A stretch of 64,000 nt of DNA from Phycisphaerales bacterium. GTDB lineage: Bacteria > Planctomycetota > Phycisphaerae > Phycisphaerales > UBA1924. Positions 1 through 64,000 of the stretch are shown piece after piece; position 1 is the first letter of the stretch; each line of letters begins with the position of its first letter. A program made the position numbers and the translations under genes. The stretch covers positions 1 to 64,000 of the forward strand of contig RECZ01000109.1 of NCBI GenBank assembly GCA_007693765.1. The letters are read 5' to 3'. Under the pieces are notes generated by a model. It worked only from the letters and a program-made list of their open reading frames with translations. It searched no databases and had not been told where the DNA came from.

Positions 1-2009
1 TGTTTCGGGGTGGCGTCGAAGCCGAGGCGGGCGCCGCACTCGGAGAGGACGCGGTCGCGGCCCGGGTCGCTGTTGGCGCACCAGTGGAAGAGCGCATCGT
101 CGAGGTTGTGCGCATCGGCGTCGGCGCCCACCACGACCACGAACCGGCCCAACGCCCCCGGAACCCCCGGAACCGCCGAATCCCCCCCCGCGTCGCGCAG
201 CGCCTCGAACGTGCGCGCCAACACCTCCCGCCCCTGCCCCGGCTCGCGCTTTTCGATCTTCACGATCAGCCAGTGGAAGCCCGCCCCCTCGTCGCACGCG
301 GCGTCCGCGACGCCCCCCAGCGCGCGTACGCGCGACAGCGCCGCCTCCGCCTGCTCGCGCGAGACCGGCGGCGCCTGATCCCGCGAGACCGCGGGCCCGG
401 TGAACTCCTCGCCCGGCACGCGACGCGTGGCGTCGAAGCCGAGTTTCGTGCCCACGCCCAGCCGCGGCGCGGCGTGGTCGAGGATGTCCAGCGGGCCGTT
501 GGCCGCCTCGATGTCGCGCCAGGGCAGGCAGTGCTCCCCCATCGCGCGCAGCACGGCCTTGGCGTCATGGACGTCCACATCGTCGTCCACCACCACCACG
601 TGCTTCGTCCACGCCATCTGCCCCGCGCCCCAGACGCTGTGCATCACACGCCGCGCCTGCGTGGGGTACTCCTTGCGGATTTTCACGAACGCGCAGTTGT
701 GGAACGCGCCGAACATCGGCAGGTCGTAGTCCTCGATGTCGTGCACGATCGTGCGCAGCAGGGGCAGGAAGAGGCGCTCCGTCGCCTTGCCCATGTAGTA
801 ATCCTCCTGCGGCGGGTGGCCGACAATCGTCGTGGGGTAGACCGCGTCGCGGCGCATGGTGATCGCGGTCACCTCGAGGATCGGGTAGCGGTCGGGGAGC
901 GAGTAGAACCCGGTGTGGTCGCCGAAGGGCCCCTCCACCACCGCGCCCGGCCCGAGCGGGGCGGCGCCGGTGCGCGGGTCGTGGTCGATCGCGCCCGCCT
1001 CGTGCGAGACGTAGCCCTCGATCACGATCTCCGCGTTCGCTGGCACGCGCAGGGGCACGGTCTTGCACGGGCACATGGGGATGCCGCGACCGTTGAGGAA
1101 GCCCGCCATGAGGATCTCGCTGATGCCCGGGGGCAGCGGCGCGGTCGCGGCGTAGGGCAGCACGCTCTCGCCCCCCAGCACGATCGCGACGGGCATCGGC
1201 TCGCCCTTGCGCTTCCACGAGCGCCAGTGGCGCGCGCCGTCGTGGTGGATGTGCCAGTGCATCGCCATGCGACGGCGCCCCAGCGCCTGCACGCGGTACA
1301 TGCCGATGTTGCGACTGGGCGGCTTGGGGTTGCCCGCGTCGTCGGCGTGGATGGTGTGGATGCCGGCGAGCGTGATGTAGCGCCCCCGCCACGCGGGGTC
1401 GTCGGCGAGGTCGAGCCCGGGGACGCCTTTGTTGGCGTCCGCCGGCCAGCCGACGCCGGCGAGGTCGCCGTCGAGGGGCCAGCACTTGATGATGGGCAGG
1501 CGGGTGATGTCCGCTTGTTCGCCCGTGTACACGACCTCCTGGCACGCGCCCGCGCGCACGCTCCGGGGCGGCGTGCGCAGCAGCGGGGCGAACTCGCGCA
1601 GTTTCCCGATCGCCCCGCGCAGCGACGAGGGCGGCTGGGGCTTCGCCAGCGACCCGATCACGCCCGCCCACCCCTCGAAGCCGCCCGGCACGCGCGCCGA
1701 GGGCAGCCCGGGGATCGGGTCGTGGCAGCCGAGGGCCATCTCCATGCGCCGGTAGGAGCCCATGGCGTTGATGAGCACGGGGATGTCCGAGCCCTCGACG
1801 TTCTCAAAGAGCAGCGCCCGCCCGCCCCGGTCGTGGAAGCGCGGGTCCGTGCGTTGTGCGCCCGCGCTGGGCAGGTGCGGCGCCCGGGACTTGCTCTCAC
1901 GGTCCGCGATGGCGCTGATCTCCAGCACCGGCGAGACGCGCGTCGGCACGCGCACGAGCTCACCCGCCGCCTCCAACGCTCGCATGAACGCGCGTGTCGA
2001 TTCGAACAT
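1..2009 (-). CDS. ubiD: UbiD-family prFMN-dependent decarboxylase, C-terminus beyond window
   Basis: The reading frame is open from an ATG at 2009 to the window edge, so at least 669 residues are present and the C-terminus is missing. The N-terminus (AGELVRVPTRVSPVLEISAI, then LLFENVEGSDIPVLINAMGS) is the usual UbiD opening. Further on are NIGMYRVQ, NAEIVIEGYV and VEGPFGDHTGFYS, which correspond to the prenylated-FMN and substrate site of the family. UbiD enzymes decarboxylate aromatic or alpha,beta-unsaturated acids, often in ubiquinone or menaquinone synthesis; the substrate here is not known. The protein is longer than the roughly 500-residue E. coli enzyme. A TACCAT hexamer (minus strand, 2017-2022) ends 7 nt before the start, so the mRNA may be leaderless. 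A CCCCCGGAA-type repeat lies inside the gene at 155-181. Confidence 0.85.
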   Translation of the reverse strand, partial: MFESTRAFMRALEAAGELVRVPTRVSPVLEISAIADRESKSRAPHLPSAGAQRTDPRFHDRGGRALLFENVEGSDIPVLINAMGSYRRMEMALGCHDPIPGLPSARVPGGFEGWAGVIGSLAKPQPPSSLRGAIGKLREFAPLLRTPPRSVRAGACQEVVYTGEQADITRLPIIKCWPLDGDLAGVGWPADANKGVPGLDLADDPAWRGRYITLAGIHTIHADDAGNPKPPSRNIGMYRVQALGRRRMAMHWHIHHDGARHWRSWKRKGEPMPVAIVLGGESVLPYAATAPLPPGISEILMAGFLNGRGIPMCPCKTVPLRVPANAEIVIEGYVSHEAGAIDHDPRTGAAPLGPGAVVEGPFGDHTGFYSLPDRYPILEVTAITMRRDAVYPTTIVGHPPQEDYYMGKATERLFLPLLRTIVHDIEDYDLPMFGAFHNCAFVKIRKEYPTQARRVMHSVWGAGQMAWTKHVVVVDDDVDVHDAKAVLRAMGEHCLPWRDIEAANGPLDILDHAAPRLGVGTKLGFDATRRVPGEEFTGPAVSRDQAPPVSREQAEAALSRVRALGGVADAACDEGAGFHWLIVKIEKREPGQGREVLARTFEALRDAGGDSAVPGVPGALGRFVVVVGADADAHNLDDALFHWCANSDPGRDRVLSECGARLGFDATPK
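155..181. repeat. CCCCCGGAA 9-nt tandem repeat inside the ubiD-like gene
   Basis: CCCCCGGAA occurs twice back to back (155-163, 164-172), followed by a diverged CCGCCGAAT (173-181). In the minus-strand gene it is read as VPG-VPG. It is one member of the repeat family found at several other loci in this window. Confidence 0.6.
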
Positions 2010-2176
2010 GGGCAGGATGGTACGCCCAACCGAGCGGGCCCGGTGCGTCCCGGCCGTCCGGGGCGCCGCGCCCCGATCGTTGGTGCTGGTACGATCCGGC
2101 CAGCTTCGTGAAACCTGCGCCCGCCCTGTCGGAACAACCCACGGGCGCCCCCGTCGCGGCGCACACGCGGAGGATC

Positions 2177-3217
2177 ATGCACGCACACAAGGCCACAACC
2201 AACGGCGCGGTCATCGACCTGCACGGCGTGGAGAAAACGTACCGCGGCCGCGTGCGGGCGCTGCGCGGCATCTCCATGCAGGTCCACCCCGGCGAGATCT
2301 TCGGCCTGCTCGGGCCCAACGGGGCGGGCAAGTCCACGCTGGTGAAGATCCTCATGACGGTCGTGCGGCCCTCCGCGTGCGAGGGCACGATGCTCGGCGC
2401 CCCCGTGGGCCACAAGCCGACGCTGGCCCGCGTCGGCTACCTCCCGGAGAACCCCCGCTACCCCGACTACCTGACGGGCGGGCAGGTGCTGGACACCTAC
2501 GCGGCCCTCGCCAATGTGCCCCGCGAGCGCCGACGCAAGAACGCGGAGGAACTGCTGCGCCTCGTGGGCATGACCGACTGGGCGGGCAAACGCCTGCGCA
2601 GTTACTCCAAGGGCATGAAGCAGCGCATCGGCCTGGCGCAGGCCCTGATGAACGACCCCGACCTCGTCGTCCTCGACGAGCCGACGGACGGCGTGGACCC
2701 CGTGGGTCGGCGCGAGATCCGCGAGGTGCTCGTGCAGATGCGCGCGCAGGGCAAGACGATCTTCCTCAACAGCCACCTGCTGAGCGAACTGGAGATGGTG
2801 TGCGACCGCGTCGCCATCCTCGTGCAGGGGCAGGTGTCGAGCCAGGGGACGATCGAAGACCTCACCCGCGAGAGCCGGCGCTACGAGATCGACATCGAGA
2901 CCAACGGGAAGAACGTCGGCGAACGCGCCGCGGGCCTGATCCGCGGCCTCGGGGGGCGCATGGGGCCCCCGCCGAACGCCCCGGCGTCGCATGTCACGAC
3001 CATCACCGTCCCAACGGACGACGCCCCCAGCGTGCAACCCGTGATCGACGCCCTGCGCGCCGAGGGAGCGCTCATCACCGGCGTGCGCCGGGTGCGAGCG
3101 TCGCTAGAGGACCTGTTCATGCAGGCGGTCACCGATCCCGAATCCGGCCGCGCCTACGCGCCGGGCGCCGTGAAGAACGGCGACACCACGCCGCCGACCA
3201 CGCCGGAGGATGCATGA
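2177..3217 (+). CDS. ABC-2 type transporter ATP-binding protein
   Basis: This 346-residue ATPase should power the membrane protein encoded directly downstream. Walker A (GPNGAGKST, residues 46-54), a signature-like YSKGMKQR motif and Walker B (LVVLDEPTDGVDP) are all present. The divergent signature is typical of NatA/CcmA-type exporters paired with ABC-2 permeases. A C-terminal extension after the nucleotide-binding domain (about residues 230-346) is also usual for this group. The ATG at 2177 is chosen because CGGAGG sits just upstream at 2168-2173; the frame is open further upstream but lacks such a site. A TACGAT hexamer at 2089-2094 is a plausible -10. The stop overlaps the next start as ATGA. 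The substrate cannot be told from the sequence. Confidence 0.9.
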   Translation: MHAHKATTNGAVIDLHGVEKTYRGRVRALRGISMQVHPGEIFGLLGPNGAGKSTLVKILMTVVRPSACEGTMLGAPVGHKPTLARVGYLPENPRYPDYLTGGQVLDTYAALANVPRERRRKNAEELLRLVGMTDWAGKRLRSYSKGMKQRIGLAQALMNDPDLVVLDEPTDGVDPVGRREIREVLVQMRAQGKTIFLNSHLLSELEMVCDRVAILVQGQVSSQGTIEDLTRESRRYEIDIETNGKNVGERAAGLIRGLGGRMGPPPNAPASHVTTITVPTDDAPSVQPVIDALRAEGALITGVRRVRASLEDLFMQAVTDPESGRAYAPGAVKNGDTTPPTTPEDA

Positions 3218-4440
3218 TCCAGACCTGGGCGATCCTCGTCGATTCCTACCGCCTGCTGCTGGCCAAGAAGCTCTTCTGGGCGACGCTGGCGATCTCGGCG
3301 CTGGTGGTGCTCGCGTTCGCCTCGATCGGCTTCACCGAGGACGGCATCTCGATTTTCTTCGGCGTGACCACGCTCGAAGCGCCCGAATTCGCCAAGGGCA
3401 CGGCGCTCTCGCGGGCGTTGTACGTGGGCATCTTCACGTCGTTCATCGTGCCCATCTGGCTGGCGTGGGTGGCGACGATCCTCGCGCTCGTCTCCACCAC
3501 CACGATCTACCCGGACTTCATGTCCGAGGGCGCCATCGACGTCGTGCTGGCCAAGCCCCTACACCGCGCCAAGGTCTTCTTCGTGAAGTACCTCGGCAGC
3601 CTGCTCTTCGTCTTCGCGCAGGTGGGCATCTTCTGTGTTGGCGTCTTCTTCGCCATCGGCTTCCGGCTGGGCGAGTGGAACTGGATGCTCTTCGCCGCCG
3701 TGCCGCTCATCACGCTCTTCTACAGCTTCCTCTACTGCGTGAACGTGCTCGCGGGCGTGCTGTGGCGGTCCGGCATCGCGGCGCTGCTGGTGACGATGCT
3801 CTTCTGGTTCGCGCTCTTCATCGTCCAGACCAGCGAGAACGCGATGGTCCAGATCACCACGCAACATCGGATGGAGGCGGAGTCGCACGACGCCTGGGCC
3901 GCGTCGCTCGAGAACCGTCTCGAACGGATGCGCAACCCCGCCACGTTCGGCGAGCGCATCGCCCGCACAGCCCTCACGCCCGAGGCGCAGGCGGAGCGCA
4001 TCGAACGGCTCGAGGCGGATATCGCCACCGCCCGCGAGCGCGCCGAGGACCGGCGCGCCTCCGCCGCGGGCTTCGAGAAGTGGCGCGGGCGCATCGGCGC
4101 CATGATGAACGTGCTGCCCCGCACGCAGGGGACCATCGGGCTGCTCGAACGCTGGCTCATCCCCAAGGGGCAGGCGGGCATGCTCGAGGTCATGATGGGC
4201 GGCGCACCGCCCCCACCGCCCCCGGAGCCCGCGCAGAACGACGACCCCGGGCTCGATGTGGCCCCGCTCGAACTCGAGGCGGCCCCGCCGCGGCCCTCGG
4301 TCGACAGTTACGAAGTCTCCACCCGCATCCAGGACGAACTGCGCGAGATCCCCGCGTGGCGCGTGCTCGGACCGTCGCTCCTCTTCGAGCTCTTCGTGCT
4401 GGGGCTGGCGTGCTGGATCTTCGTGCGGCGCGACTTCTAG
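3214..4440 (+). CDS. ABC-2 type transporter permease
   Basis: The start codon overlaps the stop of the ATPase gene (ATGA) and has GGAGG at 3205-3209, so the pair is translationally coupled. The 408-residue protein has one hydrophobic segment near residues 20-40, a cluster of segments at about 65-225 (for example SLLFVFAQVGIFCVGVFFAI), and a last one at the C-terminus (LLFELFVLGLACWIFV). Between them is a long hydrophilic stretch (about 225-385) with charged, coiled-coil-like sequence and a proline run (APPPPPPEP). This fits an ABC-2 export permease with a large soluble domain between the last membrane helices. The cargo is unknown. Codon use matches its neighbours. Confidence 0.85.
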   Translation: MIQTWAILVDSYRLLLAKKLFWATLAISALVVLAFASIGFTEDGISIFFGVTTLEAPEFAKGTALSRALYVGIFTSFIVPIWLAWVATILALVSTTTIYPDFMSEGAIDVVLAKPLHRAKVFFVKYLGSLLFVFAQVGIFCVGVFFAIGFRLGEWNWMLFAAVPLITLFYSFLYCVNVLAGVLWRSGIAALLVTMLFWFALFIVQTSENAMVQITTQHRMEAESHDAWAASLENRLERMRNPATFGERIARTALTPEAQAERIERLEADIATARERAEDRRASAAGFEKWRGRIGAMMNVLPRTQGTIGLLERWLIPKGQAGMLEVMMGGAPPPPPPEPAQNDDPGLDVAPLELEAAPPRPSVDSYEVSTRIQDELREIPAWRVLGPSLLFELFVLGLACWIFVRRDF

Positions 4441-4465
4441 ATCCCCGCCGACGCCACGTCGGTCC

Positions 4466-5305
4466 TCAGACCTGTTCGGACAGCGCGGCGCCGCGGTCGC
4501 GGGCGGCGAGCACCGCACGCACGATCGCGTCCATAACGCCCGCTTCGTCCATCGCGTCGGTCGCGGCCTGCGTCGTGCCCTTGCGGCTGGTGACGCGAGC
4601 GCGGAGTTCGTCCGCCGTGACGCCGCGATCGCGGGCCAGCAACGCGGCGGCGCCCTCGATGGTCGCGCGGACGATCTCGTCGCCCTGCGTCGCGTCGAAG
4701 CCCATCTCCAGCGCGGCCCGCTGCATCGCGCCGGCGAGGTAGAACACGTACGCCGGGCCCGAGCCCGCCAGCGCTGTGAACGCATCCATCATGCCCTCGT
4801 CGATGCGCACCACGGCGCCCACGGCGGCGAAGAGCGACGCGGCGAGATCGGCGTCCTCCGGCGTCGCGCCCGCGCCCAGCGCGACGGCGCTCACGCCCAT
4901 GCGCAGCTGCGCGGGCGTGTTGGGCATCACCCGCACCACGCGCGCCGTGCCGCCGAGCGCCTCGCGCACCCGGTGGCTGCGGGCGCCGGCGAGGATCGAG
5001 ACAGCGAGCCCGTCGAAACGCCGGGCGCCGATCTCTTCCGCCACGGTTGCGAGCATCTGCGGCTTGACGCACAGCAGCATCACGGCGCCGGGGTGTGCGG
5101 CGTCCATCGCGCTCGCCGTCGCATGCTCGACGCGCACGCCCAGGGCCCGCAACGCGTCGTGCTTCGTGGCGTCGGGGTCGCAGACGACGATGCGCCCCGG
5201 GTCGAGGGCGCCCGCGTCGAGGGCGCCGCGGAGGATCGCCTGCGCCATCGCCCCGCCGCCAATGACCAGCAGCGGCACGGGCGGGTGTGTGTGGTGTTCG
5301 CTCAT
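4466..5305 (-). CDS. proC: Pyrroline-5-carboxylate reductase
   Basis: This enzyme catalyses the last step of proline synthesis, reducing pyrroline-5-carboxylate with NAD(P)H. The protein is 279 residues, the normal family length. The N-terminal dinucleotide-binding motif is LLVIGGGAMAQAI. Other conserved parts are LLCVKPQ, VVRVMPNTPAQLRMGVSAVA and, near the C-terminus, GSGPAYVFY and TSRKGTTQAATDAM, which form the substrate and dimer region. The ATG at 5305 is preferred over an upstream in-frame ATG because the protein begins naturally there. A minus-strand TAGGCT (5313-5318) ends 7 nt before it, which suggests a leaderless transcript. It is convergent with the ABC permease, 25 nt away, with a small CCGACG/CGTCGG hairpin between them. 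Confidence 0.95.
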   Translation of the reverse strand: MSEHHTHPPVPLLVIGGGAMAQAILRGALDAGALDPGRIVVCDPDATKHDALRALGVRVEHATASAMDAAHPGAVMLLCVKPQMLATVAEEIGARRFDGLAVSILAGARSHRVREALGGTARVVRVMPNTPAQLRMGVSAVALGAGATPEDADLAASLFAAVGAVVRIDEGMMDAFTALAGSGPAYVFYLAGAMQRAALEMGFDATQGDEIVRATIEGAAALLARDRGVTADELRARVTSRKGTTQAATDAMDEAGVMDAIVRAVLAARDRGAALSEQV

Positions 5306-5519
5306 GCCCGCCAGCCTACAACGGGCGCTCGCCCGCCACGGCGCCCCGGATGGGGGACGCGCCATCGGCGAGCGTTCGTGCGTCCAAACTTGATCCGGCG
5401 GCCTGTCCGAGGCCGACAGAGACGGGTAGACTGCCCTTCGAGACCCGACCGCTGTCGCGGGGCGTTCTCACCCCGATCCGACCCTCAGGATCAGGAACAC
5501 GCCGCGCACGGAGACACCC

Positions 5520-6638
5520 ATGGCGTTGCCCCACGTGCTGGAGTGCGAAAAGCCGCTGCACGAACTCGAGCGCAAGATCCAGGCGCTCGAATCCCTCACA
5601 AGCAACGACGCCGACCAGTCGGCGCTGGACGCCGCCCGCGCCGAGTACGCCGAGGCGCTGGCGCACCTCTACGCCAATCTCTCCCCGTGGGACATCGTCC
5701 GCGTTGCGCGCCACCCCAAGCGCCCCCAGACGCGCGACTACATCCGGCTCATCTGCAAGGACTTCTGCGAACTGCACGGCGACCGCCGCTTCGGCGACGA
5801 CCCGGCGCTCATCACCGGCTTCGCCCGCATCGGCTCGATGCGCGTGATGATCGTCGGGCACCACAAGGGCGCCGACACCAACGACAAGATCGCCTGCCAC
5901 TTCGGCTGCGCCCACCCGGAGGGCTACCGCAAGGCGCTCGCCAAAATGCGCCTCGCCGAGAAGTTCGGCCTGCCCATCGTCACCCTCGTGGACACGCCCG
6001 GCGCCTTCCCCGGCCTCGGCGCCGAACAGCGCGGCCAGGCGGAGGCCATCGCGGTGAACATGCTCGAGATGAGCCGCATGAAGACGCCCATCGTCAGCAT
6101 CGTCATCGGCGAGGGCGGATCGGGCGGGGCGCTGGGCATCGCCGTCGCCGACCGCGTGGCGATGCTCGAGTACGCGTACTACTCCGTCATCAGCCCGGAA
6201 GGATGCGCCGCGATCCTGTGGAAGGAAGCCAATTCCGAGACCAACTCCGCCGCGGCCAAGGCGCTCAAGCTCACCGCGAAGGACAACCTCGAACTCGGCA
6301 TCGTCGACGATGTGATCACCGAACCCGTGGGCGGCGCCCACCGCGACCCGGCCGCGATGGGCCGCACGCTCGAGCAATGGATCACCGACCGTCTGCGCGA
6401 GCTCAACCGCTTCAAGCCCGCCAACCTCCCCGCCCGCCGCTACGAGCGCTTCCGCAAGCTCGGCTCCTACCTCGAGGTCGAGCCCACGCCAGAGCCGTCG
6501 GAGGACGCCGCCGCCCCCTCGCCGGCGCCGCCCGCGCCCGAGACCGACGCAACGACGCCGCGTGCCGCGCAAGGCAACGGCGCCGCGGCTCGCAAGCCCC
6601 GGACACGGTCCTCGGAGCCGGCCCCTGCGGGCAACTGA
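5520..6638 (+). CDS. accA: Acetyl-CoA carboxylase carboxyltransferase subunit alpha
   Basis: AccA pairs with AccD to transfer the carboxyl group from biotin to acetyl-CoA, making malonyl-CoA for fatty acid synthesis. The N-terminus (ECEKPLHELERKI), the middle (DTPGAFPGLGAEQRGQAEAI) and IGEGGSGGALGIAVADRV are conserved AccA blocks. The 372-residue length exceeds the usual 315-330 because of a disordered Pro/Ala/Glu-rich tail after about residue 320. A GGAG at about 5508 precedes the ATG. A TAGACT at 5427-5432 could be the -10, giving a leader of about 80 nt. The partner accD is not in the window. Confidence 0.95.
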   Translation: MALPHVLECEKPLHELERKIQALESLTSNDADQSALDAARAEYAEALAHLYANLSPWDIVRVARHPKRPQTRDYIRLICKDFCELHGDRRFGDDPALITGFARIGSMRVMIVGHHKGADTNDKIACHFGCAHPEGYRKALAKMRLAEKFGLPIVTLVDTPGAFPGLGAEQRGQAEAIAVNMLEMSRMKTPIVSIVIGEGGSGGALGIAVADRVAMLEYAYYSVISPEGCAAILWKEANSETNSAAAKALKLTAKDNLELGIVDDVITEPVGGAHRDPAAMGRTLEQWITDRLRELNRFKPANLPARRYERFRKLGSYLEVEPTPEPSEDAAAPSPAPPAPETDATTPRAAQGNGAAARKPRTRSSEPAPAGN

Positions 6639-6684
6639 GCCGCACACTCCGAACATATTCCTATCGTGAGAGCCCCGGTCGGCG

Positions 6685-6713
6685 TTGACGCCTGATCGGG
6701 AGATGTTTACATT
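6685..6713 (+). promoter_or_regulatory. Sigma-70-type promoter for the DksA-like gene
   Basis: TTGACG (6685-6690), a 17-nt spacer and TACATT (6708-6713) match the vegetative consensus closely. Transcription would start near 6720. That leaves only about 8 nt before an in-frame ATG at 6728 but about 90 nt before the GTG at 6809, and this supports the GTG as the start. Confidence 0.65.
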
Positions 6714-6808
6714 GTCTCATTCGACCGATGGGCGCTTCGGGGCGGGCTCCACCCCCCGATTTATGGCTCTTTCGGCGACTTCCGTCGACACTGGCCGGAG
6801 CCTCCTTC

Positions 6809-7825
6809 GTGGCGAAAGCAGCGGGATCAAAGTCAAGCAAGGGCAACGCACGCGACGCCAAGAGCGGCGCGAAACCTGCCGCCGCGCGCAGCGGCTCCAA
6901 GCCGTCCGCCAAGGCGAAATCGAAGGCGGCCCCGAAGAAGTCCGCCAAGAAGGCGCCCGCGAAAGCAACGCCCGCTGCGAAGAAGCCTCGGGCCAAGAAG
7001 CCCGCCGCCGCGAATGCCGCGCCGGCCAAGAAGTCGAGCGCGAAGAAGGCCGCCGCGAAAAAGGCGCCCGCAAACAAGAAGGCGCCCGCCAAGAAGGCGA
7101 CGCCCGCCCCCGCGACGAGCGTCGACAAGAAGGTCGGAAAGAAAAAGGCCGCGCGGGCTCCGAAGCCCGCGTCGCCCGCCGCCAAGGCGCAGCCCAAGGC
7201 GGAAACCAAAGCCGCCAAGGCTCCCAAGGGCGCGAAGGTGAAGGGCAAGAAGGCCGCCGCCGGCGCGAAGCCGACCAAACCGGCCCGCTCCGCCAAGGCC
7301 GAGCGCGAGCCGCTCAAGGAATTCTCGATGGACGAGGCGCGGGCCGCGGCGTCGCGGCTCGCCGCGTCGGCCGGCATGGCGCCGATCCAGTCCGGGTCGT
7401 CTCTGGACACCAACGCCAGCGCCCGCAAGCCCCGCTCGAATAAGAGCCCGCTCTCGAAGAAGGACCTTGAGGAATACAAGCAGCTGCTCGTTCACAAGCG
7501 AGGCGAAATCGTGGGCGACGTCTCCGCGATGGAGACCGAGGCGCTCACGGGCGGCGGCAGCGGGTCGCTCTCCAACCTGCCCCAGCACATGGCCGATCAG
7601 GGTTCGGACACGTACGACCAGTCGCTCTCGCTCGACCTCGCCGCCTCGCAGCGCAAGCTCCTCAAGGAGATCGACGCGGCGCTCGAGCGCATCGACAACG
7701 GCACGTACGGCGTGTGCGAGATGATGGGCGTGCCCATCGGCAAGGCGCGCCTGAACGCGAAACCGTGGGCCAAGTACTGCATCGAGGCGGCGCGGCAGAT
7801 GGAGATGCGCCCCTACATGCGCTGA
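6809..7825 (+). CDS. DksA/TraR-like protein with Lys/Ala-rich histone-H1-like tail
   Basis: The protein has two parts. Residues 1 to about 190 are almost entirely Lys, Ala and Pro in KKAPAKK-like repeats, resembling eukaryotic histone H1 tails and bacterial AlgP/Hc1-type DNA-binding proteins. The C-terminal 120 residues are DksA/TraR-like: a coiled coil (KKDLEEYKQLLVHKRGEIVG) and a zinc-finger region starting NGTYGVCEMMGVPIG. Canonical DksA has two CxxC pairs. Here each pair keeps only its first Cys (CEMM and CIEA), so zinc binding is doubtful. DksA proteins act in the RNA polymerase secondary channel. The tail suggests DNA or RNA contact, which is inference. GTG 6809 is chosen because GGAG lies 8 nt upstream at 6797-6800; ATG 6728 would add 27 residues but lacks a ribosome site. 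Confidence 0.8.
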   Translation: MAKAAGSKSSKGNARDAKSGAKPAAARSGSKPSAKAKSKAAPKKSAKKAPAKATPAAKKPRAKKPAAANAAPAKKSSAKKAAAKKAPANKKAPAKKATPAPATSVDKKVGKKKAARAPKPASPAAKAQPKAETKAAKAPKGAKVKGKKAAAGAKPTKPARSAKAEREPLKEFSMDEARAAASRLAASAGMAPIQSGSSLDTNASARKPRSNKSPLSKKDLEEYKQLLVHKRGEIVGDVSAMETEALTGGGSGSLSNLPQHMADQGSDTYDQSLSLDLAASQRKLLKEIDAALERIDNGTYGVCEMMGVPIGKARLNAKPWAKYCIEAARQMEMRPYMR

Positions 7826-7830
7826 CGCCC

Positions 7831-8508
7831 GTGCCCAACGACGCCACTGCCCCCCAGGACAACCCCCCCACGCTCCCCGCCGCGTCGGCCCCGCCCGCGT
7901 GGCGCTGCAGACGCGCGTGGATCGTCCTGCTCGTCGCGACGCTGCTCGGCCTGGTCGCCGATCTGGTGAGCAAGGAGATCGCCTTCGCCCGCGTCGCCGG
8001 CGACCCCGTCGTGATCCACCGCGAGGACGTGCTGACGCTGCCCAGCCCGGCGATGATCGGCTCGCTGCTCCCCTACCACGCGCCGGTGAACGTGATCCCC
8101 GGAGTGCTCGATTTCCGCCTCGTGCTCAACCCCGGCGCGGTGTTCGGCGTGGGGGCCGGTCAGCGCTGGTTCTTCGTGCTCTTCACGACGGTCGCGCTGG
8201 GCGTGGCGGTGTGGGTCTTCGCGACGTGGACGCGCGGCCGCGACACCGCGGCCCACATCGGCGTGGCGTGCGTGCTCGCCGGCGGGCTGGGCAACCTCTA
8301 CGACCGGCTGAAATTCGCCTGCGTCCGCGACTTCATCCACCCGCTGCCCGGCGTCAACCTGCCCTTCGGCATGGCGTGGCCGAGCGGGGACAGGCAGATC
8401 TGGCCGTGGGTGAGCAACGTGGCGGATGCGCTGCTGATCGTGGGCATCGCGCTGCTGCTCATCCACCTGTGGCGGGGCGAGCCGGCCAAGCAACAGGCGA
8501 CGGCGTGA
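7831..8508 (+). CDS. lspA: Signal peptidase II (prolipoprotein signal peptidase)
   Basis: LspA is a membrane aspartyl protease that removes signal peptides from prolipoproteins after lipidation. It starts at GTG 7831, five bases after the previous stop, giving 225 residues. Four membrane segments are visible: near 30-48, around 105-130, 135-155 and 195-215. The family signatures are VLNPGAVFG, GGLGNLYDRL, VRDFIHP and SNVADALLIVG; the Asp residues of the last two are the likely catalytic pair. It is longer than the usual 160-170 residues because of inserts after the first helix and between DFI and the last helix. Substrates with lipoboxes are encoded at 53.0 and 53.9 kb. Its stop overlaps the next start as GTGA. 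Confidence 0.92.
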   Translation: MPNDATAPQDNPPTLPAASAPPAWRCRRAWIVLLVATLLGLVADLVSKEIAFARVAGDPVVIHREDVLTLPSPAMIGSLLPYHAPVNVIPGVLDFRLVLNPGAVFGVGAGQRWFFVLFTTVALGVAVWVFATWTRGRDTAAHIGVACVLAGGLGNLYDRLKFACVRDFIHPLPGVNLPFGMAWPSGDRQIWPWVSNVADALLIVGIALLLIHLWRGEPAKQQATA

Positions 8509-8945
8509 GCGGGGCGCGGAGGGACAAGCGTCTTTCCGGGCGGCTCGTGCTCGCGACGCTCGCAGCGCTCGTGATCGTCGCGGCGGCGCTGATCGTCGCG
8601 CCCGGCGTTCGCATGATGATGCTGGGCCCGGGTTCGCCCGCATTGGCGGAGCTCGTCGAATCTTTTGAACGCGGCGACATCTCCCCCGATCATTCCTTCG
8701 GCGACCTGGTGCGGGAGGGGCTTAAGCCCCAGGCGTACGCGATGCGCCACGACAACGGCGATACGTTCGGCGTCGCGGTGGCGCACGACAGCGACAGTGT
8801 GCTCATCGTCTACACGCTCAACGGCGCGATCTACGCCGCGCAGCACATTCATCGCTCGGGCACGCACACGGAACGGTGGTACTTCTGCGACGAGGAAGTG
8901 CTCCAACGGCACATCGCGCTCTCGCGCCGTGCGCCGAGCCGCTGA
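8505..8945 (+). CDS. Small membrane-anchored protein of unknown function
   Basis: The GTG overlaps the lspA stop (GTGA), so the two are probably co-translated. The 146-residue product has one membrane helix (about residues 14-34, rich in Leu, Ala, Val and Ile) followed by a soluble domain of about 110 residues with a predicted alternating strand pattern (GDTFGVAVAHDSDSVLIVYT). No catalytic motif or known family is apparent. Coupling to lspA suggests an envelope role, but that is only context. Confidence 0.7.
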   Translation: MSGARRDKRLSGRLVLATLAALVIVAAALIVAPGVRMMMLGPGSPALAELVESFERGDISPDHSFGDLVREGLKPQAYAMRHDNGDTFGVAVAHDSDSVLIVYTLNGAIYAAQHIHRSGTHTERWYFCDEEVLQRHIALSRRAPSR

Positions 8946-8964
8946 GGCCCGGGTGCGGGTTCGT

Positions 8965-9930
8965 TCAGGAGCGGCTCATCGACTCCGCCCGGTCGCGCAG
9001 CATGTCCAGCATGCCGCGGACCTCCTGGGCCATGCGCGAATTCGGGAAGTCGTTGATGATGCGTTCGCCCACCTCGACGGCGTCGCGCCAGGCGCGGTCC
9101 TGCACGGCGAGTTTGAAGCGGACGCCGAGGTTGTCGCGGGCCTTGCCGATCACGCCGCGGGCGAGCTCGCGGAAGGGCTCGGCCTCCTCCTCGGTGAGGT
9201 ACTGGTCGAGCTCCTTGAGAAGGGTCATGGCCTCGTCGACCTGCTCGCGCTCGGCGCAGACGAGGAATCGACGCTCGAGGTCCTGCTTGTGGCGCGAGCG
9301 GGCCTGATCGACGCGCTCGCGCAGGCCGGCGACGCGGTGCGACTCGGGGTACAGGCGGGTGATGCGTGCGGCCTCGGCGTAGGACTCGGCCCAGTGGCGA
9401 TCGCGGATCATCTTCTCGAGCGATTCGAGCGACGCGATGACCTCCTTATCGAGCGTCTGGGCCCGCACACGCTCGATGCGAGCCCGGAACTCCTCGGCGT
9501 CGGCGCGGTAGCCGAAGCGCTCGGCGAGCTCTTTCACCAGGATCAACGCGGCCTCGTAGTCGCCGAGGCTGATGTCCTGCTCGATCGCCTTGCGGAGCAG
9601 CGCGCGCTCCTCCTTGCGGTGGATGATGCGCTTCGCCGTCTCGGACAGACCGCCCTCGTGCGTCAGACGCTCGATGGCCTGCGAGATGCGGTCGAACGAC
9701 TCGCGCGGCGAGGGGCCCTCGGCGCTGGACGAAGCACGGAGCGCCATGGGGATCGTCGCGATGGTGAAGACCAGGGCCACGAAGGCGTAGCCGCGCAGGT
9801 CCGGCGTGAAGAGCATCATCGCCACGCACACCAGCGCCAGCCCGGCGTACATCGCGATCACGACGAACTGCGGGATGAAGACGTCCTTGCGGGGGGTGGG
9901 CTTCTTGCGATCGTCGTCGGTGGGGCTCAC
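8965..9930 (-). CDS. Membrane protein with cytoplasmic TPR/coiled-coil domain
   Basis: The start is GTG 9930 with a strong AGGAGG-type site about 7 nt upstream on the minus strand. The 321-residue protein begins with a charged stretch, then two adjacent membrane helices (about residues 20-43 and 47-64). A long helical region of charged residues follows, with degenerate TPR-like pairs (for example DYEAALILVKELAERFGYRA and DAVEVGERIINDFPNSRMAQ). The architecture suggests a membrane-bound scaffold. No enzyme motif is seen and I do not recognise the family. It is convergent with the lspA operon, 19 nt away. Confidence 0.7.
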   Translation of the reverse strand: MSPTDDDRKKPTPRKDVFIPQFVVIAMYAGLALVCVAMMLFTPDLRGYAFVALVFTIATIPMALRASSSAEGPSPRESFDRISQAIERLTHEGGLSETAKRIIHRKEERALLRKAIEQDISLGDYEAALILVKELAERFGYRADAEEFRARIERVRAQTLDKEVIASLESLEKMIRDRHWAESYAEAARITRLYPESHRVAGLRERVDQARSRHKQDLERRFLVCAEREQVDEAMTLLKELDQYLTEEEAEPFRELARGVIGKARDNLGVRFKLAVQDRAWRDAVEVGERIINDFPNSRMAQEVRGMLDMLRDRAESMSRS

Positions 9931-10084
9931 GACACGCCTCCTGCTCTTTCTGGCGATGCGCCGGGGCGCTTCGCCGCGTTGCGTTCCGGCGGGGTCGGCA
10001 TCGCTGTGGATCGGATGCCGTGCTGTGCTTGCGGGCGCTGGCTACCGGTGGTTCGTCACCGGTGGGATGATTCCAGAGGCTAAC

Positions 10085-10123
10085 TTCCGGGGGTCGGCTT
10101 CCGGGGGGGTTAACTTCCGGGGG
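10085..10123. repeat. TTCCGGGGG repeat, three copies, at the cupin 3' end
   Basis: Copies of TTCCGGGGG begin at 10085, 10099 (with seven Gs) and 10115, separated by TAAC or TCGGC-like spacers. Read on the minus strand, the proximal copy supplies the last cupin residues (PGS) and its TAA stop. The other copies lie just beyond the stop. Confidence 0.65.
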
Positions 10124-10475
10124 TGGGATCGCCGCAGTTGCGTTCGACGGGGACGAGACAGAGGAAGCGCAGGCCCTCGGGGCCGGCGCGGAACTGGTGT
10201 TCATGATCGGCGGGAACGTAGAGCACGTCTCCACCTTTGATCGGCCGATGCTCGCCACCGAGCAGCACGGTGCCGGCGCCGGCGATGATGTAGACCTCGT
10301 GCTCGTAGTCGTGGCTGTGGTGCGGCGTGTGCCCGCCCCCCTCGACGCGGAACTGGCGCAGGGCGAAGTTCGGGGCGCCGTCCTCACGCCCGACCATGAT
10401 GCGCATGGTCACGCCGGAGACGCCGGGCATATCCACGGGTGCGCACTCGACCTCGTCGATGTTGCGGATGATCAT
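10110..10475 (-). CDS. Cupin-domain protein
   Basis: This 121-residue protein is a single-domain cupin. Cupin motif 1 is GGHTPHHSHDYEHEVYIIAG, with three His and one Glu as likely metal ligands. Motif 2 is GDVLYVPADHEHQFRA, with the last metal His. Small stand-alone cupins may be dioxygenases, isomerases or sensors, so no substrate is assigned. The start at 10475 follows a GGAGC-like site. The final residues and stop codon come from a TTCCGGGGG repeat (10115-10123), so the C-terminal tail may be recent. Confidence 0.85.
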   Translation of the reverse strand: MIIRNIDEVECAPVDMPGVSGVTMRIMVGREDGAPNFALRQFRVEGGGHTPHHSHDYEHEVYIIAGAGTVLLGGEHRPIKGGDVLYVPADHEHQFRAGPEGLRFLCLVPVERNCGDPTPGS

Positions 10476-10552
10476 GCTCGCTCCGAAGCAGGGGCGGAGG
10501 GCGACGGGAGGGGGCGCCCACGGGGGAAGTTTGAAAGTCTACCATGCGGCGT

Positions 10553-11218
10553 ATGCCCCAGACCGTGCCCGCACCGACGATCGAGCCCTTCGCGCTCGGC
10601 CCCTTCATGACCAACTGCTACCTCGTCCACGCCGGGAAGGGGTCGGACGCGTGGATCGTGGATGCGGGCTTCGAGCCCGCCCCGCTGCTGTCCAAGGCGC
10701 GTTCGCTGGGCGTGCGGGTGCGGGCGATCCTGCTCACCCACGCCCACGTGGACCACATCGCGGGGCTGAACGAGGCGCGAGCCGCCTTCCCCGATGCGCC
10801 GATCCTCATCCACGCCGAGGAAGAACGCTGGCTCAACGACCCGGAACTGAACCTCAGCGCCGGCCACGGCTTCCCCATCACCGCCCCGCCCGCCGACGCC
10901 CTGCTCAAGGACGGGGAGACGCTGGAGATCAACGGATCGCTCTGGCGCGTGCTGCACACCCCCGGGCACTCGCCCGGGGGCGTGACGTTCCACTGCCCGG
11001 GGGCGGGCGTCGCCCTGGTGGGCGACACACTCTTCAACGGCTCCGTCGGGCGGTTCGACTTCCCCACCAGCGACGAGCGGGCCCTCGTGCGCTCGATCAA
11101 GGAAACGCTCTACACGCTGCCCGACGCCACCCGCGTGCTGCCGGGACACGGCCCGGCCACGACGATCGGGCGCGAGAAGACCAGCAACCCCTTCGTGCGC
11201 GCCGAGCCGGCCCGATGA
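10553..11218 (+). CDS. Metallo-beta-lactamase-fold hydrolase (glyoxalase II-like)
   Basis: The protein carries the metal-binding THAHVDH motif near residue 60, followed by LHTPGHSPGG, LVGDTLF and VLPGHGPAT, the ligand set of the glyoxalase II/YcbL-type branch. At 221 residues it has the compact YcbL length, without the glyoxalase II C-terminal domain. Such enzymes hydrolyse thioesters or lactones in the cytoplasm. I choose ATG 10553 because TACCAT (10540-10545) ends exactly 7 nt before it, suggesting a leaderless mRNA. An in-frame ATG at 10544 would lie partly inside that hexamer. The stop overlaps the next start (ATGA). Confidence 0.9.
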   Translation: MPQTVPAPTIEPFALGPFMTNCYLVHAGKGSDAWIVDAGFEPAPLLSKARSLGVRVRAILLTHAHVDHIAGLNEARAAFPDAPILIHAEEERWLNDPELNLSAGHGFPITAPPADALLKDGETLEINGSLWRVLHTPGHSPGGVTFHCPGAGVALVGDTLFNGSVGRFDFPTSDERALVRSIKETLYTLPDATRVLPGHGPATTIGREKTSNPFVRAEPAR

Positions 11219-12045
11219 TCGAGCGCTTCGCACGATTCCCCGCGGCTCTGGCGGAGCGTGCGAAGTCGGTGCGCCTCGCGTCGGACATCGTCGACGGCGG
11301 CGTGCCCACGCTGCTGGCGCACCCCGACTGGGAGCGCCCGGCCCCCTTCGTGCTCTGGCTGCACGGGCGCACGGTGAACAAGGAACTCGACCCCGGCCGC
11401 TACCTGCGCTGGATCCGCGCCGGGATCGGCGCGTGCGCCATCGATCTCCCCGGCCACGGCGAACGCTTCGAAAAGGACGCCCAGCGCACGGAGCGCACGC
11501 TCTACGTCGTCGAGCAGGCGGTCGCAGAAATCGACGCCGTGCTCGGCGCCCTGCGCGACTCCGAGCACGGTGCGGCGTTCGATTTCAGCCGCGTGGCCAT
11601 CGGCGGAATGTCCGCCGGGGGCATGGTGACGCTGCGGCGGCTCTGCGATGCGCACGCCTTCGTGTGCGCGTGCGTGGAGTCCACCGCGGGCGATTTTTCG
11701 CGGATGCCGGCGTACGAGGGGCGGTACCCCGCGGAGATGACGCGGCGACTCGACCCCATGCAAAACCTTGAGCACTGGCGCCACCTCCCGCTGCTCGCCC
11801 TGCACTCTGATGCGGATGAGTGGGTCTCCGTCGAGGCCATCCGGTCGTTCACCGAAACCCTGCGAGAGCGTGCGGCCGCGTCCGGCGCCGATCCTGATGA
11901 CGTCCGCCTCCACACGTGGCCCGAAACGGGCGCCCCGGCCGAGCACGCCGGGTTCGGACGCATGGCCAACGAGGCGAAAAACCTGCAGTCGGAGTTCCTC
12001 ACACGCTGGCTCCGCCCCGAGGCGGCCCCGGCGGCGGGCGAATAA
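11215..12045 (+). CDS. Alpha/beta hydrolase (dienelactone hydrolase/prolyl-oligopeptidase type)
   Basis: The start overlaps the metallo-hydrolase stop (ATGA), so both enzymes are made from one transcript. The 276-residue protein has the alpha/beta-hydrolase order: an oxyanion region VLWLHGRTVNKE, IDLPGHGERF, the nucleophile elbow IGGMSAGGM (Ser), an acid in LHSDADEWVS, and a late His in PAEHAGFG. It lacks a signal peptide and is probably cytoplasmic. An esterase is likely; the substrate is unknown. Pairing with a metallo-hydrolase hints that the two act on related esters or thioesters, which is inference. Confidence 0.85.
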   Translation: MIERFARFPAALAERAKSVRLASDIVDGGVPTLLAHPDWERPAPFVLWLHGRTVNKELDPGRYLRWIRAGIGACAIDLPGHGERFEKDAQRTERTLYVVEQAVAEIDAVLGALRDSEHGAAFDFSRVAIGGMSAGGMVTLRRLCDAHAFVCACVESTAGDFSRMPAYEGRYPAEMTRRLDPMQNLEHWRHLPLLALHSDADEWVSVEAIRSFTETLRERAAASGADPDDVRLHTWPETGAPAEHAGFGRMANEAKNLQSEFLTRWLRPEAAPAAGE

Positions 12046-12146
12046 CCGGCTCGGACGAGGGGTTCTCCGGTACAATCCTGATCGACGGCGCGGCCTCTCG
12101 TCGCGCCGCAACACCGGCCCCGCGGCCCAGCAGGAAGGACAACCAA

Positions 12147-13418
12147 ATGCACCTGATCAACCGCGCCTCAATCGTCGCGCTGTGCGCCGGGCTGCTGCTC
12201 GGAGCGAGCGCCGCCGCCGCGCCCGCTGGGCTCGAAGCCGTGGATCGCGCCAATTCGCTCATGAGCGAGCGGATCATCGAGGCCCGCGACACCGGCACGG
12301 ACAGCGAGGCCCTCCGCCGCCAGATCGCGATCGAAGCGCTCGCCGAATCCGGCCTTGAGGTCGGCGAGATGTCCGCCGCGCAGATCGAGCGCGCCGGGCG
12401 GCTCCTCTCGACCGCCGGGCTCTCCGACGCGGGTCGCGAGCGTCTGGGCACGCTCGCCAGGAGCGACACCGCCGACGGCGCCGTCGCCGCGGTCGCGCTC
12501 GCGGGGATGGTCGACGGCGAGGCGCCGCAGGCAGAGCGCACCGAGGCCGTCCGCAAGGCCATCACGCACCCCGGCCTCGCCGCTGCGCTCCGCCGCGGCG
12601 ACGCGTCGAACGTCTTTTTCATGCTGGGCTACGCCCCTGACGAGACGCTGCAGGGCGTCCGCACCGAGGCGTTGGCGCTCGCGCACCTCTTCGACAACGA
12701 CCTGCCGCCGCAGGTCATCGGCTCGGGCGTGGTCTTCGTTCGCGCCATGCTGCGCCTCGACGCCCCGGCCCAGACGCGCGAGCACGTGCGCACCGCTCTG
12801 CTCGTCCAGCACGAACGCGCCATCGGCGATGCCGCCACAGACGACGAGCGCCTCCTCGGCCGCCTCAAGCGCAACGTCGAGTACCTCGGCGGGGCCTACG
12901 CCCGGGGCGAGCTGCTCGGCCACGCATCGCCCGAGCTCACGATCACCTGGTCCAGCGACGAGACGATCGCCACGCTCGCCGACCTGCGCGGCAAGGTCGT
13001 CGTCATCGACTTCTGGGCGACGTGGTGCGGGCCGTGCATCCGCTCCTTCCCCAACCTGCGCGAACTAACGTCGCACTACTCGGGCTACCCCGTCGTGGTG
13101 CTAGGCGTCACCAGCCTGCAGGGCTCGCACGTCGGCCCCGATGAGCGCGTCGACACCACGGGCAACCCCGACCTCGAGTACGCGCTCATGAGCGAGTACC
13201 TGCCCCAGCGCGAGATGACGTGGCCCGTCGTGTTCACCTCGCAGGACGTCTACAACCCCGACTTCGGCGTGACGGGCATCCCCCACGTCGCCATCCTCGC
13301 CCCCGACGGCACGGTGCGCTACAACGGCCTGCACCCCATGGACCCCATGGAGGAGAAGACGGCCAAGATCGACGCCCTGCTCGAGGAGTTCGGCCTGCCC
13401 TCGCCCGCGGCGAACTGA
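12147..13418 (+). CDS. Secreted thioredoxin-like protein (TlpA/ResA type) with helical N-domain
   Basis: An AGGAAGGA site stands just upstream of ATG 12147. The 423-residue product begins with a signal peptide (IVALCAGLLLGASAAAA). Residues 30 to about 260 form a largely helical Ala/Glu-rich region with no named domain. The C-terminal 150 residues are a TlpA-like thioredoxin domain with KVVVIDFWATWCGPC (active-site Cys294 and Cys297) and a cis-Pro loop GVTGIPHVAI. It probably acts as a thiol-disulfide reductase outside the cytoplasmic membrane. A TACAAT at 12071-12076 is a likely -10. A strong terminator follows at 13449-13484. Confidence 0.9.
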   Translation: MHLINRASIVALCAGLLLGASAAAAPAGLEAVDRANSLMSERIIEARDTGTDSEALRRQIAIEALAESGLEVGEMSAAQIERAGRLLSTAGLSDAGRERLGTLARSDTADGAVAAVALAGMVDGEAPQAERTEAVRKAITHPGLAAALRRGDASNVFFMLGYAPDETLQGVRTEALALAHLFDNDLPPQVIGSGVVFVRAMLRLDAPAQTREHVRTALLVQHERAIGDAATDDERLLGRLKRNVEYLGGAYARGELLGHASPELTITWSSDETIATLADLRGKVVVIDFWATWCGPCIRSFPNLRELTSHYSGYPVVVLGVTSLQGSHVGPDERVDTTGNPDLEYALMSEYLPQREMTWPVVFTSQDVYNPDFGVTGIPHVAILAPDGTVRYNGLHPMDPMEEKTAKIDALLEEFGLPSPAAN

Positions 13419-13448
13419 TCGCCCCGCGACACCACGACCGCATCCCCG

Positions 13449-13484
13449 CGACGCGCCGGCCACACGCCGGCGCGTCGTTTTTTT
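13449..13484 (+). terminator. Rho-independent terminator after the thioredoxin-like gene
   Basis: A perfect 11-bp stem (CGACGCGCCGG at 13449-13459 with CCGGCGCGTCG at 13467-13477), a 7-nt loop and seven Ts (13478-13484). Confidence 0.9.
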
Positions 13485-13529
13485 CGGCGCCGGTTTGCCC
13501 GCGCGCTGCGCCGCCGCGATGATCCGCCC

Positions 13530-14879
13530 ATGCTGCGTCGGCTCAACCCCTTCCGAGGCCTGCCCAACCCGCTGGAGGTGTGGGCGTGGGGCATGTACGA
13601 CCTGGCCAACCAGTCGTTCAGCATCCTCATCAACACGCTCTTCTTCGCGATCTACTTCACGCAGCACGTCGCGGCGCACACGGGCAAGGCGGACCTGTAC
13701 TGGGGGATCGCGGTCTCGGTGAGCAACCTGCTCGTCGTGATCGCGGGGCCGGTGATCGGCGCCGTCGCGGACTACACCGGGGCGAAGAAGCAGGGGCTCT
13801 TCTTCTTCTACGTGCTGTGCGTGGGGTTCACCGGGGCGCTGGGGTTCGTCGAGCCCGGGGCGGTGCTGCTGGGGATGCTCATCTACATCGGCGGCAACTT
13901 CAGCCTCGCCTGCGGCGAGAACTTCCTCGCCTCCTTCCTGCCCGAGATCTCCACGCGGCAGAACATCGGGCGCATCAGCGCGATCGGGTGGACGATGGGC
14001 TACCTCGGGGCGCTGCTCATCCTCCCCGTGACGCTGCTCATCACCGGGCTCGACGAGATCACCGTCGATGAGTTCCGTCGCGTCTTCGTGCTCGCGGCGG
14101 TGTGGTTCCTCATCAACGCGGTGCCAACGTTCTGGTTCGTGAAGGAGCGCAAGCGGCGCGAGCAAGCGCCGCAGGCAGGGTCGCTGGTCGCGATCGGCTT
14201 CTCCCGCCTCGGGCAGACGGCGCGGGACGCCTTCCGCTACCGCCACCTCATCCGTTTCCTCATGTGCTTCTTCGTGTACGCGTGCGGCGTCCACGTGGTG
14301 ATCTACTTCGCGGGCATCATCAGCATGCGCGAGTTCGGCTTCGGGCCCTTCAAGCTCACCATGTTCATGACGCAACTGACGGTCGCCGCGGGCCTGGGCG
14401 CGGCGCTCACGGGCGTGTATCAGGACAGACTGGGCCACCGGCGCACGCTGCACGCGCTGCTGTGCGTGTGGGCGGTCTCGACGCTGGGCGTGGCCTTCGC
14501 CCCGCGCGAACCGGAGCACGAGTGGGTCTTCTGGGTGGTGAGCAACTTCGTGGGCTTCGGGCTGGGCGGCATCGGCACCGCGAGCAGGGCGATGGTCGGG
14601 CTGCTCACGCCCCGGCACAAGACGGCGGAGTTCTTCGGGCTGTGGGGGCTGGCGTACAAGTCCGCCGCGGTGGTGGGCCCGGTGCTCTTCGGCGCGGTCA
14701 GCGCCTCGCCCCTGGGGATGCGGTGGGCGCTGGTGATGGTCTCGGGCTTCTTTGTGACGGGGTTCGTCGGGCTCTTCATCGTCGACGAACGCGAGGGCTC
14801 GGCCAGCGCCGACGAGGCCGAGCGGCTGGAGGCGTCGACGTTCGGACCGCCCCCAACCGAGCAACCGCAGCGCCCATAA
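13530..14879 (+). CDS. MFS transporter, UMF1/Atg22-like
   Basis: The 449-residue protein has about twelve hydrophobic segments. Its opening (EVWAWGMYDLANQSFSILIN) is characteristic of the UMF1 family, related to the yeast vacuolar effluxer Atg22. The A-like loop has GAVADYTGAKKQ and the second half GVYQDRLGHRRTL. Bacterial UMF1 substrates are not established. A GATGAT (13518-13523) ends 6 nt before the ATG, so the transcript may be leaderless. The gene stands alone after a terminator. Confidence 0.85.
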   Translation: MLRRLNPFRGLPNPLEVWAWGMYDLANQSFSILINTLFFAIYFTQHVAAHTGKADLYWGIAVSVSNLLVVIAGPVIGAVADYTGAKKQGLFFFYVLCVGFTGALGFVEPGAVLLGMLIYIGGNFSLACGENFLASFLPEISTRQNIGRISAIGWTMGYLGALLILPVTLLITGLDEITVDEFRRVFVLAAVWFLINAVPTFWFVKERKRREQAPQAGSLVAIGFSRLGQTARDAFRYRHLIRFLMCFFVYACGVHVVIYFAGIISMREFGFGPFKLTMFMTQLTVAAGLGAALTGVYQDRLGHRRTLHALLCVWAVSTLGVAFAPREPEHEWVFWVVSNFVGFGLGGIGTASRAMVGLLTPRHKTAEFFGLWGLAYKSAAVVGPVLFGAVSASPLGMRWALVMVSGFFVTGFVGLFIVDEREGSASADEAERLEASTFGPPPTEQPQRP

Positions 14880-14993
14880 CCACCTCCCGTGCCAACCGCC
14901 TCACGTGTGCCTCCGACATGTCCCGTGCCACCGGCTTCGCCCAGCGAAGCCGGCGTCTTCAATCGACACCCTGTTCGACCGATGCACCTTCCG

Positions 14994-15065
14994 GCGAGCC
15001 GCGACCGTAAGGGAGCGGTTGGACGTCCGAAGCACCTTCAGCGCTCCCTCACGGTCGCGGCTCGC
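14994..15065. repeat. Palindromic REP/MITE-like element
   Basis: Two 24-nt arms (14994-15017 and 15042-15065) are inverted copies with one mismatch; the left arm begins GCGAGCCGCGACCGT. The 24-nt spacer contains a smaller near-palindrome around GGACGTCC. The element lies in the 230-nt gap before trpB and could fold into a long hairpin. No transposase is nearby. I see no second copy in this window. Confidence 0.6.
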
Positions 15066-15109
15066 TAACGCGGCTCGTTGACGCATCGCACACGTTCTAG
15101 ACTCCAGCC

Positions 15110-16351
15110 ATGCCCAACCCCACCGCAACTACCCTCCCCGACGCCCGCGGCCGTTTCGGCGCGTACGGCGGCGCCTTCGTCCCCGAGACGCTCGTCGGCG
15201 CCCTGCGCGAACTCGCGCAGGCGTACGACGACGCCCGGCGCGACCCCGCGTTCCAGCGTGAACTCGACCGCACGCTCGCCGACTTCGTGGGCCGCCCCAC
15301 CCCGCTGTGCTTCGCGCCGCGCCTGACGGAGCTCGCCGCGTCGCGTTCGAAGACCGGCGGCGCCGCGCAGATATGGCTCAAGCGGGAGGACCTCTGCCAC
15401 ACCGGCGCGCACAAGATCAACAACACTATGGGCCAGGCCCTGCTCGCGAAGCGCATGGGTCGCACGCGCATCATCGCGGAGACGGGCGCCGGGCAGCACG
15501 GGGTGGCCAGCGCCACCGCCGCGTCGCGCATGGGGCTCTCGTGCGACGTCTACATGGGCTCCGAAGACGCCCGGCGCCAGCGCCTCAACGTCGTCCGCAT
15601 GCGCCTCATGGGCGCGCGGGTGATCGAGGTGGACTCAGGCTCGCGCACCCTCAAGGACGCCACCAACGAGGCCATGCGCGACTGGATGGGCAGCAGCGAC
15701 ACCACGCTCTACATCATCGGCAGCGTCGTCGGCCCGCACCCCTTCCCCATGATCGTGCGCGATTTCCAGAGCGTGATCGGGCGCGAGGCGCGCGAGCAGT
15801 GCCTGCGCGAATGGAACGCGCTGCCCGATTGCGTGGTGGCGTGCGTCGGGGGCGGCTCCAACGCCGCGGGCATCTTTCACCCCTTCGCGCAGGACGAGGG
15901 CGTGGCCCTCGTCGGCGTCGAGGCGGGCGGGCGATCGACGAACGCGGGCGACCACGCCGCGCCGCTGGCCTTCGGTTCGCCCGGCGTGCTGCACGGCTCG
16001 ATGTCGTACGTCCTGCAGGACGAGCACGGCCAGACCGCGGACGTTCACTCCTGCTCCGCCGGCCTCGACTACCCCGGCGTCGGCCCCGAGCACGCCTACT
16101 GGAAGGACGCGGGGCGCGTGCGCTACACGCACGTCGGCGACGACGCGGCCCTCGACGCCTTCGTCGCCATGAGCGAAACAGAAGGGATCATCCCCGCGCT
16201 CGAAACGTCGCACGCCCTCGCGCACGCGATCGACCTCGCCGCCACCATGCAGCCGGACCAACGCGTGCTGGTGAACCTCTCCGGGCGGGGCGACAAGGAC
16301 GTGGACGAGGCCGCACGCCTGCTCGAAGCGCGACAAAAGCCGGCGCAGTGA
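15110..16351 (+). CDS. trpB: Tryptophan synthase beta chain
   Basis: TrpB condenses indole and serine to tryptophan using PLP. The 413-residue protein begins with the typical [15 protein letters not shown]. The PLP lysine is K102 in HTGAHKINN. Other hallmarks are [10 protein letters not shown], the glycine-rich phosphate loop [10 protein letters not shown], and [10 protein letters not shown] near the end. It is the TrpB1 type that works with TrpA. No trpA or other trp gene is near, which differs from the usual trpBA order. TAGACT (15098-15103) ends 6 nt before the ATG, compatible with a leaderless mRNA. The following gene is on the opposite strand. Confidence 0.96.
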
Positions 16352-16378
16352 GCCCACGCCACGGTCAACGCGACGCGT

Positions 16379-17278
16379 TCACTCCGCTCGTGCGCCCAGT
16401 TCCCGCCGGAAGAACCCGGTGATCGCGTCACGAACGGCCCGATCGTCAACAAGGTCGTTGTGCCCGACGATGTTGGAACTGACGACCTCCACGCGCACGC
16501 CCGCGTCTCGGGCGGCGCCAGCGATGACTTCCGCGTGGCGGAAGGGCACGATGGCGTCGGTGGTCCCGTGGACGATCAGCAGCGGGCGCTCGCCCAGCCG
16601 CGCAACGCTGTCCGTCGCGTCCGCGCCGGGCCTGATGAGCAACCAGCCCAGCCCCGGCAGCTTCTCGTTGGCGATCCGACGCCACCCGCTGAACCCGGCC
16701 CCCGCGACGGCCGCCCGCACCTCTTCGCGGTCCGCGGCCATCGCCAGCGCGACGGAGGCTCCGAGGCTCACTCCATAGATGCCGATGCGATCGGCGTCCA
16801 CGTCCTCTCGTGTACGCAAGTACTCGAGCGCCGCGTGCGCATCGGTGATGACGTCTTCGCGGCGCATGCCCCGCGTGGCGCGGTCCGAGCGGCCGTAGGA
16901 GCGGTAGTCGAAGCACAGCACGTTGAATCCCTCGTCGATGAGGAACTCGCTGAACCACCAGTGCGTGGAGACGTTGCCGGCGTTGCCGTGCACGTGCAAC
17001 ACCGTTGGCGCTCGCTCGCCGGGCGCCACGCCGCGCGCCGGGGCGAACCAGCCGTGCAGAGTGAGGCCGTCCGGCGTCTCGAACCGCACATCTTCGATGC
17101 CAGCGGGCGTCGGGAAGGGCGCACGACTCGGGAAGAAGAACACTCGTTCCACGAAGCGGGTCGCTCCCACAACGGTCAGGATCACCGCCAGCAGCGCAAG
17201 CGTGATCACCGTGCGCACCGAGCGTCGCCGCCAATCCCGCAACGCCCACGCCGGCGCTCGTTGTCTTTTTTCAGCCAT
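16379..17278 (-). CDS. Membrane-anchored alpha/beta hydrolase (YfhR/BEM46-like)
   Basis: The 299-residue protein has an N-terminal membrane helix (VITLALLAVILTVVGATRF) followed by an alpha/beta-hydrolase domain. Visible motifs are TVLHVHGNAGN (oxyanion region), FDYRSYGRS, the nucleophile elbow IYGVSLGASVA, an acid in IVHGTTDAIVP, and a late His in IVGHNDL. This order matches the BEM46/YfhR group of unknown substrate. The ATG at 17278 lies 8 nt inside the end of the upstream TPR gene, so the two are coupled. Confidence 0.85.
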   Translation of the reverse strand: MAEKRQRAPAWALRDWRRRSVRTVITLALLAVILTVVGATRFVERVFFFPSRAPFPTPAGIEDVRFETPDGLTLHGWFAPARGVAPGERAPTVLHVHGNAGNVSTHWWFSEFLIDEGFNVLCFDYRSYGRSDRATRGMRREDVITDAHAALEYLRTREDVDADRIGIYGVSLGASVALAMAADREEVRAAVAGAGFSGWRRIANEKLPGLGWLLIRPGADATDSVARLGERPLLIVHGTTDAIVPFRHAEVIAGAARDAGVRVEVVSSNIVGHNDLVDDRAVRDAITGFFRRELGARAE

Positions 17279-18668
17279 TGCGAGCGCGGCGCAGCCCGCG
17301 CCGGCGGCTCCACACGGCCCGAACCCTCGCCGCGGCGAACGCCCACGCCCCGATGAACACATCCGCCGCGGCCCGCATCCGCAGCACGGTGCGGAGCCGG
17401 CGGAGCGAGGCGTCGTCGGGGTCGATCGTCAGGGCGTGCTGCACCCAGTGGCGGGCCCGCGAGAGTTGTCCCTGCTCGTAGTGCGCGAGGGCGAGGTTGT
17501 GCATCGCCGGCGCCATCATGGGATCGTGCCGCAGCGCTGTTTTCGTTGATTCGATGCCCTTGGCGCGGTCGTTGCTCAGGAAGCACGACACCGCGTGAAG
17601 GTGATGGCGCTGGGCGGAGTTGGAATCGCGTTCGAGCAACGCGGCGAAGACGCGCTGGGCGTCGCGCGCCGCCTGGGCGTCGAGCAGCAGCATGCCCAGC
17701 TCCTCCAGCTCCGCCTCGGTGCGGTCGCCGACGTTGCGGTGCAGGTCGCGGAGCTCCGCCCGCAGGTGCTTGCGGGCGTCGGCGGGGTTGTTGCGACGCA
17801 GCGCGATGGCCGCGAGACGCAGCCGCACGCACGGGTAATCAGGCTCGAGGCGCAGGGCCACGCGGAACGACGCGACGGCCTCCGCGTCCTGCCCCTGCCG
17901 CTGGGCGAGGTCGCCGAGGTAGAAGTGGGCGTCCGCGTTGTCGCTCTCGATCTCGAGGACGCGCCGGAACTTCTCGCTCGCCTCGCCGAGACGGTTCATG
18001 TCGACGAGCAGGCAGCCGAGGTCCAGCAGCGTATCGATGCAGCCGGGATGCTCGCGAAGCTCGGTGAGGTACAGCTGGCGGGCGCGTTCCTGACGGCCCG
18101 TCGCGGCGTAGGCGCCGGCGAGGCGGGCGTGCACGCGGGGCAGGTCGGGCTGCAGGCGCGCCGCCTCACGGAGGCACCAGATCGCCTTCTCGTGCAGGGC
18201 GCGGTCCATCAGTGATTCGGCGATGTTGGCGTACGCCTGCGCATCTTCGTTCTCGTACTGCCGCGCGAGATAGAACATCGTCTCGGCCTGATCGTGATCG
18301 TTCAGCGCGGTGTAGGCCTCGATGCGGTGCACGTAGGACTCGGCTTTCGAGGGCTCCAACCGCTGTACACGCTCGAACCACTCGATAGCGTCGGTGTACC
18401 GCTCGCTGCGCAGGCAGTTGACCCCGAGCGCCATGACGATCTGCACGTCCTCGGGATCGAGCCGGTGGGCGTCGAGGAAGGCGCGCTGGGCCTGCTCCGG
18501 CTTGCCGGAGGCTTCGAGCGTCAGGCCGAGGTTGAAATGCCACTCAGCCCGGAAGGGGTTGAGCGAGAGCGCCTCACGCAGCTCGGATTCGGCCTCGTCC
18601 CAACGCCCGGCCTCGTAGAGCTCGTGCGCCCGCTCGACGTGCCGCTCTGCGTCGAACCATTCGTTCAT
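17271..18668 (-). CDS. Tetratricopeptide-repeat protein
   Basis: The 465-residue protein consists of roughly ten TPR units, clear in PFRAEWHFNLGLTLEASGKP, AHFYLGDLAQRQGQDAEAVA and APAMHNLALAHYEQGQLSRA. TPR proteins are interaction scaffolds; no partner can be named. The C-terminus has a weakly hydrophobic stretch and a basic end. ATG 18668 is preferred because the TPR region starts there and the upstream frame looks non-coding. A minus-strand TATACT (18763-18768) is a good -10, giving a leader of about 90 nt. It overlaps the downstream hydrolase by 8 nt. Confidence 0.85.
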   Translation of the reverse strand: MNEWFDAERHVERAHELYEAGRWDEAESELREALSLNPFRAEWHFNLGLTLEASGKPEQAQRAFLDAHRLDPEDVQIVMALGVNCLRSERYTDAIEWFERVQRLEPSKAESYVHRIEAYTALNDHDQAETMFYLARQYENEDAQAYANIAESLMDRALHEKAIWCLREAARLQPDLPRVHARLAGAYAATGRQERARQLYLTELREHPGCIDTLLDLGCLLVDMNRLGEASEKFRRVLEIESDNADAHFYLGDLAQRQGQDAEAVASFRVALRLEPDYPCVRLRLAAIALRRNNPADARKHLRAELRDLHRNVGDRTEAELEELGMLLLDAQAARDAQRVFAALLERDSNSAQRHHLHAVSCFLSNDRAKGIESTKTALRHDPMMAPAMHNLALAHYEQGQLSRARHWVQHALTIDPDDASLRRLRTVLRMRAAADVFIGAWAFAAARVRAVWSRRRGLRRARNG

Positions 18669-18762
18669 CGCTTGCGTCGCCTTGCGCTGCGGGGTGAGGC
18701 CGGTCGGGGTGAAAGAACACGCTCGAGGGGGCTCGCGATGCCTCGCGCCCGCCTCGGTAAGA

Positions 18763-18768
18763 GTATAG
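18763..18768 (-). promoter_or_regulatory. Probable -10 element of the TPR/hydrolase operon
   Basis: TATACT on the minus strand, in the gap between two divergent genes. No convincing -35 is seen at the standard distance. Confidence 0.4.
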
Positions 18769-18831
18769 TCGGCACAAGCAACCACCGGTTCCAGCAGGGA
18801 ACCAGAAACCCTCAACAGGATCAAACGCGGC

Positions 18832-20970
18832 GTGAGCACGATGCCACACAACGCCTGCGAATCGAGCCGCTGCGGCACGCGGTGGCTGTGGTGCGCCGCC
18901 GCCGCGATTCTGCTGACGCTCCATCCCCCCGCTCACGCGCTGCAGGACGCTCCGCCGCCCGCGGCGAACGACGCGTCATCGGCGTCGACGACGCCCGACG
19001 AGCCCGAGACGGAACCAACCGACACCGAACCGGCGCGAGCCGCCCCCGACGCCGTCGAACCGCCCGTCCCCGGCCTGCTCAACCCTGCGCTGGACCAACA
19101 CGCCCGCATCGCCGACGCCCAGCGGTTGCTCGCCGCCGGCGGCGACGGCGATCGCGCTGTTCTCATCCGCGCACTTGCCCCCGATAGCCCTGCGGGCAGC
19201 GCCCAAGCGCTCCTCCAGGCCGTTCTCGGGAACGGAACAGTGGCAAGCGGTGCTTCCGGAGGCCCGCCACCCTCGTGGCTGATCGGGGCGCTGGGCGCTG
19301 CGCTCCCCAACGCCGGGCCTGAACTTACGCCCATGCTGCTCGAAGCCCTCTCCAGAAGCCTCAGCCGCGATGCGATCGAGCCCCTCATCGCGTTCGTCCA
19401 GACCCAGCGTCCGCCGGAGAAATTGGCGCTCGCGTTCAACTGCCTCCGCCGCCAGTCCGGGAGAGAGGACATCGGCCCGGACGCCGCGGCGTGGGCGGCG
19501 TGGTGGCGCGAGGTCCAGTGGATCCCCGAGGGCGAGTGGAGACTCCGCGTCGGCGCGGCCCACGCCGCCCGCGGCGCCCGGCTCGCGCGCGAACGCCAGG
19601 CCATGGTTGCTCGAGTCGTCGATTTGCTGGGACGGCTCCACACCGTCACCCCCGTGGACCAGCGCTCCCCCCTGCTGGCATCGATGCTGCGCGATGAACT
19701 GGTCGAGGTTCGCCTGCTGGGCGTCGATTTCGCCTCGCGTGCGCTCGTCAACGCCCAACCCCTCGACGCCAGCGTCACCAGCGCGGCGTTCGAGTGCCTC
19801 ACGCACGTTGACCCGCTCGTCCGCGCGGGAGCCACCCGGCTGCTCGAGAACCTTGCGCCGGAGGAGGGCCGCCCACGGCTGCTCGATGCGCTGATGGTCG
19901 AACGCGACCCGCGCGTCGCGGCGCCGTTGCTCCGCCTGCTCGCCAAACGCCCCTCCCCCGCGTACACCGACGACGCGCTCCGGTGGCTCGAGCGCGAAGG
20001 ACCCGCCCGCGACGCCGCGGCCGATTCACTCCTCGCCCTCCACCGTGCCAACACCCTCGCCGACGCCGCCCGGACCCGGTCTCTGAGCGTCGTGCGGGGC
20101 ATCGCCCCCGAACGGCTCACGCCGGGCGTGCTCCGGCTGATGGGCGCGCTGGGCGACGCCTCCGACGCGCCAGTCCTTCAGGAACTGCTCGGGCACGCCG
20201 ATCGCGCCGTCCGCCTCGCGGCTGCTGAGGCCCTCGCCGCGTTCGAGCCCGGCGTCGACCCGCTCCTGCGGGCCGCAGCGACGGACACGGACATCATCGA
20301 GAGCGCCGCACGCGCCGTCATCGCCCATCGCAGGACCGCGACGGGCTACCGGGCGTTCGAGCCCATCGCTCGCGGGGCGGGCGATCGCGCGCTGGACGCC
20401 CTCCGTCGTGTCGCCTTGTCGTTGCCGCTTTCCCACGCGGCGGTGGTCGCCGAAACGACTGATGAGCCCGGCGCACGCGAGGCGTTCATTCTGTCGATTG
20501 CCGACCGGCTCAAACAAGCCCACGACGAGGCCGCAGACGCGGCCCGGCTGGTCGCCATGCTGGCCGACTTGCGGCTGCGTCGCGACGACGCCTCGGGCGC
20601 CCTGGCCGCGCTCGACATGCTCGCCAACCGTGAGATCACCGCCAACGCGTTGCTGGATCGCCTGCGACTGCACGCGTGCCTCTCTCTGGACCGCCTCGAC
20701 GACGCCGCGGCGACACGGGCTTCGCTCTCGGACTGGCTGGATTGGATCGAGCCACGGATCGAAAACCAAGCCGCAGTTAGAGCGTTTGAACGTGCTTCGT
20801 CGCTTTTCGGCGCCCCCGACGGCGGGGAAGCCGCGGACCGCTACACCCGCCTGGCCACCGCGCTGCGGCCCTCCGCGCCCTCTCCGACCGTGACCAGCGA
20901 CGCATCCCCCGACCCCGACCCGGCGCCGCCGCCGGGAGACGACACGAGCCCCGAGCCCGGCGACGGGTGA
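18832..20970 (+). CDS. Secreted HEAT-like repeat protein
   Basis: A GTG at 18832 (or an ATG at 18841 in the same frame) begins a 712-residue protein. The signal sequence (TRWLWCAAAAILLTLHPPAHA) is followed by a Pro/Thr/Glu-rich linker. Residues of about 90-650 are helical repeats with HEAT/armadillo character, for example DPLVRAGATRLLENLAPEEG and DRAVRLAAAEALAAFEPGVD. The last 50 residues are an acidic Pro/Asp tail. HEAT solenoids bind proteins; the function here is unknown. It is divergent from the TPR gene. Confidence 0.8.
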   Translation: MSTMPHNACESSRCGTRWLWCAAAAILLTLHPPAHALQDAPPPAANDASSASTTPDEPETEPTDTEPARAAPDAVEPPVPGLLNPALDQHARIADAQRLLAAGGDGDRAVLIRALAPDSPAGSAQALLQAVLGNGTVASGASGGPPPSWLIGALGAALPNAGPELTPMLLEALSRSLSRDAIEPLIAFVQTQRPPEKLALAFNCLRRQSGREDIGPDAAAWAAWWREVQWIPEGEWRLRVGAAHAARGARLARERQAMVARVVDLLGRLHTVTPVDQRSPLLASMLRDELVEVRLLGVDFASRALVNAQPLDASVTSAAFECLTHVDPLVRAGATRLLENLAPEEGRPRLLDALMVERDPRVAAPLLRLLAKRPSPAYTDDALRWLEREGPARDAAADSLLALHRANTLADAARTRSLSVVRGIAPERLTPGVLRLMGALGDASDAPVLQELLGHADRAVRLAAAEALAAFEPGVDPLLRAAATDTDIIESAARAVIAHRRTATGYRAFEPIARGAGDRALDALRRVALSLPLSHAAVVAETTDEPGAREAFILSIADRLKQAHDEAADAARLVAMLADLRLRRDDASGALAALDMLANREITANALLDRLRLHACLSLDRLDDAAATRASLSDWLDWIEPRIENQAAVRAFERASSLFGAPDGGEAADRYTRLATALRPSAPSPTVTSDASPDPDPAPPPGDDTSPEPGDG

Positions 20971-21185
20971 GGAGGCGCGCGTCCGAGTGCGCGACAATCT
21001 GGGGACGCGCCATGAAAGTGTTCGCTAACTTCTACGCGTCAAAATAGGGGAGCAATGCCGCGCAATGCGGGGCAGATGTTCGTTTTCTGTTCTGAATCGA
21101 AACTTCCGACGCGCTCCGCGGCAGGTTCCCGGACGCGGCCCCGGGGCGAGTCATCCACAATATTGCGCATTCCGCAATTTTTCCC

Positions 21186-21216
21186 TTGAAATCCACGCCA
21201 TCCCGAGTCATATATG
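21186..21216 (+). promoter_or_regulatory. Possible promoter of the large secreted protein gene
   Basis: TTGAAA (21186-21191) is followed by CATATATG, giving a TATATG -10 (21211-21216) with a 19-nt spacer. The spacer is longer than ideal. If it is used, the mRNA leader would be about 410 nt. Confidence 0.35.
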
Positions 21217-21489
21217 AGGGTGAGTTTCCCCGAACCCCTTGATGACCGCGTCATGGCAGCCAGCGTCCCTGACGCACCGCAGCACGCGAGAGAGACCGCC
21301 GCGAGGATGAGCGAGCCGCGATTCCAGAAACCCGGATACGTTTTCTGAGCGTCCGTCGCCGTCGGCAGCCGCGCCTGTTGTGACGCGCGTGTTTCACAGA
21401 AGTTTCACGACGGTTCATCCGGAACCGTCAAGTCCGTGCCTCCTCGTACGCCGAGCGGCCCTCTCGCCCGGCACGCAACCGCAGATCCA

Positions 21490-21585
21490 ACGGCTTCGGC
21501 CGTTTCGAGTTGAGTTCGTCAGTCCCGTTCCCGTGCCCATCGTCTGTGCACGGGATTCCAAGAATCGAATGCGATGGTCGCATTC
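21490..21585 (+). promoter_or_regulatory. Structured 5' leader with three hairpins
   Basis: The hairpins are ACGGC-TTCG-GCCGT (21490-21503, a UUCG tetraloop), CCCGTGC/GCACGGG (21530-21536 with 21548-21554), and GAATGCGA-TGG-TCGCATTC (21567-21585). The last ends 44 nt before the start codon. Such leaders often stabilise abundant mRNAs. Confidence 0.5.
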
Positions 21586-21629
21586 ATACTCGCGTCGTCC
21601 CAGTGGCGGCGCAGTGAGGAGATTCAGTC

Positions 21630-24380
21630 ATGAAGATCGGTTTTATCGCAGCAGCGGCCGGTCTCGCAGTTGGCACCGCCCTGTGCGCGAGTCCTCTCGA
21701 GGATTTCCGCGCACTCGGGCCCGATGGGTTCCGTGCCCCCAACAGTGAGATCCCCGTCAACACCATGGGCTTCGTGCCCGAATCCGAAACCGTGTTCATC
21801 GGTGTCGAAAGCGGATTCGGCAACCTCGCCCGCGGTTCCTACGGCGAGCGCGGCAACCCCGTGGTCACCATGTCCGCGGACTTCGACGACCTCGCCCTGA
21901 TCCCGACTCCGCTGAGCGGCCAGCAGGCCAACGCGACGTGGACGAACCACCCCCTCGACAACTCCACGCAGCTGGCCATGTTCGGTCAGGGCCAGCCCTT
22001 CTCGGGCGCGGTGGACACCCCGGTCGGTGGCAACACGTCGACGAAGCTCCGTCTGTTCACGAACTTCGTGCCCGCCCCCGGCTTCTACTTCGGCTGGGCC
22101 CTGGACACGATCCTGCAGTTCACGACGATGCCCCCGATGAACAACGCGGTTGAGCTCTTCAGCTTCGCGCCCGACACGGGCGTTCCGCTGCGCGCCTCGA
22201 TCGAGGTGTTCAACACCGGCACGACCGAGCTCCACACGAGCGAGACGGTCTTCGGCACGTCGGGCTTCATCTCCACCCGCCTGCTCTGGGGCGGCACCTC
22301 CACCGGCGGCTCCATCCCCGCCGGCCCCATCGAGTTCATCTACTTCCTCGGCCAGGACCCCGACAGCTTCACGTCGGGCCTCTTCGTCGTCTGTGAGTAC
22401 ATGGGCTCCGCTCCCGCGGGCTCGAACGTCGGCGACCCTGTCCAGTTCCCCGTCAACAGCTGGCACCGGCTCGTGCACGAGTTCACGGCGGACAACATCG
22501 TCAACACGTACATCGACTTCCTCGACGGCCAGGGCGAGTTCCTCATCATGGAGCGCCCCGTCTGGCTGAGCCCCTTCGTCGACTCGATGGGCTCGAACTC
22601 CTCGTTCCAGACCCAGGGCCAGACCGTGTTCTTCGACAACGTCAACATCGTCGGCATCCAGCGCATCCTGCCCGTCGCGCCGCCGCTCGAGTGCGACGAG
22701 ATGACCGACCAGTACGTCGATGACATGGAGTGGCTGAACGCCGGCCAGCTCCGCGGCCAGAGCCCCCGCTGGTTCGACGCCCTGAGCTCCGGCGCCGCTG
22801 TCATCAACGTCGGCGGTTCCCAGATGATCCGTCAGCGCAACGTCTTCATCGACGACTTCTTCCGTGAAGAGTTCCGCACCAACCTGCCCACCTCGGTGGC
22901 GGCTGGTGGCCAGTCGTTCCAGCTTTGCGTTGAGGCGCACGTCTCGGCCGGCAACACCACGATCCGTGGCATCTCGGCTCGTGCGACCGCTTCGTCCTCG
23001 CCCCTCGCGGACAACCTGACCTTCCGTCACTTCGTCGGTTACTCCGACCCCAACGACCCCGTCAACCCCTTCTACCAGACCGGCCTCTACACCCAGCTCA
23101 ACCCGAGCTTTGACTACACCGAAGTCGGCACCAACCCCTTCGACAACATCCCCGTCCTGGGCACCGACCTCATGCTGATCGGCCCCTTCGCCAGCGGCGG
23201 CAGCAACAAGAACGTCTGCACGACGATCAACGAGTTCGAAGACATGGACGTGACGGTTGACGGCACGCCCTACGGCTCCGGCCTCTCGGCGTTCCGCACC
23301 ACCATCGTCCGCGCCTCCTTCGAGTCGCGCAACGACAACTCCGGCTTCAACAACGACTTCCGCATCGACAACCTCGTCCTGAGCTGCAGCACGCTGCCCG
23401 ACGTCACCTTCCCCGACTTCGAGATCATCTACGACGACGACCTCGAGTGGGCTATCCCCAACGTCATCATCGGCCAGCAGGGCGACGGCTCCGGCGACGG
23501 CCGCTGGGGCTCCTCGGCGAACGCCATCGTCCGTGACCTCGGCGCCAAGACCCAGGTCCTCGAGATGGAAAACCGCTTCCTCGACACCGACCCGCTGCCC
23601 CCCGATGACCCAGACTTCATCTTCTTCACCGCCGCCTTCACCAACCTCCCCGAGGTCATCGCTTCCTCGACCCGCGGCTACGTTGTCTCCGGTCGCTACA
23701 AGCTGACCGACGGCACCACCACCCGCCTTTGGACCATCTTCACCGACTCTGAGGTCGATGGCGACTTCATCTCGGTCAGCGGCCGTCTGGCTTACAGCTC
23801 GGTCACCCAGACCTTCTGGGTCCAGGGCCCCGATCCGGACGACGATCTCACCGCCATGCCCCCGGTCATCAACCCGCCCGTGTGGATCAACACCGGCAAG
23901 TCGCTCTCCGACTTCCCCGGCGTTGGCTTCAACACGTGGTTCAAGCTGACCATCCACTTCAACCTCAGCGGCCAGTACACCTTCCGCATCAACAACCGCC
24001 TCCTCACCGACTCCAGCAACAACCCGCTCGTGGTTGACGCTCGTCGCGCTGTTGACGGCAACGGCAACCTCTTCATCCGCAAGGACCTGGCCCGTCTCAC
24101 CATCGGCATCGGTGACGAGAACACCGCCACCCCCGGTTCGACCATGTACGTGGACGACATCCGTGTGTGGGCCCTCCCCTGCCAGGGCGACACGAACTTC
24201 GACGGCGTCGTCGAGTTCGCCGACCTGTCCAACGTCCTCGCGACGTTCGGCCAGACCGGTCCCAACCTCATCGGCAACATCGCGCCCGACAGCAACGGCG
24301 ACGGCGTGCCCGATGACAACACCGTCGGCTTCCCCGACCTCGCAGCCGTTCTCGGTGGCATCGGCATCGTCTGCGACTGA
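21630..24380 (+). CDS. Large secreted protein with repeated domains and C-terminal dockerin-like loops
   Basis: GAGGAGA lies about 7 nt before ATG 21630. The 916-residue protein starts with a signal peptide (IGFIAAAAGLAVGTALCA). Three similar modules of about 270-320 residues follow, each with a DxxxW- or DFDD-type opening and ending in a hydrophobic strand such as FFDNVNIVG, RIDNLVLSC or YVDDIRVWA. These look like laminin-G/concanavalin-like beta sandwiches, which is inference. After residue 850 come two DxNxDG calcium loops (DTNFDGVVEFAD and DSNGDGVPDDN), as in dockerin type I repeats. No membrane or sortase anchor is seen. The regular C-ending codon use, strong ribosome site, structured leader and perfect terminator suggest high expression, perhaps as a surface protein. 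Confidence 0.85.
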   Translation: MKIGFIAAAAGLAVGTALCASPLEDFRALGPDGFRAPNSEIPVNTMGFVPESETVFIGVESGFGNLARGSYGERGNPVVTMSADFDDLALIPTPLSGQQANATWTNHPLDNSTQLAMFGQGQPFSGAVDTPVGGNTSTKLRLFTNFVPAPGFYFGWALDTILQFTTMPPMNNAVELFSFAPDTGVPLRASIEVFNTGTTELHTSETVFGTSGFISTRLLWGGTSTGGSIPAGPIEFIYFLGQDPDSFTSGLFVVCEYMGSAPAGSNVGDPVQFPVNSWHRLVHEFTADNIVNTYIDFLDGQGEFLIMERPVWLSPFVDSMGSNSSFQTQGQTVFFDNVNIVGIQRILPVAPPLECDEMTDQYVDDMEWLNAGQLRGQSPRWFDALSSGAAVINVGGSQMIRQRNVFIDDFFREEFRTNLPTSVAAGGQSFQLCVEAHVSAGNTTIRGISARATASSSPLADNLTFRHFVGYSDPNDPVNPFYQTGLYTQLNPSFDYTEVGTNPFDNIPVLGTDLMLIGPFASGGSNKNVCTTINEFEDMDVTVDGTPYGSGLSAFRTTIVRASFESRNDNSGFNNDFRIDNLVLSCSTLPDVTFPDFEIIYDDDLEWAIPNVIIGQQGDGSGDGRWGSSANAIVRDLGAKTQVLEMENRFLDTDPLPPDDPDFIFFTAAFTNLPEVIASSTRGYVVSGRYKLTDGTTTRLWTIFTDSEVDGDFISVSGRLAYSSVTQTFWVQGPDPDDDLTAMPPVINPPVWINTGKSLSDFPGVGFNTWFKLTIHFNLSGQYTFRINNRLLTDSSNNPLVVDARRAVDGNGNLFIRKDLARLTIGIGDENTATPGSTMYVDDIRVWALPCQGDTNFDGVVEFADLSNVLATFGQTGPNLIGNIAPDSNGDGVPDDNTVGFPDLAAVLGGIGIVCD

Positions 24381-24431
24381 TTCATCTCGCATGACGCCAA
24401 CGGGCGTCTGAGATGATCTCATGCAAATCCC

Positions 24432-24469
24432 GCCGGGGAGGGCTCAAGCCCTCCCCGGCTTTCTTTTTT
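24432..24469 (+). terminator. Rho-independent terminator after the large secreted protein
   Basis: An 11-bp perfect stem (GCCGGGGAGGG at 24432-24442 with CCCTCCCCGGC at 24449-24459), a 6-nt loop and a T-rich tail (24460-24469). The rest of the gap up to pgk (24470-24606) holds nothing I can identify. Confidence 0.9.
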
Positions 24470-24606
24470 GCCCAACCAATACGCTGCTCACGCCCGTCTG
24501 CACGCCCCTGCTGCGCGCACAGAACCGGTTCACGCAACACGGCTCATCGCCGCGCAGCGCCACCGTTGCACACGCATGGATTCAGCGCCGCAGCGCAGCG
24601 CCGCGA

Positions 24607-25821
24607 TCACGCATCGTCGAGCAGGTCGACCGCCTCGAAGGGCTCGCCCTCGAGCATCCGCAGGCTGGCGCCGCCGCCCGTCGAGACGTGGCTCACCTTT
24701 TCGGCCACGCCGAACTGCTCGGCCGCCGCGGCGGAGTCGCCGCCGCCGACGATCGTCGTCGCGTTGTTCGCCTGCGTGGCCCGCGCCATCGCGTCCGCGA
24801 CGGTCTTCGTGCCCGCCCGGAAGGCGCCCCACTCAAAGACGCCCATCGGCCCGTTCCACACGACGGTCTTGGCCCTCTCGATCACCCGCGCGTACGTCGC
24901 CTGCGTCTTGGGCCCGATGTCCAGACCCATGAACCCGTCGGGGATGCCGCCCTCGCTGACCCGGATCTCGTCGGGACGCTCCGTGAACGAATCCGCGCAC
25001 ACGTGATCGGCCGGGAGGTGAAGGTCGCACTTCTCCTTCGCGGCTCGCTCGAGGATCCGCTTCGCGTCCTCAAGACGATCCTCCTCGACGCGGCTCGCGC
25101 CCACGTCCTGCCCCCGCGCCCGCAGGAAGGTGTACGCCATCGCCCCGCCGACGAGGATCGAGTCCGTCATGGGCAGCAGCCGCTCGATCGCGCCGAGCTT
25201 GTCCGAGACCTTGGCCCCGCCCAGCACGGCGACGAAGGGCGCCGCGGGCCGCTCCAGCGCATCGGAGAGGTAGGCGATCTCCTTCTGGACGAGCGCCCCG
25301 CAGACCACGGGCTTGCCGGCCTGCTTCATGGCCCGCGGCAACGCGACCATCGAGGCGTCGGCGCGGTGGCAGGTGCCGAAGGCGTCGTTGCAATACACAT
25401 CCGCGAGCCCGGCGAGCTTGGCCGCGAACTCCGCGTCGCCGGCCTTCTCGCCCTTGTGGAAGCGCAGGTTCTCCAGCAGGACCACGCCCCCCGCCTCCAT
25501 CGCCGCGATCGCCTGCTTCGCGGCGTCGTCGGTGCAGTCGTGGGAGGGGAAGGCGACGGGGACGCCCAGGAGCTCGGCGAGGCGTTCGGCGCAGGGCTCG
25601 AGGCTGTTGCCGGGCTCGTGCCCCTCCCCCTTGGGGCGACCGAGGTGCGAGATCAGGATCAGCCTCCCGCCGCGGTCGATCACCGATCGGATCGTCGGCA
25701 GCGCCATGCGGATGCGCCGGTCGTCGGTGATGCTCCCGTTGTCGAGCGGGACGTTGAAGTCAACGCGCACCAGCACGCGCTTGCCGGCGACGTCGGTGCG
25801 ATCGATGGTCTGCTTGGCCAC
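24607..25821 (-). CDS. pgk: Phosphoglycerate kinase
   Basis: Pgk transfers phosphate between 1,3-bisphosphoglycerate and ADP in glycolysis. The 404-residue length is normal. Conserved blocks are [61 protein letters not shown] and the nucleotide loop [10 protein letters not shown] near the C-terminus, with STGGGASL. The start is GTG 25821, with AGGAGAG just upstream on the minus strand. It is divergent from miaA. No other glycolytic gene adjoins it. Confidence 0.97.
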
Positions 25822-25937
25822 GGCTGGTCTCTCCTAGCGATTGTGTGATCCGGCGCACCGGCGCTGCGGTCGGCGCGGGCGCCCGGAGGCCATCGTACCC
25901 GCACCCCACGGGCTCGCGCTCGGCGTACAGTGCCCGC

Positions 25938-26864
25938 GTGCGACGCTTTCCCGTGATCGTCGGCCCGACCGCCGGGGGCAAGAGCGCCCTCGCGCTCGAC
26001 CTCGCCGCGCGCTTCGGGAACGCGGAGATCGTCAGCGCCGACTCGATGCAGGTCTTCCGGCGCATGGACATCGGCACCGCCAAACCGACGCCCGAAGAGC
26101 GGGTCGCCGTCCCCCACCACCTCATCGACATCGTCGAACCGAGCGAGCCCTTCAGCGTCGACGACTGGCTGGGCCGCGCCGAGCGGGTGATCGCCGACGT
26201 ACGGGCACGAGGCGCCCTCCCCATCGTCGTCGGCGGCACGCTGCTCTACGCCAAGGCCCTGCTCGAGGGCCTCTTCGAGGGTCCGGAGCCCGACGCCGCC
26301 CTGCGCGACGCCCTCGCCGCGATGGACCCGCACGAACGACGCGCCGAACTCGAACGCGTCGACCCCGCCGCGGCCGCGCGGATCCACTTCAACGATGTCC
26401 GGCGCACGGTCCGCGCGATCGAGGTGCATCGCCTCACCGGCACGCCGATCAGCGCCTTGCAACGCGAGTGGGAGAGCGGCCGCACCCGCCCCGACGCCCT
26501 GCTTGTCGGGCTGGACTGGCCCACGGAAGCGATCAACCGGCGCATCAACGCCCGCGTCCGCGAGATGGTGGGCCGCGGGCTGGTCGCGGAGGTGCGGGCG
26601 CTCTGGGAACACGGGGTGCTCGGCGCCCAGGCGCGGGAGGCGCTGGGCTACAAGCAGCTCGTCGGAGCGTTCGAGCGGGGCGGGTCGGAGGAGGCGATCG
26701 CGGACGCGGTGGAGCGGATCAAGGTCGAGACGCGACGCTTCGCCAAGAATCAGCGGACGTGGCTTCGCCGGCTCCGCACCACCCCCGGATCGTTGTGGAT
26801 CGACGCCGCGTCCGACCCCGCCGAGACGTGGGGGCAGCGGGCCCTGGAGGCTCTCGAGCCCTGA
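25938..26864 (+). CDS. miaA: tRNA dimethylallyltransferase
   Basis: MiaA adds a dimethylallyl group to A37 of tRNAs that read codons starting with U. The P-loop GPTAGGKSALA is at residues 8-18. Next come IVSADSMQVFRRMDIGTAKP and VVGGTLLYAKALLEG, both typical of MiaA. The C-terminal part includes ALGYKQL and RFAKNQRTWLRR. GTG 25938 gives 308 residues, the standard size. An in-frame ATG at 25845 would add 31 residues unlike the family. TACAGT (25926-25931) ends 6 nt before the GTG, so leaderless expression is likely. Confidence 0.95.
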   Translation: MRRFPVIVGPTAGGKSALALDLAARFGNAEIVSADSMQVFRRMDIGTAKPTPEERVAVPHHLIDIVEPSEPFSVDDWLGRAERVIADVRARGALPIVVGGTLLYAKALLEGLFEGPEPDAALRDALAAMDPHERRAELERVDPAAAARIHFNDVRRTVRAIEVHRLTGTPISALQREWESGRTRPDALLVGLDWPTEAINRRINARVREMVGRGLVAEVRALWEHGVLGAQAREALGYKQLVGAFERGGSEEAIADAVERIKVETRRFAKNQRTWLRRLRTTPGSLWIDAASDPAETWGQRALEALEP

Positions 26865-26948
26865 TGCGCAGGGGTTGCGCGGGTGAACAGACGTGCTGGA
26901 CCGAGGGGGCCCCGGCATCCTGACAGCATGTGAACAAAACCGGCCGTC

Positions 26949-26977
26949 TTGACATTTCCCCCCGTTCCGCCTTACCT
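26949..26977 (+). promoter_or_regulatory. Possible topA promoter
   Basis: A perfect -35 hexamer TTGACA (26949-26954) is followed after 17 nt by TTACCT (26972-26977), a weak -10. It lies 48 nt before the topA start. Confidence 0.45.
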
Positions 26978-27024
26978 CGGAACGCCCGAGAGCCGAATGG
27001 CGTGCCACTCGGACCTGGGAGAAT

Positions 27025-29715
27025 ATGGCCAAGAAACCTACTACAACCCGAACAAAGAAGGCGCCAACCAAGAAGACGGCGCGGTCCAAGGCCGGCGCCC
27101 CGCGCTCCAAGGGCTCGTCGGAGCGCGTCAACGCCACCGGCAAGCAGTTGGTGATCGTGGAGTCGCCGGCCAAGGCGAAAACTATCAATAAATACCTCGG
27201 CTCCGGCTACGTGGTGAAGGCCTCGGTGGGCCACGTCCGCGACCTGCCGACGAAGTCGAAGAAGGGCGAGAAGGCCCCCGTGCCCGGCGTCGACCTCGAG
27301 CACGACTTCGAGCCCTCCTACGAGGTGCTGCCCGGCAAGTCCAAGACGGTGACCGAGCTCAAGCGGGCGGCCAAGCAGGCCTCCGACATCTGGTTCGCGA
27401 CGGATCTTGACCGCGAGGGCGAGGCGATCGCCTGGCACCTCGCGCAGGAACTGGGCATCAAGCCCGGCGACGCCAAACGCGTGGTCTTCAACGCCATCAC
27501 GGCGACGGAGATCAAGCGGGCGTTCTCCAACCCCCACCCGATCGACGAGAACAAGGTCAACGCCCAGCAGGCCCGGCGCGTGCTCGACCGCATCGTGGGC
27601 TACCAGGTGTCGCCGCTGCTGTGGAAGAAGGTGGCCCGGGGCCTGAGCGCCGGGCGGGTGCAGTCCGTCGCGGTGCGCCTCGTCGTGGAGCGCGAGCGCG
27701 AGATCCGCGCCTTCGTGCCCGATGAGTACTGGCGCATCACCGGGCGGTTCGCGCTCGACGAATCGACCGCCAGGAAGCTCATGGGCGAGTGGGGCGCGTT
27801 CCTCGAGACGCGCGACGAGAAGGGCGCAGTGCCCACGATCAAGGCCCAGAACGCGTGGCTTGCCCAGCGCGGCGCCGTGAGTGCCGAGCTCGTCGAGGTC
27901 GGTGGCGAGAAGTTCGAGATCGCCGGCAAGGGTGGCGACGACGCGGCCCAGCCCGCCGATCTCTCCCCGCGTGTGCTCGACGTCGTGCGGCTCGCCGGCC
28001 TGACGAACGTCGAGGCCGACGCCGCGGAGGACGAAGCCGCCAAGGGCCCCGCGCGGTGGAAGCGCACGGTCACCGGGACCGTCGACGCCTCGACGCCCTA
28101 CAAGGTCACGTCCATTGAGACGAAGCGGACGAGTTCGCGTCCGCCCGCGCCGTTCATCACGTCCACGCTGCAGCAGGCCGCGTCGTCGCGCCTCTCCTTC
28201 GGCGCCCAGCGCACCATGCGGGCTGCGCAGCAGTTGTACGAGGGCGTGGACATCCCCGGCGAGGGCTCCGTCGGCCTCATCACGTACATGCGTACGGATT
28301 CGACGCACCTCACTGGCGACGCCATCCAGATGGCCCGCGACTTCATCCAGCGCACCTATGGCGACAAGTACCTGCCCGAGAAGCCCAACTTCTTCTCCTC
28401 ATCCAACAGGTCGGCGCAGGAGGCGCACGAGGCGATCCGCCCCACCTCGCTCGATCACCCCCCCGAGAAGATCCGCAACTCCCTCAAGCCAGATCAGTTC
28501 CGCCTTTACCAGCTCATCTGGGACCGCTTCGTCGCCTGCCAGATGACGCCCTCGCAGTGGGACGCGACGAGCGTGCTCATCACCGGCGGCACGGACCCCA
28601 AGACCCCCGTCACCTTCCGTGCTACTGGGCGCGTGCTGGTGTTCGACGGCTACCTCCGCGTCGCCGGCGTGCCGCAGGCCACCGACGAGCAGACGCTGCC
28701 CTCGCTCGAAGAATCGCGGCCCATGTGCCCGTTCGCCATCGAGCCAGACCAGCGCTTCACCTCGCCCCCGCCGCGGTACAGCGAGGCCTCGCTCATCAAA
28801 ACGCTCGAGAGCGAGGGCATCGGCCGCCCTTCCACGTACGCCTCGATCATCCAGGTGATCCAGGACCGCAAGTACGCCGAGCAGATCGAGCGGCGCTTCT
28901 ACGCGACCGACCTCGGTGAGGTCGTGACCGACAAGCTCATCGAGGCCTTCCCCGAGATCATGGAGCTCGGCTACACCCGCGACCTCGAGCTCGAGCTCGA
29001 CTCCATCGAGGACGACAACAAGGACTGGATCGCTGTCCTGCACTCCTTCTACGGCCCCTTCAAGGACCAGCTCGAGCGCGCCCACGACGAGCTCACCCAC
29101 GCCAAGGCCGAGACCACGCCCGCGCCCGCCGAGTACAAGTGCGAGAAGTGCGGCAGCTCGCTCGTCTACCGCTTCGGCAAGAGCGGGCGGTTCCTCTCCT
29201 GCTCCACCTACCCCACCTGCGACTACGCCTGCCCCATCGACCGCGAGGGCAAACCCCGCCCGATCGAGGTCTCCGACGTCGCCTGCCACAAGTGCGGCAA
29301 GCCGATGATCAAGCGCACCGGGCGATTCGGCCCCTTCTACGGCTGCTCCGGCTACCCCGAGTGCGACGGCATCCTCAAGGCCGACAAGCAGGGCCGCCCC
29401 GTCGCCCCCGCCACGCCGCCGCTGGAAACCGACATGCCCTGCACCAAGTGCAGCGACGGCGCCCTCGTTCTCCGCAACGGCGCCCGCGGGCCGTGGCTCT
29501 CGTGCTCTCGCTACCCCAAGTGTCGCGGCCGGGGCAAGTGGTCCGAACTGACAGACGACGTGCGCACCAAGTGGGAGAACGCGCTGGCCGCGCACGAGAA
29601 GGCGCACCCGACGCCGATCATCCGCGACCTCGAGGGCGAGGCCCTGACGGACGCGAAGGGCAAGCCCATCGAACGCGAGGGCGAGGGCGACGACGCCGGC
29701 AGCGCCGCCGCCTGA
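27025..29715 (+). CDS. topA: DNA topoisomerase I
   Basis: This type IA topoisomerase relaxes negative supercoils. The N-terminus is a Lys/Thr-rich tail of about 35 residues. The Toprim domain starts at KQLVIVESPAKAKTINKYLG and has ATDLDREGEAIAWHL. The catalytic tyrosine is Y421 in GLITYMRTDST. Three C-terminal zinc ribbons are visible, each with four Cys (starting CEKCGSS, CHKCGKP and CTKCSDG). The 896-residue length is normal for a TopA with extra C-terminal domains. A GGGAGA site precedes ATG 27025. The basic N-terminal tail recalls the one on the DksA-like protein at 6.8 kb. Confidence 0.97.
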   Translation: MAKKPTTTRTKKAPTKKTARSKAGAPRSKGSSERVNATGKQLVIVESPAKAKTINKYLGSGYVVKASVGHVRDLPTKSKKGEKAPVPGVDLEHDFEPSYEVLPGKSKTVTELKRAAKQASDIWFATDLDREGEAIAWHLAQELGIKPGDAKRVVFNAITATEIKRAFSNPHPIDENKVNAQQARRVLDRIVGYQVSPLLWKKVARGLSAGRVQSVAVRLVVEREREIRAFVPDEYWRITGRFALDESTARKLMGEWGAFLETRDEKGAVPTIKAQNAWLAQRGAVSAELVEVGGEKFEIAGKGGDDAAQPADLSPRVLDVVRLAGLTNVEADAAEDEAAKGPARWKRTVTGTVDASTPYKVTSIETKRTSSRPPAPFITSTLQQAASSRLSFGAQRTMRAAQQLYEGVDIPGEGSVGLITYMRTDSTHLTGDAIQMARDFIQRTYGDKYLPEKPNFFSSSNRSAQEAHEAIRPTSLDHPPEKIRNSLKPDQFRLYQLIWDRFVACQMTPSQWDATSVLITGGTDPKTPVTFRATGRVLVFDGYLRVAGVPQATDEQTLPSLEESRPMCPFAIEPDQRFTSPPPRYSEASLIKTLESEGIGRPSTYASIIQVIQDRKYAEQIERRFYATDLGEVVTDKLIEAFPEIMELGYTRDLELELDSIEDDNKDWIAVLHSFYGPFKDQLERAHDELTHAKAETTPAPAEYKCEKCGSSLVYRFGKSGRFLSCSTYPTCDYACPIDREGKPRPIEVSDVACHKCGKPMIKRTGRFGPFYGCSGYPECDGILKADKQGRPVAPATPPLETDMPCTKCSDGALVLRNGARGPWLSCSRYPKCRGRGKWSELTDDVRTKWENALAAHEKAHPTPIIRDLEGEALTDAKGKPIEREGEGDDAGSAAA

Positions 29716-29805
29716 CCCGCCCCGGCGCCGGAGCGCGCCGACAGACTCGACCGATCCTGTAGGCTGGGCGTCGCCGGAGCGTGCCGCCCCGGCCGGTGAT
29801 CACGC

Positions 29806-31704
29806 ATGACGGACGTCGGCGAACAACCGCGACCCTCTACCCCCGGCGACCCGCCCAAGCCCGCGTGGCGCGCGGTCTTTTCCCACATCAACAACGCCCG
29901 CGACTGGTGGCTGGTCTGCATCGGCGCGATGATCGGCGTCGTCACCGCGATGGGCGCGATCGGGTTCGTGACGCTCGTGCACTGGGCCGAGGACCGCGCC
30001 GCGCAGGCCGCGCGGGAGTGGCCGTGGTGGACGCTCCCCGCCATCCCCATGCTCGGCGCCCTGCTCACGGGGTTGCTCGTCCACTACTTCGCGCGTGAGG
30101 CGCGCGGGCACGGCGTGCCCGAGGTGATGGACGCCATCGTGCGCCGGGGCGGCAAGGTGCGCCCGCGTGTGGCGATCGTGAAATCCATCGCCAGCGCGTG
30201 CACGATCGGGTCGGGTGGGTCGGCCGGCGCCGAGGGGCCCATCGTGCAGATCGGCGCCGCCATCGGCAGCGCGATCTCGCAGGTGCTGCGGGTCTCGCGC
30301 GAGCACACCAACACGCTGCTCGGCTGCGGCGCCGCGGCGGGCATCGCCTCGGTCTTCAACGCCCCGATCGCGGGCGTCTTCTTCGTGCTGGAGATCCTGC
30401 TCCGCGACTTTTCCGTGCGCACGTTCACGCCCATCGTGATCGCCAGCGTCTTCTCGACCGCCGTCACGCAGGCCGTGCTCGGCGAGAACGAGGCCCTCTT
30501 CGCCTCGGCGCGCGAGATCGAGGGCTACGCCTTCACGTTCGGCGAGCTCCCCAGCTACATCGCGCTGGGGCTCCTGTGCGGCGTGATCGCGGTGATCTTC
30601 GTGCGCATGCTCTACGCGTCGGAGGACGTCGCCGCCCGCGTGCCGGTGCACCCGGTGGTCAAGCCCGTCATCGGCGCGCTGCTGCTGGGGCTGCTCGGGC
30701 TGGCGTACCTCGCGATGCTCCGCGGCGGGCCGGGCGCACCGACGTACCCCTCGTTCTTCGGCAACGGCTACGAAGCGATCCGCAACCTCATCAACCCCAT
30801 CTCGTACCGCGCCGGCGCATCGGACGCGATGGCCAACGTGCCCATCGGCGGCGTGCTGGACGCCGAACTCGCCTCCGCCGTGCCCTTCACGCTCTGGGTC
30901 GTCGGGCTGATGCTGGTCTTCAAGATCGTGGGAACGTGCTGCACGCTGGGCTCGGGCGGATCGGGCGGCGTGTTCGCGCCCTCGCTGTTCATGGGCGCCG
31001 CCGCGGGCGCCGTGTTCGGCATCGCGCTCGAACGCATCGGCCTCATGCCCCCGGGCGGCTCTCCCGCGGCGTACGCGCTGGTGGGCATGGCGGCGCTCGT
31101 CGCGGGCACCACGCACGCGCCGCTGACCGCCATCCTCATCCTCTTCGAGATCACGCGCGACGTGTACGTGCTGCTGCCCATCATGCTCGCGGCCGTGGTC
31201 GCCACGCTGCTCGCGCAGTTGCTGCTGCGTGACTCGGTCTACTCACTCAAGCTGCGCCGCCGGGGCGTGCGTCTGGGCACGACCATGGACTGGACGATCA
31301 TGCGGCGCATCAACGCCCGGCAGGTGCAGCTCACGCCGCACGTCGGCGTCCGCCTCGGCGATCCGGCGTCGCGGCTGCTCGACATCGTCCAGCGCTACCA
31401 GGTGGAGGACTTCGTCGTGCTCAGCGCCGACGGGCGCTACGCGGGCATGGTCACCGGGCGCGACCTGCGCACCGCGCTGATCGCGCACGAGGCGCTCCCC
31501 CTGCTCGTCGTCGAGGAACTCACGCGCACCGACCTGCCCACCATCGATCCCAACGAGACGCTCGACACCGTCATGGACAAGTTCTCCGGGCACGACGTCT
31601 CCAGCCTCCCCGTGGTGGACCCGGACGACACCTCCCGCGTCCTGGGCCTGATGACCCGCGCCCGCATGCTCCAGCGCTACCAGCGGGCGCTGGAGGAAGA
31701 CTGA
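29806..31704 (+). CDS. CLC-type chloride channel/antiporter with CBS domains
   Basis: The 632-residue protein has the multi-helix CLC core (about residues 35-470). The conserved anion-site motifs are GSGGSAGAEGPIVQIGAAIG, whose Glu is the gating residue of antiporters, and LGSGGSGGVFAPSLFMGA. The C-terminal cytoplasmic part (about 510-632) contains two CBS units (DFVVLSADGRYAGMVTGRDL and SSLPVVDPDDTSRVLGLMTR), which commonly bind adenine nucleotides. It probably exchanges chloride or another anion across the inner membrane. A TAGGCT near 29759 may be the -10. Confidence 0.93.
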   Translation: MTDVGEQPRPSTPGDPPKPAWRAVFSHINNARDWWLVCIGAMIGVVTAMGAIGFVTLVHWAEDRAAQAAREWPWWTLPAIPMLGALLTGLLVHYFAREARGHGVPEVMDAIVRRGGKVRPRVAIVKSIASACTIGSGGSAGAEGPIVQIGAAIGSAISQVLRVSREHTNTLLGCGAAAGIASVFNAPIAGVFFVLEILLRDFSVRTFTPIVIASVFSTAVTQAVLGENEALFASAREIEGYAFTFGELPSYIALGLLCGVIAVIFVRMLYASEDVAARVPVHPVVKPVIGALLLGLLGLAYLAMLRGGPGAPTYPSFFGNGYEAIRNLINPISYRAGASDAMANVPIGGVLDAELASAVPFTLWVVGLMLVFKIVGTCCTLGSGGSGGVFAPSLFMGAAAGAVFGIALERIGLMPPGGSPAAYALVGMAALVAGTTHAPLTAILILFEITRDVYVLLPIMLAAVVATLLAQLLLRDSVYSLKLRRRGVRLGTTMDWTIMRRINARQVQLTPHVGVRLGDPASRLLDIVQRYQVEDFVVLSADGRYAGMVTGRDLRTALIAHEALPLLVVEELTRTDLPTIDPNETLDTVMDKFSGHDVSSLPVVDPDDTSRVLGLMTRARMLQRYQRALEED

Positions 31705-31752
31705 TCCGGCGCCGGACGCGACAACCCACGCCCCGCCGGCGACAATCACTCC

Positions 31753-32217
31753 GTGGACGCCGCCCCCCACCCACCCCGGTTCACCTTCCGCCGCGCCGAC
31801 AGGCTCACCCACGCGCGTGAGTTCCAGGCCGTCTACAAGGCCGGCGTGCGCAAGGTGCGCGGCCCGCTGATCGTCTTCGCGTTGCCCAACGGGCTCCCGC
31901 GGGCGCGTCTCGGCCTCTCCGTCGGGCGGCGCGTGGGCAACGCCGTGGCGCGCAACCGAGTCAAACGCCTCGTCCGCGACGCCTTCCGACTCGAACGGCA
32001 CGCCCTCCCGCCGGGGTACGACCTCGTCGTGAGCGTGCGCCCGCACGAACCCGTCGGCCTCGCCGAGCACCGCGCCCATTTCTCGGCCGCGTGGCGCGCG
32101 CTCGACAAGGAATGGCGGCGACGCGAGCAGCGACGCGGCGGCGGCGATGCGCCCATCGACCCGACGACCGATGCCTCCGGGGGCGCCTCCGGGGGCACTT
32201 CCGGGGGCACGCCGTGA
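31753..32217 (+). CDS. rnpA: Ribonuclease P protein component with repeat-encoded tail
   Basis: RnpA is the protein subunit of RNase P, which trims tRNA 5' ends. The body has [15 protein letters not shown] and the RNR motif [18 protein letters not shown]. It starts at GTG 31753; GACAAT (31741-31746) ends 6 nt before it. The usual length is 110-130 residues, but here it is 154. The last 13 residues ([13 protein letters not shown]) come from three 12-nt TCCGGGGGC repeats. The stop overlaps the yidD start (GTGA). No rpmH lies upstream, unlike the common rpmH-rnpA order. Confidence 0.93.
32176..32207 (+). repeat. TCCGGGGG 12-nt tandem repeat at the rnpA 3' end
   Basis: TCCGGGGG occurs at 32176, 32188 and 32200, exactly 12 nt apart, with GC(G/A)C(C/T) fillers. 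It is read as [12 protein letters not shown]. Confidence 0.75.
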
Positions 32218-32513
32218 GCGCGCCGATCGACAACACGGCGAAGCGGCGCGCCAGGCTCGCCGCGCCGCTGATCGCGCTGGTGCGCGGGTATCAGATGGCC
32301 CTCTCGCCCATCTTCGGCGGCCGATGCCGCTTCCACCCCTCGTGCAGCCGGTACGCGATCGACGCACTGCGCGAGCACGGCCCACTGCGAGGGTCGTGGC
32401 TCACGGTGCGTCGTCTGCTCCGATGCCACCCGCTGGGCGGATCGGGCTTCGACCCGGTTCCCGACCCCTCGCCGCCCCGACATCGCCCAAACGAAGAGCG
32501 AAACGGTGGGTGA
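32214..32513 (+). CDS. yidD: Membrane protein insertion efficiency factor YidD
   Basis: YidD is a small membrane-associated protein that aids YidC-dependent insertion. The 99-residue product has the family core: [20 protein letters not shown], then [17 protein letters not shown] and [16 protein letters not shown] with its conserved Cys residues. The GTG overlaps the rnpA stop (GTGA), the usual coupling. Its functional partner yidC is 16 kb away on the other strand here. Confidence 0.95.
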
Positions 32514-32542
32514 GGTCAAGTCGGGGCCTGACGCGGGACGAA

Positions 32543-32554
32543 TGTAAGCGTACA
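32543..32554. promoter_or_regulatory. Candidate TetR-type operator
   Basis: TGTA-AGCG-TACA is an inverted repeat about 70 nt before the TetR-family gene. A second small palindrome, CACT-CC-AGTG, follows at 32556-32565. TetR regulators often bind such sites and repress their own gene. Confidence 0.4.
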
Positions 32555-32624
32555 CTCACTCCAGTGACCGGGTCGCCCGGCCCGGCGCCCATACTCCACC
32601 CGCACGAGGCCCTCGACCGCGTCC

Positions 32625-33233
32625 ATGAGCAGACTCCCCGCGAAAGAACGACGCGAGCAGTTGCTCGACAAGGCCGCCGGCCTCTTCGCCGAGCGCGGGT
32701 ATTCCGGCGCAACCACCGCCGAACTGGCCAAGGCCGCCGGCGTGACCGAGCCGATCATCTACCGGCACTTCGCCTCCAAGAAAGACCTCTTCATCGCCCT
32801 GATCCGGCGCACGGGCGTCGACACCATCCGCTTGTGGAAGGACTATCTCGGCGATGCCCCGACCCCCGCCGAGCGCCTGGCGCGACTCATCGGCGCCAAC
32901 CCCATGGTGCTCGATCAGGGCCGCGGCGTGTACCGCGTCATCGTGCAGGCGATGACCGAGTCGCAGGACGACGACGTGCGCGAAGCGCTGCACGAGCACA
33001 TCGCGGCCCTGCACGCGTTCCTCACCGAGCAGATCGAGGTCGCGCAGGAATCCGGCGCGGTCAGCAAGCGGTTCACGCCCTCCATCACCGCGTGGCTGCT
33101 GCTGCACCTCGGCCTCGGATACGGCATGCTCGCCGCCCTGAACGTGCCCGGGCACGCCGTCGACGCCGACGGCAAGCACAAGCACGTGCGCGACGCGATC
33201 GAGGAACTCATGCTGGGGCGCCGCGAGGGCTGA
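32625..33233 (+). CDS. TetR/AcrR-family transcriptional regulator
   Basis: The N-terminal 50 residues form the TetR helix-turn-helix: LLDKAAGLFAERGYSGATTA, then ELAKAAGVTEPIIYRHFASK. The C-terminal ligand domain (about residues 60-202) is helical and not family-specific. At 202 residues the size is typical. Candidate self-operator palindromes lie at 32543-32565. The next gene is convergent, 9 nt away, so the regulated target is not obvious and may only be this gene. Confidence 0.92.
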   Translation: MSRLPAKERREQLLDKAAGLFAERGYSGATTAELAKAAGVTEPIIYRHFASKKDLFIALIRRTGVDTIRLWKDYLGDAPTPAERLARLIGANPMVLDQGRGVYRVIVQAMTESQDDDVREALHEHIAALHAFLTEQIEVAQESGAVSKRFTPSITAWLLLHLGLGYGMLAALNVPGHAVDADGKHKHVRDAIEELMLGRREG

Positions 33234-33242
33234 ACCGCGGGG

Positions 33243-34079
33243 CTACTCGCTCGTGCGCGGGTGAGCGTGCAGCACCGGCATCTGCTCGAAATACGGCCGG
33301 ATGATCGCCGATTCGGCCCGCTCGAATCCCCCGTACTCGCCGTCGAAGTGCACGCGCCCGTCGTGCAGCATCACGACGCGCGGGCGGAGTCGGCGCAGGA
33401 GCTCACGGTCGTGGGTGATGATGACGGTGGTGCGTGCGCACGCCCCGCTGCGCTGCTCGCGGTGCGTCTCGGCGATGAGCTCGTGCACCTGCCCGGCATG
33501 CATGGGGTCGAGCCCCGCGGTGGGCTCGTCGTAGAAGATGATCGTCGGGTCCATCGACAGCGCCCGCGCGATGGAGACGCGCTTGGCCATGCCGCCCGAG
33601 AGCGCATCGCGGTCCTTCTCGAGCAGCGCATCTGTGTCGTCGAAGCCGACGCGGCGCAGCGCCGCCGTGGCCCGCTCGCGGATCTGCGCCTCGGGCATGC
33701 GCTTGTTCTCACGCAGCCAGAGAGCGATGTTCTCCAGCACCGTTCCGGAGAAGAGCGCGTTCTTCTGGAACACCACCGCCCAGTGCAGGCGCACGCGGTC
33801 CATGGCGTCCTCGTCGATGGCGTGGACGTCGACCAGCGGGGCCTCCGGGTCGCTGTGGTCGGCGATCAGCACCCGGCCCCGGTCGGGCCGGAGGTTGCCG
33901 ATCATCGTGTCCAGCAGCACCGTCTTGCCGCAGCCGGAGCCGCCCACGATGGCCACGATCTCGGCGCGCCGCACCTCGAGGTCCACGCCGAGCAGCACGC
34001 GGTTGCTCCCAAACGACTTGTGCACGCCTTCGACGCGCGCCTCTGGGGGCGCATCCGTGCGCGGCGGGGGCTGGGTCAT
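33243..34079 (-). CDS. ABC transporter ATP-binding protein, MlaF/Ttg2A-like
   Basis: The 278-residue ATPase has Walker A (GGSGCGKTVLLDTMIG), an MlaF-like Q-loop and neighbour (VVFQKNALFSGTVLENIALWL), signature LSGGMAKRVSIARAL and Walker B IIFYDEPTAGLDPMHA. The GGMAKR signature and the FSGTVLENIAL segment are typical of the Mla phospholipid transport ATPases. Normally mlaE (permease) and mlaD are adjacent, but none is seen here. ATG 34079 is chosen from the family N-terminus; a minus-strand TACGCT (34088-34093) ends 8 nt before it. Confidence 0.85.
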   Translation of the reverse strand: MTQPPPRTDAPPEARVEGVHKSFGSNRVLLGVDLEVRRAEIVAIVGGSGCGKTVLLDTMIGNLRPDRGRVLIADHSDPEAPLVDVHAIDEDAMDRVRLHWAVVFQKNALFSGTVLENIALWLRENKRMPEAQIRERATAALRRVGFDDTDALLEKDRDALSGGMAKRVSIARALSMDPTIIFYDEPTAGLDPMHAGQVHELIAETHREQRSGACARTTVIITHDRELLRRLRPRVVMLHDGRVHFDGEYGGFERAESAIIRPYFEQMPVLHAHPRTSE

Positions 34080-34139
34080 CGCGGCGCAGCGTACCGGATC
34101 GCGGCGCGCCACGCGGTCAGCGCACGTACCATCGGGGGC

Positions 34140-35321
34140 GTGATCTACCTCGACAACAACGCGACGACCCGCCCCTCGCCCGGCGTGATCGAGGCCGTCC
34201 GGCGTGCGCTGGAGCAGGATTGGGCGAACCCGTCGTCCATCCACCGCCCGGGGCAGTCAGCGCGCCGGGTCGTCGAACTGGCGCGGGAGAGCGTCGCCGC
34301 GCTGATCGGGGCGCGGGCGCGCGACGTCGTGTTCACGTCCGGGGGGACGGAGTCGATCGACCTCGCCTTCCGCGGCGCCCTCCGCGCCACGGGGCGCCGC
34401 GTCGTCGTCACCACCGCCGTCGAGCACGAGGCTGTGCGTTCGCTCTGCGACGCCCTCGAAACCACCGGCGTCGAGGTGCGCCAGATCCCGCTCGCCCGCG
34501 GCGGCGTGGCGGACGCCGACGCCCTGCCGGGACTGCTCACCGACGATGTGGCGCTGGTGAGCGTGCAGTGGGCGAACAACGAAACCGGGGCGGTCCAGCC
34601 CGTCGAGCGCATCGGCGCCCTCTGCCGCGAGCGCCGCATCCCCTTCCACTGCGACGGCACGCAATGGGCGGGCAAGATGCCGACCGACATCAGCGCCACG
34701 CCCATCGACCTGCTCACGCTCTCAGCGCACAAACTGCACGGACCCAAGGGCGTCGGCGCGCTCGCCATCCGACGGGGGACCCCCCTCGCGCCCGTGCTCC
34801 ACGGCGTGCAGGAGCAGGAACGGCGCGGCGGCACCGAGAATGTGCCCGGCATCGCCGGCTTCGGCGCCGCGGCGGAGGAGGCGCGGGCATGGTTCGCCGA
34901 GGCATCGAACCGCGACCGCCTCGGCGCCCTGCGCGACCGTTTCGAACAGCGCGTGCTCGAACGCGTCCCCGATGCGCACGTCAACGGTCCCGCCGACCCC
35001 TGGCGCGCCGACCACCCCACGCGCCTCTGGAACACGACCAACATCGCCTTCCCGCGCCTGGAGGCCGAGGCCCTGCTGATGCTGCTGAGCGAGAAGGGTG
35101 TGTGCGCTTCCGCCGGCGCGGCGTGCTCATCGGGCTCGCTCGAACCATCCCCCGTGCTGCTGGCGATGGGCGTGGCGCCGGAGTATGCGCACGGCGCTAT
35201 CCGTTTCAGCCTCTCGCGCGAATCGACGTGGGATGAACTGGAGCGGGCCGCGGCGATCATCGAGCAATGCGTCGGCAGGCTGCGCGCGTCGATGCCGCAG
35301 TCATCGAACGAACCCGCCTAA
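34140..35321 (+). CDS. Cysteine desulfurase (NifS/IscS family)
   Basis: This PLP enzyme takes sulfur from cysteine for Fe-S clusters or thiolated tRNA. The N-terminus IYLDNNATTRPSPGV is the NifS/IscS opening. The PLP lysine is in SAHKLHGPKG, preceded by HCDGTQWAGK. The catalytic cysteine loop is CASAGAACSSGSLEPSPVL, the long-loop group I type. GTG 34140 gives 393 residues; TACCAT (34127-34132) ends 7 nt before it, so it may be leaderless. No iscU or iscR lies nearby. Confidence 0.93.
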   Translation: MIYLDNNATTRPSPGVIEAVRRALEQDWANPSSIHRPGQSARRVVELARESVAALIGARARDVVFTSGGTESIDLAFRGALRATGRRVVVTTAVEHEAVRSLCDALETTGVEVRQIPLARGGVADADALPGLLTDDVALVSVQWANNETGAVQPVERIGALCRERRIPFHCDGTQWAGKMPTDISATPIDLLTLSAHKLHGPKGVGALAIRRGTPLAPVLHGVQEQERRGGTENVPGIAGFGAAAEEARAWFAEASNRDRLGALRDRFEQRVLERVPDAHVNGPADPWRADHPTRLWNTTNIAFPRLEAEALLMLLSEKGVCASAGAACSSGSLEPSPVLLAMGVAPEYAHGAIRFSLSRESTWDELERAAAIIEQCVGRLRASMPQSSNEPA

Positions 35322-35379
35322 CGCGGGGGACATCGTGCATTGGGTGATCCCGATGCGTTCCGCTGCTGAACACGCGCGC

Positions 35380-35937
35380 TCACGCGTCCGTGCGGTCGAT
35401 CACCGGGTAGTTCTCGCGCTCGCCGCGTCCGCGGAGGGGGTAGTCCTTGCGCAGCGGGTGGCCGGGGTAGTCCTTCCACAGCAGGATGCGGCGCAGGTCC
35501 GGGTGGTTGCGGAAGCGGATGCCGAACATGTCGAAGACTTCGCGCTCGGGCCACTCGGCGCCGGGCCAGAGGTCGCACACGCTGTCGAGATACAGCGCCG
35601 GGTCTTCCTCGATGCCGCCCGTTGGCAGCGAGGGATCGAGAAACACCTTGACGAAGAACCGATCGGTGCGGCTGTACGAGCACAGGTTGTAGATCACCGC
35701 GAAGCGGCCGATGGTGTGCGCCGGGTAGTCGAGGTAGTCGACGCCGATCACGTCCGACAGGAAGTTGTACGCGCACCGCGCATCGTCGCGAAGGAAGGCG
35801 AGCACCTCGTGCAGGCTATCGGGCGCGACGATCAGCGTCGGCTGGCCGCGGTACTCGGTGGCGCGGAACGTCTTGCCCGGAAAGGCTTCCTTGACGATCG
35901 CGAACGTCGGGTGATCGAGGGTCGGCGCGTTGGACAT
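35380..35937 (-). CDS. nuoC: NADH-quinone oxidoreductase subunit C
   Basis: NuoC is part of the peripheral arm of respiratory complex I. The 185-residue protein has the 30-kDa subunit signature: [20 protein letters not shown] followed by [20 protein letters not shown]. The N-terminal half matches the family pattern ([15 protein letters not shown]). Complex I genes are usually clustered as nuoA-N, yet no other nuo gene is beside it. TAGACT on the minus strand (35945-35950) ends 7 nt before the ATG, so it can be transcribed on its own. Confidence 0.95.
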
Positions 35938-35947
35938 GGGGTGGAGT

Positions 35948-36586
35948 CTAGCCTTGCGCCGCGATCGCCGCGACGCGGCCGCGCAGGGTCTCCGATGCGC
36001 CGGGCGTCACCGCGAGGAAGGCCTTCTCGTTGATCGGGGCGCCCCCCAGCGCTTCGAGCAGCAGCATGGCGAGGTCCTCGTCGGCGCCGTCGATCACCAC
36101 GCCGTCGCTCACGCCCGCCAGCGCGTGCGCCATGCGCGTGAAGTGATCCTGAGCGTCGGCACGCATCGACTGCGCCAGCATGGCGACGGGGTCGAGCAGC
36201 AGGGCGAAGGGGCCGCCCTCCTGCTCGCGGAGCAGTCGCAGGCACGAGGGAACATCGCCCAGGGCGTGCGCATGGTGCGGGCGGAGCAGCAACCGCCCGC
36301 CCCGCGCCTCCAAGCCGGGGCGGGCCGCGACGCAGAACGCGTCCAGAGCGTTGCGCCCGGAGCCCATCCACGTACGGGGGTCGTCGTCGAAGAGTCCCTC
36401 ACCCATGCCCCCGGTCCACGCCCAGAAGAGGTCCCCGGCGGGCAGTTCCGGCATGTCCGAGGTCGAAGAGGCGCCCGGCGCCACCGGGCGGACCGCCCAA
36501 TGCGACGCGACCACCTCGCCGGCGTCGGAACGGATCACCCCGCCATGCGGCGAGGCGGCGGGGTAGATCGTCACCACGCGGCGCAT
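35948..36586 (-). CDS. Unrecognised protein upstream of nuoC
   Basis: A GGAGGAG site precedes ATG 36586 and the 212-residue frame ends 10 nt before the nuoC start. I do not recognise the family. The middle ([20 protein letters not shown], then [17 protein letters not shown]) is loosely like the beta strands of sugar-phosphate isomerase TIM barrels. The protein is short for such a barrel and the metal ligands are not clear. No signal peptide or membrane helix is seen. Confidence 0.6.
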
Positions 36587-36802
36587 CAGGAGGCTCCTCC
36601 GACGCCATCCTTGCGCACCCGGCGCAACCGATGGTGGTTGCCGATCGCGGAGCGCACGACATGTCGGGGGTGAAGAATTTGCATGTAAATCATTGCGTCC
36701 GCTTCAGTTATGCGCTCACGGCGCCGAGGGGCAAGGTCCGATCATTCCTTGGACAGGATACGAGAGAGACAACAATTGCACCTCCAGCACGGGAGACGCC
36801 AC

Positions 36803-37069
36803 ATGGTCGCCATGCTTCTTCGCCGCCCGGTTTCCATCGCCAGCACCGACACCCCCGACATCTCGCCCCGCCGCCGGCGTCTGGTGGAGCAGATCACGCT
36901 CGTGAACCGCACCGCCGACACGCGCTGGCTGGGCTCCTTCGACGACGACGCGTTGGAGTCGTACCTCGACCACCTCCACGCCAGCAGCGAACCCCGCGGG
37001 CGCGCCGCCGTGTGGGTCCGCCGCGGCGAGACCCCGGCGATCGTCGGCAGCGTGCGCGAGGACGCCTGA
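36803..37069 (+). CDS. Small unrecognised protein
   Basis: An 88-residue protein starts at ATG 36803, with GGGAGA at 36791-36796. The frame is open further upstream, but this start has the ribosome site. The sequence is charged and mostly helical, with a basic SPRRRRLVEQI stretch near residues 21-31 and ending RGETPAIVGSVREDA. No domain is recognised. A strong terminator follows, supporting a real monocistronic gene. Confidence 0.6.
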   Translation: MVAMLLRRPVSIASTDTPDISPRRRRLVEQITLVNRTADTRWLGSFDDDALESYLDHLHASSEPRGRAAVWVRRGETPAIVGSVREDA

Positions 37070-37129
37070 CAACTACCTATCATTGCCGCCGGCCCGGATC
37101 CGGCGCGGCACAGCCCGGCCAGCTCTTCG

Positions 37130-37168
37130 CAAGGCCGCCCACCGGTGGGATGGGCGGCCTTGTATTTT
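37130..37168 (+). terminator. Rho-independent terminator before rpsB
   Basis: A perfect 12-bp stem (CAAGGCCGCCCA at 37130-37141 with TGGGCGGCCTTG at 37151-37162), a 9-nt loop and a TATTTT tail. Confidence 0.8.
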
Positions 37169-37189
37169 CCAGGGGCGATCGGATACACT
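37160..37189 (+). promoter_or_regulatory. Candidate rpsB-tsf promoter
   Basis: TTGTAT (37160-37165), 18 nt, TACACT (37184-37189). It begins inside the terminator tail. The implied leader (about 37196-37415) is GC-rich with several small inverted repeats and no gene; an r-protein-type control element is possible but not demonstrated. Confidence 0.45.
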
Positions 37190-37415
37190 CCGTCTTCGGC
37201 CGTGATCGGCGGCCGGCCGCCCGCGGCGCGCGTTGCGTCCGCGGCCAGGTGGGTACTCAAGCGATCCCCGGCCTCGCCAGCCGAACCGGGGAACTCCTCA
37301 AGCGAGCCTCTCGCGGGAGCGCGATGCGGCGTCTGTACCTCGCGAGCAATCGCGGGGCAGGGCGCAGCGCCGATCCGTTCTTCTGCCGGCATCGCTGCAG
37401 CAACAGGCACGACCG

Positions 37416-38279
37416 ATGTCCACGACCCTCGTCCAAGACCTCATCGAATCCGGCATCCACTTCGGCCAGCGCTCGAGCAGCTGGAACCCGAAGATGGAGC
37501 GCTTCCTCTACGGCAAGCGCAACGGCATCCACATCATCGACATCCGCGAGACCGTCAAGGGTCTGCTGCTGGCCAAGAAGTTCATCGCCAAGACCGTCGG
37601 CGACGGGCGCGATGTGTGCTTCGTCGGCACCAAGCGCCAGGCGCGCGACGTGCTCGAGCAGCGCGTCCGCGACGTGGGTATGCACTTCGTCACCGAGCGC
37701 TGGCTCGGCGGCACGCTCACCAACTTCCGCACCATCCGCGCCCGCCTCAAGCGCCTCGAAGAGCTCGAAGCCATCGAACAGCAGGACAACTTCGCGTCCT
37801 ACTCCAAGAAGATGGAGAGCCAGCTCCGGCGCGAGATGACCAAGATCAAGCGCAACCTCGACGGCATCCGCCACATGTCGAAGCTGCCCGGCGCCGTGGT
37901 CGTGATCGACGTCAAGCGCGAGCTCAACGCCTTGCGCGAGGCCCGCAAGCTGGGCATCCCCACGGTGTGCCTGATCGACACCGACGGCGACCCCGACCTC
38001 GCCGACATCCCCATCCCCGGCAACGACGACAGCATGCGCTCGATCGACGTGATCGTGCGTGAGCTCTGCGCCGCCGTCAGCGAGGGCAAGCAGGCACGTC
38101 AGAGCCGCGACGAGGGCGCCGACAGCGCCGCCCCCGGCGACAGCGCCGACGCCCGCCAGCGCCGCAGCCGCCGCAGCCAGTTCCGCGCCGACGACGCCTC
38201 CCCCTCGATGGATCCGGCCGCCGGCGACACCGAGGCCGGCGGCGAGCGCGTGACCGTGCCGCCAGACGAGTCCCGCTGA
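37416..38279 (+). CDS. rpsB: 30S ribosomal protein S2
   Basis: S2 is a structural protein of the small ribosomal subunit. Conserved blocks are ESGIHFGQRSSSWNPKM, YGKRNGIHIIDIRET, ERWLGGTLTNFRTI and IPTVCLIDTDGDPD. The normal body ends near residue 225. A further roughly 60 residues form a disordered Ser/Arg/Ala/Asp-rich tail (for example ARQRRSRRSQFRADD). ATG 37416 follows from homology; no strong ribosome site is visible. The long leader and the downstream tsf match the usual rpsB-tsf operon. Confidence 0.96.
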   Translation: MSTTLVQDLIESGIHFGQRSSSWNPKMERFLYGKRNGIHIIDIRETVKGLLLAKKFIAKTVGDGRDVCFVGTKRQARDVLEQRVRDVGMHFVTERWLGGTLTNFRTIRARLKRLEELEAIEQQDNFASYSKKMESQLRREMTKIKRNLDGIRHMSKLPGAVVVIDVKRELNALREARKLGIPTVCLIDTDGDPDLADIPIPGNDDSMRSIDVIVRELCAAVSEGKQARQSRDEGADSAAPGDSADARQRRSRRSQFRADDASPSMDPAAGDTEAGGERVTVPPDESR

Positions 38280-38464
38280 TCCCCACACCCTCGCCCGCGG
38301 CCGCAACGCCCGGGCGACGCGACCCACAGTTCCTATGTCCCAACACGCGGGACGCGACGGCGGGCCCTCGCCCGCCGCGTCGTTCCACCGCACAAGACCA
38401 CACGATCCCCCGCCGCACAGCACGCCCCCCGGGGCGACGCGGCCAACACCGGAGTACGAGCGCG

Positions 38465-39280
38465 ATGGTTGAGATCAGCGCCAAAGACGTCATGGCCCTC
38501 CGCAACGAGACGGGCCTGCCCATGATGGACTGCAAGTCCGCCCTCATCGAGAACGGCGGCGACGTCGAAGTGGCCAAGGAGTGGCTGCGCAAGAAGCTCA
38601 AGGGCAAGATGGACACCCGGACCGACCGCGCCGCGGGCGAGGGACGGGTCGAGGTCGCCGTCTCCGATGACGGCTCCAGCGGCGCCATCATCGAACTCCG
38701 CGCGGAAACCGATTTCACCGCCCGCAACGAGAGCTTCGTCAACGCCGCCAAGACCGTCGCCGTCGCCGCCCTCGCCGGGGCTGCAGGCGAGGTCGTCAGC
38801 AACGACGAGATCGCCAAGCATGTCGATGCGCTCCGCATCAGCACCAGCGAGAACATCTCCTTCGCCCGCGGGCGCAAGATCGCCGGCGCCGCGGGCGACA
38901 CGTTCGGCACGTACGTCCACCACGACGGCAAGCTCGGCGTGCTGCTGCACTGCGCCGGCGCCGTGAGCGACGACGTGCTCCGCGACGTGTGCATGCACGT
39001 CGCCGCCAACCCGGTGCGCCCCCAGGGCGTGACGCCGGACGACATCCCCGCGGACGTCATCGAGAAGGAGCGCAACTTCGCGATCGAGCAGGCGATGGAG
39101 AGCGGCAAGAACCGCGAGATCGCCGAGAAGATCGTCGAGGGCAAGATGCGCAAGTTCTACGAGGACGTCGCCCTGCTCGAGCAGCCCTTCGTCAAGGAGC
39201 CGGACAAGAAGATCAAGGACCTCCTCCCCAAGGGCTCGACGATCAAGGCCTTCCTCCGCTGGCAGGTCGGCGGGGCCTGA
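38465..39280 (+). CDS. tsf: Elongation factor Ts
   Basis: EF-Ts is the guanine-nucleotide exchange factor of EF-Tu. The N-terminal domain starts ISAKDVMALRNETGLPMMDC and continues with KEWLRKKLKGKMDTRTDRAA. The TDF motif region is ELRAETDFTARNESFV, and the C-terminal dimer part has VALLEQPFVKEPDKKIKDLL. The 271-residue length is normal. It follows rpsB with a 185-nt gap and is closed by a terminator at 39343-39368. Confidence 0.97.
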   Translation: MVEISAKDVMALRNETGLPMMDCKSALIENGGDVEVAKEWLRKKLKGKMDTRTDRAAGEGRVEVAVSDDGSSGAIIELRAETDFTARNESFVNAAKTVAVAALAGAAGEVVSNDEIAKHVDALRISTSENISFARGRKIAGAAGDTFGTYVHHDGKLGVLLHCAGAVSDDVLRDVCMHVAANPVRPQGVTPDDIPADVIEKERNFAIEQAMESGKNREIAEKIVEGKMRKFYEDVALLEQPFVKEPDKKIKDLLPKGSTIKAFLRWQVGGA

Positions 39281-39306
39281 CCCCCCCCCGGAATTCCGGA
39301 ATCCGG
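39281..39306. repeat. CCCCCGGAATTCCGGAAT element after tsf
   Basis: Directly after the tsf stop a run of nine Cs leads into CGGAATTCCGGAATCCGG. It contains the CCCCCGGAA core and its inverse TTCCGG. Confidence 0.45.
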
Positions 39307-39342
39307 TTCACCGGCGCCCCGCCTTCGCCTTAATCCCCACCA

Positions 39343-39368
39343 GCCACGCCCTCGGGCGTGGCTTTTTT
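39343..39368 (+). terminator. Rho-independent terminator after tsf
   Basis: GCCACGCC (39343-39350), loop CTCG, GGCGTGGC (39355-39362), then TTTTTT (39363-39368). Confidence 0.9.
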
Positions 39369-39531
39369 ATGCCCCGGCGGGTGACCAACGGGCGGCGGAG
39401 AGATGTGCGGGCCCCGGAAAGAAAAACACGGCGTCCACCGGCAAAACCCCGCCCGAGTCCCACGAGGCCTGGTCTTTGCCGATGGACGCCGCAAAATGAA
39501 GCATCAACCGGGCGTTTTTCACACTCGATCG

Positions 39532-39560
39532 TTGAACTCCACACCTTGATATGCGACAAT
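39532..39560 (+). promoter_or_regulatory. Candidate promoter of the ECF sigma/kinase operon
   Basis: TTGAAC (39532-39537), a 17-nt spacer, GACAAT (39555-39560). It overlaps the first ATG of the open frame (39551), which argues that translation begins further downstream. Confidence 0.45.
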
Positions 39561-40222
39561 CCGGGGCGGACCATCCGGAGTTACCCTCAGGTTTTTTGAG
39601 ATTTTTCCCCGATAGCCCGAGGTGGCCGCGGTTGCGGGACAACGCCACGAAAGATTCAGAGTCAATTCGCCCCCCTATCGCGGGCTCGTCGCCGGTCGGC
39701 CCCGACGTCGAGGGCTCCCCGGCGCGTCTGGAGGACGTCTACATCGAGCTCCGTCGCCGCGCGACGCAGCTCCTCGCACGCGAACGCGGCCCGCGCTCCT
39801 TCGGCGCGACCGACCTCGTCCACGAGGCCTACCTCAGCATCGCCTCGCCCGGCGACGACCGCTGGTGCGACAACGTCCATTATCTCAACGCGGCCGTCTC
39901 AGCCATGCGCCGGGCGCTGGTCGACAAGGCCCGCGCCCGCGGGCGTATCAAACGCGGCGGCGGTAAACGACCGATCGCCATCGAGGCCGCGCTCGGCAGC
40001 GTCTGGACCGAAGACCGGCTCGACGAGGTGCTCGTGGTCGACGAGGCCTTGCGGCGGCTCGAACACATCGACCCCCGCGCCGCACGCGTCGTCGAGTCGC
40101 GCTTCTTCGGCGGCATGAACATCCAGCAGACGGCGGAGAGCCTCGGCGTCTCCGTCTCCGTCGTGAACGAGGACTGGCGCTTCGCCCGGGCGTGGCTGCG
40201 TCGTGAGTTCGCCGAGTCATGA
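39551..40222 (+). CDS. ECF-type RNA polymerase sigma factor
   Basis: The protein belongs to the planctomycete/acidobacterial ECF group (sigma70_ECF). Region 2 is in EDVYIELRRRATQLLARERG, then DLVHEAYLSI. Region 4 is in DPRAARVVESRFFGGMNIQQ, then TAESLGVSVSVVNEDWRFAR, which ends with the helix-turn-helix. The frame opens at ATG 39551 (223 residues), but the promoter-like hexamers overlap this codon. TTG 39632, with GAGG upstream, would give 196 residues and may be the true start. The stop overlaps the kinase start (ATGA), so the pair forms a coupled signalling unit. No anti-sigma factor gene is seen. Confidence 0.9.
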   Translation: MRQSGADHPELPSGFLRFFPDSPRWPRLRDNATKDSESIRPPIAGSSPVGPDVEGSPARLEDVYIELRRRATQLLARERGPRSFGATDLVHEAYLSIASPGDDRWCDNVHYLNAAVSAMRRALVDKARARGRIKRGGGKRPIAIEAALGSVWTEDRLDEVLVVDEALRRLEHIDPRAARVVESRFFGGMNIQQTAESLGVSVSVVNEDWRFARAWLRREFAES

Positions 40223-42582
40223 GTCACGACGAGGCACATCGTTGGTCCCGCCTGCGTGAGATCTTCCGCGGCATCGACGGGCTCGATCCTCACGACGCCG
40301 CCGCCCGCGCCCACAGCCTCGCGGGCGGCGACGCCGACCTGGCGCGCGAAGCGCTCGAGATGCTCGAAGCCGATCGCGCTCGGACGGCCTTCCTCAGCGA
40401 TGAAGACCTCGACTGGCTCGACACCGATCCTGAGCCGGATGGTGATCGCGAAGACGAGCTCATCGGCGCCACCATCGGCGGCTTCACACTGCTGCGGCGA
40501 ATCAGTTCTGGCGGGATGGGTGTGGTCTACGAGGCGCAGCAGGAACGGCCCTCGCGCCGCGTGGCGCTCAAGCTGCTGCGGCGCGACGCCCAGACGCGCG
40601 ACTCCGTGCGCCGTTTCGCCTTCGAGACCGAAGTTCTGGCGCGGCTGCGCCACCCCGGGATCGCGCAGATCTACGCCGCGGGCATCGACCGCTCCACCGA
40701 CACGGCTCGCCCCTACTTCGCGATGGAGCTCGTCGAGGGCGAGACGCTGCTCGAATCTGCGCGCCGACGCGGCCTCGGCGTTCGCGAGCGGCTGGAGCTC
40801 TTCGTGCAGGTGTGCGACGCGGTGCACGAGGCGCACGTGAAAGAAGTCATCCACCGCGACCTCAAACCGGCGAACATCTGCGTCGTCGAGCCTGGGCCGG
40901 GCGAGGCGGGCGTCGGGCGGGTGAAGGTGCTCGACTTCGGCGTGGCCCGCGCCGTCGATCCCTCGCTGCGGATGACCACGATGGGCGTGGGCTCGAACGC
41001 GTTGCTGGGCACGCTCTCGTACATGAGCCCCGAGCACATCACCTCTGGCGGCGCCGATGTGGACGCCCGCTCCGACGTGTACGCGCTGGGGGTGATCCTG
41101 TTCGAGTTGCTCGCCGGCAAGCCGCCGCACGACCTCCGCTCGATGTCATTGCCCCAAGCCGCGCGGACGATCTGCGACCACGAAGCGCCGCGTCTGCGGA
41201 GCGTGGCGCCCTCGCTCCCGGCCGACCTTGGCACGATCGTCGCCACGGCGCTGGCCAACGACCCGATGCGCCGCTACGAGTCGGCCAAAGCGCTCGCGGC
41301 GGATGTCCTCCGCCACCTTGCGCACCGCCCGATCCTGGCGCATCCGCCCAGCGCGTTCCAGCAGGCGTGCATGTTCGCACGCCGGAACTCGGCGCTGACG
41401 GCGCTCGGCGCCCTGGCGCTCGCCACGCTCGTCGTCGCGCTGGTGGTCGTGAGCGTGTCGCGGTCGCAGGCCCTGGAGGCCCGCGCCGAGGCACATCGCC
41501 AGTACGAGTTGGCGCGCGACACGGCCGGCTTCCTCCTCACCGACATCGTCGACGACCTCGAAGCGCTCGGCGGCGCCGCCGAGCTCCGCCGCAAGCTCCT
41601 CGAAGATGTGCACCGGCGCATCTCGACCTTCGTGCATGTGCAAAGCGACGACGTGCTCGTGCAGAAGTACCACGCGCGCGTCCTGCGGGCGCTGGCCAAC
41701 CTCGCCCAGCAGCGCGGCGATCTCGACGCGGCCCATGCGTACATCAGCGAGGCCCTGCCCATCTTCGAGCGGCTCGCCGACGGCCAGCCCCGGGACTCCA
41801 TGCACCGGATGGAGTTCGCCATCGCCACCGTCCGCCTCGGCGACATCGAGTGGGCTCTGGGCCGGAGGAATCAGGCGCTGCGCTTCTATAAAGACGCGTT
41901 CGAGATGGAGTTCGATCTCGCCGCCGCCGACCCCGGGTCGCGACGCTTCGCGGACAACCTCTACTGGAGCCACGCCCGCCTCGCCATCGCGCACATGCAC
42001 CTCGAGAACAACGCGTTGAGCGAGTATCACCACTCCGCCGCCGAACGCGCTGCGCGAGATCTTATGGAGCGCTTCCCCTCGTACGCACAGACGCTCCACG
42101 TCAACGCCAACGCCAGCCTCATGAACGCGCAGTGGGCGCGCCGCAAGAGCGAGCTCCGGGTGGAGCACGAACTCACGCTCGCCGCGGTCGAGTGGTTCCA
42201 GAGCCTGCTCGAGCACAACCCGATGCACCGCGTGTACCAGATCGGCCTCGTCACCGCGAAACGACTCTACGCCGATCAGCTCTACACCTTGGGTGCGCTC
42301 GACGATGCCGAGGCGGCGCTCACATCCCTGCACCGATCGATCACCTCGTTGCTCAAAGGGGAACCGGACGACCCCGAACTGCTGCGGCAGATGCGATGGA
42401 CGCTCGAGCGCTCCGGCGATCTTCACGCGACCCGCGGTGACACCGCGCTCTCGCTCAGCATGTACGAAGACGCGCTGTCGCACTGCCTTCGGGTGTGCGA
42501 CATCGTGTCACACCCCCCCGCAAGGATTCGAGACCGCCTGACCGCGAAGCTCGACTCGGGGCGACGAGCCGCGGGCAACTGA
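40219..42582 (+). CDS. Membrane Ser/Thr protein kinase with C-terminal TPR-like domain
   Basis: The 787-residue protein starts with a helical region (1-80), then a Hanks-type kinase (about 85-355). Visible motifs are the Gly loop ISSGGMGVVYEA, the ATP lysine in VALKLL, the catalytic loop VIHRDLKPANI, DFG in VLDFGVAR, and GTLSYMSPEH. One membrane helix follows near residue 395-415 (ALGALALATLVVALVVVSVS). The C-terminal part of about 370 residues is TPR-like and should lie outside the cytoplasm. ECF sigma factors paired with such kinases are common in planctomycetes; the kinase may control the sigma factor by phosphorylation, which is inference. Confidence 0.93.
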   Translation: MSHDEAHRWSRLREIFRGIDGLDPHDAAARAHSLAGGDADLAREALEMLEADRARTAFLSDEDLDWLDTDPEPDGDREDELIGATIGGFTLLRRISSGGMGVVYEAQQERPSRRVALKLLRRDAQTRDSVRRFAFETEVLARLRHPGIAQIYAAGIDRSTDTARPYFAMELVEGETLLESARRRGLGVRERLELFVQVCDAVHEAHVKEVIHRDLKPANICVVEPGPGEAGVGRVKVLDFGVARAVDPSLRMTTMGVGSNALLGTLSYMSPEHITSGGADVDARSDVYALGVILFELLAGKPPHDLRSMSLPQAARTICDHEAPRLRSVAPSLPADLGTIVATALANDPMRRYESAKALAADVLRHLAHRPILAHPPSAFQQACMFARRNSALTALGALALATLVVALVVVSVSRSQALEARAEAHRQYELARDTAGFLLTDIVDDLEALGGAAELRRKLLEDVHRRISTFVHVQSDDVLVQKYHARVLRALANLAQQRGDLDAAHAYISEALPIFERLADGQPRDSMHRMEFAIATVRLGDIEWALGRRNQALRFYKDAFEMEFDLAAADPGSRRFADNLYWSHARLAIAHMHLENNALSEYHHSAAERAARDLMERFPSYAQTLHVNANASLMNAQWARRKSELRVEHELTLAAVEWFQSLLEHNPMHRVYQIGLVTAKRLYADQLYTLGALDDAEAALTSLHRSITSLLKGEPDDPELLRQMRWTLERSGDLHATRGDTALSLSMYEDALSHCLRVCDIVSHPPARIRDRLTAKLDSGRRAAGN

Positions 42583-42620
42583 CGGCGCGGCCGGGCGCCC
42601 ATGTCGCCCGCGATCGGAAG

Positions 42621-42707
42621 CGGAGAGGGGGGGATTCGAACCCCCGATACGGTTACCCGTATACAGCATTTCCAGTGCTGCTCCTTCAGCCACTCGGACA
42701 CCTCTCC
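42621..42707 (-). tRNA. tRNA-Ser (anticodon GGA)
   Basis: The minus strand folds as a class II tRNA. The acceptor stem is GGAGAGG with CCTCTCC. The anticodon stem-loop is CAGCA-CTGGAAA-TGCTG, anticodon GGA (complement of 42671-42673). A long variable arm (TATACGGGTAACCGTAT) and a T arm GGGGG-TTCGAAT-CCCCC complete it. The discriminator base is G, as for serine tRNAs. CCA is not encoded. It reads UCC and UCU codons. Confidence 0.97.
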
Positions 42708-42834
42708 AAGCCCGCGCCTCGGGCGTGCGGGGAGGGGAGTGTATCGGCTGCATCGGGCCGCGTCAGCAGGGCGACGCCCTCCCGCGCGTCGCAACACCAC
42801 GCCCGCGAAGCCGCCCGCGTACCCTGCCCACACC

Positions 42835-43572
42835 ATGGGCCGCTCCCCCCGTAATTCACGCCCCGACCTCAACGGTGTGCTCGTCGTCGACAAGCCCCTC
42901 GGCGCCTCGTCGATGGACGTCTGCCGCGTCGTGCGCCGGAGGAGCGGCGGCGCCAAGGTCGGGCACGCCGGCACGCTGGACCCCCTCGCCACGGGCGTGC
43001 TCGTCGTCTGCCTCGGCACGGCGACGCGGGCGATCGACTCCCTCATGGCGACCGAGAAGGTCTACGAGGCGCGGGTGGACCTCAGCGCCTTCTCCACCAC
43101 CGACGACATGGAGGGCGAGGCCACGCCCGTCGAGATCACGCGCGAACCGAGCCGCGCCGATATCGAGCGGGCGTGCGCCGCGTTCGTCGGCGAGATCATG
43201 CAGGCCCCCCCCTCCTTCTCCGCCGTGCACATCGACGGGCAGCGCGCCTACCGCCTCGCCCGGCGCGGCGAGCTCGGCCCCGACGATCTGCCCGCGCGTC
43301 CCGTCACCATCCACAAGATCGTCGTGCGCGAGTACGCGTGGCCGTTCGCGACCATCGATGTTCGCTGCGGCAAGGGGACATACATCCGCAGCCTGGCGCG
43401 CGACATCGGCCGGACGCTGGGCACGGGCGGTCGGCTCGCGGCCCTGCGTCGCACGCGCGTCGGCGCGCACACGATCGAGCAGGCTATCGCGATGGACGCC
43501 ATCCCCGAGCCCCTCGACCCGCATCACCTGCTCCCCGTGCCCGACGACCCGCGCGCAGCCCCACCAAGTTGA
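42835..43572 (+). CDS. truB: tRNA pseudouridine(55) synthase
   Basis: TruB converts U55 of the tRNA T-loop to pseudouridine. The N-terminus GVLVVDKPLGASSMDVCRVV and the catalytic GHAGTLDPLATGVLVV (Asp is the nucleophile) are family hallmarks. Further motifs are QAPPSFSAVHIDGQRAYRLA, the TruB KxDG/RAYxLAR region, and CGKGTYIRSLARDIG. At 245 residues it is slightly short and lacks a C-terminal PUA domain. A TACCCT ends 9 nt before ATG 42835. It sits next to tRNA-Ser, but on the opposite strand. Confidence 0.96.
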   Translation: MGRSPRNSRPDLNGVLVVDKPLGASSMDVCRVVRRRSGGAKVGHAGTLDPLATGVLVVCLGTATRAIDSLMATEKVYEARVDLSAFSTTDDMEGEATPVEITREPSRADIERACAAFVGEIMQAPPSFSAVHIDGQRAYRLARRGELGPDDLPARPVTIHKIVVREYAWPFATIDVRCGKGTYIRSLARDIGRTLGTGGRLAALRRTRVGAHTIEQAIAMDAIPEPLDPHHLLPVPDDPRAAPPS

Positions 43573-43574
43573 CG

Positions 43575-44219
43575 TCAGAAGCCCGCTTCGCTCAGCCACG
43601 CGCTCGGCAACGCGTCGAGCGCGCTGGCGACGGTCAGCAGCGACTCGAGGCTGGGCATGTGGGCGCCGCGCTCGATGCTCGAGAGCTGGCTCACGCTCAC
43701 GCCGGACGACTCGCTCAGGTCCTTGAGCGTCCACCCCCGGGCCGTGCGCGAGAGGCGGATGCGTCGGCCCAGCTCGCTGCGCAGACGATCCTGCGGGCGC
43801 CCGCCGAGCTGGAAGGACACCGCGGCGCCGCGCAACGCCGCACGAAGCTCTTCGATGGAGAACGGCTTGGCGATGTAGTCGTAGACGTCCTGCTTGAACG
43901 TCTGACGCATGGTCTCGAGCGATGGGTACCCCGTGACCACGATGACGCACAGGCGGGCCCAGCGCCGACGTATCTCCTCCAGCACGGCCTCGCCCGAGTG
44001 CTTGCCCATCTTCATGTCCAGCAGCAGCACGTCGGGCAGGCGGCTCTCGCAGTGCGCGATGCATTCTGCCGGCGTGGCGGCGACACGGACATCGTGCCCC
44101 TCGCGTTCGAGCAGGCCCTTGATGTGCTGGCGGAAGTCCGCGTCGTCGTCGAGGGCGAGGATCGAGAGCGGCTGCGGTGCGCCGTCGGCCTCCGTCGGGT
44201 GGTCATTCGCGTCGTTCAT
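43575..44219 (-). CDS. Response regulator with Cro/CI-type helix-turn-helix output
   Basis: The receiver domain occupies residues 18-130: acidic pocket LDDDAD, phospho-acceptor D68 in VLLLDMKM, T in VVTGYP, and K118 in YIAKPF. Residues 150-205 form an XRE/Cro-CI helix-turn-helix (LGRRIRLSRTARGWTLKDLS, then ESSGVSVSQLSSIERGAHMP). This output domain is uncommon for response regulators, which mostly use OmpR, NarL or Fis types. The ATG overlaps the stop of the kinase gene (ATGA), so it is the kinase's cognate regulator. Confidence 0.93.
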   Translation of the reverse strand: MNDANDHPTEADGAPQPLSILALDDDADFRQHIKGLLEREGHDVRVAATPAECIAHCESRLPDVLLLDMKMGKHSGEAVLEEIRRRWARLCVIVVTGYPSLETMRQTFKQDVYDYIAKPFSIEELRAALRGAAVSFQLGGRPQDRLRSELGRRIRLSRTARGWTLKDLSESSGVSVSQLSSIERGAHMPSLESLLTVASALDALPSAWLSEAGF

Positions 44220-45781
44220 GCATCGTGCTCCTGTGCGGGCGTGGGCCGATCGGCGCCCTCGGCGGGCAGCATGATCTCGAAGATCGCCCCGGTCCGCTGA
44301 TCCGCGTCGGACGCGGGCTTGGTTCCCGTGGTGGGGCCTGCGTTGCGGACGAGGATAACCCCGCCGTGCTCACGGATGATGCCCTCGGAGACCGCGAGCC
44401 CCAGCCCCGTGCCGCGGTCGTCGAGGCGGGTGGTCGCGAATGGCTCGAAGAGTCGCGGCAGCACCTCGGGGTCGATGCCGGGGCCGCTGTCGGCGACGCT
44501 GATGGAGACCCATCGGCGCCCGTCGCGCTCCGTCTCCTCGGCGCTGACGACGATGCGCCCGCGACCGTCCATCGCGTCGGCGGCGTTGCGCAGCAGGTTC
44601 ACGAACACCTGCCCCAGCCGGTCCGGGTCGCCGCGGACTTCGAGAGACTCGGGCACGCGGTTGTGCAGCTCGACGTCGCGCAGGCCGCGGTCGATGGAGA
44701 CAAGCGCCCATGATTCCTCCACCAGCGCGCGCACAGGCGCCGGCTCGCGTGAGGGCGGGCGGACACGAGCGAAATCCAGCAGGCTCTCGCTGAGGCGCTC
44801 CAGCCGCTGCACCACGCGCAGCATGAGGGCGGCGCGCTGGGGGTCGATGGCGTCCGCCGGGTCGTGCGCGATGCGCTCGACCTCGCCCTTGAGCACCGCC
44901 AGCGGCGTGTTCAGCTCGTGGGCGATGCCGGCGGACATCATGCCCAGGCTGGCGAGACGGTCCTGATCGGCGAGGTTGCGTTTGGCGGTCTCGAGCAGAT
45001 GGTTCTTGCGTTTGAGCTCCATCGCGACCACTTCGAGCTGGTCCAGTGCGTGGGCGAGCGCCTTCTCTTGCCGGCGCAGCTTGACGATCGACTCGTTGCG
45101 CGAGCGCATGATCTCGCCCAGTTCATCGGCGGGGATCAGCCCCTCGTCGATCAGTTCCTCGTCGCGCCGACCCTCCTGCACGGCGCTGTCGGCGTGCAGC
45201 AGGCGCCGGATCGGGGCGTACACCTGACGCGGCAGCACGAAGGCCTCCAGCGTGAGCGCGATCAGGAAGTACACGCCCAGCAACGCCGTCGTCAGCAGCG
45301 TGTAGAGCCGCCACACCGCCGCCCGCGCCGTGTCCGATCGCACCGAGACGGCCATGAACTCCCCCCGGGCACGATCCCAGCGCACACCCGCCACCCAGCC
45401 CGCGGCGTCCTGCGTGATCACCACCTCGCCGGGGCGCTGCGTCGCCGCCTCCAGCACTCGGGGATCGAACCCGAGAGCGTCGCCATCGCCGATGCGGAAC
45501 ACGGCGCCCTCGAACGAGCGGGCGAGCACCTCCTCCGGCGCCGCGGCGAACATGGCCATCGCCAGCCGTGCCTCGTGCTCCTCCGTGTCGCGCACCAGAT
45601 CCCGTACCGCCGGGCGGAGCGCGAGCAGGAGGATCACGGCCAGCGCCAGCGAGAAGCCGGTGTGCAGGATCACGAGCTTTTTGCGGATCCGCATGCCCCG
45701 CAGCACGGGGCGCAGCAGCCGGGCGCTCGCGCCGCGAGGCTGCTGTACGAAGTCGTCTGACGCTGGCGTGGGGTCGGGCAC
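44216..45781 (-). CDS. Two-component sensor histidine kinase
   Basis: The protein has a first membrane helix (LVILHTGFSLALAVILLLAL), an extracytoplasmic sensor region of about 120 residues, and a second helix (LLTTALLGVYFLIALTLEAF). A HAMP-like and coiled-coil linker follows. The phospho-acceptor is in SAGIAHELNTPLA, and the ATPase domain has NLLRNAADAM (N box), VADSGPGIDPEVLPRLFEPF (G1/F) and GTGLGLAVSEGII (G2). GTG 45781 gives 521 residues; GACCAT on the minus strand (45788-45793) ends 6 nt before it. An in-frame ATG at 45871 would add 30 residues. It is coupled to the response regulator by a 4-nt overlap. Confidence 0.92.
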   Translation of the reverse strand: MPDPTPASDDFVQQPRGASARLLRPVLRGMRIRKKLVILHTGFSLALAVILLLALRPAVRDLVRDTEEHEARLAMAMFAAAPEEVLARSFEGAVFRIGDGDALGFDPRVLEAATQRPGEVVITQDAAGWVAGVRWDRARGEFMAVSVRSDTARAAVWRLYTLLTTALLGVYFLIALTLEAFVLPRQVYAPIRRLLHADSAVQEGRRDEELIDEGLIPADELGEIMRSRNESIVKLRRQEKALAHALDQLEVVAMELKRKNHLLETAKRNLADQDRLASLGMMSAGIAHELNTPLAVLKGEVERIAHDPADAIDPQRAALMLRVVQRLERLSESLLDFARVRPPSREPAPVRALVEESWALVSIDRGLRDVELHNRVPESLEVRGDPDRLGQVFVNLLRNAADAMDGRGRIVVSAEETERDGRRWVSISVADSGPGIDPEVLPRLFEPFATTRLDDRGTGLGLAVSEGIIREHGGVILVRNAGPTTGTKPASDADQRTGAIFEIMLPAEGADRPTPAQEHDA

Positions 45782-45876
45782 GGGGGCATGGTCCGTCGGG
45801 CGGGGGCGGCGGGCAAGGGGCGGACGCCGAATCCGCCACAGGGGCGGGCCGCGGAGCGCCGATACATGCAACAGCG

Positions 45877-46179
45877 ATGCGCCGATCCGCCCACACAGCC
45901 AAGATGTACGCCCCCGCGATCTTCATCGCGCTGGGGGGCGTGCTCGTCTTCTGGAATAGGATCGACAGCGCCGCCAGGGGCACGATCCTCGTCGCGCTGG
46001 GGGTCATCGTGGTGCTGCTGGTGCTCTCGGCACGCAGCCACCGGCGCACCCGCGAGGCGATCGCCCGGCACAACGCGGCCATCGAGGCCGGCCATCGCGC
46101 CCGGCTCGGGATCGAAGACGACGACGACTACGACGACGAGCCCCCGCGACACGCCCGCGCCCACTCGCGCCCGCGCTGA
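45877..46179 (+). CDS. Small membrane protein
   Basis: The roughly 100-residue protein has two hydrophobic segments (IFIALGGVLVFW and GTILVALGVIVVLLVL), which could form a hairpin. The cytoplasmic end is charged, with an Asp/Glu-rich stretch (EDDDDYDDEPP) and a His/Arg-rich tail. An alternative start is ATG 45904. It is divergent from the histidine kinase. The function is unknown. Confidence 0.6.
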   Translation: MRRSAHTAKMYAPAIFIALGGVLVFWNRIDSAARGTILVALGVIVVLLVLSARSHRRTREAIARHNAAIEAGHRARLGIEDDDDYDDEPPRHARAHSRPR

Positions 46180-46232
46180 AGCGCCCCCGCACAACTCTCC
46201 ACCCACCCGCCGCACCACGGACGCCGCCACAC

Positions 46233-46682
46233 ATGCACGACCACGACGACGCACCCACGCTCCTGATCGTGACCGGCTCGGTCCTCGACGCCGAGCGCAA
46301 CGATCGGCCCATCGCCTACGCCCTGCGCGAGCGCATCAACGCGTGGACGCGCGAGCGGCTCTCGTCCGGCGACGCGGCGCCCTTCGAGGTGATCGTGTGC
46401 TCCGACCTGTGGTGGCTCAACAACGAGGAACTCGCCCTCTGCCCGACCATCAGCGTCGGCGCGCCGGAGTCAAACGCCCTCAGCGCGTACCTCGGCGACA
46501 AACTCCCCTCGGCGTACACCATCGAGAACTCCCTGATGGTGCAGGCAGATCTCGATTTTCGCGACCTGCTCGTCTGCTGCTGGGGCCGCACCCCCGCCGC
46601 CACCAACGCGGCGGTGCAGGCCTTCGAGGACCGCTACCTCGAGCATTTCATGCTCGCCGCGAGCGAACGCGTCGGGGCGTGA
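46233..46682 (+). CDS. Unrecognised protein, 149 residues
   Basis: The protein reads as a compact soluble domain with alternating strands and helices (LLIVTGSVLDAERND, FEVIVCSDLWWLNNEELALC, LLVCCWGRTPAATNAAVQAF). It has four Cys, but no recognisable catalytic pattern or signal peptide. I know no family for it. It follows the small membrane gene on the same strand by 53 nt and is convergent with mnmE. Confidence 0.65.
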   Translation: MHDHDDAPTLLIVTGSVLDAERNDRPIAYALRERINAWTRERLSSGDAAPFEVIVCSDLWWLNNEELALCPTISVGAPESNALSAYLGDKLPSAYTIENSLMVQADLDFRDLLVCCWGRTPAATNAAVQAFEDRYLEHFMLAASERVGA

Positions 46683-46739
46683 CGCGGCGCCAGCGCCGCC
46701 GCCTGCGAACCCGCTCGGGGGCGAGCGCATCGCACGCCG

Positions 46740-48197
46740 TCACTTGCCGACACAGAACGTCGCGAAGACGCGCCCGATGACGTCGTCCGGGTGCACGCGC
46801 CCCGCGATCTCACCGACGGCGTCCAACGCCTCACGCAGCCGCGACGCGACGAGTTCCTGATCCGGCGCGCTCGCCGCCTGTTCGTGCGGCGCCACCAACG
46901 CCAAGGCGTGGCTCGCCGCGCTGTGGGCCCGGTCGATCGCCAGCGCGTGGCGCGGCACGATCGTCGCGGCGTCCGAGCCGGCGCCGCGCCCGAACACCGC
47001 GTCGGCGATCGCCCGTCGCAGGGCGTCAAGGTTCCAGCCGTCGAGCGCACAGACCTGGATGATCGAGGGCCCGAAGGCGTCGCACGCCGTGGACGGCAGG
47101 TCTGCCTTGGTGCGCACGCGCAGCACCAGGGTTCCGGGGGCTCCGGGGGCGGGCTCGAAGGCCAGCGCGAAGCGTCCCGAGGGGTCGCAGTGGATGACCG
47201 CGTCCGCCAAGGCGCTGGCCTCTCTCGCCGCACGCTGCGCCAACTCATCGATGTGCGAGCGCTGGGCGAGCGCCTCGTCGAGACCGGCGATGTCCGCGAG
47301 GCGCACCCTCCCGGACGCCCCCCCGGAAGCTCCCCCAGAAGTTGCCCCGGAAGTTGCCCCGGTGCGCCCGAGGGCGGCGTCGAGATCGAGTTCCTCGACG
47401 ATCACATCGCGCGTCGTGCCGGCCTCCGGGGTGGTCACGGCCCGCCGACGCCCGAGCAGCGCGTTGAACAGGGTGGACTTGCCCGCGTTGGGGGCGCCGA
47501 CGATGACCACGAGCGGTTCACCCTCCGTCGCTCGCCCGCGCCAGGCCCCGAGGTGCTGCTCCATCGCGCGTGTCAGGACCCGCAGCCGCGCGGCGAGGTC
47601 GGCGGGCGAGATCGCGACGACGTCCTCCTGATCGGTGAAGTCGATGCCCGCTTCGACCAGCGCGAGGCACTGCGCCAGCGTCTCACGCCACGCCTCGTAG
47701 CGTGCGCCCGTCTCGCCGCGGAGCAGCCGTTGGGCCGCGTTGATCTGGGCGTCGTTCGCGGCGCCGATGAGCAGGGCGAGGCCCTCGGCCTGTTCGAGCG
47801 TCAGGCGGTCGTTGAGGTACGCCCGGGCCGCGAACTCACCGGGGCCGGCGAGCCGCACGCCTTCGACGCTCCGCCACCGCCCAAGCACGCGCTCGACCAG
47901 CAGCGGGTTGCCGGGGACGAGCGCCTCGAGGCACGCCTCGCCCGTGAACGACCGACCCTCGGCGCTGCGCACCAGCAGGGCCGGTAGCGGTGAGCCGGCG
48001 CTGATGTCGAGCAGCGCACGCCGGGCGATGGGCGGGGCGTCGGCATGCTCGATGATGTCGCGCGATGCTTGCGTGTCGGGCGCGTGGAGCGCGGCGCGGA
48101 GGATGGCCGGCACGCCGGGCCCGCTAGCGCGCAGCACGGCCTGCGCCGACCGGGTCGGCGCCGATGCGCACGCGACGATGGTGTCGCCCGTGCGCAC
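46740..48197 (-). CDS. mnmE: tRNA modification GTPase MnmE with repeat insertion in the G domain
   Basis: MnmE works with MnmG to modify U34 of tRNAs. The N-terminal domain ([30 protein letters not shown] with EQAEG) and the C-terminal FCVGK with its conserved Cys are present. In the G domain, G1 is GAPNAGKST (234-242), G2 is in [11 protein letters not shown]3 is DIAGL rather than DTAGL, and G4 is TKAD rather than NKxD. Between G2 and G3 a [17 protein letters not shown] stretch (about 280-297) is encoded by 12-nt repeats (47310-47357). A second repeat pair (47132-47149) encodes PGAPG. It starts at GTG 48197, 7 nt after yidC. The altered G motifs may mean changed GTP kinetics, but the protein looks intact. 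Confidence 0.93.
47132..47149. repeat. TTCCGGGGG/CTCCGGGGG pair in mnmE
   Basis: TTCCGGGGG (47132-47140) is followed directly by CTCCGGGGG (47141-47149). In mnmE it encodes PGAPG between G3 and G4. Confidence 0.55.
47310..47357. repeat. 12-nt tandem repeat (CCCGGAAGNTNC type) inside mnmE
   Basis: Four 12-nt units start at 47310, 47322, 47334 and 47346 (CCCGGACGCCCC, CCCGGAAGCTCC, CCCAGAAGTTGC, CCCGGAAGTTGC). A fifth, diverged unit may reach 47369. They are read on the minus strand as ATSG/GASG units. Confidence 0.75.
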
Positions 48198-48204
48198 GCC
48201 TCGT

Positions 48205-50502
48205 CTACTTCTTCTTGTGGTCGCGGCGCTTGAACGACGCGCCGGGCTTCTCTTCGCGCTTGCGGGCGAAGGGGTCGCGTGACGACGCGCGGTTCCGCAC
48301 GCGCTTGCGGTCGTCGCCCGTGGGTCGCGGCTTCTTGATCTCGAGCTCGGACTTGTCCACGTGGGCGCGGATCCAGCGCGACTCGAAGATGCCCAGCGTG
48401 GAGTTGGCGATGAAGTACAGCGCGAGGCCGCTGGGCGCGTTGAACATGAAGATCGGGAACATCACCACCAGCATGATCTTCATGATCTTCTGCTGCTGCG
48501 CCTGCTCGGGCGTGAGCTGCGTCGTGGTGGGCGGCGTGAGGTACTTCTGCTGCAGGAAGAAGACCACGCCCAGCAGGATGGGCAGGATGTTGAACGAGTT
48601 GACGGGCCCGTAGAGCGGGATGTTGATCAGTGTTCGCCCGAACTCGATGAAGTTGTCCGGCGCGCTCAGGTCGGCGAGGAACGACCAGCGACCGCCCGAC
48701 ACCCACTGGAAGAACCCGAAGAAGGCCTGCTGGTGGCGCAGCTCGAAGGCGAAGAAGAGGGCCGCGTAGAGCGCGATCCAGATCGGCGTCTGCAGGAACA
48801 TCGGCAGGCAGCCGAGCATGCCGGTGAATGAGACGCCCTCCTCGCGCATCAGCTTGGCCATCTCCTGCTGCATGCGCTTGGGGTCGTCCTTGAACTTCTC
48901 GCGGAGCTTCTGCTGCTTGGGCGCCAGGCCCTGCATCTGCTTGCTGAAGCGCAGCATGGCGATCTGCGAGCGACGCGTCACCGGGTGCAGGATCGTGCGC
49001 ACGATCAGCACCAGACCGATGATCGCCAGCGCCCAATCGAACAGGATGTAGTCGTGCAGGAAGAGCAGCAGTCGGATGAGCGGGCGCGCCAGCCACTGGA
49101 AGGTGCACGGGGCGCACATCCCGCCGAGGTTGTAGACGACCAGCTTGTCGAGCCCGAGCGCCGCGCGGACAGGGTCCTCGCGGATCACGCGCCCGAGGAT
49201 GGGCCCCGCGTAGGCGCCGAAGGAGAGATCGAGCGAACCGTTCGGCGCGACCTCCATCCGCTCGCTCGTGAGCTGCGCGATCACGCTCGAATCCGTCAGG
49301 ATGTGGTTGCCCTTGTGATCCACCGGGCCGATCACCACGCGGTGCACCGCTTCGGCGAGCCGCAGCCGCTTGTCGACGGGCGCACCGCTCCTCACGGCGT
49401 CCGCGTTGAGCAGCGGGTGCACCGCGAAGGCGAAATAGCGCGAGGTCATCGCGACCCAGACAAGGTCCTCGCCGGGCTCGCCGAGGCTGCCCAAGGGCCA
49501 CACCAGGCCGTCCATCGCCCGCCGCTTATTGATGAGCGTGGCCCGGCCGATCAGATCGTTGTCCGCCTGCACGAACGAACGAGAGGGGTCGATCGCGGGC
49601 GTGAGCAGGTGCCCGAAGCGGATGCGCCGCACGTCGAGCCCGTAGCCGGTGACGTCCATCGGCAGGTCGACGGGGCCGTACTGGTACCACACCACCCGCA
49701 GCCGCTCGTCGGTGAGGTTCACCAGCCGCTGCTCGACGCGCAGGGTGATCTCGCCCGGCGGCAGCACGTAGCGCTTCTCCACCCGCGCGACCTCGACGCC
49801 CGCGTCGTCCTCGATGATCGCCTCGAAGGCGCCCGGCGCCGTCTCGCGCCACAGGCTGCCCTCGGCGCCGACGCGCAGGTCTACGAACTCCGCCGGACCG
49901 CCGGCGACCTCGATCTCGACGCCCGCCGACGCCAGCGACGCCACCGTCACCGGGGGAAGCGGCGCTCCGGTCATGCTGAAGCGCGGGCGCGAGACGCGCC
50001 GCTGCACGGCGTAGTGATCGCCGGCGCGACGGTGATGGTCGTTGAAGTAATCGGTAAGCGTGATGGCCTCGACGCCGGCGCCGTAGTCGGTGAACTCGAT
50101 CAGCGCGCGGTCGGGGCCGTCGGGATCAACGGCGCCGATGGGGGTGAAGGCGTCGGGCGTGGGGAAGGTGCGGGCCCGCAGGCCGCGGGCCTCGCCGGTC
50201 GGAGCGGGATCGGGCGTCGGCTCGGGTGCTGCCCGGTCCTGCTGCTGACGGTCCTGCTGCGCGAGGCTGGTCCCTGCCGGGGCCTCGGTGTCCCGCCGCT
50301 CCGGCTGCTGTACAGCCGGCGCTGGGGCCGCGTCCGGGGTGGGATCGCGCTCCGCGACGGCGGGCGCCGGCGCGCGCGATGAGCCGCCCGGCGAGGACGT
50401 ACGCACGCTGTTGATCGCGAACGCCGCGACGACGCTGAGGCCGATGAACGCGACCACAGCGGTGATCACGGCGCGCTTGGCAGGGTTCTTGGCTCTAGGC
50501 AT
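48205..50502 (-). CDS. yidC: Membrane protein insertase YidC
   Basis: YidC inserts and folds inner-membrane proteins. ATG 50502 gives 765 residues. The first helix ([20 protein letters not shown]) is followed by a long Pro/Ala/Gln-rich linker and the extracytoplasmic beta domain (about 110-460). The C-terminal core begins near [20 protein letters not shown] and includes [20 protein letters not shown] and [21 protein letters not shown] basic tail ([18 protein letters not shown]) closes it, suited to ribosome contact. It is upstream of mnmE on the same strand, the conserved yidC-mnmE order, but yidD and rnpA are 16 kb away. Confidence 0.96.
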
Positions 50503-50565
50503 GGTGGCGGTGCTGCAGGGCGCCGGGTCCGCGGCGCAGGGGCGGAACGATACCACAGATACTCA

Positions 50566-50639
50566 CCCCCGGAAGCCCCCCCCGGAACTCCCTGCGGAAT
50601 CCCCCTCCGGGTTTGTCCCCGGGAAATTACCCCCGGGGG
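50566..50639. repeat. CCCCCGGAA repeat cluster between yidC and the phosphoesterase
   Basis: About six diverged units occur in 74 nt: CCCCCGGAAG (50566-50575), CCCCGGAACT, CTGCGGAATC, CCCCTCCGGG, CCCCGGGAAA and CCCCCGGGGG. This is the largest non-coding member of the family. It lies upstream of yidC and downstream of the phosphoesterase gene. Confidence 0.65.
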
Positions 50640-50713
50640 TGTCGCCGGCACGATCCCGAGCCCGATGACCGACGTTGCGATCCCGATCGCTCGCCCTCGG
50701 GCGACGCCTCGGC

Positions 50714-51523
50714 TCAGCGGCCCTCGTACAGGCGTTCGCCCAGCCAATCGCTGAGCTCCGGCACGGCCTTGATCATCTCCGCCGTCCGCGCGACGTCGTA
50801 CTCCACGCGCGCGAACTCAATGCGGAGCTCGCCATCTTCGGCCTGCATGATGGCATACGAGGCGCGGGGATCGTGATCGCGCGGCTGGCCGACGGAGCCG
50901 ACGTTGATGACCGCCTTCTCCTCGGTCATGAGGGTGTAGACGCCGCGGCCGAGCTCCTCGGGCGAGTAGAAGTCCGGTTCATCGGTGAAGACGCCGGGCA
51001 CGTGGGTGTGCCCCACGATGGCGAGGCGGTCGATGCGGTCGAAGATCTGGCGCATCTTGTCGACCGCGGTCATGACGTCGTCGGGGAAGATGTACTCGTT
51101 GATGGGCCGTCGCGGCGACCCGTGCACGGCCAGCACGCTCACGTCGGACCCGGGCGGGGCCTCGACGACGCGGACCCGGAGCCGGCCGAGGAAGTCGTAG
51201 CGTTGGGCGCGCCGGGAGGCGTCGGGCTCGGCGTCGAACTGCTCGCGCGTCCAATACGCCGCGGAGCTGGCCGCGGGGTTGAAGTTGGTGGGCTCGTAGA
51301 GCACGCCGAAGTCGTGGTTGCCCATGAGGGACCACGCGCACTTTTCGGCGACCAGGTCAACGCATTCCAGTGGCTCGGGCCCGTAGCCGATGATGTCCCC
51401 GAGGCAGATGATTCTTTCTATCCCCCGAGACGAGATGTCGGCGAGCACTGCGCGCAGGGCTTCGGCGTTGCCGTGGATGTCGCTGATAACCGCCGTTTGC
51501 ACGTCGATGCTCCGTGGGCTCAT
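50714..51523 (-). CDS. Calcineurin-like metallophosphoesterase (YfcE/diadenosine-phosphatase-like)
   Basis: The 269-residue protein has all metal motifs of the family: ISDIHGNAEAL, CLGDIIGYGPEP, LMGNHDFGV, AVHGSPRRP and IVGHTHVPG. The GYGPEPxEC segment is typical of a bacterial group of phosphodiesterases or protein phosphatases with unknown natural substrate. It is cytoplasmic, with no signal peptide. The gene is divergent from clpP and separated from yidC by the repeat cluster. Confidence 0.9.
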   Translation of the reverse strand: MSPRSIDVQTAVISDIHGNAEALRAVLADISSRGIERIICLGDIIGYGPEPLECVDLVAEKCAWSLMGNHDFGVLYEPTNFNPAASSAAYWTREQFDAEPDASRRAQRYDFLGRLRVRVVEAPPGSDVSVLAVHGSPRRPINEYIFPDDVMTAVDKMRQIFDRIDRLAIVGHTHVPGVFTDEPDFYSPEELGRGVYTLMTEEKAVINVGSVGQPRDHDPRASYAIMQAEDGELRIEFARVEYDVARTAEMIKAVPELSDWLGERLYEGR

Positions 51524-51660
51524 CGGTCTTGATGAGCCCTCACGCGGGGGGAATCCCCGATGCTAGGGCGTGACGCCGAGACCGGCAACGCCCCGAAGCG
51601 GGCCGGGTGGGGAGAGCCGTCCGCGCCCCACGGTTGCGCCCGTGGCGCCGGGCACGCGGG

Positions 51661-51688
51661 TTGCCCGCACCGTCGCGCCGTCTATGAT
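51661..51688 (+). promoter_or_regulatory. Candidate clpP promoter
   Basis: TTGCCC (51661-51666), a 16-nt spacer and TATGAT (51683-51688). It lies 42 nt before the first clpP start. Confidence 0.55.
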
Positions 51689-51730
51689 CGGCCCGCGTCC
51701 GAACCACCACTCGATTGCTGAGGGTCCCTG

Positions 51731-52336
51731 ATGCCCGCGATGCCCATCCAATACCAACGCACGCGCGAGATGACGATCGACGAGCTTCTGCTCGAGAATC
51801 GCATCGTCTTCCTGATCGGCGAGATCAACCAAGCCTCCGCCGCCCGGGTCATGATGCAGATGCTGTATCTCGAGAACCAGAAGCGCGGGCAGGACATCAA
51901 CTTCTACATCAACAGCCCCGGCGGCGCGGTGGACGACACCCTCGCCATCTACGACACCATGCGGTTCCTCTCCTCCGACGTCGCCACCTACTGCATCGGG
52001 CGGGCGTACAGCGGCGGGGCGATCCTGCTCACCGCCGGCGTCAAGGGCAAGCGCTACATGCTCCCCCACGCCAAGGTCATGATCCACCAGCCCTACGGCG
52101 GCGTCTACGGGCCCACCGAGGACATCAAGATCCAGGCCGAGCAGATCCTGAAATCCAAGGCCGAGCTCATCCGACTCTTCTCCGACCACACCGGGCAGAG
52201 CATCGAGACCGTCCGCAAGGACTCCGAGCGCGACAAGTACTTCACCGCGCAGGAGGCGAAGGACTACGGCATCGTCGACGAGGTTCTCGCTCTCGGCTCC
52301 AGCGAAGCCGGCAAGAACAACGCCAAGCCCAACTGA
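51731..52336 (+). CDS. clpP: ATP-dependent Clp protease proteolytic subunit, first copy (divergent)
   Basis: The 201-residue protein has the ClpP fold: [20 protein letters not shown] and RYMLPHAKVMIHQPYGG. The active-site Ser context is GRAYSGGAILL rather than the usual GQAASMGAVLL, but the Ser is kept, as are the His of MIHQP and a later Asp. It is probably active, perhaps with altered specificity. The second clpP follows 36 nt downstream, so a mixed two-type barrel, as in some actinobacteria and cyanobacteria, is plausible. No clpX is adjacent. Confidence 0.93.
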   Translation: MPAMPIQYQRTREMTIDELLLENRIVFLIGEINQASAARVMMQMLYLENQKRGQDINFYINSPGGAVDDTLAIYDTMRFLSSDVATYCIGRAYSGGAILLTAGVKGKRYMLPHAKVMIHQPYGGVYGPTEDIKIQAEQILKSKAELIRLFSDHTGQSIETVRKDSERDKYFTAQEAKDYGIVDEVLALGSSEAGKNNAKPN

Positions 52337-52372
52337 CCAACGACGCCCACTCGGCGCGGAGCACCAACGACC

Positions 52373-53002
52373 ATGAGCCATCTCGTCCCCATCGTCATCG
52401 AGAAGACCGGGCGCGGCGAGCGTTCGTACGACATCTACAGCCGCCTCCTCAAGGACCGCATCGTCTTCCTCGGCGGCCCCGTCGACGACGACATCGCCAA
52501 CCTCATCGTCGCCCAGCTGCTGTTCCTCGCCAACGAGGACTCCAAGGCCGACATCCACTTCTACATCAACAGCCCCGGCGGCTCCGTCACCGCCGGCCTC
52601 GGCATCCTCGACACCATGAACTTCATCGAGCCGCAGGTGGCGACGTACGTCATCGGGCAGGCCGCCAGCATGGGCTCCGTGCTCGCCTGCTCCGGCGCCA
52701 AGGGCAAACGCTTCGCGCTGCCCAACGCCCGCAACCTCATGCACCAGCCCCTCATCGGCGGCGTGCTCGAGGGACAGGCCACCGACATCGAAATCGAGGC
52801 CCGCGAGATGCTCCGCCTCCGCGATCGTGTCTATCGTATCTACGCGGCCGCCACCGGCCAGACCGCCGAGCAGATCGAGCTCGATTGCGACCGCAACAAG
52901 TGGCTCGACGACAAGGAAATGGTGGAATACGGTCTGATCGACAAGGTGCTCACGCGCATGCCCCCCATGTCGCGACCCGACCGCGCCCCCGACGACGAGT
53001 AA
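52373..53002 (+). CDS. clpP: ATP-dependent Clp protease proteolytic subunit, second copy (canonical)
   Basis: The 209-residue protein has the standard ClpP motifs: [40 protein letters not shown], the catalytic Ser in [11 protein letters not shown], and the His in [10 protein letters not shown]. Compared with the first copy it keeps the usual active-site surroundings. The tail ([14 protein letters not shown]) is charged. It is co-directional with the first clpP and very likely in the same operon. Confidence 0.95.
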
Positions 53003-53022
53003 CCCCCGCCCGTGAAACGCCC

Positions 53023-53721
53023 ATGACGCCCGCACCAGCCACGAGCCGACCGAGATCCAACGGCGCGATGCGCCGGCTGGGCCTCCTCGGCGCCGGCGTG
53101 GCCGTGTGCGTGCTCGTCGCGGCGACCGGCTGCCGCGCCCGCCCGAAGAACTTCGACAACGAAAACGACGAACTGCGCCGACGCGTCGCCCAGCTCGAGC
53201 GCGAGCGCGACAACGCCGCGGCCCGCGCCGGCGAGGCCGAGGCCAAGCTGCGCGAGCTCCTCCTCACCCGCGAGAACGTCGATGAACGCGAGGCGCTCGA
53301 GGCGCTGCCGCGTGTCGCCGGCATCACGATCGGGCGCCTCAGCGGCTTCGCCGAGATCAACGAGCGCGGCGAGGCCCTGAGCGTCGACGTCTACATCCGC
53401 CCCTTCGACGGGCGGCAGCGCTTCGTGCAGGTCGCCGGACGGATCACCGTCGAGGCGACGCTCCTCGACGAGGGCGTGAACGCAGCTTCAGACGGCCCGC
53501 GACGGCTCGCCGTGGCGACGCTCAGCCCCAGCGCGGTGCGCGAGGCGTACCGCGCATCCCCGATGGGCACTCACTACACCGTCCGCCTCACGATGCCCGA
53601 GCCGATCAACGCCGAGCGCGCCGGCGTGCTGGTGCGCGTCGAACTCATGGACCCCATCGGCGGCGGTGTGCACCGGGCCGAGCGCATCGTGGCCCCCCTG
53701 CCGCGACGCTCGTCCAACTGA
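53023..53721 (+). CDS. Lipoprotein with coiled-coil, unknown function
   Basis: The 232-residue protein has a signal peptide (LGLLGAGVAVCVLVAATGC) ending in a lipobox (VAATGC), so it should be a substrate of LspA. After the Cys comes a charged coiled coil (NENDELRRRVAQLERERDNA) and then a beta-rich domain (about 95-232) without named motifs. An internal ATG at 53068 is an alternative start. It follows the second clpP by 20 nt, so it may share the transcript. Confidence 0.8.
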   Translation: MTPAPATSRPRSNGAMRRLGLLGAGVAVCVLVAATGCRARPKNFDNENDELRRRVAQLERERDNAAARAGEAEAKLRELLLTRENVDEREALEALPRVAGITIGRLSGFAEINERGEALSVDVYIRPFDGRQRFVQVAGRITVEATLLDEGVNAASDGPRRLAVATLSPSAVREAYRASPMGTHYTVRLTMPEPINAERAGVLVRVELMDPIGGGVHRAERIVAPLPRRSSN

Positions 53722-53870
53722 GCTTATCGGCTGAAATCGACGCTTTTTTTGCGCTCCGAACCCGAACCCGCTCCAGCGGGGAGTCGTACGAATCTCCACA
53801 CGAACCATGTCTCTGCGTGTCTCTTCCCTGTCCCGCCCCGATCTTCCTCCGGGGCGGTACACTTTTTGAC

Positions 53871-54098
53871 GTGATCTCCCCACGCCTTCCACGACGCGTC
53901 GCCGGCCCACTCGCGTTGCTCGCGCTCGCCGCGTTGCTCGCCGGTGGCTGTTCCCGCCCCCTCTTCTCGCCCGAAGACGAGCGCACCCCCTTCGATCGCT
54001 TCGACTCCGTGCGGAACCAGTTCGCGCAGCAGGAAGTGACCGACGTCTACGGCCGAAAACGCCCGAATCTCCGGGGCCGCCTCACCCCCCGGAACTGA
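53871..54098 (+). CDS. Small lipoprotein
   Basis: GTG 53871 gives 75 residues: a signal sequence (GPLALLALAALLAGGC) with lipobox LAGGC, then about 45 polar residues (PEDERTPFDRFDSVRNQFAQ). TACACT (53858-53863) ends 7 nt before the GTG. An in-frame ATG at 53817 would place extra residues before the signal peptide and is less likely. The last codons read through a CCCCCCGGAAC stretch. No function can be assigned. Confidence 0.7.
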   Translation: MISPRLPRRVAGPLALLALAALLAGGCSRPLFSPEDERTPFDRFDSVRNQFAQQEVTDVYGRKRPNLRGRLTPRN

Positions 54099-54321
54099 AG
54101 CCACATCCCCGCGTGGGCTCGCGCGTCGGTCCGGGAACATCGCCCACCCGTTTGGTGGAGCGTGCGGCCGAACCCGCAAAGAGCGCCGAAACCTGTCGCG
54201 CGACCCGATACGGCAGCGGATTTTTCGTGATTTGCAAGAAAACCCGCCATTCGGTCCGATCTGACCTGCTGGGGGGTGTATTCTGTTCCCGCCACCACAC
54301 TCATGCGAGGCCGCCCGACCG

Positions 54322-54990
54322 ATGGGAACCGCGATCGCCAACGCCCGGACACATCTCGCCCGACTGCGTCGCCCCCAGGTGGTGTGGCTGTCGCTGCTGG
54401 CGTCGATGACCCTCGTCGGCGGCGGCCTGGTCGCCCTCGAAGGCCCCCGATCTCCCCGCTCTGACGGCCTGGCCCTCGTCGCCCCCGGACGCACGCCCAG
54501 CGCTACTGGCATCGAAGCCGTTTTCCGGACCCGCAGCGAACTTGACCGCGACCGCTGGGCACGGATCGTCATCCACGACTCGGGCAGCCACTACGGCTCC
54601 CCCGAATCGATCGCCTCCGTCCACGAGTCGCGCAACATGCGCGGCCTCGGGTATCACTTCGTGATCGGCAACGGCGCCGGCGCCGGCGACGGCGAGCTCT
54701 TTGTCGGATACCGCTGGCTCGACCAGCTCCCCGGCGCCCACGCCGGCGGCCCCGACGCAGAGTGGCACAACCAGCGGGCGATCGGCATCTGCCTCGTCGG
54801 CGACGGCGACCGCAGGCCCTTCTCCCGGGCGCAGATGCAGCGGCTCGCGGACCTCGTGGCCGCCCTCTCCCGCGAGCTCGGCATCCCCGCCGATCAGGTG
54901 GTCCTCCACCGCGAGATCGCCCCGACGTCGAGCCCCGGGCGTCTCTTCCCCGAATCGGCCCTGCGCGAGCGCCTGCTCTCGCTCCGCTGA
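54322..54990 (+). CDS. N-acetylmuramoyl-L-alanine amidase-like (amidase_2/PGRP fold)
   Basis: The 222-residue protein has an N-terminal membrane helix (VVWLSLLASMTLVGGGLVAL) and an amidase_2 domain. Visible are IVIHDSGSHYG (first zinc His), GLGYHFVIGNG (with the conserved Tyr-His), WHNQRAIGICLVGDGD, and VVLHREIAPTSSPG, where the last zinc ligand and HRD-like motif normally sit. Such enzymes cut peptide side chains from peptidoglycan. The membrane anchor places it outside the cytoplasm. A TATTCT at about 54278 is a possible -10. Confidence 0.88.
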   Translation: MGTAIANARTHLARLRRPQVVWLSLLASMTLVGGGLVALEGPRSPRSDGLALVAPGRTPSATGIEAVFRTRSELDRDRWARIVIHDSGSHYGSPESIASVHESRNMRGLGYHFVIGNGAGAGDGELFVGYRWLDQLPGAHAGGPDAEWHNQRAIGICLVGDGDRRPFSRAQMQRLADLVAALSRELGIPADQVVLHREIAPTSSPGRLFPESALRERLLSLR

Positions 54991-55274
54991 ATCCGGGTGT
55001 GGATGCTTCAAACTTCGGTTCGTTGCACGATCAGCCGATCAAGACGATACTCCGCGCGATGGACGCATCGTGCGCGACGCGTCCAGTGATCACTCGTCGG
55101 GCGCGTAAGCGGCCCGGGAACACACCGACCAATAGGGCGTCCCCGCGCGACGCGTCGCAACGCCCTGCGATACAATGACTTCTGAGCCAAACCGCGCTCC
55201 CTGCCGCCGCCGGAACGACGGATTTTGCCGAATCCTGCAAGACGAGCGACGCAGAGGTACGTAGATACCCCCCC

Positions 55275-56222
55275 GTGAAGCACTCGGAGCCAGTCAAACC
55301 AGGATCCCGCCTCGCAGGGCACAACGTGCTCGCCCAGATCGGGCGTGGCGCCGCGTCCGTCATCTACCTCGTGCAAGACCCCAAATCCAAGCAGATCTGG
55401 GCCCTCAAGCACGTGGTCAAGAACGGGCCCAAGGACCAGCGATTCCTCGAGCAGGCCGAGCAGGAGGGCGCCGTCTCCGCCCGCCTCGACCACCCCGTCA
55501 TCCGGCGGATCGTCAAGATCACCCGCTCCCGCTCGCTCACGGGCGTCAAAGAGCTCTACATGCTCATGGAGTACGTCGACGGCGTCAGCGTCGACAAGCA
55601 CCCGCCCGAGACGTTCGAGGAATCGGTGGACATCTTCCGCCAGGTCGCCCGCGGCCTCGCCCACATGCACGCCAAGGGCTTCGTCCACGCGGACATGAAG
55701 CCCAACAACGTCGTCATCTGCGACGACGGCTCCGTCAAGGTGATCGACCTCGGCCAGTCGTGCGCCATCGGCGCCGTCAAGGAGCGCATCCAGGGCACCC
55801 CCGACTACATCGCCCCCGAGCAGGTGCATCTCCGCGCCATCACCCCCAAGACCGACATCTACAACCTCGGCGCGACCATGTACTGGGTGCTGACGCGCCA
55901 GAACATCCCCACCGCGATCCCCAAGGGCGACTCGCTCGTCAACAGCCTCGACGACCACCTGATCGAGAAGCCCAAGCCCATCAAAGAGCTCAACCCGCGC
56001 GTGCCCGACATGCTCGCCGATCTGATCATGCAGTCCGTCGCCATCGACCCCGATCAACGCCCGCCGGACATGGACTGGGTCGCCGACCGGCTGGACCTCA
56101 TCTACGGCAAGGCCGTCGCCGACCGCAAGCTGCGCGAAGGCAAGAAGAACGGCGACGCTGCGACCGCCAGGATCGAAGACGCCGCCCAGAAACCCGGCGA
56201 CGCGCTGGGGCAGGGCGCGTGA
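55275..56222 (+). CDS. Soluble Ser/Thr protein kinase
   Basis: The 315-residue protein is essentially one Hanks-type kinase domain. Motifs are a Gly loop IGRGAASVIYLV, the ATP lysine in WALKHVV, a catalytic loop HADMKPNNV (HxD kept, Arg replaced by Ala), DLG in place of DFG, and PDYIAPEQ. No membrane helix is seen, unlike the kinase at 40.2 kb. It starts at GTG 55275. TAGATA (55262-55267) ends 7 nt before it; a TACAAT at 55171-55176 is an alternative -10 with a leader of about 90 nt. A phosphatase-like gene follows after 19 nt. Confidence 0.9.
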   Translation: MKHSEPVKPGSRLAGHNVLAQIGRGAASVIYLVQDPKSKQIWALKHVVKNGPKDQRFLEQAEQEGAVSARLDHPVIRRIVKITRSRSLTGVKELYMLMEYVDGVSVDKHPPETFEESVDIFRQVARGLAHMHAKGFVHADMKPNNVVICDDGSVKVIDLGQSCAIGAVKERIQGTPDYIAPEQVHLRAITPKTDIYNLGATMYWVLTRQNIPTAIPKGDSLVNSLDDHLIEKPKPIKELNPRVPDMLADLIMQSVAIDPDQRPPDMDWVADRLDLIYGKAVADRKLREGKKNGDAATARIEDAAQKPGDALGQGA

Positions 56223-56241
56223 GCCCCCGGGCCGCCGCGCC

Positions 56242-57219
56242 GTGAGCCTCCCCCCCGTCGACCTCGCGAGCCCGGACGCCGTCGAACGCCTGTTCCTCGA
56301 CGCGGCGAGCGCCAACTTCGACGCCGCATGCCGCAACGGATCGGTGGACGAGATCAACGCCCCCGGCGTCCTCATCGCCACCGGCGACCTGCACGACAAC
56401 CCGATCCACTTCGCGCGCGTCCTCGAACTCGCCGCCCCCCCGGAAGCCCCCCCGGAATCACCCCCGGAAGCGCCCCCGGAAACATCCCCGCCGGGCGCAC
56501 CGCCTCAGGAAGCCCCGCCGACGCATGTCACGCTGCACGAGGTCATCCACTCCGGGCGGCTGATCAACGGCGTGGACCTCAGCCACCGCGCCCTCGCACG
56601 GGTCGCGCAGGCGAAACTGCACGCGCCGGAGCGCGTGCACACGCTGCTCGCCAACCACGAGCTCTCGCAGATCGTGGGCATGGGCGTGGTGAAGGACGGC
56701 GTGCGCATGAAGGACGCCTTCAACGAGGGCGTCGGGTACGTCTTCTCCGAGGAAGCCCCGCGCGTGCTGCGCGCCATCGAGGCGTTCATCCGCTCGATGC
56801 CGCTCGCGCTGCTCTGCAACCGGGGCGGGCCGGACTGCGTGCTCTGTGCGCACAGCCTGCCGGGCGCCGATCTCCTCGACCGCTTCGACCACACCGTCCT
56901 CGATCGTGCCCTCACGGAGGAGGACTACACGCCGCGCAAGGGCGCCGCGCACATCATGGTCTGGGGGCGCGGCCACCCGCCCGAGCACCTCGAAGCCCTC
57001 GCGCAGCGCTGGGGCGTGCGCCTGTTCCTGCTGGGGCACGAGAAGGCGGAGCAGGGCTGGCGATTCGTCGAGCCCAACGCGGTCGTCCTCAACAGCGACC
57101 ACGAGCACGGCGCCGCGTTGGAAATCGACCTCGGCGCCGTCCCCGAGTGCCCCCCGCCCGAGCCGCACGAGGGATCGGCGCGGGGGTGGAGGTTCCATAG
57201 ACTGACGCCGTCGGAGTAG
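56242..57219 (+). CDS. PPP-like metallophosphatase with repeat insertion
   Basis: The 325-residue protein shows a degenerate PPP/calcineurin order: ATGDLHDNPIHF (motif I), a possible motif II in INGVDLSHRAL, LLANHELSQ (like GNHE), CAHSLPG (like HGGLP), MVWGRGHPP, and LLGHEKAEQGW (late His). Between motifs I and II lies PPEAPPESPPEAPPETS, encoded by four perfect-phase 12-nt repeats (56437-56484). It starts at GTG 56242 just after the kinase gene. A kinase/phosphatase pair acting on common substrates is an attractive reading, but is inference. Confidence 0.8.
   Translation: MSLPPVDLASPDAVERLFLDAASANFDAACRNGSVDEINAPGVLIATGDLHDNPIHFARVLELAAPPEAPPESPPEAPPETSPPGAPPQEAPPTHVTLHEVIHSGRLINGVDLSHRALARVAQAKLHAPERVHTLLANHELSQIVGMGVVKDGVRMKDAFNEGVGYVFSEEAPRVLRAIEAFIRSMPLALLCNRGGPDCVLCAHSLPGADLLDRFDHTVLDRALTEEDYTPRKGAAHIMVWGRGHPPEHLEALAQRWGVRLFLLGHEKAEQGWRFVEPNAVVLNSDHEHGAALEIDLGAVPECPPPEPHEGSARGWRFHRLTPSE
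56437..56484 (+). repeat. CCCCCGGAA 12-nt tandem repeat in the phosphatase-like gene
   Basis: Four units CCCCCGGAANNN (GCC, TCA, GCG, ACA as the fourth codon) lie exactly in frame, read as PPEA-PPES-PPEA-PPET. Degraded units follow to about 56510. Confidence 0.8.
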
Positions 57220-57252
57220 ACGCGAGCACGCACACCGAAGGGGGCGCGACGG

Positions 57253-58251
57253 ATGAGCCCGAGGGTCGAGACACCGAGCGCCGGGAACAACGCGCCCGCC
57301 GCGCCGCCGCGTCGCGCCGTGTGCCCGCGCTGCGGGTACGACCTGCGGGGCCACGTCGAGACGTGGACCGACCGCTGCCCGATCAACGGCGGGTGCTCCG
57401 AGTGCGGGTACGCCTTCGAATGGGCGAACGTGCTCAGCCCCATCCGCAATCGCCTGCGGTGGTTGTATGAGCACGCACGCCGATGGTGGGACGTGCGCCG
57501 GGCGTGGGGAACGTTCGCACGATCATTAGCGCCGTGGTGGTTCTGGAGACGGGTGTCGCGTATCCCCGATGCGCGCCCAGCCCGCGCCCTGCTTGGGTTT
57601 GTTTTGGTGTGCATCAGCGTGTTATGTGCATCGGTACTTTTGCTCTACGCGATGCTGATCCTCTCGAGCGATTTCGGCACAAGCAGCAACATGCCATCAT
57701 GGAGTACCATCGCGTCATACCCTTTCCGAACAGCCGGATGGTCTTATCGGTATATAAATAACCACTGGTACAACCTTGGCGTCAACATCTACACCGCGTC
57801 GTTATGGTCGATCGTTTCCTCGGCGGCTTTCGCGGCGGTGGCGGTGGCATCTGTGCTTGCCTCGCAGCAGCATATAGATCGCGCGGTCGGAGCGAGGCTC
57901 GCGGCGCGGATGGGCGTGTACGCGCTTTCGATCCCAACGGCGCTCTTTACCGCGCACGTCCTGCTCGTTCTCATCGCGCACGCCGAACTTGCGTATGCCA
58001 ACTTCTTGGTCGATTCGCGGATCAGATCCTGGTTCGGCTCTATAGGCGTCTACACTGTCGCACCGATGCGCGGCCGCTACACCGAGTGGGTGATCATGGG
58101 CGTCGTCGCGTGGCAGTGGTGGCACTGGTGGGCGGCGATCCGATCGCATCTTATTTTCGTTGGGCCGAGGCAACTCTGGGCGTGCATCGTGGTCGGCGGC
58201 ACACTCGCCGCGGCGCTATCGTCAGCCCTGCTTTGGTGGGCATTCTTCTGA
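57253..58251 (+). CDS. Zinc-ribbon membrane protein
   Basis: The 332-residue protein begins with a zinc ribbon (CPRCGYDLRG, then CSECGYAFE), a form often seen in planctomycetes. About five membrane helices follow (for example ALLGFVLVCISVLCASVLLL and SIVSSAAFAAVAVASVLA). The stretch from about 57.54 to 58.1 kb is clearly AT-richer than its neighbours (for example TATATAAATAACC). The function is unknown. Confidence 0.75.
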   Translation: MSPRVETPSAGNNAPAAPPRRAVCPRCGYDLRGHVETWTDRCPINGGCSECGYAFEWANVLSPIRNRLRWLYEHARRWWDVRRAWGTFARSLAPWWFWRRVSRIPDARPARALLGFVLVCISVLCASVLLLYAMLILSSDFGTSSNMPSWSTIASYPFRTAGWSYRYINNHWYNLGVNIYTASLWSIVSSAAFAAVAVASVLASQQHIDRAVGARLAARMGVYALSIPTALFTAHVLLVLIAHAELAYANFLVDSRIRSWFGSIGVYTVAPMRGRYTEWVIMGVVAWQWWHWWAAIRSHLIFVGPRQLWACIVVGGTLAAALSSALLWWAFF

Positions 58252-58351
58252 CGACTTCCGTACACGGCGATAGAGTCTTATCCAAGCGCCGATCCCGCCC
58301 TAGAATGCCGCACGAGCACCCGCCGCGACACGATCCACCGCCGAGCCATCC

Positions 58352-59677
58352 ATGCCCCACGACCACACCACCATCACCGACTCGATCTTCTCCCTCCTCG
58401 ACACCGCCGACCCCGAGGCGGCGTCGATCCTGCGGGCCGAGGATGATCGGCAGTCCTCCACGATCGAGCTGATCGCCTCGGAGAACCACGTCTCGCCCGC
58501 CGTCATGCACGCGATGGGCACGTGCCTCACGAACAAGTACGCCGAGGGGTACCCCGGCGCCCGGTACTACGGCGGGTGCGAGCACCACGACCGCATCGAG
58601 CAGTTGGCGCGCGACCGGGCCAAGTCGCTCTTCAAGTGCGAGTTCGCCAACGTGCAGCCCCACTCGGGCGCCTCGGCCAACGCCGCGGCGTTCATGGCGC
58701 TCATGCAGCCCGGCGACACCTTCGCGGCGCTGGTGCTCAAGGACGGCGGGCACCTCTCGCACGGGATGAAGATCAACTTCTCCGGCGTGTTCTACAAGCC
58801 CGTCTTCTACCCCCTGCACGCCGACCCCGACCACGAACAGTTCGAGCGCATCGACTACGACAAGGCCCGCGAGGTCTGCCTCGAACACAGGCCCAAGCTG
58901 CTGCTGTGCGGCTACTCCGCGTACCCGCGCGAGATCGACTTCGCCCGCTTCCGCGCCATCGCCGACGAGTGCGGCGCGCTGCTCATGGCGGACATCGCCC
59001 ACATCGCGGGCCTCGTCGCGGCGGGGGTGCACGCCTCGCCCTTCCCGCACGCGCACATCGTCACCACGACCACGCACAAGACGCTGCGCGGGCCGCGCGG
59101 CGGGCTGATCCTCTGCAACGACGAGGAAATCGCCAAGAAGATCGACAAGTCCCTCTTCCCCGGCCTGCAGGGCGGCCCGCTCATGCACATCATCGGGGCC
59201 AAGGCGGTGGCCTTCGGCGAGGCGCTCATGCCCGAGTTCCGGGGCTACTCGCAGCGCGTCGTCGAGAACGCCAAGGCGCTCGCGGGCGCCCTCACCGAGC
59301 GGGGCTTCCGCATCACCACCGGCGGGACGGACAACCATCTGATGCTCGTGGACCTCCGCCCCTTCGACGCCGAGCTCACCGGCGCCGACGCTGAGCGCTG
59401 GCTCGAGGACGCGGGCATGGTCAGCAACAAGAACGCCATCCCCGGCGACCCCCGCCCGCCCAAGCACACCTCCGGCCTGCGCCTGGGCACGCCCGCGACC
59501 ACCACACGCGGCTTCGGGACCAAGGAGATGGAGATGGTCGCCGGCTGGATCGAACGCGTCCTGCGGGCTAAGGGCGATGCGCAGGAGGCGGGGCGCGTCC
59601 GCGAGGAGGTGCGCCTCCTGTGCGAGGCCTTCCCGCTGCCGGGGCACGAACACGCGGGCGCCCGCGCCGGCGTCTGA
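58352..59677 (+). CDS. glyA: Serine hydroxymethyltransferase
   Basis: GlyA interconverts serine and glycine with tetrahydrofolate, using PLP. The 441-residue protein has [36 protein letters not shown], the PLP lysine in [14 protein letters not shown], and a C-terminal [22 protein letters not shown] at 58301-58306 is a probable -10, giving a leader of about 40 nt. The partial gene at the window end belongs to the same one-carbon metabolism, but is 4 kb away. Confidence 0.97.
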
Positions 59678-59760
59678 AGTCGGCGATTATTCGGACCGAA
59701 ACCAAGGGGTATGCCCACCGCCCCCCGACCGCCCATCCCGCGAGAGAGACCGAGCCCTTC

Positions 59761-62454
59761 ATGAAGAAACCGCCCGACTGGACCGAGGGCATGCACGCGG
59801 AGACGCCCCTCACCGAGACCGTCCGCGTCGGCCTCGACGCACGCCTGGACCGCGTCGTCGAGATGGCGCCCACGCGCGACGAGGGCGGGGATCTGGACGT
59901 GCGTCGTGTGCATCAACTCCGCGTCTCGACGCGACGTGCCGCGGCCACGCTGCGCGCGTTCAAGGCGTGCGTGAAGAAGGGCGTGCGCAAGGACCTCGAG
60001 GAGGCGCTGCGCGAGATCCGTCGCGCCGCCGGGCCCGCGCGCGAGGCGGATGTGCACGCGGAGTGGGTCGCCGCGCTCCGCGAGGGCGCCGCGAAGGAGC
60101 ACGCGCCGGCGCTGGCGTGGCTGGCGCAGCAGTTGGACGCGGAACGCGAGTCCTCGCGCGAGGTGCTCGCCGCGCTCGCCGAGGACGACCCCCGCGCGCG
60201 GCTCAAGAAGCTCCGGAAACGGGCCTTGGGCGCGATCCGCGAGCCGTCGTGGGCCGAGGGCGAACGCGTCACGCTGCTCGACGGCGCCAACCGGGCGTTG
60301 CTGCGCGCCGTCGACGCCGCCCGCGACGCCTCCGAGCAGGACCTGAGCGTGCTCGACAACCTGCACGAGCTGCGCATCCGCATGAAGCGGCTGCGGTACG
60401 CCCTCGAGACGTTCGCGCCCGCCCTGCCGGAGCGCGTGTTCGATGAGCTGTACCCGCGCGTCGAGGAGATCCAGGAGGCGCTGGGCGCGCTCAACGACGC
60501 CTACGAGCTGGCCGGGCGCGTCGAACGCTCGGCCGAGGCGCTCGAGCGCGCCGACGACGAAGCCCAGGCCACGCTCACGAGCATGCGGGCGTTGCACGAT
60601 CATTGCGCACAGGAGCGCGACCAGCGCGCGAGCGAGTTCGTCGAGTGGTGGCGCTCGCGCAACGGCGTAGCGCTGCTCGACGACCTCGAACGAACCGTCG
60701 TCGGGCCGCGCGAGTCGCCTGTAGACGACGCCGCGCCGCCGCGCCCCGCCGCGCCCGCGCCCGAGCCCAAGCCGTCGCGTCACGCCTCCAACGGCGCCGC
60801 CCACCACCCGGAGCCGACCAACCCGCGGCTCGCGGCGATCGACATCGGCACCAACACCATCCGCCTGATCATCGCCGAGATCGACGGCGAGGGCGGGTAC
60901 CGCGTGCTCGACGACGAGAAAGAGATCGCGCGGCTCGGGCAGGGCCTGAGCGAGGGCGGCGCGATGCTGCCCGAGGCCATGGAGCGCGCCGCGACGACGA
61001 TCGCCAGCATGATGCGCATCGCCGAGGGCTACGGCGCCCAGCGCATCCGCGCGGTCGGCACCGCGGTGCTGCGCAGCGCGACCAACCAGCGCGAGTTTCT
61101 CGGCCTCGTGCGCGAGCGCGCCGGGGTGGAGATCGACGTCATCAGCGCCGAGGAAGAGGCCCGCCTCAACTACGACAGCGCCGCCAAGGCCTTCGACGTC
61201 GAATCCCTGCCCACGGCGATCGTTGACATCGGCGGCGGCAGCACCGAGATCGTGCTCACCGCGGGCGGCCTCATCGAGCGCATCTACACCATCGACATCG
61301 GCGCGGTGCGCGTCACCGAGCGTTTCGGCGGCGCCGAGGAGGCCCCCGGCCCACGCTTCGACGAGATGCGCGACTGGGTCGACGCACGCCTCCACGACGA
61401 CATCGGCAAGCCACCCTTCGAGCCGCAGATGCTCATCGGCGCCGGCGGCACGTTCGAGGCGCTGGCCAAGATGGACATGCTCCGCAACGAGCCGGGCGCC
61501 ACCGCGGGCATGCCCAGCGTGGTCCGCGGCTACGACCTCGACCGCAACGCCGTCCGCAGCATCCTCGACTGGCTCCGCGCCATGACCCTCGCCGAGCGTC
61601 GTCGCGTGCCCGGCCTCAGCCCCCAGCGCGCGGACATCATCGTCGCAGGCGTCACGCTGGTCGACCGCGTCATGCGCGCGCTCGACGTCCGCCACATCCG
61701 CGTCCACGACGGCGGCATCCGCGACGGCCTGCTGCTGCGCATGGCCCGCGAGCTCGACCCGAAGAATTCGCGCGCCGGCAACGGCGCCGACGCCCGCGAC
61801 CCCATGCGCGCCGTCCGCCAGTTCGCCGCGTCGTGCAACTTCGACCGGCGCCACTGCGACCACGTCGCCGGCCTGGCGCTGCGGCTCTTCGATCAACTCA
61901 GCGCCCGCCTCCCCGAGAAGGCCCGGAAACGCCTCGACGACGAGGCCCGCCTCCTCCTGCACGCCGCCGGTGAACTGCACGACGTCGGCTACCACATCAA
62001 CTACGAGAAGCACCACCGGCACTCCTATCACCTGATCATGCACAGCGGCATGAGCGGCTTCACGCCGCGGCAGGTCGAGGTCATCGCCTGCGTCGCCCGC
62101 TACCACCGCGGCTCCAAGCCCAAAGACAGCCACGCCGAGTTCACCCGGCTGAGCGAATCCGACCAGTCCCTCGTGCGCACGCTCAGCGCCGTGCTGCGCG
62201 TCGCCGACGGCCTCGACCGCACCCACATGCAGAACGTGAGCGACCTGCGCGTACGCGTCGAGCCGGAGGCCCTGCACATCGTGCTGCACGCCCCCAAAGA
62301 CCCCTCCGTGGACATCTGGGGCGCCGAACGAAAATCAGCGCTCTTCGACGACGTCTTCGGGCTCAAGCCGGCCTTCGAGTGGCGCGGCGCCGTCGCCGCG
62401 GAGGCCGAGCCGCGCGCCGCGCACTCGGCGCAACCCGGCGCCGCACGCGGCTGA
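59761..62454 (+). CDS. CHAD domain fused to Ppx/GppA phosphatase and HD-like domain
   Basis: The 897-residue protein joins three parts. Residues 20-310 form a CHAD domain, a helical polyphosphate-binding fold with repeated basic/His motifs (VHQLRVSTRRAAATLRAFK and HELRIRMKRLRYALETF). After a Pro/Ala linker, residues 355-670 are Ppx/GppA: AAIDIGTNTIRLIIAEI, AVGTAVLRSATNQREFL, DIGGGSTEIVL and IRVHDGGIRDGLL. Residues 690-897 resemble the Ppx C-terminal HD domain (HCDHVAGLALRLFDQL and AAGELHDVGYHINYEKHHRH). It should hydrolyse polyphosphate or pppGpp, with CHAD holding the polymer. ATG 59761 fits the CHAD start. A Nudix gene follows by 33 nt. Confidence 0.92.
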   Translation: MKKPPDWTEGMHAETPLTETVRVGLDARLDRVVEMAPTRDEGGDLDVRRVHQLRVSTRRAAATLRAFKACVKKGVRKDLEEALREIRRAAGPAREADVHAEWVAALREGAAKEHAPALAWLAQQLDAERESSREVLAALAEDDPRARLKKLRKRALGAIREPSWAEGERVTLLDGANRALLRAVDAARDASEQDLSVLDNLHELRIRMKRLRYALETFAPALPERVFDELYPRVEEIQEALGALNDAYELAGRVERSAEALERADDEAQATLTSMRALHDHCAQERDQRASEFVEWWRSRNGVALLDDLERTVVGPRESPVDDAAPPRPAAPAPEPKPSRHASNGAAHHPEPTNPRLAAIDIGTNTIRLIIAEIDGEGGYRVLDDEKEIARLGQGLSEGGAMLPEAMERAATTIASMMRIAEGYGAQRIRAVGTAVLRSATNQREFLGLVRERAGVEIDVISAEEEARLNYDSAAKAFDVESLPTAIVDIGGGSTEIVLTAGGLIERIYTIDIGAVRVTERFGGAEEAPGPRFDEMRDWVDARLHDDIGKPPFEPQMLIGAGGTFEALAKMDMLRNEPGATAGMPSVVRGYDLDRNAVRSILDWLRAMTLAERRRVPGLSPQRADIIVAGVTLVDRVMRALDVRHIRVHDGGIRDGLLLRMARELDPKNSRAGNGADARDPMRAVRQFAASCNFDRRHCDHVAGLALRLFDQLSARLPEKARKRLDDEARLLLHAAGELHDVGYHINYEKHHRHSYHLIMHSGMSGFTPRQVEVIACVARYHRGSKPKDSHAEFTRLSESDQSLVRTLSAVLRVADGLDRTHMQNVSDLRVRVEPEALHIVLHAPKDPSVDIWGAERKSALFDDVFGLKPAFEWRGAVAAEAEPRAAHSAQPGAARG

Positions 62455-62487
62455 TGTCGGGGGCGCGATCGTGTCGATGATGCCCGC

Positions 62488-62928
62488 ATGTCCGACGCCG
62501 CCCCGATCCAGAGCACGCCCCAGGCCGGCGCGATCCCCTACCGCCTCACGCGCCGGGGCGCGTACGAGGTGCTCCTGATCACCACGAGCAACGGTCGCTG
62601 GCTGATCCCCAAGGGCGGCGTCGACGAGGGCGACACGCCCGAAGAGGCCGCCGTCATCGAGGTCTACGAGGAGGCGGGCGCTGTCGGCGTGATCGAGGGC
62701 GACGCCATCGGGTCGTTCTCGTACATAAAGCGCAACACGCCGCACACGGTCGCCGTCTTTCCGCTGCGGGTCCAGCGGGTGCTCTCGCGCTGGCAGGAGC
62801 AGGGCTTCCGCGAGCGCCGCTGGCTCGGCGTCGAGGGCGCCGCGACGCTCGTGGCGCTGCCCGAGATCGCGCGCATGATCCGCGACCTGCCCGGCCACGT
62901 GCGCGACCTCCGCGCCAACGCGGCCTGA
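62488..62928 (+). CDS. Nudix hydrolase (diphosphoinositol/Ap4A-like)
   Basis: The 146-residue protein has a Nudix box GGVDEGDTPEEAAVIEVYEE, followed by AGAVG. Compared with GX5EX7REUXEEXGU, the first Glu is Asp and the Arg of REU is Ile. The EE pair that binds metal is kept. The preceding GRWLIPKGG segment resembles diphosphoinositol/Ap4A hydrolases. Being next to the CHAD-Ppx gene suggests a phosphate-chain or dinucleotide polyphosphate substrate (inference). GATGAT (62476-62481) ends 6 nt before the ATG. Confidence 0.88.
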   Translation: MSDAAPIQSTPQAGAIPYRLTRRGAYEVLLITTSNGRWLIPKGGVDEGDTPEEAAVIEVYEEAGAVGVIEGDAIGSFSYIKRNTPHTVAVFPLRVQRVLSRWQEQGFRERRWLGVEGAATLVALPEIARMIRDLPGHVRDLRANAA

Positions 62929-62943
62929 GCGCCCCGTCCCCCT

Positions 62944-63465
62944 TCAACCGGGATCGATCCGCCCGTCCGCGCGCAGGGCGAGGTCGCCCCGCGCTGCGCA
63001 CTGCCGCACCCCCTCGCACAGGGCCGCGCAGACCGCGGTGGCGAGGTTCAGCGACCGCTCCCCCGGCAGCATGGGCAGGGCCAGCAGGCGGTCGGCGTGC
63101 TCGTCGAGGACGCCTTGCGGCAGGCCCTGGGTCTCCTTGCCGAAGAGCACGGCGTCGCCGGGGCGGAGGTCCGCCTCCCAGTGGGGCCGGGTGGCCCGGG
63201 TGGTGTAGGCCCACACGCGGGGGGGCTCACCCCCCCGAACGCGAGCCAACTCGGCGCGGCAGTCCGCCCATGAATCGTGCTCGCGCACCCCCAGCCGGGG
63301 CCAGTAATCCATGCCCGCACGCCGCAGGGCGTGCTCCGAGGTGTCGAAGCCCAGCGGGCGGACCAGATGCAGGGCACACCCGAGGGCCACGCACGTTCGC
63401 CCGATGTTCCCCGTGTTGTTGGGAATCTCGGGTTCGTGCAGCACCACGTGGAACAGGGAGGCCAT
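62944..63465 (-). CDS. trmL: tRNA (cytidine(34)-2'-O)-methyltransferase
   Basis: TrmL is a small SPOUT enzyme that methylates the wobble base of some leucine tRNAs. The N-terminus LFHVVLHEPEIPNNTGNIGR is the TrmL hallmark, followed by ALHLVRPLGFDTSEHALRRA and GMDYW. The knot region has LFGKETQGLP and LPMLPGERSLNLATAV. ATG 63465 gives 173 residues. TATGTT on the minus strand (63473-63478) ends 7 nt before it. A further ATG at 63477 would add four residues. Confidence 0.94.
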   Translation of the reverse strand: MASLFHVVLHEPEIPNNTGNIGRTCVALGCALHLVRPLGFDTSEHALRRAGMDYWPRLGVREHDSWADCRAELARVRGGEPPRVWAYTTRATRPHWEADLRPGDAVLFGKETQGLPQGVLDEHADRLLALPMLPGERSLNLATAVCAALCEGVRQCAARGDLALRADGRIDPG

Positions 63466-63632
63466 GGCGGCGAACATATCTTGCGGAGACGCGGAGGGGC
63501 GGAGGCCCCGTACGCTGGAGAAAGCGGTGTCGGCGCCCGGAGGGCCCCGGCCATCTCCAAAAAACCCGCAAATTTCCCGGTGTCGCCCCCGCGTCCCCGA
63601 TACATTTCCTCGTCTCCACCGATAGACGAACA

Positions 63633-64000
63633 ATGACCGAAGCCCCCCGCCTGGACCTGAAAGAACCCCTCCGCGAGACGATGCGCGAGCGGCTCCGCGC
63701 CCTCACCGAAGAGGACATCCTGCGCTCATCCAACGCGGTGGCGCGTCGGGTCGTGGCCTCCGCGTTCTTCGAGTCCGCGTCCACGGTGATGCTCTACCTG
63801 CCCATCCCCGGCGAGGTCGACATCCTCGGCGTCGCGCTGCGGGCATTCCAGCAGGGCAAGACGGTCTGCGTGCCCCGCATGGACTGGCGCAAGCGCCGCA
63901 TGACCGCGGTCGAGATCCGCACCGTCAACGACGGCTTCGAGCAGCGCCAGCACGGCGTGCGCGAGCCCGCCTCGGGGCGCCCCGTCCCCATCGAGGAGAT
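63633..64000 (+). CDS. 5-formyltetrahydrofolate cyclo-ligase, C-terminus beyond window
   Basis: The frame opens at ATG 63633 and runs off the window after 122 codons. The visible part has the family features: MRERLRALTEEDILRSSNAV, VMLYLPIPGEVDI and KTVCVPRMDWRKRRMTAVEI, then HGVREPASG. The enzyme returns 5-formyl-THF to 5,10-methenyl-THF using ATP, in the same folate cycle as glyA. It is divergent from trmL with a 167-nt gap that holds no identifiable RNA gene. Confidence 0.9.
   Translation, partial: MTEAPRLDLKEPLRETMRERLRALTEEDILRSSNAVARRVVASAFFESASTVMLYLPIPGEVDILGVALRAFQQGKTVCVPRMDWRKRRMTAVEIRTVNDGFEQRQHGVREPASGRPVPIEE

Follow-up and report, generated by a model that had tools for sequence, protein, structure and literature searches.

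The window (the whole stretch of DNA analysed, 64,000 nt of a Phycisphaerales contig) raises the question of what is made by a gene that reads like a histone H1 tail in its first part and like the RNA polymerase factor DksA in its last, where half of the expected zinc ligands are missing. Is this one protein or two, is the zinc site decaying, and what could such a tail do on such a fold? The frame is GTG-started, uninterrupted and 338 codons long, and the features needed for the answer are the following.

5520-6638, forward strand: accA, acetyl-CoA carboxylase alpha subunit, upstream neighbour (NF004344, 430 bits, above the cut-off)
6685-6713, forward strand: sigma-70-type promoter TTGACG-17-TACATT, 95 nt 5' of the start codon
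6809-7825, forward strand: histone-tailed DksA-like gene without a C4 zinc site, GTG start, 338 aa
6809-7300, forward strand: Lys/Ala/Pro/Ser-rich tail, about residues 1-164, end approximate (from composition)
7301-7435, forward strand: linker with a short predicted helix, about residues 165-209 (AlphaFold2 model)
7436-7822, forward strand: DksA-fold core, residues 210-338, with helical hairpin, globular part and C-terminal helix (PF01258, model)
7715-7717, forward strand: C303, first zinc-ligand position, Cys in 282/282 proteins
7724-7726, forward strand: M306, replacing the second Cys (sequence, alignment)
7766-7768, forward strand: W320, the Trp accompanying loss of Cys2 and Cys4 (protein comparison)
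7778-7780, forward strand: C324, place of the third ligand, mostly Cys, Ser or Thr among relatives
7787-7789, forward strand: A327, replacing the fourth Cys (sequence, alignment)
7831-8508, forward strand: lspA, lipoprotein signal peptidase II, downstream neighbour (PF01252, E 3.3e-26)

Relatives were collected in two ways. A search with the core only matched 59/61 near relatives, 234/248 genomes of the class and 176/199 of the phylum; the protein sequences compared are those of the loci fetched, a subset of the 234 matching class genomes. The named relatives come from a pattern scan of the genome collection; the best 80 of the 85 relatives that it found are all planctomycetes, mostly Phycisphaerae. 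A scan of viral contigs for a possible viral origin found no relative. The 306 loci were reduced to 282 distinct proteins by dropping L001 and L002, which repeat the window, and 22 further repeats. The gene order is widely shared. Only 5 nt lie between the stop codon of the DksA-like gene and the start of lspA, and, among loci with enough sequence, lspA follows in 52/56 at order level, 65/73 of the named relatives, 57/93 at class level and 36/55 in other classes. Upstream, accA is found in 39/56 order-level loci.

The tail has a start and a promoter of its own. The near-consensus promoter TTGACG-17-TACATT proposed by the initial annotation is borne out: it matches the consensus at 9/12 positions and is the sole promoter-like site in 6300-9000, where shuffling leaves on average 0.1 such sites. 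The pattern TTGAC-N18-TAnnnT (or with CATAAT as the second hexamer) lies at most 200 nt upstream of 88/136 tailed Phycisphaerae genes, with 0.1 expected from shuffles, and peaks at spacing 17, other spacers being met in at most 8 of the tailed genes. These counts cover 136 of the 171 tailed genes with the frame inside the locus, a recognisable start and 200 nt upstream being required. A Shine-Dalgarno-like 4-mer stands within 20 nt of the start in 103/136 tailed genes versus 29 expected, and Ala-Lys directly follows the heuristic start in 86/170 tailed relatives. The ATG at 6728 would give a 365-aa reading, the extra residues of which have no counterpart in the relatives examined; hence GTG 6809 was kept as the start.

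The other two frames across the tail are closed by stops in 157/170 and 135/170 relatives. These stops, the conserved GTG-Ala-Lys start and the conserved promoter disfavour the tail as a wrong frame or a separate product. A separate tail with an internal start before the core was the case that the initial annotation had set against itself, and it is disfavoured as well, since the conserved start and the Shine-Dalgarno-like 4-mer precede the tail. The Lys/Ala/Pro histone-H1-like tail and the DksA-fold core are thus supported as parts of one polypeptide, as first claimed. A minor shorter product may also be made, because internal start codons occur in many relatives: among the last 60 codons before the core, 72/170 tailed relatives have an in-frame ATG and 146/170 a start codon of any kind.

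The leaders of L115, L126, L130, L132, L138 and others share a conserved block near TGACAAGGACTTACG, placed after the -10 box and before the start codon; many Phycisphaerae of families other than that of the window have it. The leader RNA of 9 loci gave no Rfam match, nor did 19 of the 22 prepared leaders yield any consensus pairs.

What, then, is the core? Its PF01258 score of 31.3 bits exceeds the Pfam gathering cut-off of 24.9 and places it in the TraR/DksA superfamily; the genome assembly, 96% complete, has no second PF01258 match. The core stays below the NCBIfam cut-offs both for DksA (TIGR02420, 62.6 against 115.5; NF033459, 69.9 against 105) and for its best NCBIfam match, TIGR02890 bacill_yteA (77.3 bits against 134.4), hence it is not DksA proper. 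The AlphaFold2 model of residues 165-338, made with an alignment of 53 relatives out of 75 prepared references (mean pLDDT 82.9, pTM 0.64), is helical at fragment residues 53-83 and 97-133 and presents the long helical hairpin, globular part and C-terminal helix of the DksA fold. All six Foldseek matches at E ≤0.001 are DksA-family chains, 4ijj being the first (E 5.6e-07). VIA-align superposes the model on 4ijj with Z 13.5 over 116 residues (2.1 Å, 32% identity) and on 1tjl with Z 13.3 over 119 residues (1.7 Å). Z alone is weak for a mostly helical model, with unrelated hairpins at about 8, but the assignment is firm because PDB sequence matches back the Z scores: the closest PDB sequences are of the DksA family, 6ptg (1.4e-17) followed by 4ijj and 1tjl. 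The DksA/TraR core of the initial annotation thus holds.

The linker that precedes the core has its predicted helix at model residues 10-23, with a pLDDT of 66-83 in the block. In close relatives (L061, L141, L064, L065, L118; 7301-7435 in the window) the motif AAAxxLAxxAGLxPVQ lies between tail and core, and it is faintly like LAIAGVEPYQ, a stretch close to the N-terminus in E. coli DksA. The form AAAxxLAxxAGxxPxQ is carried by 13/282 proteins (7/56 order-level, 6/75 named).

The zinc site is altered in a regular way. The core motif of the window protein reads VCEMM...YCIEA, with C303 and C324 retained and M306 and A327 at the places of Cys2 and Cys4; each CxxC has indeed lost its second Cys, as was noticed at first reading. 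The four-Cys motif of DksA proper is therefore absent, and the protein instead combines a site of at most two Cys with the DksA globular fold, as in the DksA2 kind, 4ijj being its best fold match. While the first Cys is invariant, the third ligand place of the 216 Phycisphaerae proteins without Cys2 holds Cys (118), Ser (72), Thr (21) or Gly (5), while Tyr (108) and Ala (57) prevail at the fourth. The loss is accompanied by a Trp, at the position equivalent to T131 in E. coli DksA: it is present in 217/222 proteins lacking Cys2 and Cys4 versus 9/60 others, and in 7/9 of the Cys2/Cys4-less proteins outside Phycisphaerae.

The same fusion was sought among planctomycetes, as the initial annotation had advised, and was found. 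Counting as tailed the proteins with a tail of at least 60 aa that includes a Lys-rich stretch, we find the tail in 56/56 distinct order-level relatives, and both Cys2 and Cys4 are absent from the same 56/56. For the named relatives the figures are 68/75 for the tail and 75/75 for the double loss, for the other class-level loci 53/95 and 82/95, and for other planctomycete classes 15/56 and 9/56. Since all 56 distinct order-level relatives share both features, the window protein is neither a freak nor a product of decay. Of the "half-lost zinc finger" originally described, the Cys loss stands and the implied decay does not: this is a fixed, constrained form without the C4 site, and the state without Cys2 and Cys4 is stable. 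We infer that a hydrophobic core including the Trp stands in for zinc, which agrees with the published zinc-free fold and function of DksA2. DksA2 retains two Cys and binds no zinc (PMC9213440), and it keeps the same globular fold without the zinc finger together with DksA-like function (PMC9239242). The window protein would likewise be expected to be free of zinc when purified, judging from its ligand places.

Are tail and Cys loss bound to each other? By counts they are associated, both in the class sample (p 0.002) and in other classes, where tails occur in 5/9 proteins without Cys2 and Cys4 versus 10/47 of the rest (Fisher p 0.048). For a sign test of tail gain with Cys loss, the tree (114 columns, 230 rows; few supported forks) offers 6 independent pairs on supported branches. 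At least 8 changes of the Cys state and at least 28 of the tail have to be placed on this tree, whose support is weak. Among the 15 tailed proteins of other classes, 5 are without both Cys and 10 retain Cys2, Cys4 or both, so each of the two features is also met without the other. Six proteins of other planctomycete classes (L289, L297, L298, L299, L303, L305) have intact C4 zinc sites plus long Lys-rich tails, which means that the tail is gained or kept also where no Cys has been lost. In the Phycisphaerae family f9, the DksA-like proteins of L041, L043, L206, L263 and L265 end in a long acidic extension, and several of these genomes have a second DksA-like gene.

The hairpin tip and the ppGpp site set the window protein further apart from DksA proper. 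The coiled-coil tip is HMADxG (HMADQG in the window protein) versus the DxxDxA of DksA, with the second Asp alone retained, and it is among the best conserved parts of the protein. In the 216 Phycisphaerae proteins without Cys2 the D74 place holds Asp (192/216) or Glu (23/216), the D71 place His (213/216) and the A76 place Gly (212/216). From fold and tip, the protein presumably binds in the RNA polymerase secondary channel. In E. coli DksA, ppGpp is contacted at site 2 by K98, R91, K139, L95 and R129, and the single loss of K98 or R129 abolishes this binding (PMC7676912). The window protein has Glu, Ala and Lys at the places of K98, K139 and R129, and in relatives (n=216) the K98 place is Glu in 195, the K139 place Ala in 181 and the R129 place Lys in 114. 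With these residues replaced, site 2 would be unused, and ppGpp-independent action is likely.

The part that precedes the core, about 210 residues long, abounds in Ala, Lys, Pro and Ser; residues 1-214 contain 66 Ala, 49 Lys, 23 Pro and 23 Ser. This is the long Lys/Ala/Pro-rich low-complexity domain of AlgP-type H1-like tails, and its composition suggests disorder. Tail length ranges from 48 to 321 among relatives. This variation in length and presence, with at least 28 changes, means that the tail is not indispensable to the fold. Could it then be a loosely constrained low-complexity extension, arising by drift of GC-rich repeats or kept for solubility, with no specific role on an ordinary zinc-free DksA-like factor? 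The frequent gain and loss, the spread of lengths and the tracking of locus GC by tail GC at codon positions 1 and 2 (rho 0.61) are what such an extension would give. However, all 56 order-level relatives keep the tail, its net charge is positive in 170/170 tailed relatives (+7 to +79, median 34.5), and its Lys share is steady (0.23, sd 0.07) although locus GC ranges over 42-74%, the choice of AAG among Lys codons varying instead (rho 0.77 with locus GC). We therefore give this explanation very little credence. No second open copy of the tail was found in the own genome among 150 of 480 candidates scored.

We suggest that the polycationic tail binds DNA or nascent RNA without sequence specificity, by analogy with AlgP. 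Polycationic disordered tails are unselective, and this general property also favours another explanation, in which the partner of the tail is not DNA but RNA (nascent transcripts, rRNA) or polyphosphate, so that the protein is coupled to transcripts or storage granules. KPAA peptides of AlgP bind DNA in vitro, and the KPAA-tailed AlgP itself is located on polyphosphate granules (PMC9239181). The sequence, however, favours no one polyanion, and the neighbours are accA and lspA and not polyphosphate or RNA-processing genes. A preference for RNA or polyphosphate thus appears unlikely.

Lys-rich N-termini are also seen elsewhere in this genome. An HU-family protein (L309, C28:439-726) has a Lys-rich N-terminal tail of about 30 residues, and the type I DNA topoisomerase TopA encoded in the window (27025-29715, forward strand; TIGR01051, 785.7 bits) has a Lys/Ala/Thr-rich N-terminal stretch MAKKPTTTRTKKAPTKKTARSK. 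These N-termini fit a general habit of tethering nucleic-acid proteins, and the tail may therefore be a general device and not a special fusion. The similar tail on the HU-like protein is also a point for the view that the window protein mainly packs the nucleoid, its tail coating DNA and its DksA fold being a mere anchor with little action on polymerase; so is the sheer weight of the tail, which makes up about two thirds of the window protein and carries the high median charge given above. A simple anchor, however, would not need the well-conserved HMADxG hairpin tip, many relatives retain the core without a long tail, and the genome already has three HU-family matches, two besides L309. A mainly packing role is in our judgement distinctly improbable.

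Hence, on balance and with modest confidence, we favour a zinc-free secondary-channel factor on the DksA fold, probably independent of ppGpp at site 2 and tethered to nucleic acid by its polycationic tail. Binding to polymerase, binding to nucleic acid and tethering are deduced here from fold, tip and composition, and the proposed mechanism is as follows. This TraR/DksA-superfamily protein of Phycisphaerae would act on RNA polymerase through the secondary channel, into which the HMADxG tip would reach with its central Asp (D74 of E. coli DksA) kept. The globular part would fold zinc-free, probably via a hydrophobic patch including the Trp and not via four Cys, so that neither a need for zinc nor a response to oxidation of the C4 thiol-switch kind would be expected. 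With the site-2 residues lost, the factor would probably not depend on ppGpp there. The tail, disordered and polycationic like that of histone H1 or AlgP, would bind DNA or nascent RNA nonspecifically and would keep the factor on the nucleoid, thus raising its local concentration at polymerase.

Each part of this design has a known counterpart: zinc-free DksA and H1-like tails are both already known. Pseudomonas aeruginosa DksA2 (4ijj) is like the window protein in its two Cys, its lack of a C4 finger and its globular fold; unlike the window protein, its solved chain (136 aa) has no Lys/Ala/Pro tail. DksA2 is made only in zinc starvation, alongside the zinc-containing DksA1 (PMC9213440), whereas in the window's genome the form without C4 stands alone. 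Chlamydia trachomatis DksA (6ptg), the closest PDB sequence, retains C1 with the other three ligand places not Cys; its tip is QHQADQGTD, and at 132 aa it has no tail. The histone-H1-like Hc2 of Chlamydia is a separate protein (PMC2848022). E. coli DksA (1tjl, 7khi) shares the hairpin, globular part, C-terminal helix and D74 with the window protein, which is missing its C4 finger, DxxDxA tip and three ppGpp site-2 residues; unlike the window protein, it has no histone-like tail. The DksA-like proteins of the Bacillus YteA/YlyA type are the best NCBIfam match, yet the window protein falls below the TIGR02890 cut-off. YlyA binds RNA polymerase and its gene lies near lspA; we know of no comparable tail in proteins of this type.

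Two further systems are similar in principle. CarD of Myxococcus xanthus binds beta and is not known to bind in the secondary channel. Like the window protein, it joins a polymerase-contacting domain to a disordered DNA-binding domain, which is HMGA-like; it differs in its unrelated CarD/CdnL fold and in having the tail at the C end (PMC4182748). AlgP of P. aeruginosa shares the KPAA-type H1-like disordered domain, which in AlgP binds DNA, but its tail is C-terminal and is attached to a different helical N domain with no DksA core (PMC9239181). In the open-access literature, searched by title or abstract start, no description of a DksA with a histone-like tail was found, and an open-access search for Phycisphaerae and DksA found no paper. 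Thus, as far as that literature goes, what is new is the order-wide, regular union of a presumably zinc-free DksA core with an H1-like tail, with its own conserved promoter and with a Trp that accompanies the Cys loss.

If this is true, one bacterial class has a single protein that both binds nucleic acid and controls RNA polymerase, and the genome of the window has no other DksA-type factor. The proteins in which the loss of zinc ligands goes together with one Trp form a natural set in which one can test directly what holds the globular part of DksA together without metal. We also put forward a bolder suggestion, which we regard as possible but doubtful: that the sole DksA-type factor of such Phycisphaerae is a chromatin-tethered polymerase regulator, spread nucleoid-wide via its tail, which has dropped control by zinc and by ppGpp at site 2 and whose action at promoters is set by tail binding. 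The binding state of the tail would then be set by DNA compaction, RNA or lysine modification. Planctomycete nucleoids can be unusually condensed, as described for Gemmata (PMC3440768), and a histone-tailed polymerase factor would therefore be a testable link between packing and transcription. Were the chromatin-tethered regulator real, bacteria would have their own counterpart of chromatin-bound transcription control, with the DksA fold as its base.

Follow-up and report, generated by a model that had tools for sequence, protein, structure and literature searches.

A CHAD-Ppx/GppA fusion protein in a Phycisphaerales bacterium: a probable exopolyphosphatase with its own polymer-holding domain

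The locus and the fusion gene

The window, which is the whole 64,000-nucleotide stretch of DNA analysed, lies on contig C34 of a 2.9-Mb Phycisphaerales genome that is 96% complete. One unbroken reading frame on the + strand (59761-62454) encodes a protein of 897 residues, and its ATG at 59761 falls at the same alignment position as the starts in two relatives (L017 and L019). The features of the locus are listed below.

58352..59677, + strand: serine hydroxymethyltransferase gene (glyA), upstream, given for context only (PF00464)
59761..62454, + strand: CHAD-Ppx/GppA-domain III fusion gene (single open frame, Pfam domains, start alignment, AF2 mean pLDDT 91.5)
59878..60519, + strand: CHAD domain, Pfam residues 40-253 (PF05235; fold match 6qva)
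60709..60807, + strand: predicted disordered Pro/Ala-rich linker, residues 317-349 (pLDDT <50 in the model)
60826..61746, + strand: Ppx/GppA catalytic core, domains I-II, residues 356-662 (PF02541, TIGR03706, fold match)
61156..61158, + strand: catalytic glutamate E466 (aligned with E. coli PPX E121 and Deinococcus E114)
61807..62295, + strand: Ppx domain III, HD-like (PF21447; H698...H740-D741...D816 intact)
62488..62928, + strand: DIPP/Ap4A-hydrolase-like Nudix gene with an altered box (PF00293; PDB matches DIPP1-3 and Ddp1)

Three Pfam domains were found in the single frame, each above its cut-off: CHAD (PF05235, residues 40-253, 118.6 bits against 25.6), Ppx-GppA (PF02541, residues 371-662, 182.5 bits against 27), and Ppx-GppA_III (PF21447, residues 683-845, 97.6 bits against 27.3). 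The first-pass annotation had described a CHAD domain fused to a full Ppx/GppA phosphatase with an HD-like C-terminus, and these matches bear it out. Its premise that CHAD is usually a separate protein also holds, the domain being normally stand-alone or joined to CYTH. Only one CHAD and one Ppx/GppA were found in the host genome, both of them in the fusion protein. An assembly or frameshift artefact was ruled out by in-frame fusions in 21 further genomes of the family, which were checked on the DNA.

For an AlphaFold2 (AF2) model of the protein, with 90 window and locus sequences as input, the mean pLDDT is 91.5 and the pTM is 0.64; at this pTM the prediction does not settle how the CHAD and Ppx parts are placed relative to each other. 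The helical region of CHAD extends to residue 314 in the model, and a linker of about 33 residues (317-349), predicted to be disordered (pLDDT <50), separates it from the Ppx part. In relatives, 64-141 residues lie between the CHAD match and the Ppx match. Foldseek listed no solved chain that spans both CHAD and Ppx.

The CHAD domain

The fold of the CHAD domain matches that of the Chlorobium CtCHAD-polyphosphate (polyP) complex, 6qva, with a TM of 0.79 (Foldseek). Mutation of CtCHAD residues H253, R256, R260, R296, R418, and Y419 lowers polyP binding (PMC6537752). Alignment with CtCHAD revealed that these correspond to H51, R54, R58, R94, R212, and Y213 of the fusion, where all six putative polyP-contacting residues are kept; all or nearly all of the fused and separate CHAD domains examined share these six. 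The secondary, outer basic patches of CtCHAD (R438/K441 and R385/K386/K389/K390), read by eye from the alignment, look only partly kept in the fusion, and its CHAD domain has no net positive charge. CHAD was found to stimulate the tripolyphosphatase activity of ygiF (PMC6537752), and the Streptomyces CHAD protein PptA was proposed to be an accessory factor of PPX-like enzymes (PMC8003754).

The Ppx core and domain III

The fold of the Ppx part matches those of the Deinococcus, H. pylori, and E. coli PPX/GppA proteins (Foldseek), and its phosphate-binding loops are kept, namely DxGTN (D361-N365), DxGGGS (D489-S494), and GxGGT (G560-T564). The catalytic glutamate, whose possible loss on alignment had been raised in the first-pass annotation as a point against the enzyme, is present: in the alignment, E466 stands opposite E121 of E. 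coli PPX and the residue substituted in the Deinococcus E114A structure, and none of the family members examined, fused or split, has another residue there. The scores against the NCBI exopolyphosphatase models both lie below the curated cut-offs (PRK10854, 148.8 against 864; TIGR03706, 242.1 against 307); judged by these comparisons, the Ppx of the fusion is a distant homologue and not the enterobacterial orthologue.

The HD metal motif of domain III, H...HD...D, is intact (H698, H740, D741, and D816), as it is in 30 of the 35 Ppx sequences classed with this family, and the pattern is broken (HE) in E. coli PPX. The intact motif was considered as a mark of CHAD-linked Ppx and was rejected, as it does not track CHAD, being present in Ppx proteins both with and without a CHAD nearby. 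The general HD family, PF01966, gave no match to domain III of the window at E 0.01, and only PF21447 was reported. Studies of P. aeruginosa Ppx revealed that its C-terminal domain (subdomains III-IV) confers a preference for long chains, and activity was observed only in the full-length and N-terminal constructs (PMC4631893).

Distribution of fused and split forms

A survey of 61 genomes of the family, which consists of uncultured planctomycetes, one genome per genus, found CHAD and Ppx fused in 17, encoded by adjacent genes in 7, and both present at separate sites in 6; the remainder have Ppx only (5), CHAD only (11), or neither (15). Six more fused members, all from the same family, came to light by coverage when the whole order was searched, and five of them were sequence-checked. 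A scan of 392 genomes across the phylum revealed no fusion beyond the family. In other planctomycete families, separate Ppx proteins of about 550 residues often lie beside a CHAD gene, with the order Ppx-CHAD in some. Searches for CHAD elsewhere covered 249 genomes of Pseudomonadota (131 with CHAD), 246 of Actinomycetota (106), and 50 mixed genomes (28). No in-frame fusion of CHAD to a Ppx core was found there among the longest frames, which were fetched; of the frames of 500-600 residues, mostly of CYTH-CHAD size, only a part was inspected, and a short Ppx-CHAD fusion could be missed among them. Large CHAD frames in other phyla were considered as hidden Ppx fusions and rejected, the longest ones holding no in-frame Ppx core; long open frames are misleading where G+C is high. 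The CHAD-Ppx fusion is thus apparently restricted to one lineage, within a limited sampling outside the family.

In all nine adjacent pairs from Phycisphaerales that were checked (L032-L036, L196, and L197 from the family, L055 and L135 from the order), the TGA stop codon of CHAD shares 4 nt (NTGA) with the start of Ppx, which is read in a different frame. Such an overlap of stop and start is typical of translationally coupled genes. In a tree of 42 Ppx domains, the fused and split states are interleaved and no fewer than six state changes have to be assumed. The fused G053 groups with G009, which has an overlapping pair (support 98/93), the fused G049 with G018 and G032, in which the genes are apart (100/98), and the fused G002 with G010 and G012, which have no CHAD (100/100). 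An AU test rejected the fused rows as one clade (p 2.5e-44), ruling out a single fusion event without later change. The tree contains some long branches and many weak forks, and does not give the direction of change, fusion or fission. The overlapping pair is probably the older state, because it is also present in a neighbouring family (f4).

Free-standing domain III proteins

Domain III homologues were also observed as proteins of their own. In two other families of the order (f2 and f3), the gene after CHAD encodes a free-standing protein of about 210-260 residues that matches Ppx-GppA_III and HD (L247-L250); the HD pattern of these proteins is intact and no Ppx core lies alongside. Such free-standing homologues match both PF21447 and PF01966. 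The gene order in L251 is CHAD, HD, Ppx, and free-standing HD proteins also adjoin Ppx in L058, L063, and L076. In a Chloroflexi locus (L070), CHAD is fused to an HD domain that Pfam misses and a profile made in this analysis detects, with a full Ppx alongside. The free-standing HD partner of CHAD in related planctomycete families has apparently been undescribed so far.

That CHAD, the Ppx core, and the HD module occur in several packagings raises the question of whether domain III has an activity of its own. One possibility is that the fusion has two active sites, with the HD-like domain III acting as a metal-dependent hydrolase and CHAD serving both it and the Ppx core. The intact H...HD...D pattern in most family Ppx sequences is consistent with such an arrangement, as are the domain III proteins that follow CHAD with no Ppx core beside them and the Chloroflexi HD-CHAD fusion. 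However, the pattern also occurs in Ppx proteins that lack a neighbouring CHAD, domain III of the window is not matched by PF01966, and the activity of P. aeruginosa Ppx was confined to full-length and N-terminal constructs (PMC4631893), all of which make a second active site quite improbable. We give the same low credence to the broader proposal that CHAD, the Ppx core, and domain-III HD are interchangeable parts of one polyP-degrading system, encoded by separate, coupled, or fused genes, in which the HD module would supply a second metal-dependent activity on polyP or a related phosphate compound.

Polyphosphate or pppGpp as substrate

The polyP kinase gene PPK1 was found in 17 of 17 fused genomes. 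PPK1, CHAD, and Ppx are contiguous in G022, PPK1 adjoins CHAD in G046, and in the host genome PPK1 lies on another contig than the fusion. The co-occurrence was discarded as a discriminating test, PPK1 being present in 54 of the 61 family genomes and in 22 of the 26 that lack Ppx; it is weak on its own because most genomes of the family have PPK1 with or without Ppx. As regards the fusion, the first-pass proposal of a polyP unit is supported: the parts look functional, every fused genome has PPK1, and the PPK1-CHAD-Ppx order occurs in G022.

The fusion might instead be a GppA-like pppGpp phosphatase of the stringent response, pppGpp having been named in the first-pass annotation as an alternative substrate. 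Ppx and GppA share a fold, and the fold search matched E. coli GppA and H. pylori PPX/GppA as well. Against this, the RelA_SpoT synthetase domain was undetected in the host genome and in 28 of the 32 family genomes searched (the domain was found in 11 of 14 control genomes), RSH proteins were reported to be absent from PVC bacteria (PMC3153485), and the score against the GppA equivalog model is 154.2, below its cut-off of 624. With a (p)ppGpp synthetase undetected, a role in pppGpp turnover is therefore unlikely; it was rejected, and a pppGpp phosphatase is considered exceedingly improbable. The likely substrate of the fusion, as far as the gene content of these genomes indicates, is polyP.

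The Nudix neighbour

The Nudix gene starts 33 nt past the stop codon of the fusion on the same strand, and 83 nt separate glyA from the fusion. A promoter scan found no sigma-70-like site, a result that is uninformative on operon structure. The Nudix protein matches PF00293 with 46.6 bits (cut-off 21.1) and is closest, among its PDB matches, to DIPP1-3, Ddp1, and Ap4A hydrolases. Its Nudix box (GX5EX7REUXEEXGU) is changed, with the Glu of GX5E replaced by Asp and the Arg of REUXEE by Ile, and EXXEE kept; a non-Arg residue recurs at this place in 6 of the 7 orthologues examined. The closely following Nudix gene of the first-pass annotation is thus real, and its box is changed as described there.

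Its proposed membership of a polyP unit fared less well. None of the 34 related CHAD-Ppx loci compared contains a Nudix gene, including that of G042 (L019), which keeps the glyA-fusion order and is the only other locus compared in which glyA adjoins the fusion. Nudix orthologues are present in 11 of 60 relatives, none beside CHAD-Ppx. As a conserved partner, the Nudix gene was therefore rejected within the family, where CHAD-Ppx-Nudix is not a conserved unit. A weak possibility remains given that CHAD-Nudix neighbours recur in four Actinomycetota loci, and the adjacency seen in the window may be meaningful. The fusion and the Nudix protein would then form one polyP unit, in which a Ddp1/DIPP-like endopolyphosphatase makes new chain ends for Ppx. 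The 33-nt gap on the same strand and the closeness to DIPP/Ddp1 fit this reading, Ddp1-type Nudix enzymes are polyphosphatases (PMC6537752), and a ppk-pptA-Nudix operon, in which a CHAD gene adjoins a Nudix gene, was published for Streptomyces (PMC8003754). The absence of Nudix from the 34 related loci, the unlinked orthologues, and the changed box residues nevertheless make such a unit unlikely.

Proposed working of the fusion

The features of the protein suggest that it is probably a polyP exopolyphosphatase that carries its own polymer-holding domain. In the proposed mechanism, CHAD would bind polyP chains or the surface of a polyP granule, the flexible linker would keep the Ppx core close to the CHAD-held substrate, and the core would remove terminal phosphates by means of E466 and a bound metal, the outcome being an efficient release of phosphate from stored polyP. 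Hydrolysis of polyP by the fusion itself is predicted from its sequence, and the CHAD and Ppx pair very probably works as one polyP-degrading machine.

Docking or tethering has about an even chance of being the main role of CHAD. A more specific form of polyP hydrolysis, suggested in the first-pass annotation, is that CHAD makes the enzyme processive; the chain would thread through the groove of CHAD to the active site of Ppx and be degraded without release. In CtCHAD, a 9-mer of polyP runs across the pore, the processivity of CHAD-fused enzymes was an earlier speculation (Lorenzo-Orts 2019, PMC6537752), and the pore residues are kept in the fusion. However, with some 33 disordered linker residues and a pTM of 0.64, no fixed channel between CHAD and Ppx is predicted; moreover, close relatives encode CHAD and Ppx as two proteins, and the C-terminal domain already gives a long-chain preference in a PPX (PMC4631893). 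Processive threading thus appears rather unlikely. Given the flexible linker, and given that the preference for long chains comes from the C-terminal domain in P. aeruginosa Ppx (PMC4631893), docking or a raised local concentration is rated above strict processivity. A flexible linker agrees with tethering, or with docking on granules, no less than with a rigid channel for processive degradation. By analogy with the P. aeruginosa enzyme (PMC4631893), CHAD may even add little, since the C-terminal domain there already confers this preference.

Relation to known systems and significance

The fusion shares the Ppx core, the catalytic Glu, the C-terminal domain III and beyond, and the fold with the multidomain PPX enzymes of E. 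coli and Deinococcus radiodurans (8jgo-8jgr), but adds an N-terminal CHAD and a linker, and its HD is intact where the E. coli and Deinococcus proteins have HE. A CHAD with polyP-binding residues is common to the fusion and to the CHAD phosins and CYTH/TTM-CHAD proteins (ygiF and CtCHAD), and in ygiF it is likewise fused to a polyP-hydrolysing domain; in the fusion, however, the partner is Ppx, which is unrelated to TTM, and CHAD is N-terminal rather than C-terminal. In the Streptomyces ppk-pptA-SLI_4382 operon (PMC8003754), the CHAD gene adjoins a Nudix gene and CHAD was suggested to assist PPX as an accessory factor, but CHAD is not fused to PPX there and ppk belongs to the operon, whereas PPK1 lies on another contig here. 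The CHAD and PPX genes of biomining archaea are near each other, as here, but are separate genes in a larger cluster that includes SixA (PMC10892726). No description of a CHAD-Ppx fusion was found in the literature searched, and an earlier published mention is possible. What appears to be new is the covalent arrangement of a known enzyme with a known polyP-binding domain; an accessory role of CHAD for PPX had already been proposed (PMC8003754).

The natural fusion provides genomic support for a proposed and unproven partnership of CHAD phosins with exopolyphosphatases. Fused, coupled, and separate versions exist among close relatives, which would make the effect of tethering measurable by a comparison of natural proteins. 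Most bacteria of the family apparently have no (p)ppGpp synthetase, and Ppx could be studied in them free of a pppGpp side role. A testable lead on the function of Ppx domain III comes from the free-standing domain-III HD proteins next to CHAD.

Domain III and HD modules

In f2 and f3, two related families of the Phycisphaerales, the gene immediately following CHAD encodes a separate Ppx-domain-III HD protein, with matches to both PF21447 (Ppx-GppA_III) and HD, in which the HD motif is intact. The gene order in L251 is CHAD-HD-Ppx. A fused relative, from family genome G013 (L028:5003-7198), stops after the Ppx core, and domain III is missing. In a Chloroflexi locus, an N-terminal HD domain, similar to Ppx domain III, is fused to a C-terminal CHAD, and the gene adjoins a full Ppx gene. 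Separate domain-III-like HD proteins also adjoin Ppx genes outside f2/f3, in lineages that include an ANME-1 archaeon.

Loci with domain-III or domain-III-like HD proteins
L247:2640-3332, separate, after CHAD, PF21447 + HD
L248:3043-3729, separate, after CHAD, PF21447 + HD
L249:791-1444 (-), separate, after CHAD, PF21447 + HD
L250:3210-3866, separate, after CHAD, PF21447 + HD
L251:1476-2108, separate, after CHAD, PF21447 + HD
L070:5605-7197 (-), HD-CHAD fusion, Chloroflexi
L058:1581-2282, adjoining Ppx
L063:4974-5615, adjoining Ppx
L076:3-1010, adjoining Ppx

Gene neighborhoods and nucleotide signaling

CHAD genes of Actinomycetota adjoin Nudix genes in L207, L208, L213, and L220, with Ppx also nearby in L213. 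In the window (55275-57219), a Ser/Thr protein kinase gene lies closely upstream of a same-strand match to calcineurin-like phosphoesterases, a weak one that scores under the Pfam cut-off; the two may form a kinase-phosphatase pair.

No RelA/SpoT synthetase domain was found in 28 of the 32 genomes searched (the window's own, itself among the 28, and 31 family genomes), in agreement with the reported absence of RSH from PVC bacteria (PMC3153485); four relatives gave a match. PPK1, CHAD, and Ppx are directly consecutive in G022 (L035:2696-7508), and CHAD directly follows PPK1 in G046 (L230:4747-7862), rows whose predicted functions are polyphosphate synthesis and degradation.
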